A stretch of DNA of 23,831 bases. It comes from a virus. The notes under the pieces were generated by a model. It was not told where the DNA came from and made no database searches. It was given only the letters and a program-made list of their open reading frames with translations. Position numbers and translations under genes: made by a program. Location: positions 1 to 23,831 of IMG/VR virus record IMGVR_UViG_3300044644_000126. One strand, 5' to 3'. Shown here piece after piece: positions 1-23,831 of the stretch. Each line of letters starts with the position of its first letter. Positions within the stretch are counted from its first letter, which is position 1.

Positions 1-2
1 GT

Positions 3-206
3 TATATTAAAATTAAATTTACTAAAAAAATGAATTTTGAAAATTATGGAGAATGGCATCTTGACCACATAATACCAATTTCATCAGCTCAAACTGAAGA
101 GGAAATAGTAAAACTAAATCACTACACTAATTTCCAACCTTTATGGGCTAAAGATAATTTAAATAAAAGAAATAAAATAATAGAAAAACAATTAACACTT
201 TTATAA
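3..206 (+). CDS. HNH endonuclease, C-terminal part (cut by window edge)
   Basis: This reading frame is open from the left edge and ends at TAA 204-206, so only the C-terminal 67 residues are present. It contains the core of an HNH nuclease: W-H-L-D-H-I-I-P-I-S gives the H-x-D-H start of the beta-beta-alpha-metal fold. N-F-Q-P-L-W followed by D-N-L-N-K-R-N-K is the closing helix typical of phage HNH proteins, with its Asn residues. Such proteins cut DNA and are either free-standing homing endonucleases or packaging/recombination nucleases. Eight bases separate it from the NinG-like gene, so the two are probably co-transcribed. An ATG at 30 is in frame, but the frame continues upstream, so it is probably internal. 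The family is clear; the biological role and the missing N-terminus are not. Confidence 0.75.
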   Translation, partial: YIKIKFTKKMNFENYGEWHLDHIIPISSAQTEEEIVKLNHYTNFQPLWAKDNLNKRNKIIEKQLTLL

Positions 207-214
207 AAAAATAA

Positions 215-613
215 ATGGTTAAAATGGCTAAAAAACCTTTAAGAAAAAATTTAGTTAAAGATTTAGACAAAATTTTTAGCCAGTATATTCGTTTAAGATA
301 TGCTAAAAAAGAAATAGCTGAATGTGTTACTTGTGGTAAAAAGCAACATTGGAAAAAACAACAAGCTGGTCACTTTATGAGTAGAGCAAATTACAGCACA
401 AGATGGGACGAAGATAATGTTCAAGTTCAATGTGTAGGTTGTAACGTTTATCATTCAGGTGAGCAATATAAATATAGTTTATATCTTGGTTACAAATTAT
501 CTGAAGAATTATATATTAAATCAAAACAAATAGTTAAATTTGCTGATGTAGAATTAATTGATATGATTGATTACTATAAACAACAGGTAAATATTTTGCT
601 TAAATTTACATAA
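215..613 (+). CDS. ninG: NinG/Rap-like recombination protein
   Basis: A 132-residue protein resembling lambda NinG (Rap), a structure-specific nuclease that acts on recombination intermediates. The N-terminus is basic (KKPLRKNL). A zinc-type C37-x2-C40 is followed by A-G-H53-F-M-S-R and by R-W-D-E-D-N then Q-C73-x2-C76-N. This is the C-x2-C / H / D-N / C-x2-C layout of NinG, itself HNH-like. It is shorter than lambda NinG (about 200 aa), as is usual in Bacteroidota phages. Two starts are possible, ATG 215 and ATG 224 (MAKK); I cannot separate them. It follows the HNH gene by 8 bases and is closed by a strong terminator at 642. Recombination genes elsewhere in the window (ERF, RecE-like) support the role. 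Confidence 0.82.
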   Translation: MVKMAKKPLRKNLVKDLDKIFSQYIRLRYAKKEIAECVTCGKKQHWKKQQAGHFMSRANYSTRWDEDNVQVQCVGCNVYHSGEQYKYSLYLGYKLSEELYIKSKQIVKFADVELIDMIDYYKQQVNILLKFT

Positions 614-641
614 TGTTTTTTAAATTGTTTTTGTCAAGAAG

Positions 642-669
642 GAGTGGTTTTATAGCCACTCTTTTTTTT
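642..669 (+). terminator. Rho-independent terminator after ninG
   Basis: A perfect 6-bp stem GAGTGG (642-647) / CCACTC (656-661) has an 8-base loop and is followed by eight T residues (662-669). The stem can be extended by A-T and G-T pairs outward. It separates the HNH/NinG unit from the promoter that starts 9 bases later. Confidence 0.88.
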
Positions 670-677
670 GTCTAAAA

Positions 678-728
678 GTTAAAGAAATGTTAAAGTTTAT
701 TTTTGTATTAATCTAATAGTTAGATTTG
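678..728 (+). promoter_or_regulatory. Early promoter 1 with paired GTTAAA half-sites
   Basis: GTTAAA occurs at 678-683 and 689-694, an 11-bp period, inside a 21-bp block (678-698). A 22-bp spacer follows, then TAGATTTG at 721-728, a perfect match to the Bacteroidota -7 consensus TANNTTTG. A TTTG at 702-705 might act as a -33 element but its spacing (15) is short. The same 51-bp architecture recurs at 7421-7471 and 12105-12155. The predicted transcript has a short leader whose end (735-760) is identical to 7485-7510. It would drive the annealing protein/SSB operon. The -7 box is established knowledge for the phylum; the role of the half-sites as a regulator site is inference. Confidence 0.72.
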
Positions 729-734
729 TACCAT

Positions 735-760
735 AATTAAAAACAAACATTATGAAAACA
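735..760 (+). repeat. 26-bp translation leader shared with 7485-7510
   Basis: This A-rich segment, ending in the first three codons Met-Lys-Thr, is identical base for base to 7485-7510. Its last 15 bases (AACATTATGAAAACA) also occur at 2121-2135, across the start of the PP-loop gene. All three sites are first genes after a terminator. It probably works as a translation-initiation region in a host group that does not rely on Shine-Dalgarno pairing, and may have spread by duplication. Confidence 0.7.
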
Positions 761-991
761 GCAATGCAAGAATTATTTAGCCAATTAGAAATTGAGCATC
801 CAAATTTATTTAACACAAATACTTTAGAAGGTAGAAAGTTTATAAATGATTATTATAAATTTTTTGAATTAGAAAAGCAACAGTTAATAGATGCACACGG
901 AAACAAAGAAAAAAAATCAGGTGGCATTACAAATTACACATATATTTTAACAGGTGAAGAATATTATAATGAAAACTTTAAAAACAATTAA
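752..991 (+). CDS. Hypothetical phage protein, first gene of early unit
   Basis: A 79-residue acidic/polar protein that I cannot assign. It is largely predicted helical in the first 55 residues (MKTAMQELFSQLEIEH, then F-I-N-D-Y-Y-K-F-F-E-L-E-K). The C-terminus ends in G-E-E-Y-Y-N-E-N-F, a pattern common at the ends of small phage-encoded proteins of Bacteroidota. The start codon follows the -7 box of early promoter 1 by 23 bases and sits in the shared 26-bp leader, so it should be one of the first genes expressed. Early-first position often means host take-over or regulation, but nothing in the sequence proves that here. Confidence 0.75.
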   Translation: MKTAMQELFSQLEIEHPNLFNTNTLEGRKFINDYYKFFELEKQQLIDAHGNKEKKSGGITNYTYILTGEEYYNENFKNN

Positions 992-993
992 CA

Positions 994-1173
994 ATGAAAG
1001 ATTTATTAGACTACAACAGATTTAGAATTGAAACAATGCAAAGTAAGATTTGCGAATTAGAAAGTTTATTAAGTACATTAGAAACTTATTGCTTTGAATT
1101 AGCAGATGAACAATGCCCAAAAGAGTACAAAACAATTATTAAAAAAGAATTATACAATTTAAAAACAAAATAA
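994..1173 (+). CDS. Small hypothetical coiled-coil-like protein
   Basis: A 59-residue frame begins at ATG 994, two bases after the preceding stop, and ends TAA 1171-1173, overlapping the ATG of the annealing-protein gene by one base (TAATG). The residue pattern (SKICELESLLSTLETYCFEL) has heptad-like leucine spacing, so a short helical hairpin or coiled coil is likely. Three Cys (20, 33, 41) are present without a clear metal motif. Tight packing on both sides and the same base use as its neighbours support it as real. No function is recognised. Confidence 0.65.
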   Translation: MKDLLDYNRFRIETMQSKICELESLLSTLETYCFELADEQCPKEYKTIIKKELYNLKTK

Positions 1174-1745
1174 TGAAAGACTTAAACTTAAATCAAAAAC
1201 TATCTTTAATTCAAAAAGAATTTAAAGCAAACAAATCAAAATTTAATAGTTTTGGTAAATACAATTTTCGTAGTGCTGAAGATATATTAGAAGCATTAAA
1301 ACCATTTAATGAAAAATATCAAGTTAGTTTTGTAATTAGAGAAGATATAATTAATGTTAATCCACCAATAATTAATTCAAGTGCTTGTATTTTAGATAAT
1401 AATGGAGTTAATGAAATAATTGCTACTGCAATAGTAGGAATAGATTTAAATCAAAAAGGAATGCAAGTACCACAACAATTTGGTTCAGCTTCTTCTTATG
1501 CTAAAAAATATGCATTAGGTAATTTACTTTTAATTGATGATACACAAGATGCTGATGCAACTAATAAGCACGACAATCAGGTAAAAGAAGTAAAAGAAGA
1601 ACAAGAATTAAAATGGTTAAATAAAAATACACCAGAATTTAATAAAGCTATTGAATATTTAAAAAATGGTGGTAATATTGCAACTATTGAAAATAAATAT
1701 AAATTAGCAAAAACAGTTAAAGACGAATTATTAAAAGTAAAATAG
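1173..1745 (+). CDS. erf: ERF-family single-strand annealing protein
   Basis: A 190-residue recombinase of the ERF superfamily, which anneals complementary single strands during phage recombination and genome circularisation. The family signature is clear at residues 103-128: F-G-S-A-S-S-Y-A-K-K-Y-A-L-G-N-L-L-L-I followed by D-D-T-Q-D-A-D. The N-terminal part includes K-Y-N-F-R-S-A-E-D-I-L-E-A-L, also typical of ERF proteins. The last 45 residues are charged and may contact partners. It is translationally coupled to the gene before it and followed by an SSB gene, its usual companion. A RecE-like exonuclease at 7911 could supply the 3' single strands it needs. The call rests on motif recognition and is firm at family level. 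Confidence 0.88.
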   Translation: MKDLNLNQKLSLIQKEFKANKSKFNSFGKYNFRSAEDILEALKPFNEKYQVSFVIREDIINVNPPIINSSACILDNNGVNEIIATAIVGIDLNQKGMQVPQQFGSASSYAKKYALGNLLLIDDTQDADATNKHDNQVKEVKEEQELKWLNKNTPEFNKAIEYLKNGGNIATIENKYKLAKTVKDELLKVK

Positions 1746-1792
1746 GGAAGCTGAAAACTATATAGAGTAAGCAAATTTTAAATATAAAAAAT

Positions 1793-2086
1793 ATGAGTGC
1801 AATTATTAATGTAAGTTTAAGAGTAGACAAATTACCAAAAGAAAAATTTGTATCAGGTAAAGATGGTGCAGTTTATTACAACTTTACAGTTGCTGTAAAT
1901 GATGAAGCTAACCAGTTTGGTCAAAATGTTTCTTTAACTGATAGTCAAACACAAGAAGAACGTGAAGCAAAGAAACCTAAAGTTTATTTAGGAAATGGTA
2001 ATGTAGTATGGACAAATGGTGAAATTAAAACAGCACCTAAAAAAGAGAAAGCAACTGCATCAGTTGAAAGTGATTTACCATTTTAA
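1793..2086 (+). CDS. ssb: Single-stranded DNA-binding protein
   Basis: A compact 97-residue OB-fold-type SSB. The N-terminal beta pattern (INVSLRVDKLPKEKF) and the end, acidic E-S-D-L-P-F at 92-97, match the C-terminal peptide that SSBs use to recruit DNA-processing partners. It is smaller than bacterial SSB (about 150-180 aa) and lacks a long Gly/Pro linker; instead a short Lys-rich segment precedes the tip. The leader 1770-1792 is nearly all A and T with an AAAAAATATG start, typical of Bacteroidota translation starts. It stands downstream of the ERF gene and ahead of a terminator, so it closes the recombination pair. Family assignment depends mainly on the C-terminal tip, context and size. 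Confidence 0.8.
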   Translation: MSAIINVSLRVDKLPKEKFVSGKDGAVYYNFTVAVNDEANQFGQNVSLTDSQTQEEREAKKPKVYLGNGNVVWTNGEIKTAPKKEKATASVESDLPF

Positions 2087-2094
2087 ATTTAATT

Positions 2095-2120
2095 GGGTAG
2101 TGTAAAAGCTACCCTTTTTT
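2095..2120 (+). terminator. Terminator between ssb and the PP-loop gene
   Basis: A perfect 6-bp stem GGGTAG (2095-2100) / CTACCC (2109-2114) with an 8-base loop is followed by six T residues (2115-2120). The next start codon is only six bases beyond the T-tract and no TANNTTTG promoter lies in between. The site is therefore probably a partial terminator or attenuator rather than the end of the transcription unit. Confidence 0.82.
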
Positions 2121-2126
2121 AACATT

Positions 2127-2972
2127 ATGAAAACAATAAACAGTATTAGTGGTGGTAAAACATCATCTTATTTAGCAAAACATTATCCAGCAGATATAAA
2201 TATTTTTTCTTTAGTAAGAATTGAAGATACAGATAATTTATGGATGAAAGGTAAAGATGAAAAAACAAGGCAATTAGTTTCAGATAAATTAGGAAAAGAA
2301 TTTATAGGTACTGCTGAAATGGATGAAATAATTTATACTATTTTAGATTTAGAACAATTTATAGGTTCAGAAATAACTTGGACAACAGGTAAAACATTTG
2401 AAGAAGTTATAAAACAAAATTATGGTTATTTACCAAATAAAATGACAAGATATTGTACAGTTGAAATGAAGTTAAAACCTATTTTTAATTGGTTAAAAGA
2501 AAATACAGAATTACCAGTTGAAATGAGAATAGGATTTAGACCAAATGAATTACAAAGAGCAGAAGGTGTTTTAAAAAGAGCAGATGAAAATGGAATAGAA
2601 TATTTTAATACAGTTATTGGTAAACGTAAAACACAAAATAAATGGGGTTTAGTACCATATAGAAAAGTAACTTTTCCTTTAATTGAAAATAATATTTCTA
2701 AAGATGTAATTTATAATTTTTGGAATAATAAAAATGTTAGATTTGCATACAGAAATAATTGTGTAGGTTGTGTAAATAGACAACCATTAATGATTTCACA
2801 TATGGCACAAAAAGATTTAGATAAAGTTAAATGGTTTGAAAAGCAAGAATTAAATACTGGCAACAGGTTTTTATCAGATGTTTCATTTTCACAAATATTA
2901 AAATTTGGTATTCAAAATACTTTTTTTGATGATGATTTTAATGAATGTGATAGTGGCTTCTGCGGAATATAA
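2127..2972 (+). CDS. PAPS-reductase-like PP-loop protein
   Basis: A 281-residue member of the PAPS reductase / adenine nucleotide alpha-hydrolase superfamily. The PP-loop S-G-G-K-T-S-S is at residues 8-14, where ATP or a nucleotide sulfate would bind. M-T-R-Y-C110-T-V-E-M-K-L-K is the usual R-x-C-T motif of phage and Dnd-type relatives. C212-x2-C215 and C274 / C279 near the end add Cys that could hold an iron-sulfur cluster with C110 (inference). True PAPS reductases carry a different C-terminal ECGxH motif, absent here, so sulfate assimilation is doubtful. Activation of a base or tRNA by adenylation or thiolation is an alternative. It follows a terminator hairpin directly and leads the ATPase-methyltransferase string. 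The exact reaction is unknown. Confidence 0.78.
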   Translation: MKTINSISGGKTSSYLAKHYPADINIFSLVRIEDTDNLWMKGKDEKTRQLVSDKLGKEFIGTAEMDEIIYTILDLEQFIGSEITWTTGKTFEEVIKQNYGYLPNKMTRYCTVEMKLKPIFNWLKENTELPVEMRIGFRPNELQRAEGVLKRADENGIEYFNTVIGKRKTQNKWGLVPYRKVTFPLIENNISKDVIYNFWNNKNVRFAYRNNCVGCVNRQPLMISHMAQKDLDKVKWFEKQELNTGNRFLSDVSFSQILKFGIQNTFFDDDFNECDSGFCGI

Positions 2973-2987
2973 CAACAAACAAAAACA

Positions 2988-3842
2988 ATGACAAAAGAAC
3001 AAAAACAGGAAAAACGTTTAATGATGGAATTTATAGTTGATGAAGCTATATTAAATCCATTAGAAAAAATAGAATATCCAAAACCAGCAATATCATTTGG
3101 TGTTAAAACTTATGAAAGTAAAGATGGTGAAATATTGTTTCCAGTACCATTAGGAACATATGGTAACTTTAGTTTTGTACAAGCACCACCTAAATCAAAG
3201 AAAACATTTTTTGTATCATTATTATCAGCAATATATTTAGCTGAAGATTTACCGCAATTTTGTGGTGATTTAAAAGCAAATAGAAACGATAAACATTTAA
3301 TTCATTTTGATACTGAACAAGGTAATTTTCACGCTCAAATGGTATTTAAAAGACCTTTAGAAATGGCAGGATTAAAGAACATAGATAAATATCATACATT
3401 AGCTTTAAGACAATATAGCTTTAATGACAGAATAGAAATAATAGAACACTATTTATATGATAGGTTAGATAGCAAAAATATAGGTTTAGTTATTATAGAT
3501 GGTGTTGCTGATTTATGTAGTGATGTAAACAACATTGAAGAAAGTAATAATGTAGTTCAAAAGCTAATGAAATGGACAAAAGAATTAGATTGCCATATTG
3601 TAACAGTTATACATTCAAATTTTGGAACTGATAAGCCAACAGGGCATTTAGGTTCATTTTTAGAAAAGAAAACAGAAACACAAATTAGTTTAGAATTAAA
3701 TACAGTTAATAAAGGATTAGTAAAAGTAAGTTGTAAAAGAAGTAGAAATGCACCATTTGAAGATTTTAATTTTAAAGTAAATAACTTTGGATTACCACAA
3801 GTAGAAGGTGCTTTTTATGACCCATTAAAAGATATATTCTAA
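2988..3842 (+). CDS. RecA/DnaB-superfamily ATPase, probable helicase or loader
   Basis: A 284-residue P-loop ATPase. The Walker A region is Q-A-P-P-K-S-K-K-T-F at 65-74, a degenerate form with no Gly before Lys, seen in RepA/AAA_25-type proteins of mobile elements. H-F-D-T-E-Q at 106-111 matches the catalytic-Glu strand of RecA-like folds. L-V-I-I-D-G-V-A-D-L at 167-176 is Walker B, and V-T-V-I-H-S-N at 205-211 is the sensor strand. K-R-S-R-N near 250-254 could be an arginine finger. It overlaps the methyltransferase start by one base (TAATG). In phages, such ATPases sit in replication modules and act as hexameric helicases or helicase loaders. No primase domain is present. The role in replication is inferred from fold and context. 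Confidence 0.75.
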   Translation: MTKEQKQEKRLMMEFIVDEAILNPLEKIEYPKPAISFGVKTYESKDGEILFPVPLGTYGNFSFVQAPPKSKKTFFVSLLSAIYLAEDLPQFCGDLKANRNDKHLIHFDTEQGNFHAQMVFKRPLEMAGLKNIDKYHTLALRQYSFNDRIEIIEHYLYDRLDSKNIGLVIIDGVADLCSDVNNIEESNNVVQKLMKWTKELDCHIVTVIHSNFGTDKPTGHLGSFLEKKTETQISLELNTVNKGLVKVSCKRSRNAPFEDFNFKVNNFGLPQVEGAFYDPLKDIF

Positions 3843-4495
3843 TGAAAAAATATAAAGTATTAAATCTATACGCTTGTTTAGGTGGTAATAGATACAAATG
3901 GACTGATTGCGAAGTTACAGCAGTTGAATTAGATGAAGAAGCTGCAAGATTATATAAAGAAAGATTTCCAAATGATATTGTTATAGTTGCTGATGCACAC
4001 CAATATTTATTAGAACATTATAAAGAGTTTGATTTTATATGGAGTTCACCACCTTGCCCAAGCCATTCAAGAGCAAGATATTGGAATAGTTCAAATTATG
4101 ACACAACTACACAACCTATTTATCCTGATTTAAAACTATATGAAGAAATATTGTTTTTACAACATTATTATAGAAATGGAAAATTTGTAGTGGAAAATGT
4201 AATACCTTATTACGAACCTTTAATACCAGCACAAAAAAGAGGAAGGCATTTATATTGGACTAATTTTATACTACCAAATGAATTAAATGATAGAAGTTTT
4301 GCTATTTCTCAACAGAAAAACGAATTAAAAGAATTATGTAAATTTCACGATTATGATTTTAATAAATATACAGGTAAACAATCAGTTGTAAAAATGGCAA
4401 GAAATTTAGTAGACTATGAAGCTGGATTAACTATATTTAATATAGCAAAGGGAATATATGAAAAACCAAAAACAAATCAATTAGAATTATTATGA
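3842..4495 (+). CDS. Short C5-cytosine DNA methyltransferase
   Basis: A 217-residue protein with the order of motifs of Dcm-type enzymes. V-L-N-L-Y-A-C-L-G-G-N at 6-16 is the AdoMet site (motif I). S-S-P-P-C72-P-S-H-S holds the catalytic Cys (motif IV). V-V-E-N-V at 116-120 is motif VI. R-G-R-H-L-Y-W-T-N-F at 133-142 is motif VIII. A clear target-recognition domain and a standard motif IX are missing, and the protein is roughly two thirds of the usual size, so specificity is unknown. No restriction endonuclease is adjacent, so the likely use is protecting phage DNA from host restriction. It is coupled to the ATPase gene upstream and overlaps the next start by 4 bases (ATGA). Confidence 0.82.
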   Translation: MKKYKVLNLYACLGGNRYKWTDCEVTAVELDEEAARLYKERFPNDIVIVADAHQYLLEHYKEFDFIWSSPPCPSHSRARYWNSSNYDTTTQPIYPDLKLYEEILFLQHYYRNGKFVVENVIPYYEPLIPAQKRGRHLYWTNFILPNELNDRSFAISQQKNELKELCKFHDYDFNKYTGKQSVVKMARNLVDYEAGLTIFNIAKGIYEKPKTNQLELL

Positions 4496-4785
4496 AAGAT
4501 ACAATGAAACACCACATAGAAGAATTACAAACATCAGCATCAAGAATGCTTGTATTAAATTCAGATAATTCAATGTTAATAAGTTTCTTCAAAGATTTGA
4601 AAAATAAATTAGAATATTTGTATGAATTGAACGAAATGGACAATCAAGCAAATTGGACTGAAATACAAAATGCTTTTAATTCAATATTAAAAATAGATAC
4701 AGAATTAACAGAAGTGGATTTGAAAATTAAAGTAAAAGAAGCACCAATACCAAAAACTGGTATAGTAACAATTAAAATGTATTAA
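4492..4785 (+). CDS. Hypothetical protein
   Basis: A 97-residue protein I do not recognise. Residues 1-70 are rich in amphipathic helix (HHIEELQTSASRMLVLN, FFKDLKNKLEYLYEL). The tail (P-I-P-K-T-G-I-V-T-I) looks like a short beta strand. Two starts are possible: ATG 4492, which overlaps the methyltransferase stop in an ATGA junction, and ATG 4504. The first fits translational coupling. The next gene starts one base after its stop. It may be an accessory to the methyltransferase or the sigma-like protein, but the only evidence is position. Confidence 0.65.
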   Translation: MKDTMKHHIEELQTSASRMLVLNSDNSMLISFFKDLKNKLEYLYELNEMDNQANWTEIQNAFNSILKIDTELTEVDLKIKVKEAPIPKTGIVTIKMY

Positions 4786-4786
4786 T

Positions 4787-5335
4787 ATGGAACTATCTAC
4801 AAATAAATGGTTAGAACAGGTTGCCCAACATCACAAAGAATGGGTCAAAATTGCTAACCTTTATAAAGTAGATGATTATGCAGAAGATATTGTTCAGGAA
4901 GTTTATATTGCTTTATGGAAATATGCTGATGCTGAAAAGATAATTGATGCAAAAGGTAATGTTAGAAAAGGTTATGTATTTTTTACTATAAAAAGTTTAT
5001 GTTTTCAATACTTAAATAAACGTAATAAGATTGATAAAATAGGAATAGATACTTTGTTTAATTTGTCAGATAATAGCAATATAGATGAACATAAAGCATA
5101 TAATGATATTTGTTTAATGATTGACCAAGAAATAGACAACTGGCATTGGTACGATAAAAAGCTGTTTAAATTGTATAGGGATACTGATATGAGTATGAGG
5201 GATATTGCAAAAGAAACTAATATTAGTTTAATATCAATATTTCATTCAATTAAAAACTATAAAGAAGTATTAAACACAAAGTTTATGAATGATTACCAAG
5301 ATTATATTAATAATGACTATAACAACATATACTAA
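4787..5335 (+). CDS. Sigma-70-family-like factor (phage-encoded)
   Basis: A 182-residue protein with the outline of an ECF-type sigma factor. Residues 29-46 (D-D-Y-A-E-D-I-V-Q-E-V-Y-I-A-L-W-K-Y) match region 2.1/2.2, the core-polymerase-binding helix. Y-V-F-F-T-I-K-S-L at 63-71 resembles region 2.3/2.4, which melts and reads the -10 element. Residues 135-160 (M-S-M-R-D-I-A-K-E-T-N-I-S then H-S-I-K-N-Y) form a region-4-like helix-turn-helix. Length is normal for ECF factors. It lies in the early operon, where a factor that redirects host polymerase to late genes would be expected, and late leaders here lack the host -7 box. It could instead be a phage DNA-binding protein that kept the sigma fold without promoter activity. 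Confidence 0.72.
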   Translation: MELSTNKWLEQVAQHHKEWVKIANLYKVDDYAEDIVQEVYIALWKYADAEKIIDAKGNVRKGYVFFTIKSLCFQYLNKRNKIDKIGIDTLFNLSDNSNIDEHKAYNDICLMIDQEIDNWHWYDKKLFKLYRDTDMSMRDIAKETNISLISIFHSIKNYKEVLNTKFMNDYQDYINNDYNNIY

Positions 5336-5715
5336 TGGGAAGAAAAAAGAAAGCAACAGGATTAGGTGATACTATTGAGCAAATCACAGAAGCAACTGGT
5401 ATTAAAGCAGTAGTTGAATTATTTAGCAAAGTAACAGGAATAGATTGTGGATGTGAAGAACGTAAAGCAAAACTAAACAATTTAATTTCATATCGTAGAA
5501 ACGTAAACTGTTTAAAAGAAGATGAATATTTGTTTTTAAAAGTATTATATGATAATAGAACAAATCAATTAACACCAAAACAACAGCACACAATTAAAGA
5601 AATTTACTTAAATGTATTTAATGAAAAGTTAGAAAGTTCAAATTGTTCAAGTTGCTGGAGAACTATTTTAAGTGATTTACGCAAAGTTTATGATACTTAT
5701 GAAGTAAATGAATAA
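5335..5715 (+). CDS. Conserved phage hypothetical protein with D-C-G-C motif
   Basis: A 126-residue protein starting G-R-K-K-K-A-T-G-L-G-D-T-I. The T-G-I-K-A-V-V-E-L-F and then D-C-G-C-E-E-R-K-A-K-L-N order resembles a small protein family I associate with Bacteroidota phages, but no function is known to me. C52, C54 and a later N-C-S-S-C (residues about 107-110) could bind a metal. It is coupled to the sigma-like gene by a TAATG overlap and overlaps the following nuclease-like gene by 8 bases. Its basic N-terminus suggests nucleic-acid contact (inference). Confidence 0.7.
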   Translation: MGRKKKATGLGDTIEQITEATGIKAVVELFSKVTGIDCGCEERKAKLNNLISYRRNVNCLKEDEYLFLKVLYDNRTNQLTPKQQHTIKEIYLNVFNEKLESSNCSSCWRTILSDLRKVYDTYEVNE

Positions 5716-6100
5716 CTGGAAAGAAATTGATTTATTTAACTATTTAGTGGAAAATGTTTATCCAGATTTAGTTAAAGCAAAAAACCAAATGAGTAGATGG
5801 GATTGTTACAGTCCATTAACTTCACATAGGATTGAGTTAAAATGTAGACAAGTGCATTATAAAACTTTATTATTAGAAAAACTTAAATATGATGCAATGA
5901 TAAAAGAATGTGAAAAGCATTTAGATATACCAATATATATTAATTCAACACCAAAAGGTATTTATAGTTTTAATCTGCATTTGATTGAACCTATTTGGGA
6001 AATAAACAATAAAAATCCAGCAACAACATATTTTAATAATAGAGAAAAAATAGATAAAGAAGTAACATATTTAGAAATAACAAAAGCAAAACAATTATGA
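5708..6100 (+). CDS. PD-(D/E)XK-like nuclease, putative
   Basis: A 130-residue protein with the spacing of a small restriction-endonuclease-fold enzyme. The candidate active site is D32 (S-R-W-D-C-Y-S), E43-L-K45 (R-I-E-L-K-C-R) and the helix L-L-L-E57-x2-K60-Y-D. Phage proteins of this size with the fold include Holliday-junction resolvases and other endonucleases. The C-terminal half (I-P-I-Y-I-N-S, Y-S-F-N-L) alternates beta strands that would complete the sheet. It begins inside the preceding gene and ends in an ATGA overlap with the next. Together with NinG and the RecE-like protein it would add another nuclease to the recombination set. The assignment rests on motif reading only. Confidence 0.6.
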   Translation: MNNWKEIDLFNYLVENVYPDLVKAKNQMSRWDCYSPLTSHRIELKCRQVHYKTLLLEKLKYDAMIKECEKHLDIPIYINSTPKGIYSFNLHLIEPIWEINNKNPATTYFNNREKIDKEVTYLEITKAKQL

Positions 6101-6453
6101 AAGACAATCCTATTCAATTAGAATATTTAAAATCTGTATTATTAGCACAACTTTTATTAGAAGCTAATGAAAGTTTAATCTTCACAACACAATACAGGCA
6201 AACTATTAAGAACTTAATTAACAGGTTAAACAAAGAACTTGAACAAATAGTGTTTGAAGAATATACAAACATTTATAAAACAGACCCAGAAATGACTACA
6301 AACATATTACGTTCAATAGAAAATATAGTTAGCAAATTGCAAACTTCTACAATAGATGAATTAGTAATGATTGATGCAGTAGTTGATAAGTACAAAGAAA
6401 ATAAAGAGTGGTTTATGGAAAATGGTAATGCTGAATTTTTAAGAATAGACTAA
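6097..6453 (+). CDS. Hypothetical helical protein
   Basis: A 118-residue protein, almost entirely predicted alpha-helical and highly charged (Y-R-Q-T-I-K-N-L-I-N-R-L-N-K-E-L-E). I do not recognise a domain. Proteins with the same outline (a leading helix, a long N-K-E-L-E helix, then T-N-I-L-R-S-I-E-N-I-V) seem frequent in replication regions of Bacteroidota phages. It overlaps both neighbours by a few bases (ATGA upstream, TAATG downstream), so it is co-translated with the nuclease-like gene and the next small gene. Confidence 0.65.
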   Translation: MKDNPIQLEYLKSVLLAQLLLEANESLIFTTQYRQTIKNLINRLNKELEQIVFEEYTNIYKTDPEMTTNILRSIENIVSKLQTSTIDELVMIDAVVDKYKENKEWFMENGNAEFLRID

Positions 6454-6623
6454 TGAAAATAACATATACATCTTACGGAAAAACATCAACAATAGAAACT
6501 TATGATGATATTAATATTGATGATTTAGGTAAAATACTTTATGATATTTGTTTATCACAAGGTTGGCATCCAGCATTATTAAAATCAATATTTAAAAAGA
6601 ATGTAACTAATGTCGAAAGTTAA
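6453..6623 (+). CDS. Small hypothetical protein (56 aa)
   Basis: The start ATG 6453 overlaps the previous stop (TAATG); the stop is TAA 6621-6623. The 56-residue product starts with a beta-like strand (M-K-I-T-Y-T-S-Y-G) and continues with an acidic helix (D-D-L-G-K-I-L-Y-D-I-C). S-Q-G-W-H-P-A-L-L-K-S-I-F follows. The 14-base overlap with the next gene and codon use like its neighbours support expression. The function is unknown. Confidence 0.6.
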   Translation: MKITYTSYGKTSTIETYDDINIDDLGKILYDICLSQGWHPALLKSIFKKNVTNVES

Positions 6624-6873
6624 AGAAGATAAATTTTCACCAACTGAAGAAGATATAAAAGCAATGGCAGTATGTTGGAAAAATGATTTAGCTTATGTTA
6701 TTAAACCAGCAAAAAATGCAAACAGATATAATATTATAAAATATCAAATAAGCAACTACAATGAAATATTTTATTATAAAGAAAACAATGTAAATGCAGA
6801 ATTTACAGAATATGAAGGATTAAAAAAAACAATGGAATTATATAAGTTTCACGCTAAAAGATTTACACAATGA
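6610..6873 (+). CDS. Hypothetical protein
   Basis: An 87-residue basic protein with mixed alpha/beta character and no domain I recognise. It overlaps the preceding small gene by 14 bases and shares an ATGA junction with the DUF3310 gene downstream. The centre (I-I-K-Y-Q-I-S-N-Y-N-E-I-F-Y-Y-K) alternates hydrophobic and polar residues like beta strands. It may belong to the small nucleic-acid-associated proteins of the early operon, but this is only position-based. Confidence 0.65.
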   Translation: MSKVKEDKFSPTEEDIKAMAVCWKNDLAYVIKPAKNANRYNIIKYQISNYNEIFYYKENNVNAEFTEYEGLKKTMELYKFHAKRFTQ

Positions 6874-7091
6874 CACCAATACATTACGACAACAAAAAGA
6901 ACTACGATGTTATAGACTTTATCAAAGACTATGATTTAAACTTTAATGAAGGAAATGTAGTTAAATATGTAGCAAGGGCAAAACACAAAGGCACACATAT
7001 AAAAGACTTGGAAAAGGCAATAGACTATTTAGAAAGAGAATTACAACATTTAAGAAAAGAACAAGAACAATGGATAGAACAGAACAAATAG
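6870..7091 (+). CDS. DUF3310-family phage protein
   Basis: A 73-residue protein matching the DUF3310 pattern, sometimes annotated as a phage nucleotide-kinase-like family. It has an initial H-Y-D, then D-V-I-D-F-I-K-D-Y and the core G-N-V-V-K-Y-V-A-R-A-K-H-K-G. D-L-E-K-A-I-D-Y-L-E-R-E-L follows. The family is widespread in phage early regions and its function is not settled. It is compact and ends in a charged helix. It overlaps the gene on each side. Confidence 0.82.
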   Translation: MTPIHYDNKKNYDVIDFIKDYDLNFNEGNVVKYVARAKHKGTHIKDLEKAIDYLERELQHLRKEQEQWIEQNK

Positions 7092-7243
7092 AATTTGATG
7101 CATTAGAACTTGAATACACTTTAAGTTATTTAATTAAGAAAAGACAATCATTATATTTAAAAGGTTTAAATGATGAAAAGATAAACGATAAAATAAGAGT
7201 AATACAAACTAAAATTAGAAATTATGCCAATTCCAACACCTAA
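7070..7243 (+). CDS. Small hypothetical helical protein (57 aa)
   Basis: ATG 7070 lies within the DUF3310 gene (22-base overlap) and the stop is TAA 7241-7243. The product (M-D-R-T-E-Q-I-E-F-D-A-L) is mostly two amphipathic helices, with I-K-K-R-Q-S-L-Y-L-K-G-L and Y-A-N-S at the end. It overlaps the following gene by 20 bases. The tight chain of overlaps is characteristic of this operon and supports translation; no function is recognised. Confidence 0.55.
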   Translation: MDRTEQIEFDALELEYTLSYLIKKRQSLYLKGLNDEKINDKIRVIQTKIRNYANSNT

Positions 7244-7364
7244 TCAAGGAGAAAAAGAAAAAGAGTTTATTCAAAGATGTATGTCTGATGACAAAATGGT
7301 AAGTGAATATCCAGACACAGACCAACGCTACACAGTATGTAGAACACAAATTGCAAAACGCTAA
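7224..7364 (+). CDS. Small phage protein with R-C-M / Q-R-Y-x-V-C motif
   Basis: A 46-residue product: M-P-I-P-T-P-N, then F-I-Q-R-C20-M-S-D-D, E-Y-P-D and Q-R-Y-T-V-C39. This short block resembles a motif I associate with phage proteins, where it also appears appended to head proteins such as prohead proteases. Here it is a free-standing gene at the end of the first early unit, 25 bases before a terminator. Two Cys and the charged pattern suggest a small protein-binding module. The role is unknown. Confidence 0.68.
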   Translation: MPIPTPNQGEKEKEFIQRCMSDDKMVSEYPDTDQRYTVCRTQIAKR

Positions 7365-7388
7365 TTGCAATTCGCAAATCACAAATTA

Positions 7389-7415
7389 GGATAGTTTAAC
7401 AGCTATCCTTTTTTT
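7389..7415 (+). terminator. Terminator closing the first early unit
   Basis: A perfect 6-bp stem GGATAG (7389-7394) / CTATCC (7403-7408) with an 8-base loop is followed by a run of T from 7409. It stands immediately before the second GTTAAA-type promoter, repeating the terminator-promoter layout seen at 642-728. Confidence 0.88.
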
Positions 7416-7420
7416 ATTTA

Positions 7421-7471
7421 AAACTTTAACATTTCATTAACACTTTTATATTAATAACTTGTTTATATTTG
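7421..7471 (+). promoter_or_regulatory. Early promoter 2 with inverted half-site block
   Basis: The reverse complement of 7421-7441 matches 678-698 at 20 of 21 positions. On the + strand the half-sites read TTTAAC (7425-7430) and ATTAAC (7436-7441), again with an 11-bp period. A 22-bp spacer, 14 of 22 identical to that of promoter 1, leads to TATATTTG (7464-7471), a perfect TANNTTTG. The block therefore sits at exactly the same distance from the -7 box as in promoters 1 and 3 but in the opposite orientation. Regulator binding is inferred; the promoter core is well supported by consensus. Confidence 0.72.
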
Positions 7472-7484
7472 CTAAACAATTAAC

Positions 7485-7510
7485 AATTAAAAACAAACAT
7501 TATGAAAACA
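7485..7510 (+). repeat. 26-bp translation leader identical to 735-760
   Basis: This is the second copy of the A-rich leader that ends in codons Met-Lys-Thr. The flanking bases differ on both sides, so the identity stops exactly at the leader. Together with the similar promoters upstream, it suggests that a complete promoter-leader cassette was duplicated, or that it is under strong selection. Confidence 0.7.
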
Positions 7511-7591
7511 TTATTAAAAGAATTTGCATTAGCATTATTATTATGGGTTGTATTTTTCACTGGTTCATTAATCCTTTTAAATGTAATTTAG
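7502..7591 (+). CDS. 29-residue membrane micropeptide
   Basis: ATG 7502 sits in the shared 26-bp leader and the stop is TAG 7589-7591. After M-K-T-L-L-K-E-F the remaining residues form one hydrophobic stretch (A-L-A-L-L-L-W-V-V-F-F-T-G-S-L-I-L-L), long enough to cross a membrane once. As the first gene after early promoter 2 it should be strongly expressed. Small phage membrane peptides can be holin-like or superinfection-exclusion factors, but nothing specific is visible. Below 30 residues, coding status relies on position and start context. Confidence 0.58.
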   Translation: MKTLLKEFALALLLWVVFFTGSLILLNVI

Positions 7592-7592
7592 T

Positions 7593-7709
7593 ATGACACC
7601 AGAAGATAAAAAAGAATTAGACTTTGTATTGAAACAAGCAACAAGAATTTTAATTGGTGCAATAGTAGCAGCATTAGTATTATTAACAATAGCAATTATA
7701 AAATTATGA
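7593..7709 (+). CDS. 38-residue single-span membrane protein
   Basis: It begins two bases after the micropeptide stop and ends in an ATGA overlap with the following gene. An acidic N-terminus (M-T-P-E-D-K-K-E-L-D) precedes a hydrophobic span (I-L-I-G-A-I-V-A-A-L-V-L-L-T-I-A-I-I) and a terminal K-L. The layout predicts one membrane helix with a short soluble head. It pairs with the 29-residue peptide just upstream. Function unknown; a lysis, exclusion or membrane-anchoring role would be guesswork. Confidence 0.58.
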   Translation: MTPEDKKELDFVLKQATRILIGAIVAALVLLTIAIIKL

Positions 7710-7909
7710 AAATAGAAATTATTAGAAAATTAGATATACTTTTAGATTTACAAAGTGAAGATAACATATATCAAACAACTTTAATCAAATCAATTAAGAA
7801 AGATTTAATTAACGAATGGAATGCATCAGATAACTATGCACAACAAATTAGGGAAGTTTTAGATATGGATAATACTTATGATTTATTAAACAACATTAAA
7901 ATTAGATAA
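7706..7909 (+). CDS. Hypothetical protein
   Basis: A 67-residue acidic, helix-rich protein (I-R-K-L-D-I-L-L-D-L-Q-S-E-D). It contains no motif I recognise. It starts in an ATGA junction with the membrane protein and ends one base before the exonuclease start, so it is likely co-translated with both. A role as accessory to the exonuclease is possible from position only. Confidence 0.62.
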   Translation: MKIEIIRKLDILLDLQSEDNIYQTTLIKSIKKDLINEWNASDNYAQQIREVLDMDNTYDLLNNIKIR

Positions 7910-7910
7910 T

Positions 7911-8675
7911 ATGATAACAACTTTTGACAACAAACAATGGGATAAACAAGAACTATTAGACAATATGTATGATGATAGTTTCTATTATGGATATTTAGGT
8001 AAAAACGCATTAAGCAGTTCATCAGCAAAGATGCTTATATCTTCACCCAAAACATATAAATACGTTACACAATATGGTTCAGATGAAAGCCAAGCATTAC
8101 GTGATGGCAAACTATTTCACACAATGATATTAGAACCACATAAATTAAATGATTTAGTAATTGTTGATGTAGCAACTAAAGCTGGAAAAGAATACAAACT
8201 TGCAAAAGAACAAGGTTTAGAAGTATACACAAGAAAAGAATATCAAGATGCTGAAAGATTAACTGATGCTTTAATGAAAAACAATGAAGTTGTATCTTTA
8301 ATGAGTAAATCACAAACAGAAATACCAGCAATAGAAATGATTGATGGAATACCATTTAGAGCAAAAGCAGATATCTTAAAGCCAAATATGATTATAGATT
8401 TAAAAACTACAACAGGTGTTAAGGACTTTAGATATAGTGCAGACAAATATAGCTATGATTTACAAGCATATCTTTATAAAAAGATGTTTGATGTAGACCA
8501 CTTTATTTTTGTTGCAATAGACAAAGGTAGTTTAGATATAGCAATATTTGAATGTAGTGATGAATTTTATGCAAAAGGTGAAGCAAAGTTAGAACAAGCA
8601 ATATCTAACTATAAATACTTCTTTGGTGAAGAAGATATGGATTTAAACCAATATGTTTTAAGAGGTGTTTTATAA
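7911..8675 (+). CDS. RecE/RecB-like PD-(D/E)XK exonuclease
   Basis: A 254-residue nuclease of the exodeoxyribonuclease-VIII / PDDEXK family. The signature begins with A-L-S-S-S-S-A-K-M-L and G-K-L-F-H70-T-M-I-L-E-P, giving the conserved His. The metal site follows as A-K-A-D154-I-L and M-I-I-D163-L-K165-T-T. The closing helix is Y-D-L-Q-A-Y-L-Y at 182-189, the Q-x3-Y motif of the RecB nuclease family. Such enzymes digest one strand of duplex ends and hand 3' single strands to an annealing protein, here probably the ERF protein 6 kb upstream. Its size fits free-standing phage exonucleases rather than the much larger E. coli RecE. It ends in a TAATG overlap with the next gene. Confidence 0.85.
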   Translation: MITTFDNKQWDKQELLDNMYDDSFYYGYLGKNALSSSSAKMLISSPKTYKYVTQYGSDESQALRDGKLFHTMILEPHKLNDLVIVDVATKAGKEYKLAKEQGLEVYTRKEYQDAERLTDALMKNNEVVSLMSKSQTEIPAIEMIDGIPFRAKADILKPNMIIDLKTTTGVKDFRYSADKYSYDLQAYLYKKMFDVDHFIFVAIDKGSLDIAIFECSDEFYAKGEAKLEQAISNYKYFFGEEDMDLNQYVLRGVL

Positions 8676-8902
8676 TGAATGATATAGCAACAGAACATTA
8701 TAATATTACCTTATATGAAATAGAACAGGGAATGACTATTGAACAAATAAGATTAATATTAAAAGAGTATGAAGCAGCAGAATTATATGAAGAATGTCAA
8801 GGAATACATTTAGCATTAGAAATAGTATTATTTAACATACTAACAGAATTAATAAAACAAAGTAAAAAACAAAAAATAAAAATTAGATGGAAACGCAAAT
8901 AA
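8675..8902 (+). CDS. Hypothetical protein with basic tail
   Basis: A 75-residue protein with an acidic helical body (L-Y-E-I-E-Q-G-M-T-I-E-Q-I-R-L-I-L-K-E-Y-E) and a strongly basic end (K-K-Q-K-I-K-I-R-W-K-R-K). The charge split suggests contact with both protein and nucleic acid. It is coupled to the exonuclease stop by TAATG and overlaps the DnaA-like gene by 16 bases, so all three are probably made together. I do not recognise the family. Confidence 0.65.
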   Translation: MNDIATEHYNITLYEIEQGMTIEQIRLILKEYEAAELYEECQGIHLALEIVLFNILTELIKQSKKQKIKIRWKRK

Positions 8903-9420
8903 CATTACAATTAAAAAAAGCAATACAAGAAATAACAGGTGTAGATATAAATGAAGTTACACGCAGAAGAGAAACAATAGAAGCACGTGCAATATATTAT
9001 AAAGTATTAAAGCAAATAGATAAAAAGAAATCATTAAAATCTATTGGTGCTTCAGTAGGAAAAGACCACGCAACAGTTTTACATTCATTAAAAAACTATG
9101 ATATGTTTGAGCAGTTTAATCCAACACTAAAGTTATTTAGAAAACAAATAATGCAAAGATTAAATTATGCAACACCAGATATATTAGATATGACTAAAGA
9201 TGAATTAATACAAAGTCTACAAATAGATGTAATGAAACTAAATGAAGAAATAGCAAACTTGCAAGAAACGATAACTAACCTACAAAAACCAAGAAACAAT
9301 TACAAAATAGTAAACAACATAGAAACACTACTATTAGAAACAGAAGGTAAAGAACAACAAGAAATAATATTAGAACGCTTACAAGCACTTTATAGAATGA
9401 ATAGAAACATTAAACTTTAA
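8887..9420 (+). CDS. DnaA domain IV-like DNA-binding protein with coiled coil
   Basis: A 177-residue protein. Residues 30-70 resemble the C-terminal DNA-binding domain of the initiator DnaA. R-A-I-Y-Y-K-V-L is followed by K-S-L-K-S-I-G-A-S-V-G-K-D-H-A-T-V-L-H, where D-H-x-T-V-L-H is the DnaA signature that reads DnaA boxes. There is no ATPase domain. Residues about 103-135 form a coiled coil (L-Q-I-D-V-M-K-L-N-E-E-I-A-N-L-Q-E), pointing to dimerisation. Phage proteins of this kind may bind a replication origin or compete with host DnaA. I could not find a DnaA-box cluster nearby. The helix-turn-helix family call is strong; the role is inference. Confidence 0.8.
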   Translation: METQITLQLKKAIQEITGVDINEVTRRRETIEARAIYYKVLKQIDKKKSLKSIGASVGKDHATVLHSLKNYDMFEQFNPTLKLFRKQIMQRLNYATPDILDMTKDELIQSLQIDVMKLNEEIANLQETITNLQKPRNNYKIVNNIETLLLETEGKEQQEIILERLQALYRMNRNIKL

Positions 9421-9424
9421 TAAG

Positions 9425-9541
9425 ATGAGAATAGAAACAAACTACACAGACAGATTTAGTTTAGGAATTGTAATTGGTAGAAATGAAATATCAATAGCAA
9501 TAGTATTAATAATAATAGATATAAAGTTATGGCAGATATAG
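9425..9541 (+). CDS. 38-residue hypothetical peptide
   Basis: ATG 9425 follows the DnaA-like stop by four bases; the stop is TAG 9539-9541, inside the next gene. The product has a polar start (M-R-I-E-T-N-Y-T-D-R-F) and a hydrophobic end (I-S-I-A-I-V-L-I-I-I-D-I) and may be membrane-associated or a tiny beta protein. The 13-base overlap with the Cys-rich gene resembles the other overlaps in this operon. Support is moderate given the size. Confidence 0.48.
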   Translation: MRIETNYTDRFSLGIVIGRNEISIAIVLIIIDIKLWQI

Positions 9542-9759
9542 CAAAATGTAATGACGCATTATGTCCTTCAAAAGATTACTGTTATAGATTTACAGCACCA
9601 GCATCAGAAGTATGGCAATCGTATGGTGGATTTAGTAGAGAAGATGACGCAGATAATTGTGATATGTTTTATCCTAATGGTAAATGTAGACATTGTAATT
9701 TAGAAAATGATAATCACAAAATTAGTTGTCCAATAATGAAAATACAAGTGAACTTATGA
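9529..9759 (+). CDS. Cys-rich phage protein, putative metal-binding
   Basis: A 76-residue protein with seven Cys: C7, C12, C18, C44, C53, C56 and C67. The pattern A-K-C-N-D-A-L-C-P-S-K-D-Y-C-Y-R-F-T-A-P, then D-N-C-D-M-F-Y, resembles a small family I associate with Bacteroidota phages. A second part, C53-R-H-C56 with H and C67, would suit a zinc site. The function is unknown. It overlaps the peptide genes on each side. Confidence 0.72.
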   Translation: MADIAKCNDALCPSKDYCYRFTAPASEVWQSYGGFSREDDADNCDMFYPNGKCRHCNLENDNHKISCPIMKIQVNL

Positions 9760-9848
9760 AATATATTTTAGTAATAATAGCTTATGAATTTATAAGAGAA
9801 AAATTAATATCTTTATGGTATTACTTAATTAAAAAAGGAACAGAATGA
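9756..9848 (+). CDS. 30-residue hypothetical peptide
   Basis: It lies between ATGA junctions with the Cys-rich gene (9756-9759) and the following gene (9845-9848). The sequence M-K-Y-I-L-V-I-I-A-Y-E-F-I-R-E-K-L is amphipathic to hydrophobic and ends in a basic K-K-G-T-E. The exact fit between two overlapping stop/start pairs is the main reason to accept such a short frame. No function can be proposed. Confidence 0.5.
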   Translation: MKYILVIIAYEFIREKLISLWYYLIKKGTE

Positions 9849-10054
9849 CACCAAGAGAAAAAGCAAATGAATTATACAGCAAGTATGATGATTTATTAAA
9901 TAAAGATTTTATTAATCCTATTGTATTTGATAATCAATTAAAACAATGTGCATTAATAGCAGTTAATGAGTTAATATACGAAACACAATTTGAAGTTCCA
10001 AATATTAGACAAAGATATTGGATTAATGTTAAAAAACAAATAGAGAACTTATGA
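9845..10054 (+). CDS. Conserved small phage protein
   Basis: A 69-residue helical protein: M-T-P-R-E-K-A-N-E-L-Y-S-K-Y, then L-K-Q-C-A-L-I-A-V-N-E-L-I and R-Y-W-I-N-V-K-K-Q-I. The order T-P-x-E-K-A-x-E-L ... K-Q-C-A-L-I-A-V-x-E ... Y-W-x-x-V-K is one I know as recurrent in Bacteroidota phages and prophages, always unannotated. It joins its neighbours by ATGA overlaps. The next gene starts with a similar M-T-P-x-Y-R-A-N, which may be a diverged partial copy. Confidence 0.68.
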   Translation: MTPREKANELYSKYDDLLNKDFINPIVFDNQLKQCALIAVNELIYETQFEVPNIRQRYWINVKKQIENL

Positions 10055-10194
10055 CACCACAATATAGAGCAAACATTCTTTACAATAAGTATAGCAAAGA
10101 ATATAATAGATTTGTTGTATCTGGTTATATTAAACAAGGTTTAGATGAATGGAAAGAAATAGCTATTGAATTAGCAAAGTTATATAAACAATAA
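10051..10194 (+). CDS. 47-residue hypothetical, possible diverged copy of its neighbour
   Basis: ATG 10051 overlaps the preceding stop (ATGA) and the stop is TAA 10192-10194. The sequence M-T-P-Q-Y-R-A-N-I-L-Y-N-K-Y-S-K aligns loosely with the start of the preceding protein (M-T-P-R-E-K-A-N-E-L-Y-S-K-Y). It ends with W-K-E-I-A-I-E-L-A-K-L-Y-K-Q. It is the last gene before the terminase leader. Confidence 0.55.
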   Translation: MTPQYRANILYNKYSKEYNRFVVSGYIKQGLDEWKEIAIELAKLYKQ

Positions 10195-10241
10195 ATAAAA
10201 ACTATTATTTTTATAATTGAATAAACAAAATTTATCAAGTT
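10195..10241 (+). promoter_or_regulatory. A/T-rich leader of the packaging genes
   Basis: This 47-base stretch is almost pure A/T. TATAATTG (10212-10219) is one mismatch from the TANNTTTG -7 box, but no GTTAAA half-sites or clear -33 element accompany it. No terminator separates it from the early genes, so read-through is possible. Weak evidence. Confidence 0.3.
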
Positions 10242-10496
10242 ATGAGTAACAATAATTATGGTGGCAAAAGAGAAGGTGCTGGTAGACCATCAAAAGCAGA
10301 AGAAGTAAAACTAATTGAAAGATTAAAACCATTAGAAGAAAAAGCATTTAAAGCATTAGAAGCTGGATTAGATGCTGGTGATTTTAAATTTACACAATTA
10401 TTTTATAACTACTATGCCGGTAAACCAAGAGAAACAAAAGATATAACTGTAAGTAATGAACAACCTATCTTTAATATTGATTTAGATGAAGTTTAA
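10242..10496 (+). CDS. Probable terminase small subunit
   Basis: An 84-residue protein that starts G-G-K-R-E-G-A-G-R-P-S-K. This basic, Gly-rich head is common at the start of phage terminase small subunits and related DNA-recognition proteins. A helical stretch follows (L-I-E-R-L-K-P-L-E-E-K-A-F-K-A-L) and then F-T-Q-L-F-Y-N-Y-Y-A-G-K-P, typical of the oligomerisation part. It is shorter than many TerS proteins. The stop lies 11 bases before the large terminase start, the standard order, which is the strongest support. It would recognise the packaging site and recruit the motor. Confidence 0.7.
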   Translation: MSNNNYGGKREGAGRPSKAEEVKLIERLKPLEEKAFKALEAGLDAGDFKFTQLFYNYYAGKPRETKDITVSNEQPIFNIDLDEV

Positions 10497-10507
10497 AGCA
10501 TTATCTT

Positions 10508-11674
10508 ATGGAGTTTATATTAACTACTGCAATTAGAAAATTATTACGTTTAAAGAAGCGTATTAAAGTTATTAGAGGTGGAACATCAGCTGGTAAAACA
10601 TTTGGTATTCTACCTTTACTAATTGATAAAGCAATTAAAGAACCTAATTTAGAAATTAGTGTAGTATCTGAAAGCATACCACATTTACGTAGAGGTGCTT
10701 TAAAAGACTTCTTAAAGATTATAATGGCATTAGGTAGATATAATGATAGTCAGTTTAATAAGTCTACTTTAAAATACACATTTGCAAATGGAAGTTATAT
10801 TGAATTTTTTAGTGTTGACCAGCCAGATAAATTAAGAGGTGCAAGAAGAAATATATTATATGTTAATGAGTGCAACAATATAGATTTTGAAAGTTACTAT
10901 CAATTAGCAATTAGAACTTCAGGTGATATATGGTTAGATTATAATCCTACTTCAGCATTTTGGGTTGATAAAGAAATATTAACACAATCAGATGTAGACT
11001 TTATTACATTGACTTATTTAGATAATGAAGCATTATCAGAAACAATAGTTCAAGAAATAGAAGCAGCAAAAGTAAAAGCATTAACATCTACATATTGGTC
11101 AAACTGGTGGCAAGTTTATGGTTTAGGTCAAACAGGTAGTTTAGAAGGTGTATGTATTCCTGATTGGCAAGAAATAGATTTACCACAAGATTCAAGAATA
11201 TTATGTTACGGAATGGACTTTGGTTATAGTAATGACCCAACAAGTTTAGTAACTATGTACAAATATAATGATGCTTATATATTTGATGAAGTAATTTATA
11301 AGAAAGGTTTATTGAATAGTGAAATATCAAATCTATTAAAAGCAAATAATGTAAACGAAATTGTTTACGCTGATAGTGCTGAACCTAAATCAATAGCTGA
11401 ATTAAATAGTTATGGTCATAATGTATTACCAGTTACAAAAGGAAAAGATAGTATCTTATTTGGTCTTAATTTAATTAATCAAAACAAAGTTTATGTTACA
11501 TCAAGAAGCAAGAACTTAATTAATGAATTAAGAAACTACATTTGGCAAACTGATAAAACAGGTGTGAAAATGAATAGACCAATAGATGCTTATAATCACG
11601 CAATAGATGCTATGCGATATGCAATGACAAGTCAATTAGAAAATCCACACAAAGGTAATTACTTTATATACTAA
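10508..11674 (+). CDS. terL: Terminase large subunit
   Basis: A 388-residue DNA-packaging motor. The ATPase domain has Walker A G-G-T-S-A-G-K-T at 24-31 and a Walker B-like I-L-Y-V-N-E at 116-121, with Glu121 as the catalytic base. Asn stands where Asp is usual, a variant known in this branch. D-Y-N-P-T at 144-148 acts as the coupling motif. The RNase-H-like nuclease domain carries D237 (G-M-D-F-G-Y), D289 (Y-A-D-S-A-E-P) and D367 (H-A-I-D-A-M-R-Y). Both activities needed to pump and cut DNA are therefore present. Length is on the short side of normal and complete. It ends in a TAATG overlap with a small gene. Confidence 0.95.
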   Translation: MEFILTTAIRKLLRLKKRIKVIRGGTSAGKTFGILPLLIDKAIKEPNLEISVVSESIPHLRRGALKDFLKIIMALGRYNDSQFNKSTLKYTFANGSYIEFFSVDQPDKLRGARRNILYVNECNNIDFESYYQLAIRTSGDIWLDYNPTSAFWVDKEILTQSDVDFITLTYLDNEALSETIVQEIEAAKVKALTSTYWSNWWQVYGLGQTGSLEGVCIPDWQEIDLPQDSRILCYGMDFGYSNDPTSLVTMYKYNDAYIFDEVIYKKGLLNSEISNLLKANNVNEIVYADSAEPKSIAELNSYGHNVLPVTKGKDSILFGLNLINQNKVYVTSRSKNLINELRNYIWQTDKTGVKMNRPIDAYNHAIDAMRYAMTSQLENPHKGNYFIY

Positions 11675-11823
11675 TGACATACGGACAAATAATAGCAACA
11701 ATACAATGTTATATACACCATATGACTGATAAAGAAGTTCAGATTAACTTACCAAGAAACGTAGGTGAAATAAAAAAGATGCAACAAATGTATAATATAG
11801 CAAGTGCTTACCTTTCGCAGTAA
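11674..11823 (+). CDS. Small hypothetical protein after terL
   Basis: The 49-residue product begins M-T-Y-G-Q-I-I-A-T-I-Q-C-Y and ends with an A-Y-L-S-Q tail. The start overlaps the terminase stop (TAATG); the stop is TAA 11821-11823. It is probably helical, with no recognised domain. The coupling to terL suggests co-expression with the packaging motor. Confidence 0.58.
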   Translation: MTYGQIIATIQCYIHHMTDKEVQINLPRNVGEIKKMQQMYNIASAYLSQ

Positions 11824-11864
11824 GATAACTATTAAAATCAACGTTTATATTGACACAAAAAGTA

Positions 11865-12089
11865 ATGGAAAAAGAAGAAGATATATTTGAAAATATGGAG
11901 TTTGAACTAGCAGATACAAGATATGAAATAATATCAATGTGCAATCAAGCATTAAGTTCAGTTGAAGGATTTGATACGTATATGATTGATGAAAAAGATA
12001 CGTATAAGATTAAAGAAATAAAAAGAAAGTGTTTAGCTTTAATTGATTTGCATATTGGAATGATATACGATGAAAACTTTGATGCGTAA
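11865..12089 (+). CDS. Acidic hypothetical protein
   Basis: I place the start at ATG 11865 rather than at the in-frame TTG 11850, since nearly every other start here is ATG and the bases just upstream are A-rich. The 74-residue product is acidic (M-E-K-E-E-D-I-F-E-N-M-E-F-E-L) and helical. It has an internal near-repeat D-T-Y-M-I-D-E-K-D-T-Y-K-I-K-E, reflected in two copies of GATACGTATA at 11973 and 11997. The stop codon lies inside a 16-bp palindrome that precedes promoter 3. No function is recognised. Confidence 0.6.
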   Translation: MEKEEDIFENMEFELADTRYEIISMCNQALSSVEGFDTYMIDEKDTYKIKEIKRKCLALIDLHIGMIYDENFDA

Positions 12090-12101
12090 CTTATAAGTTA
12101 C
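12086..12101. promoter_or_regulatory. 16-bp perfect palindrome next to promoter 3
   Basis: GTAACTTATAAGTTAC reads the same on both strands. It includes the stop codon of the preceding gene and ends three bases before the GTTAAA block of promoter 3. No T-tract follows, so it is not a standard terminator; a dimeric repressor or activator site is plausible. Palindromes of this length are rare by chance even in A/T-rich DNA. Confidence 0.5.
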
Positions 12102-12104
12102 TAT

Positions 12105-12155
12105 GTTAAATAAAAGTTAAAATGTATTATATTTAAAACAAAAGAATTAGATTTG
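12105..12155 (+). promoter_or_regulatory. Promoter 3 with GTTAAA half-sites
   Basis: GTTAAA at 12105-12110 and 12116-12121 keeps the 11-bp period. The 21-bp block 12105-12125 matches that of promoter 1 at 17 of 21 positions. After 22 bases comes TAGATTTG (12148-12155), the same perfect -7 element as promoter 1. The intervening spacer is not conserved, so the two ends of the cassette seem to be what is kept. It would drive the 56-residue gene at 12173 and is followed by a strong terminator at 12367. Confidence 0.68.
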
Positions 12156-12172
12156 TATCAAATAATAAACAA

Positions 12173-12343
12173 ATGAAAACATATATGACAAAGTATTTAA
12201 TAACTTACTGGACAGAAAGAAATGATGAAGCAACAGATGTAGAATTAGAAATCTATGCTTACAATGAAATAGATGCACAAAGAAAATTCTATGATATGAA
12301 TATAGTACATAAGAAAATAGAAAGCGTAAAAGAATTGGTTTAA
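12173..12343 (+). CDS. 56-residue hypothetical with its own promoter and terminator
   Basis: It starts 17 bases after the -7 box of promoter 3 and ends TAA 12341-12343, 23 bases before a strong terminator, so it is a one-gene transcription unit between the packaging and tail modules. The product (M-K-T-Y-M-T-K-Y-L-I-T-Y-W-T-E-R) has a beta-beta-alpha look, with E-L-E-I-Y-A-Y-N-E-I-D-A-Q-R-K-F-Y. This resembles small single-domain regulators or inhibitors, but I recognise no family. Its early-type promoter in the middle of late genes makes it a candidate for a regulatory or host-directed role. Confidence 0.68.
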   Translation: MKTYMTKYLITYWTERNDEATDVELEIYAYNEIDAQRKFYDMNIVHKKIESVKELV

Positions 12344-12366
12344 ATTTAGGTTAATAATGGTTGAAG

Positions 12367-12400
12367 AAAGACTTGCAGAAATGTAGGTCTTTTTTCTTTT
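12367..12400 (+). terminator. Strong terminator before the tail module
   Basis: An 11-bp stem (12367-12377 with 12382-12392, including two G-T pairs) is capped by the stable GAAA tetraloop (12378-12381). A T-rich tail follows (through 12395, then C and more T). This is the best hairpin in the window. Confidence 0.88.
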
Positions 12401-12462
12401 TAATAGCTTTGCTATTTAGTTTAATACAATTTAGACTTTATTTTATTTTTAAATAAAAAACA
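12401..12462 (+). promoter_or_regulatory. Leader of the tail module
   Basis: It contains a short inverted repeat AATAGC (12402-12407) / GCTATT (12411-12416). It ends with a TTTTATTTTTAAATAAAAA block (12441-12459) that recurs at 22972-22990 at almost the same distance from a start codon. No TANNTTTG is present. Since a terminator stands just upstream, a late promoter is expected here; the shared block is a candidate for it or for a translation enhancer. Confidence 0.5.
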
Positions 12463-13140
12463 ATGAAGTTACAGATTACAATACCAACAAGTTTAGATGA
12501 AATAACATTAGAACAATATCAAAAGTTTTTATCTATTGCAAAAGATAATCCTGATGGTGAGTTTCTTCAACACAAGATGGTAGAAATATTTTGTGGTATA
12601 GATTTAAAGAATGCTGCTAAAATAAGTTACAAAGATGTTAATGAAATAACAACTAACTTATCAAATCTATTCAATCAAAAGTATGATTTGAAAAGAACAT
12701 TTAAATTAGGCAATACTGAATTTGGATTTATAACCAACCTTGATGAAATAACATTAGGTGAATATACTGATTTAGATAAATACATATGTGATTGGGATAA
12801 GATGCATAATGCAATGGCAGTATTATACAGACCAATTACAAAGAAGCTAAAAGACAAATATCAAATAGAAGAATACAATGGTAGTTATACTTATTGTGAT
12901 GCTATGAAGTATATGCCACTTGATGTAGCATTAGGTGCAGTGGTTTTTTTTTACAATTTAGGCAACGAATTGTTGAAGTCTACGATACACTATTTGGAGA
13001 ACAACAAGGAGTTTCAGAATATAGTAAACAATCACAATTTGGAAGTAAATGGGGTTGGTATTCATCATTCTATGCTCTTGCTCAAGGAGATGTTAGAAGA
13101 TTTGAAGATGTTTCCAGACTTCGATTATCAGTTGCATTAA
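12463..13140 (+). CDS. Tail assembly chaperone, short form
   Basis: The zero-frame product is 225 residues: M-K-L-Q-I-T-I-P-T-S-L-D-E-I-T-L-E-Q-Y-Q-K-F-L. The repeated phrase L-D-E-I-T-L-x-E-Y (residues 11-19 and about 91-99) is typical of tail-chaperone-like proteins of Bacteroidota phages. After V-F-F-Y-N-L-G-N-E-L-L-K the frame continues for another 62 residues that overlap the -1 frame described separately. It is the first gene of the tail module. By analogy with lambda gpG it would bind the tape measure during tail assembly. The identification rests on gene order, the frameshift signal and the pattern, not on a catalytic motif. Confidence 0.72.
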   Translation: MKLQITIPTSLDEITLEQYQKFLSIAKDNPDGEFLQHKMVEIFCGIDLKNAAKISYKDVNEITTNLSNLFNQKYDLKRTFKLGNTEFGFITNLDEITLGEYTDLDKYICDWDKMHNAMAVLYRPITKKLKDKYQIEEYNGSYTYCDAMKYMPLDVALGAVVFFYNLGNELLKSTIHYLENNKEFQNIVNNHNLEVNGVGIHHSMLLLKEMLEDLKMFPDFDYQLH

Positions 13141-13202
13141 CATTTTTAACATTTGAAAAAGAAAAGAACCAAATAGAAACAGAATTAATAAGAAGTAAAT
13201 AA
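12463..13202 (+). CDS. Tail assembly chaperone, -1 frameshift long form
   Basis: Reading 163 zero-frame codons to 12951 and slipping back one base gives 83 more residues, ending TAA 13200-13202; the total is 246. The -1 extension is a well-formed protein segment: I-V-E-V-Y-D-T-L-F-G-E-Q-Q-G, then F-G-S-K-W-G-W-Y-S-S-F-Y-A-L-A and D-V-R-R-F-E-D-V-S-R-L. It finishes in a charged helix. The -1 frame is open from 12924 (TGA at 12921-12923) and has no ATG, GTG or TTG codon, so it cannot easily start on its own. Its stop overlaps the ATG of the next gene (TAATG), the local norm, whereas the zero-frame stop leaves a 61-base gap. This mirrors the gpG/gpGT pair of lambda. The slip itself is inferred. 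Confidence 0.8.
12945..12951 (+). promoter_or_regulatory. Slippery site for -1 ribosomal frameshift
   Basis: The zero frame reads GTT TTT TTT TAC from 12943, in a run of nine T (12944-12952). The heptamer T-TTT-TTT at 12945-12951 fits X-XXY-YYZ, so both tRNAs re-pair perfectly after a -1 slip. A weak stem CAAC (12963-12966) / GTTG (12972-12975) lies 11 bases downstream and might help; no strong pseudoknot is evident by eye. Polymerase slippage on T9 is an alternative mechanism with the same outcome. Confidence 0.75.
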
Positions 13203-13669
13203 TGAAAGGATTTTATCAAATAACAACAGCAATAAAAGACCAACTATATAAAGATGTATTTGTTAATACAGTTTCTTCAGGTGATATATTTGAAATTGAT
13301 TTAAACAAGCAAACTATATTTCCTTTATCACATATAATTGTAAACAATGCAACATACAATGGCAACACTTGGTTATTTAATATATCAGTTCTATGTATGG
13401 ATGTTGTTGACTTTAGTAAGACTGAACAAACAGACCAGTTTTTAACAAATGATAATGAACAAGATGTTTTGCACACACAACTAATGGTTATTAATAGATT
13501 ATTAGAAGTATTAAGACGTGGAAGTTTATTTGATGATTTATATCAATTACAAGGTACACCTAATTGTGAACCATTTGTAGATAGATTTGAAAACAAGATA
13601 GCTGGTTGGACAGTTACATTTGATGTTGTAGTTGCTAATGAAATGACTGCTTGTGAAAATGAATGCTAA
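13202..13669 (+). CDS. Tail completion/terminator-like protein
   Basis: A 155-residue protein beginning M-K-G-F-Y-Q-I-T-T-A-I-K-D-Q-L. The centre I-F-P-L-S-H-I-I-V-N-N-A-T-Y and later F-V-D-R-F-E-N-K-I-A-G-W-T-V-T-F-D-V match a conserved group I know in Bacteroidota phages, located beside the chaperone. The beta-rich end and the size fit a tail-terminator or neck protein that caps the tail tube, but this role is inferred from position. The ATG overlaps the stop of the frameshift product by one base, so its translation may be coupled to frameshifting ribosomes. Confidence 0.68.
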   Translation: MKGFYQITTAIKDQLYKDVFVNTVSSGDIFEIDLNKQTIFPLSHIIVNNATYNGNTWLFNISVLCMDVVDFSKTEQTDQFLTNDNEQDVLHTQLMVINRLLEVLRRGSLFDDLYQLQGTPNCEPFVDRFENKIAGWTVTFDVVVANEMTACENEC

Positions 13670-14219
13670 TAATTTAACATCAACTAAAGAAGTTTTAGAA
13701 GCATATAAAAAATATGTTATTCAACAAGCAAGAAGCAATCTTTCAAAAAGCAATAAGAACGTTTCTAAACAACTTTATAATCAAATCAAAGGTGAAATAC
13801 TATATGAGAATAATTATTTCTTATTAGGGTTTAGTATGCCTGATTATGGCTTTTATCAAGATGAAGGTGTTAAAGGTGCAGACCCAACACAAGTATCAAA
13901 GAATGCAAAGATAAAAGGACAACAAGCACCAAATAGTAGATTTAAATTTAAAAGAAGAATACCTTCAGCACCATTTGAACAATGGGCAAAGTTTAGAAAC
14001 ATAAGATTACGTGATGCAAAAGGTAAATTTGCAAAAGGCAATTATAAATCAATAGGTTATATTATAGCTAAAAATGTATGGGCAAGGGGAATTAAACCTT
14101 CTTTATTTTTTACAAAACCATTTGAAGCTGGATATAAGAAATACATAGATACAGATTTAATAAAAGCATTTGGTGACGATATAGAAACATTAATAGATTA
14201 CACAATAACAAATAAATAA
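13659..14219 (+). CDS. HK97 gp10-like tail/neck protein
   Basis: I prefer ATG 13659 over the in-frame GTG 13653, giving 186 residues and an 11-base overlap with the preceding gene. G-F-S-M-P-D-Y-G-F-Y-Q-D-E-G-V-K-G-A-D resembles the signature of the HK97-gp10 family (Y-x-x-F-x-E-x-G). A basic segment follows (K-F-K-R-R-I-P-S-A-P-F-E-Q-W) and then S-L-F-F-T-K-P-F-E-A-G-Y, where gp10-like proteins have P-F-x-x-P. The family joins head and tail or forms tail components. Its place between the tail terminator-like and large tail genes agrees. Confidence 0.65.
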   Translation: MNANNLTSTKEVLEAYKKYVIQQARSNLSKSNKNVSKQLYNQIKGEILYENNYFLLGFSMPDYGFYQDEGVKGADPTQVSKNAKIKGQQAPNSRFKFKRRIPSAPFEQWAKFRNIRLRDAKGKFAKGNYKSIGYIIAKNVWARGIKPSLFFTKPFEAGYKKYIDTDLIKAFGDDIETLIDYTITNK

Positions 14220-14220
14220 A

Positions 14221-15309
14221 ATGGAAGTAATATTTGTAAGAAGCCCATATTTTATACAAGTAGATGAAGCAAGTCAACTTGAAAGTAAAGTTGAATTATT
14301 TATATGGCACAAAGGTGAAACTGAACCAGCAACTTCAACTTATACTTTAAGTAAGAAAGCAGCATCAACTACACAAACTAATAACATTTACAATATATCT
14401 AATTATGTTAAAGAGTTTATAAATATAATTAATCCAGTATTTGTTTTATCAGCTATTGAAGAAAATACAGATAATTGGTGCTATGTTAAAGTTAAAAGAT
14501 ATTATTCAACTACTGCTAATAATCCTTCACCAACTTTATTAGATACAACAACTTATGTTGCTTTAAATGGATATACAAATTATTTAGATGGTTATAATAA
14601 TTTAGATGATAATGAATTTATACCTTTTACTGTTTTAGATGAAGCCAAAACACATAAATATAGTTTAGACAATACTTTTTATCTTAATTTTTATATAAAT
14701 TATTTAAATGATACTGATGTTTATTCTGTTGTTTATAGTGATTTAAATAATGCAAATTTTATTACTAATGAAATATTAAATGGCGATGCAGAAACACAAT
14801 ATATTTTTAAAGTACCAATTACTAAAAACGATATAGATTATTTAGAAGGTAATAAAGTATCTATTATAAAAAATGAAACAACATTAATTACTTATGTTTT
14901 TAAAACAGAATGTGAAAATAAATATACACCTATGTTATGTTCATTTATAAATAGATTTGGTGGTTGGGATTTTATTACATTCTTTAAAGCAAGAATTGAA
15001 AATTGGGAAGTTAAAAATAAAGAATATCAATTATTGCCAGATGATGTAGCTTATAACATATTAAGAGGTCAAAGTAAAGCATTTAACTATGAAGCAAAAC
15101 AATCTGTTAAAATAAATACAGGTTGGGTTGAAGAAAGCTACAATGAACTTATAAAAGATTTAATGACTTCAGAAACTATTTTATTAGATAATAAACCAGT
15201 TAAATTAAAAACAATGACAACTGATTTAAAAAATTCTTTGCAAGATAAGATGATTAACTACCAAATAGAATTTGAATACAATTACAATCAAATTAACAAT
15301 GTAATCTAA
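14221..15309 (+). CDS. Tail/baseplate structural protein
   Basis: A 362-residue, beta-rich, aromatic protein. The best landmark is C-S-F-I-N-R-F-G-G-W-D-F-I-T-F-F-K-A at 240-257, a block I recognise from Bacteroidota phage tail proteins. The N-terminal part (V-I-F-V-R-S-P-Y-F-I-Q-V-D-E, L-F-I-W-H-K-G) suggests a series of beta sandwiches. It is coupled to the next, larger gene by TAATG, and both lie between the neck genes and the tape measure. A baseplate or tail-tip role fits. No enzymatic motif is seen. The family is recognised but its precise place in the virion is not known to me. Confidence 0.62.
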   Translation: MEVIFVRSPYFIQVDEASQLESKVELFIWHKGETEPATSTYTLSKKAASTTQTNNIYNISNYVKEFINIINPVFVLSAIEENTDNWCYVKVKRYYSTTANNPSPTLLDTTTYVALNGYTNYLDGYNNLDDNEFIPFTVLDEAKTHKYSLDNTFYLNFYINYLNDTDVYSVVYSDLNNANFITNEILNGDAETQYIFKVPITKNDIDYLEGNKVSIIKNETTLITYVFKTECENKYTPMLCSFINRFGGWDFITFFKARIENWEVKNKEYQLLPDDVAYNILRGQSKAFNYEAKQSVKINTGWVEESYNELIKDLMTSETILLDNKPVKLKTMTTDLKNSLQDKMINYQIEFEYNYNQINNVI

Positions 15310-17858
15310 TGGAATTATATATTCAAACATCACAAGTATTTGATAGTGGTATAAATGAAGATATTGGAAATATAGGTATTTATGATACTACAAAATCTTG
15401 GAATACTGACCAATGGGCAAATTATTATATTTATATATTATCTGGTACTGGGCAAGGTTCTCTTTTTAAAATATTTAATAATAGTAATGATTTTATTTAT
15501 TTTGAAGAAATAGCAGATTTTAATTTAGATGAAACTTCTGTTTATCAAATTATAGATTTTACTTATAAAAGAGTTGAAATGTTTCAAGATGAAAAAGTTT
15601 CAGTAACTTCTACTATACAAAATTATTCAGATATTGGTAAACTATTTACAGACTATTCACAATCATTTACTATACCAGCATCACCAACAAATAATGCTAT
15701 ATTTTCACATTGGTATGATAATGCAGTTGATAATGGCTACGATGCAAGAATAAGATATAGTGCATATATTGAAATAGAAACAATACCATTTCGTGAAGGT
15801 AATGTACAATTAGAAAAAGCAAATAAAAAGAATGCTTACATTGAAAGTTATACACTTACATTCTATGGAAACTTAACACAATTAAAAGATAAGTTTGGTG
15901 AAGATAAATTAAATAGTTTAGATTTTAGTTCTTTAAATCATACTTATAATGCTGCAAGTGTTATTGGTTATATAAATACAAATCTTGGTGGTTTAACATA
16001 TCCATTAATTGGTAATACAAGAAAGTTTGAATATAAAACTGCATCTTCTTTTGATGTAACTACAAATACAGGTGCTATTAATTGGGATGATTTATTTCCA
16101 GCAGTACCTATAACAACTATATTAGATTTTATAGAAGCAAAATATGGAATAACATTTACAGGTAATTTTTTAGGATATAATCAATTTAGCAAGTTGCAAA
16201 TGCTATTAAAAAATAGTGAATTACCAAGAGCATACAATGCTGGAATTAATTTTGTACCTAATAGATTTGTTCATACACAAAGTGGATTACCTGATAGCTT
16301 TCCAGAATATAATGCAACAACAAATTTAATAACAACAGATTGGGATAGTACTCGATTTGCAAACTATTTATTAAACACAGGTAAGCGAATTATAATTAGA
16401 TTTAAAACAACACCAAATAGTGGATTTACTGCAACTAATTATAGAGTAGATTTATATCAAGATGGTGTACTTTATAAAACATTTGATAATTTAGTAGGAA
16501 CAACTGATGTAACATTATATAGTCAAACAAGAAATGAAGACCCAGTAGAACATTCATATTATATAAAAGTTTCAGCATTAGGTGCTTTTAATTTTAAAGG
16601 TCAAGTAATTTATATTCGTAGAGGTGGTGGTCAAGATTACACAACTGATGGTTTTAATTATACTTCAGGTGGTGCAACAGGTCAATCATTTTCAGCAATA
16701 CAAAATGTTGTTAATTATGTACCAGATATTAAAGTTGCAGATTTCTTTATGGGATTAGTTAAAATGTTTAATTTAATTATCACACCAATTAACGCAACTA
16801 CATTTAAATTAGAACCATTAGAATTATATTATCAAGCTGGTCAAATAAAAGATTTAACACCATTTATTTATGCTGAAGAATTAGATATTGAAAAGCCAAA
16901 ACTATTTAAATCAATAGAGTTTAAATATGAAAATTCAGAAAATATTTTAAACAATGCTTTTAGAGGTTTATTCAATAGAGAATATGGTGATTTAACTTTT
17001 GATAGTGCTTCAATTTCTGAAAGTAGTAAGTATGAAATTAAAATTCCATTTGAGAATGTAATGTGGGAAAGAGCAACAGGATATAATTTTCAAACTGCTA
17101 CATTATTAAACAAAGATTTACAAAGTTATACACCTAAACCAATATTGATGTATAACAATGGTTTAACCGATGTTTCTGCTTTTCCTATAAAAATTTATAA
17201 TGGAAGTACTTACACAAACGTAAATAACTATGTTAGATTTAGTAATGAAATAAATACAGGTGCAACTGATTTAAGTTATTTATATTCTTTAAATTTTGGT
17301 AATGAAATATCATCTTGGTATTTAATAAATTCACCACAAGGTTTATACAAAAGGCATTACGAACAATATATTGCAAATCTTTATAATCAAAAGACAAGGG
17401 TTTTAAAAGCAAAAGCAAAATTAGAACCACAAAATTTAACTAACTTAAGATTAAATAATAGAATTGTAATAAGAGATAACAGATATATTATAAATTCATT
17501 TACTACTGATTTAACAACTGGTGAAGCAAACTTTGAATTGATAAATGATTATAGAGTATTAGGTTTTAATAGTGTTGGATATAGATTTGCAAACATAGAA
17601 ATGTTAAACGTAGATAAAAATCCACAAGAAGTTCAAATAGATATTTATTTAGGAATGTTTAAAGAGTTTACAATAAATTCTTTGTCAGGTTTTATATCAA
17701 CAATAAAAACTGGAACATATTATAATGATGAAAGTATGATTGTTACAATAGCTGCAAATGGAACTGCTGCTGAAAGAACTGAAAATGTAAGTATAACGTT
17801 TACAGATTTTGACAATAATGATTTAACAATAGAAATTCCAATAACACAAGAACCATAA
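15309..17858 (+). CDS. Large tail-tip/baseplate protein with BACON-like C-terminus
   Basis: An 849-residue protein, the largest in the window. Residues around 90-130 (V-E-M-F-Q-D-E-K-V-S-V-T-S-T-I-Q-N-Y then F-T-D-Y-S-Q-S-F-T-I-P-A-S) match a conserved block of Bacteroidota phage tail proteins. The middle is beta-rich with many Asn, Thr and Tyr, as in adsorption proteins. The last 75 residues (about 775-849) look like a BACON domain: I-V-T-I-A-A-N-G-T, A-A-E-R-T-E-N-V-S-I-T-F and the final I-E-I-P-I-T-Q-E-P. BACON domains are thought to bind carbohydrate or mucin, so this end may touch the cell surface. It is coupled to genes on both sides. Confidence 0.68.
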   Translation: MELYIQTSQVFDSGINEDIGNIGIYDTTKSWNTDQWANYYIYILSGTGQGSLFKIFNNSNDFIYFEEIADFNLDETSVYQIIDFTYKRVEMFQDEKVSVTSTIQNYSDIGKLFTDYSQSFTIPASPTNNAIFSHWYDNAVDNGYDARIRYSAYIEIETIPFREGNVQLEKANKKNAYIESYTLTFYGNLTQLKDKFGEDKLNSLDFSSLNHTYNAASVIGYINTNLGGLTYPLIGNTRKFEYKTASSFDVTTNTGAINWDDLFPAVPITTILDFIEAKYGITFTGNFLGYNQFSKLQMLLKNSELPRAYNAGINFVPNRFVHTQSGLPDSFPEYNATTNLITTDWDSTRFANYLLNTGKRIIIRFKTTPNSGFTATNYRVDLYQDGVLYKTFDNLVGTTDVTLYSQTRNEDPVEHSYYIKVSALGAFNFKGQVIYIRRGGGQDYTTDGFNYTSGGATGQSFSAIQNVVNYVPDIKVADFFMGLVKMFNLIITPINATTFKLEPLELYYQAGQIKDLTPFIYAEELDIEKPKLFKSIEFKYENSENILNNAFRGLFNREYGDLTFDSASISESSKYEIKIPFENVMWERATGYNFQTATLLNKDLQSYTPKPILMYNNGLTDVSAFPIKIYNGSTYTNVNNYVRFSNEINTGATDLSYLYSLNFGNEISSWYLINSPQGLYKRHYEQYIANLYNQKTRVLKAKAKLEPQNLTNLRLNNRIVIRDNRYIINSFTTDLTTGEANFELINDYRVLGFNSVGYRFANIEMLNVDKNPQEVQIDIYLGMFKEFTINSLSGFISTIKTGTYYNDESMIVTIAANGTAAERTENVSITFTDFDNNDLTIEIPITQEP

Positions 17859-18019
17859 TGATAAAGTTAATACTTGAAATGTTACAATTAGATGAACATT
17901 ACGGACAATCAGAAACAATAGAAATTGCAAAAGGCAAATATGAATTACCAGCAACATTTTCAGGTACATTAAAGCAATTTAAACGACAAATAAAAGAAAG
18001 AAAAAATGGCAGAAACTAA
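17858..18019 (+). CDS. Small protein before the tape measure
   Basis: The 53-residue product is M-I-K-L-I-L-E-M-L-Q-L-D-E-H-Y-G at its start and basic at its end (K-Q-F-K-R-Q-I-K-E-R-K-N). ATG 17858 overlaps the previous stop (TAATG) and the stop overlaps the tape measure by 14 bases, so it is locked between two tail genes. No family is recognised. Confidence 0.6.
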   Translation: MIKLILEMLQLDEHYGQSETIEIAKGKYELPATFSGTLKQFKRQIKERKNGRN

Positions 18020-19814
18020 AACTGTAAATTTAGAAGTTAATTCTAATTTAGCACAAACTGAACAAGCAGTTACTTCATTAAGAAGTGAATTAAGAAAAGC
18101 ACAAGCAGAGGTTGCTGCTATGAGTGACAAATTTGGTGCAGCATCAAAAGAAGCTATTGAAGCAGCCAAAAGAGCAGCTGATTTAAAAGACAGAATAGGT
18201 GATGCAAAAGATTTAACTGATGCATTTAATCCTGATGCAAAATTTAAAGCATTAGCTGGTGCTGCAAATATTGCTGCTGGTGCATTAGCTGGTTTTGAAG
18301 GTGCAATGGGTTTAGTTGGTGTACAGTCTGAAGATGCACAACAAGCTATTTTAAAAGTTCAATCAGCATTAGCAGTATCACAAGGTTTAGATGTATTACA
18401 ACAAATTCCTGATACATTTAGAAATATTAAAGCAGTTGCAGTTAATGCTTTTGGGGCAATTAAAGGTGCTATTGGTGCAACAGGAATAGGTTTATTAGTT
18501 GTTGCTTTAGGTGCTTTATATGCTAATTGGGATGCATTAAAAAATTTAGTTGGTGAAAGTATTCCAGCATTAAAAGAAGGTACTAAACAATTTGATAAAT
18601 TAAAAGAAGTATTTTTTGGTGTAGGTAATGCAATAGTTCAATATTTATTAACACCATTTAAATCAGTTTTAAAAATATTACAATTAGATTTTAAAGGTGC
18701 TATAAATGAAATTAAAAAAGGTTATGATGTAATTGGTAATTATGAAAAAGGTGCTGCAAAAGAAAGACAAGACCAAAATGATGCTTATGCAAAAGCAAGA
18801 TTAGAAAAACGAATTAAGGATAAAGAAAATGAAATTGCAGTAGCTAAAGCATTAGGTAATGATACTTATAATTTAGAAAAAGATAATCTACATAGAAAGC
18901 TACTTTTAAATAAAGGCAATCAAGAAGAACTTGAAAAAATAAGACAAGAAGAAAGAGTATTAGATGCTACACATAAAAAAGCATTACAGGATAAACAAAA
19001 AGCACATAATGATGAATTAAAAAAGAAACGTGAAGAAGCATTAGCAGAAGAAAAAAAGAAAAGAGAAGAAGCTGAAAAACAACGTTCTGATGCTGAAAAT
19101 GCAAAAGGTAGAGCAGCAGAAGAAGAATATGAGAAATCAAAACAAAAACATTCAGATGATTTAGAAGAAGAACTAAATAATATGGTTGAGTTTGATGAAA
19201 GGGAAGCTGAAAATGAAAAGAAAAGAAAAGAAAAACAATTAGAGGCAGAAACATTATTTGAACAACAAAAAAATGATGTAATTGCTAAATCAAAAGAAAA
19301 TTTATCAAATATAATATCTGGATTAGAAGCAACAGGAATAGCAAAATCAAAAGCTGGTCAAGCTATTTCAAAAGCTATTGCATTAACACAAATAGGAATT
19401 GATAGTGCAGTTGCAATTTCTAAAGCATCAACATTAGCAAATGCTGAAGGTGTTGCAGCACAATTAGCTTTTCCAACAGTACCTGGAATTGGAACAATAG
19501 CAAGAATAACATCTTATGCTTCTACTGCTTTATCAGTTGCAGCAAATATAGTAAGGGCAAAACAATTACTTTCAAGTGGTGGTAGTGCAAGTGGTTCATC
19601 AAATAGTGGTGGTAGAGGTTCAGCACCAAGTGGTGGTGGTGGTGGTATGTCTCCACAATTTAATGTAGTTGGAAATAGTGGTGTTAATCAATTAGCAGAA
19701 ACAATGCAAGGAAGGTCAGCACAAGCACCAATACAAGCATATGTTGTAGCAAATGATGTAACAACAGCACAAGGTTTAAATAGAAACATAGTAACCAATG
19801 CAAGTTTAGGATAA
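18006..19814 (+). CDS. Tail tape measure protein
   Basis: A 602-residue protein with the composition of a tape measure. The first 70 residues are coiled-coil (L-A-Q-T-E-Q-A-V-T-S-L-R-S-E-L-R-K-A). Ala/Gly-rich hydrophobic segments lie near 83-105 and 143-172 (G-A-I-G-A-T-G-I-G-L-L-V-V-A-L-G-A-L-Y). A very long charged coiled coil spans about 250-440 (E-E-K-K-K-R-E-E-A-E-K-Q-R). A second hydrophobic region lies near 450-520, then a Gly/Ser-rich linker near 524-550. It sets tail length (about 90 nm by the usual rule) and may enter the host envelope on DNA delivery. At 602 aa it is on the short side. Alternative hairpins follow in the downstream gap. Confidence 0.85.
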   Translation: MAETKTVNLEVNSNLAQTEQAVTSLRSELRKAQAEVAAMSDKFGAASKEAIEAAKRAADLKDRIGDAKDLTDAFNPDAKFKALAGAANIAAGALAGFEGAMGLVGVQSEDAQQAILKVQSALAVSQGLDVLQQIPDTFRNIKAVAVNAFGAIKGAIGATGIGLLVVALGALYANWDALKNLVGESIPALKEGTKQFDKLKEVFFGVGNAIVQYLLTPFKSVLKILQLDFKGAINEIKKGYDVIGNYEKGAAKERQDQNDAYAKARLEKRIKDKENEIAVAKALGNDTYNLEKDNLHRKLLLNKGNQEELEKIRQEERVLDATHKKALQDKQKAHNDELKKKREEALAEEKKKREEAEKQRSDAENAKGRAAEEEYEKSKQKHSDDLEEELNNMVEFDEREAENEKKRKEKQLEAETLFEQQKNDVIAKSKENLSNIISGLEATGIAKSKAGQAISKAIALTQIGIDSAVAISKASTLANAEGVAAQLAFPTVPGIGTIARITSYASTALSVAANIVRAKQLLSSGGSASGSSNSGGRGSAPSGGGGGMSPQFNVVGNSGVNQLAETMQGRSAQAPIQAYVVANDVTTAQGLNRNIVTNASLG

Positions 19815-19817
19815 TGT

Positions 19818-19848
19818 TAGTTAAAAGTATCATTAACTATGTTTTTTT
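19818..19848 (+). terminator. Weak terminator hairpin after tape measure
   Basis: TAGTTAA (19818-19824) and TTAACTA (19833-19839) form a 7-bp stem with an 8-base loop. T and G follow, then seven T (19842-19848). The stem is A/T-rich and only moderately stable. Its right half and loop are shared with the alternative inverted repeat at 19825-19863. Confidence 0.6.
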
Positions 19849-19863
19849 GACTTAATGATACTT
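19825..19863. repeat. 12-bp perfect inverted repeat overlapping the terminator
   Basis: AAGTATCATTAA (19825-19836) and TTAATGATACTT (19852-19863) are exact reverse complements around a 15-base loop that contains the T-tract. Forming this longer stem would break the 19818-19839 hairpin, as in attenuators. It could instead be a protein-binding site. Confidence 0.6.
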
Positions 19864-19875
19864 ATTTAAAACAAA

Positions 19876-19908
19876 ATATAAATAATTTAATTTTTAAAAA
19901 AAAGTACA
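19876..19908 (+). promoter_or_regulatory. Head-module leader A (shared block at -33)
   Basis: ATATAAATAATTTAA at 19876-19890 begins exactly 33 bases before the protease ATG and recurs at 20710-20724, exactly 33 bases before the scaffold-like ATG. Poly-A and GTA follow in both. It may be a late promoter or a strong translation leader. Confidence 0.5.
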
Positions 19909-20496
19909 ATGAAGAAATTAGAAACTATTTATTTAGATATAGACGAAGAAAATATTCAAGATGGAATTGATGCTATTAGTTTGGTAAAATTTCCAGCTAT
20001 TGAAGAAAATTGGGTTGCATTAAATGAACACAAAGTAGAATTAAAAACTATTGATGAAGATAAAAGAATAGTTATAGGTTTAGCTTTAATACCAGAAAAA
20101 GATATTTATAGAAGAAATGGTGATTATGAATATAACATTCGTTTCTCAAAAGAAACAGTTAGAAAAGCATCTGAATTATATTTAAAGAAACTAAAAATAC
20201 ATAATTCAACATTAGAACACGACAAAAAAACAGAAGGTGTTTATACAATAGAAAGTTGGATTGTTGAAGATGTTAAACGTGATAAGTCTGCTATTTACAA
20301 TTTAAATGCAACAGAAGGAAGTTGGGTTGTAGTTCAAAGAATAGACAATGATGAAGTTTGGAATGATGTTAAAGAAGGTAAATATCAAGGTTATTCTATT
20401 GAAGGATATTTTTCTGAAAAAGCAGAATTAAATTTACAAGAAAGTAAAGAGCAAGAATTGATTGAAAAAATAAAACAAATACTAATTAATGTTTAA
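19909..20496 (+). CDS. XkdF-like putative prohead protease
   Basis: A 195-residue protein of the XkdF group, regarded as the phage capsid-maturation serine protease of this phage type. I-S-L-V-K-F-P-A-I-E-E-N-W opens the domain. I-Y-R-R-N-G-D-Y-E-Y-N-I-R-F-S and L-K-I-H98-N-S-T-L-E-H104-D-K-K-T-E-G follow, then E-S-W-I-V-E. Near the end come G-S-W-V-V, V-K-E-G-K-Y-Q and G-Y-S163-I-E-G. His104 and Ser116 or Ser163 are candidate catalytic residues, by analogy with other prohead proteases. It opens the head module, before the scaffold-like and capsid genes, as expected. Activity is not shown by sequence alone. Confidence 0.8.
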   Translation: MKKLETIYLDIDEENIQDGIDAISLVKFPAIEENWVALNEHKVELKTIDEDKRIVIGLALIPEKDIYRRNGDYEYNIRFSKETVRKASELYLKKLKIHNSTLEHDKKTEGVYTIESWIVEDVKRDKSAIYNLNATEGSWVVVQRIDNDEVWNDVKEGKYQGYSIEGYFSEKAELNLQESKEQELIEKIKQILINV

Positions 20497-20506
20497 CATA
20501 TTTAAA

Positions 20507-20695
20507 ATGGGAAAGAATAAATACACAAGTCCAAAAGACGCTAAAAGAGGTTGTTTATGTGATGATAGCACATATTCAGCAGAATGTTGCAAAGGTGAAT
20601 TAATCAATCAAGGTATTGGTTCAACAGTTGCACAAGGCACATCAACAGTAACACAGGTTGATGGAGTAAGAACAATGGTTAGAACAAATGGCTAA
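20507..20695 (+). CDS. Small Cys-motif phage protein
   Basis: M-G-K-N-K-Y-T-S-P-K-D-A-K-R-G-C-L-C-D-D opens a 62-residue protein with C-L-C and E-C-C-K-G motifs, then I-N-Q-G-I-G. The pattern is one I know from Bacteroidota phages next to the protease, with no assigned function; four close Cys suggest metal binding or disulfides. An in-frame ATG at 20489 would add six residues and overlap the protease stop; I prefer 20507 because related proteins start M-G-x-N-K-Y. It ends in Thr/Val/Gly-rich sequence that may be extended. Confidence 0.68.
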   Translation: MGKNKYTSPKDAKRGCLCDDSTYSAECCKGELINQGIGSTVAQGTSTVTQVDGVRTMVRTNG

Positions 20696-20709
20696 CCAAT
20701 TTATAACAA

Positions 20710-20742
20710 ATATAAATAATTTAAATTTTTAATAAAAAAAGT
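20710..20742 (+). promoter_or_regulatory. Head-module leader B (shared block at -33)
   Basis: This is the second copy of ATATAAATAATTTAA (20710-20724), 33 bases from the scaffold-like ATG, followed by an A-rich tail and GT. No TANNTTTG or terminator is near, so it would act inside the head operon to raise expression of the scaffold and capsid genes. Confidence 0.5.
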
Positions 20743-21300
20743 ATGAACGTAGTAAATCAAATCAAAGAACTTTTGGGTATGGAAGTAAAACTTGCTCAAA
20801 TGAAACTAATGGATGGTGTTACTGTTATTGAAGCAGAAACATTTGAACCAGAAATGGCAATCTTTATTGTTAATGAAGAAGAAAGAGTACCAATGCCAGT
20901 TGGTGAATATATGTTAGAAGATGGTAATGTTTTGAAAGTAGAAGTAGAAGGTGTTATTGCATCTATTGAAATGCCAGAAGAAGAAGCACCTGAAGTTGAA
21001 GAAGAAGTAGAAACTACTAAAAAAGAAGAAGAAATGGCAACTGAAGTAGCTGCACCAAAAAGAGTAGTTGAAAGTGTAACTAAAGAAATGTTCTTTTCTG
21101 AAATTGAAAAATTAAGAGCAGAAATTGCTGAATTGAAATTATCAAAAACAGAAGTAGTTGAAGCAGTTGAATTGTCAAATGATAACATTGAAGTTTTATC
21201 ACACAATCCAGAAGCTACTAATGAAGTTAAAATGAATTTATATTCTAAAAAAAGACAAGCTACAACATTTGATGTAGTATTGAGTAAATTAAACAAATAA
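20743..21300 (+). CDS. Putative scaffold protein
   Basis: A 185-residue acidic protein. The first 85 residues are a beta-rich domain (V-K-L-A-Q-M-K-L-M-D-G-V-T-V-I-E-A and M-P-V-G-E-Y-M-L-E-D-G). A Glu-rich linker follows (E-E-E-A-P-E-V-E-E-E-V-E), then a helical coiled coil (E-I-E-K-L-R-A-E-I-A-E-L). Acidic linkers and C-terminal helices are typical of phage scaffolds. The position between protease and major capsid protein is the standard scaffold slot. The basic end (K-K-R-Q-A-T-T-F-D-V-V) could bind capsid subunits. Scaffold is the best reading, although no specific family motif is visible. Confidence 0.7.
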   Translation: MNVVNQIKELLGMEVKLAQMKLMDGVTVIEAETFEPEMAIFIVNEEERVPMPVGEYMLEDGNVLKVEVEGVIASIEMPEEEAPEVEEEVETTKKEEEMATEVAAPKRVVESVTKEMFFSEIEKLRAEIAELKLSKTEVVEAVELSNDNIEVLSHNPEATNEVKMNLYSKKRQATTFDVVLSKLNK

Positions 21301-21323
21301 TAAAAATAAAAATTAAATAAAAA

Positions 21324-22286
21324 ATGGCTACAACAACAAGTATTACAACTACCTATGCTGGTGAGTTTGCTGGAAAATACATATCAGCAGCATTATTAAG
21401 TGCTTCTACTATCGAAAATGGTGGTATTGAAGTAAAACCAAATGTAAAATACAAAGAAGTAATTAAGAAAATTGCTACTGATGCAATCGTAAAAGATGCA
21501 ACTTGTGATTTTGATGCTACTTCAACTGTAACTTTAACAGAACAAATTTTACAACCAGAAGAATTTCAAGTAAACCTACAACTTTGTAAGAAAGATTTCC
21601 GTTCAGATTGGGAAGCCGTTCAAATGGGATATTCTGCATTCGATAGTTTACCACCTTCATTTGCTGATTTCTTAATTGCTCACGTAGCTGCTAAAGTTGC
21701 ACAAAAAACAGAACAAAACATTTGGGCTGGTGTAACTGCTAATGCTGGAGAATTTAACGGATTTACAAGATTGTTAACTTTAGATGCTGGTTTACCAACT
21801 GCTCAAGAAATTGCTGCTGATGGAACTAAAATTACTGCTGCTGCAACAGTTATCGGTGAATTAGGGAGAATAGTTGATGCTATTCCAGCTGCATTATACG
21901 GAAAAGAAGATTTGTACTTGTACGTTTCTCAAGCAACAGCTAGAGCTTATGTAAGAGCCTTGGGCGGTTTTGGAGCATCAGGTTTAGGTGCTAATGGTAC
22001 TAATGCAATGGGAACACAATGGTTTAACAATGGTTCACTTTCATTTGATGGAATTAAAATATTTGTTGCTGAAGGTTTAGCTCCAACAGTTGCTATTGCT
22101 GCTCAAAAATCTAACTTATACTTTGGAACTGGTTTATTGTCAGACAACCAAGAAGTTAAATTAATTGATATGTCTGACCTTGATGGTTCACAAAACGTTA
22201 GAGTAGTAATGAGATTTACTGCTGGTGTACAATACGGAATTGTAAGTGATATTACTACATATGGTATTACTAACGCTGCTAACTAA
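21324..22286 (+). CDS. Major capsid protein
   Basis: A 320-residue protein, probably of the HK97 fold. The Ala/Thr-rich N-terminus (M-A-T-T-T-S-I-T-T-T-Y-A-G-E-F) leads to V-K-Y-K-E-V-I-K-K-I and Q-P-E-E-F-Q-V-N-L-Q-L-C-K-K-D-F. Y-L-Y-V-S-Q-A-T-A-R-A-Y and the end (V-R-V-V-M-R-F-T-A-G-V-Q-Y-G-I-V-S-D-I) follow the order of Bacteroidota phage capsid proteins. Codon use shifts towards GCT, GGT and TTC more than in the early genes, as expected for an abundant protein. It follows the scaffold-like gene by 23 bases and is closed by a terminator hairpin. Confidence 0.86.
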   Translation: MATTTSITTTYAGEFAGKYISAALLSASTIENGGIEVKPNVKYKEVIKKIATDAIVKDATCDFDATSTVTLTEQILQPEEFQVNLQLCKKDFRSDWEAVQMGYSAFDSLPPSFADFLIAHVAAKVAQKTEQNIWAGVTANAGEFNGFTRLLTLDAGLPTAQEIAADGTKITAAATVIGELGRIVDAIPAALYGKEDLYLYVSQATARAYVRALGGFGASGLGANGTNAMGTQWFNNGSLSFDGIKIFVAEGLAPTVAIAAQKSNLYFGTGLLSDNQEVKLIDMSDLDGSQNVRVVMRFTAGVQYGIVSDITTYGITNAAN

Positions 22287-22299
22287 TAATTAATTATTA
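22284..22299. repeat. 16-bp palindrome at the capsid gene stop
   Basis: TAATAATTAATTATTA is a perfect palindrome that begins at the capsid stop codon (22284-22286) and lies 12 bases before the terminator. It is A/T only, so chance is a real possibility. Confidence 0.35.
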
Positions 22300-22310
22300 A
22301 TCAAATTAAG

Positions 22311-22339
22311 GGTGGTGCAATAAACACCACCTTTTTTTT
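22311..22339 (+). terminator. Terminator after the major capsid gene
   Basis: A perfect 7-bp stem GGTGGTG (22311-22317) / CACCACC (22325-22331) with a 7-base loop is followed by eight T (22332-22339). Only 20 bases separate it from the next ATG, with no promoter motif. It probably reduces rather than abolishes downstream transcription or protects the capsid mRNA end. Confidence 0.88.
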
Positions 22340-22359
22340 AACTTTAAAAATATATAAAT

Positions 22360-22887
22360 ATGGCTTGTGATATTAGTTTAGGTAGATTAGAACCTTGCAA
22401 AGATAGTTCAGGAGGTTTAAAAGCGGTTTATTTTGTTAATTGGGGTGATGCTACTGGGTATACTTACGATGGAACAAATACAGATGTTATTGATAGTGTG
22501 GCTGGAACACCAACTGCATACAAATATGATTTAAAAGGTAATTCATCTTTTACACAAACAATTACTTCTTCAAGAGAAAATGGTACTACATTCTTTCAAC
22601 AAGAATTAGCATTAACTTTGAAAAAATTATCTATTGTAGACCACAAACAAATTAAACTTTTGGCTTATGGTAGACCACAAGTAATTGTTGAAGATAACAA
22701 TGGTAATTTATTTTATTGTGGATTAGAACACGGAATGGATGTAACAGGTGGAACTATTGTAACAGGTGCTGCAATGGGAGATTTGAGTGGTTACACTTTA
22801 ACACTTACAGGAATGGAACAAGTACCAGCAAATTTTATTGGTGATACTTTATCTGGTGCTGGATTTACAGTGGTAGTAGGTTCTTAA
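22360..22887 (+). CDS. Candidate major tail-tube or structural protein
   Basis: A 175-residue protein: M-A-C-D-I-S-L-G-R-L-E-P-C-K-D-S-S-G-G-L, then K-A-V-Y-F-V-N-W-G. The opening block resembles structural proteins I associate with Bacteroidota phages. The beta-rich sequence (S-F-T-Q-T-I-T-S-S-R-E-N-G-T-T-F-F-Q-Q-E-L) and Q-I-K-L-L-A-Y-G-R-P-Q-V-I-V-E-D match the outline of tail-tube proteins of siphoviruses. Its place right after the capsid gene, with hairpins on both sides, indicates a highly expressed virion protein. Tail tube is my best reading; a capsid decoration protein is possible. Confidence 0.6.
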   Translation: MACDISLGRLEPCKDSSGGLKAVYFVNWGDATGYTYDGTNTDVIDSVAGTPTAYKYDLKGNSSFTQTITSSRENGTTFFQQELALTLKKLSIVDHKQIKLLAYGRPQVIVEDNNGNLFYCGLEHGMDVTGGTIVTGAAMGDLSGYTLTLTGMEQVPANFIGDTLSGAGFTVVVGS

Positions 22888-22913
22888 TAATTGTTTTTTT
22901 GTTTTTTAATTAA

Positions 22914-22937
22914 GGGGTGTTTAGGCACTCCTTTTTT
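22914..22937 (+). terminator. Terminator after the tail-tube candidate
   Basis: GGGGTG (22914-22919) pairs with CACTCC (22926-22931), including one G-T pair, around a 6-base loop; six T follow (22932-22937). The following leader has no TANNTTTG box. Confidence 0.8.
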
Positions 22938-22994
22938 ATTTTAATCCTATATTAAAACAATTTCAATATACTTTTATTTTTAAATAAAAAGAAA
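22938..22994 (+). promoter_or_regulatory. Leader with the TTTTATTTTTAAATAAAAA block
   Basis: The block at 22972-22990 is identical to 12441-12459. The start codons lie 23 and 22 bases from the block starts. Both leaders follow a terminator, which favours a late promoter role over a chance A/T run. Confidence 0.5.
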
Positions 22995-23324
22995 ATGATA
23001 ATTTTAAGAGAGCAAGCAGAAGAACAATCATTAAAATTCATTCCAAGAACTTATTGTGCAACATCAATAGTTTTAGTAAATGAAATGACAAATGAAAGTA
23101 CTACTATAACATCTGATTTTTATAAAGATGGTTATTATCTATTTACTACTGCTACATTTGATTTAAAAGAAGGTAACTTTTATACTTTATCTATTCTTAA
23201 CAATACTGATGTAGTTTATAAAGACAAAATATTTTGCACAAATCAAGTTATTGCTAATTATACAATTAACAAAGATGAATATGTAGCAAATCAAACAACT
23301 AATGATTTTATAGTTTATGAGTAA
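22995..23324 (+). CDS. Small structural-region protein
   Basis: A 109-residue beta-rich protein: M-I-I-L-R-E-Q-A-E-E-Q-S-L-K-F-I-P-R-T, V-L-V-N-E-M-T-N-E-S-T-T, then L-K-E-G-N-F-Y-T-L and Y-K-D-K-I-F-C-T-N-Q. This arrangement, a beta sandwich ending in D-K-I-F-C-T-N-Q, is familiar from the head-tail region of Bacteroidota phages, where it stays unannotated. It overlaps the portal gene start by 8 bases, so it is co-translated with the portal. A neck or decoration role is inferred from position. Confidence 0.62.
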   Translation: MIILREQAEEQSLKFIPRTYCATSIVLVNEMTNESTTITSDFYKDGYYLFTTATFDLKEGNFYTLSILNNTDVVYKDKIFCTNQVIANYTINKDEYVANQTTNDFIVYE

Positions 23325-23831
23325 TTCAAATATTTCTATTGTAAATTTAAGTGCTTATACATCACCTAAAATACAAGAAAATAAAAAGCAAGGTTATATA
23401 GAATATGGTGATGATAATAACTACTTTCAATTCTTAATTGATAGGTTCTTATATTCAACAACAAATGGTGCTATTATTACAGGTATATCGAATATGATAT
23501 ATGGAAAAGGTTTAGATGCTTTAGATGCATCAAGAAAGCCAAATGAATATGCACAAATGAAAACTTTATTTAAACCTGATATGTTGCGTAAAGTATGTTT
23601 AGAACGCAAACTAATGGGTATGGCTTCTATGCAAATAGTAAAGCAAAAGAATAAAGTAGTTAAAGTTGAACATTTTCCTATTCATACATTAAGAGCAGAA
23701 AAATGCAATGATAAAGGAGAAATAGAAGCATACTTTTATTGTGCAGATTGGAGTAAGGTTAAACCCTCTGACGTATTAAAAAGAATACCAGCTTGGGGTT
23801 TTGGTAATGGTAATGAAATAGAAATAATGGT
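23317..23831 (+). CDS. Portal protein, N-terminal part (cut by window edge)
   Basis: ATG 23317 overlaps the preceding gene and the frame stays open to the right edge, giving 171 residues. Y-I-E-Y-G-D-D-N-N-Y-F-Q-F-L-I-D-R-F followed by N-G-A-I-I-T-G-I-S-N-M-I-Y-G-K-G-L is the N-terminal signature of portal proteins in Bacteroidota phages. Q-I-V-K-Q-K-N-K-V-V-K-V-E-H-F-P-I-H-T-L-R continues the stem-like region. The portal forms the ring through which the terminase packs DNA. Here it lies 12 kb from terL and after the capsid genes, which is unusual. The partial state is due to the window end only. Confidence 0.82.
   Translation, partial: MSNSNISIVNLSAYTSPKIQENKKQGYIEYGDDNNYFQFLIDRFLYSTTNGAIITGISNMIYGKGLDALDASRKPNEYAQMKTLFKPDMLRKVCLERKLMGMASMQIVKQKNKVVKVEHFPIHTLRAEKCNDKGEIEAYFYCADWSKVKPSDVLKRIPAWGFGNGNEIEIM

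Follow-up and report, generated by a model that had tools for sequence, protein, structure and literature searches.

How can a protein domain be made from a reading frame that holds no start codon? This question is raised by the gene at position 12463 of the window, i.e., the 23,831-nt stretch of viral DNA analyzed here, which is the entire IMG/VR record IMGVR_UViG_3300044644_000126. Frameshifted tail chaperones are a textbook example of programmed ribosomal frameshifting, and a preliminary description of the locus had proposed such a case, with ribosomes slipping at a T7 heptamer in a tail chaperone gene. Our analysis favors another slipping machine. With a probability of about two in three, we propose that in a large and diverse group of Bacteroidota phages, slippage of RNA polymerase at a strictly kept run of nine Ts (T9) fixes the ratio between two tail-assembly proteins, which share their N-terminal domain and probably play a chaperone role like that of lambda G/GT.

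Arrangement of the Locus

The zero-frame gene (12463..13140, + strand), which appears in the list of open reading frames and is backed by homologues and by a match to the PHROG family phrog_32199 (E 3e-21), encodes a 225-aa product. This consists of an N-terminal domain (residues 1-163, up to the Phe-Phe of the T run) and a 62-aa zero-frame tail (12952..13137, + strand). The -1 frame of the same strand is open from stop to stop over 12924..13202; it opens right after the TGA at 12921-12923, closes at the TAA at 13200-13202 and contains no ATG, GTG or TTG. Its part behind the run (12951..13199, + strand) encodes an 83-aa C-terminal domain, supported by homologues, with the motif F-G-x-K-W-G-W-Y, and residues W34, W36, Y37 and L66 are invariant in the alignment of these homologues. 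Joined to the N domain it gives a product of 163 + 83 = 246 aa, 21 aa above the 225-aa form, and its stop overlaps the start of the next gene in a TAATG junction (13200-13204). The frame boundaries, the junction and the 21 aa of extra length are exactly those of the preliminary description. The T_TTT_TTT heptamer that it had placed where the frames meet is also present (12945-12951), in phase within GTT TTT TTT TAC and inside a full run of nine Ts (12944..12952, + strand), which is the putative slippage site. No other run of nine T or A occurs in the window on its two strands, where shuffles would predict 12.65 such runs, and they are scarce elsewhere in these phages (15 vs. approximately 80 expected in 442 kb).

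When the zero-frame codons of the window were resampled among synonyms, not one of 2000 draws left the -1 frame open across the overlap, so that the open frame is not a product of chance; the same resampling across 47 relatives gave a median fraction open of 0.001.

Relatives and Their Frame Relation

The -1 peptide, the N domain and the profiles of both were used as queries and retrieved several hundred viral contigs together with contigs from bacterial genomes. The 83-residue -1 product, which had been put forward as a query at the outset, thereby recovered phage homologues with the same overlapping layout. Profile searches found both domains in 330 loci, and in all 330 the C-terminal domain lay in the -1 frame relative to the N domain. 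The same relation held in 74 of 74 further loci, and the two domains shared one frame in none of the 404. All these loci were found by protein patterns, independently of the T run. The first count had demanded a run of at least 6 Ts, and its repetition without this filter had the same outcome. Stop codons in the -1 frame of close relatives had been named as an argument against its expression; the frame is open through the run in all 303 distinct relatives. The length of the zero-frame tail ranges from 7 to 73 aa across the relatives and from 16 to 25 aa in the group of the Nonlabens phages.

The isolated Nonlabens phages P12024L (genes 40/41) and P12024S (genes 38/39) show the same arrangement. 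They share with the window a homologous N domain (30%), the -1 domain, T9 and the same neighbors, whereas their zero-frame tail has only 25 codons vs. the 62 aa of the window. Both pairs are annotated as two separate hypothetical genes. The 55-aa gene P12024L_41 (JQ823123.1 24473-24640) covers only part of the -1 domain, its call starting at an internal ATG, and standard annotation thus missed the domain as had been anticipated. The PHROG family phrog_38404, with 55 positions, is matched best (E 6e-44) by a member of our -1 alignment and appears to be built on this shortened call.

This annotation agrees with an alternative in which the -1 domain is a separate protein, made from an internal or non-standard start codon or by re-initiation. 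We consider it very improbable, as the -1 frame of the window lacks the three start codons, only 15 of 303 relatives offer an ATG before or in the first 20 codons, and conservation begins right at the run. In addition, eight predicted viral proteins of 226-267 aa are common to the fold searches of both domains. Their presence in both searches is what one would expect were the joined protein encoded in a single frame by some phages.

A prophage in a 3.9-Mb contig (L247/L254) carries a run of T9 or longer and the -1 relation; no viral relatives were found with queries taken from L247 and L252. The matches L253 and L256 proved to be false, and no such gene was found at locus L249. A distant homologue of the -1 domain (L340; G1376:C11:24658-24885, minus strand) contains one in-frame TAG, which may be read either as decay of a prophage or as stop recoding. 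One Winogradskyella bin holds two different copies of the gene (L245 and L246, on G002 contigs C58 and C107) and therefore two related prophages or phages.

Selection on Both Frames

Substitutions were counted per site among 44 close relatives, in which T9 itself is unchanged. Upstream of the run, the changes at the first, second and third zero-frame codon positions were 0.70/0.57/4.26, over the overlap they were 0.54/1.03/1.48, and past the zero-frame stop they were 1.05/2.42/0.89, the rhythm of the -1 frame. On entering the overlap, the second position (the third in the -1 frame) thus rises from 0.57 to 1.03 and the third falls from 4.26 to 1.48. This substitution pattern indicates that both frames are under selection over the overlap and that the zero-frame tail is coding in both. 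Over long distances the tail is less constrained, judging from its widely varying length.

Conservation of the Run Length

Among the 303 distinct sequences, 270 have a run of nine Ts, 31 of ten and 2 of 12, and none falls below nine. The preliminary description had warned that a corrected read with eight or ten Ts would turn the site into an ordinary sequencing error, a single wrong base in the run splitting one gene, or the gene might be a decayed one. Homopolymers are indeed error-prone, and one relative (L059, near 3001), which has the look of a fused gene, carries T10 together with another break upstream, in the N domain, probably through an assembly error. However, T9 or longer and the -1 relation are found in every locus, including the isolates P12024L and P12024S and the prophage in the 3.9-Mb contig, and both frames are under selection; this conservation refutes error or decay, which we give practically no weight. 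Homopolymer runs also often serve phase variation, and the site might be a contingency locus, where replication slippage would alter the run and switch the long form on or off between genomes. Yet not one of the 404 loci has the two domains in the same frame, and the longer runs come from codon content with the frame relation unchanged, which makes switching of this kind scarcely credible.

The placement of the Ts around the core heptamer was examined next to the run length. Counted as Ts upstream and downstream of the core, the flanks were 1,1 in 239 sequences, 1,2 in 23 and 2,0 in 22, with the rarer types 0,2 in nine, 2,1 in eight and 1,4 in two. The first set of 146 distinct sequences has N-TT TTT TTT T-NN throughout, a pattern that cannot tell ribosome from polymerase. 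The second family, reached via the -1 peptide of L248, can do so through its differing T placement: GTT TTT TTT TCG, TTT TTT TTT followed by GTG, CTG, ATC or GCG, and GGT TTT TTT TTG. Where the codon behind the core starts with a base other than T, the codon before the core is TTT; where the codon before the core has another middle base (GGT, GAT, AGT, GCT, ACT, TAT), the first codon after the core begins with TT. Nature thus offers three placements of the run, GTT TTT TTT TAC, TTT TTT TTT GTG and GGT TTT TTT TTG.

Shuffling one flank among 134 representatives gave on average 16.5 runs shorter than nine, and none of 20,000 shuffles was free of short runs. On the tree we counted 5 changes between T and non-T downstream and 6 upstream, compensated on the opposite side. 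Independent pairs on supported branches agreed in 3 of 3 and 4.5 of 5 cases, each single sign test staying below significance because the pairs are few; the compensated flank changes number approximately 8-11. We take this compensation as strong but not overwhelming evidence for selection on run length. The downstream flank encodes Y, S, W, F, C or L where it carries a T and V, L, I, A or G where it does not; the flanking residues are otherwise free, and therefore the Ts are not due to amino-acid constraint. Moreover, the last Phe codon is never TTC, although TTC makes up about 1/4 of the upstream Phe codons (log10 P = -7.3 across 47 representatives, a naive estimate).

Slippage by RNA Polymerase or Ribosome

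In living cells, runs of nine A or T make bacterial RNA polymerase slip (PMC5009743; PMC1088944), and many bacterial genomes avoid such runs at length nine, while IS elements use them (PMC1088944). Programmed transcriptional slippage would be recognized by runs of this kind, and we found at least nine Ts in 303 of 303 relatives, in three codon phases. In the proposed mechanism, RNA polymerase would stutter on T9. Ordinary U9 transcripts would yield the 225-aa form, whereas one extra U (U10), or U7, would lead to reading in the -1 frame past the run; U10 transcripts would give the 246-aa form carrying the 83-aa W-G-W-Y domain, and on U8 transcripts translation would end after about two codons. 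The +1 frame is shut within 3 codons in 87% of cases vs. 39% in the background, a difference that the codons used in the other two frames partly impose.

Ribosomes could reach the same 246-aa product by the lambda G-GT route, with two Phe-tRNAs slipping back together at U_UUU_UUU into the -1 frame. The in-phase heptamer is always there, many phages are known to use such frameshifting in their tail chaperones (PMC5009743), and U_UU.U_UU.U is shifty in E. coli (PMC4066793). Ribosomal slippage gives no reason, however, to expect a minimum of nine Ts whose flanks can stand in for each other. The in-phase T_TTT_TTT of all 303 sequences is an unavoidable part of T9, and selection on the heptamer alone, with other shifty heptamers tolerated, is at odds with the floor of nine, the compensating flanks and the missing TTC. 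Nor does ribosomal slippage predict that U_UUU_UUC is missing, as it counts among the shifty heptamers of E. coli together with U_UUU_UUU, the tetramer U_UU.C standing above U_UU.U (PMC4066793). Other tail chaperones vary their slippery motif (PMC10885494), whereas here it is all T in 303 sequences. A downstream stem-loop, which is a frequent though not indispensable stimulator of such frameshifting, was considered and rejected: among 48 representatives no conserved RNA structure was found there by folding without pseudoknots (z near 0, with means from -0.02 to -0.23, and 0 pairs in RNAalifold). Taken as the main source of the long product, ribosomal slippage is therefore possible but unlikely.

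The run-length conservation with flank compensation, the lack of TTC and the lack of conserved RNA structure together point to transcriptional slippage. The heptamer of the preliminary description was correctly seen, but the total run of at least nine Ts, and not the heptamer alone, is selected, which fits RNA polymerase better. Since every T9 holds an in-phase U_UUU_UUU, ribosomal slippage may add to the product or even dominate it. E. coli RNA polymerase favors T runs, inserts, and slips from T7-T8 on at 5-10% (PMC6260861), so that a hard floor at nine would need a different threshold or efficiency in Bacteroidota. In one report (PMC6847099), Bacteroidota mRNAs are described as lacking Shine-Dalgarno sequences; an upstream Shine-Dalgarno stimulator would be unusual in these hosts, which could, speculatively, favor slippage by the polymerase. 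In the window, a 9-bp hairpin (12917-12937) is separated from the downstream T9 by 6 bases, a spacing at which a hairpin in the nascent RNA could make contact with the polymerase. The hairpin was rejected as a stimulator, not being conserved in relatives (mean z +0.12 to +0.27).

Thermus dnaX, Shigella mxiE/spa13 and IS elements (Baranov 2005; Atkins 2016) similarly have about nine A or T within a gene and two products, and such runs are avoided elsewhere. Here, by contrast, a phage tail gene is concerned, and its T run is followed by an extra domain in the -1 frame. In mainly open-access literature we found no prior report of transcriptional slippage in phage tail genes or tail chaperones; frameshifted tail chaperones and transcriptional slippage are each known, and their combination and the clade-wide T9 rule were not found reported there. 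If the proposed mechanism is true, it does by transcription what lambda G/GT does by ribosomal frameshifting, and evolution would conserve the outcome and not the mechanism, as with dnaX, which uses the ribosome in E. coli and the polymerase in Thermus. Many phage genomes would then carry a mis-annotated gene pair with the second domain dropped or truncated, and predictors that seek heptamers and RNA structure would assume the wrong process.

Tail Module and Probable Function

The next gene (13202..13669, + strand; 155 aa) matches phrog_30964 and is the neighbor in the prophage as well, with 44% identity over 102 aa. The probable tape measure protein of the same module (18006..19814, + strand; phrog_32985) is encoded 4.8 kb after the gene at 12463, with four genes between them, and in the prophage, the protein of that family hits three PHROGs for tail-length tape measures (E 3e-7 to 4e-5). 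In the prophage L247/L254 the order is terminase, our gene, 149 aa, 169 aa, 341 aa, 776 aa, tape measure, protease and capsid, the same as in the window. Among 45 N domains, 12 gave a match to phrog_166, 'tail protein', the best with E 3e-5. That the gene at 12463 is a tail gene with two products is well supported by the tape-measure homologue in a syntenic module and by these tail-protein profile matches, and the start-less -1 frame behind an all-T site in a Bacteroidota tail module is supported as originally described.

AF2 models gave pLDDT 80.5 for the zero-frame protein, with a confident mixed alpha/beta fold of the N domain, and 73.9 for the helical -1 domain, best over residues 40-83. 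The N domain had no fold match in the PDB. Its BFVD matches were mostly uncharacterized phage proteins; the weak ones included tail assembly chaperones (E 0.34), and no usable Pfam or NCBIfam match was found for the gene. The chaperone function named in the preliminary description stands in part: the tail-module gene, the G/GT-like layout and the tail-protein profile matches are there, and the role itself is suggested by synteny and by weak resemblances in profile or fold. Our best reading, plausible rather than proven, is a G/GT-like chaperone pair. The gene might instead encode two products of another morphogenesis factor, acting beside the terminase or in the neck, since it directly follows the terminase, lies well before the tape measure and lacks Pfam, NCBIfam and PDB matches. 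The phrog_166 matches, the weak chaperone folds and a layout that mimics G/GT speak against such a factor, and we find it doubtful.

As in lambda gpG/gpGT and other frameshifted tail chaperones (Xu, Hendrix and Duda 2004), an abundant short product would be accompanied by a longer one, and the C-terminal domain lies in the -1 frame, overlapping the zero-frame tail at the end of the first gene, in a tail module. Unlike them, our gene shows no detectable sequence relationship in the libraries searched, has an all-T run with a floor of nine and not the XXXYYYZ heptamer of lambda, stands 4.8 kb before the tape measure, and probably depends on slippage of RNA polymerase and not of the ribosome. The pair probably works as in lambda, with the N domain acting on the tape measure and the C-terminal domain on the tail-tube subunits, in a set ratio.

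No portal gene was recognized in the window. The order in 18006-22286 is unusual, as the tape measure precedes an XkdF-type protease (PF14550, 19909-20496) and a capsid candidate. Between the terminase and the gene at 12463 there are approximately 790 bases without a clear gene (11675-12462), while in Nonlabens phage P12024L the terminase and the N-domain gene overlap by one base. A terminator-like hairpin with a T tail is located at 12363-12406.
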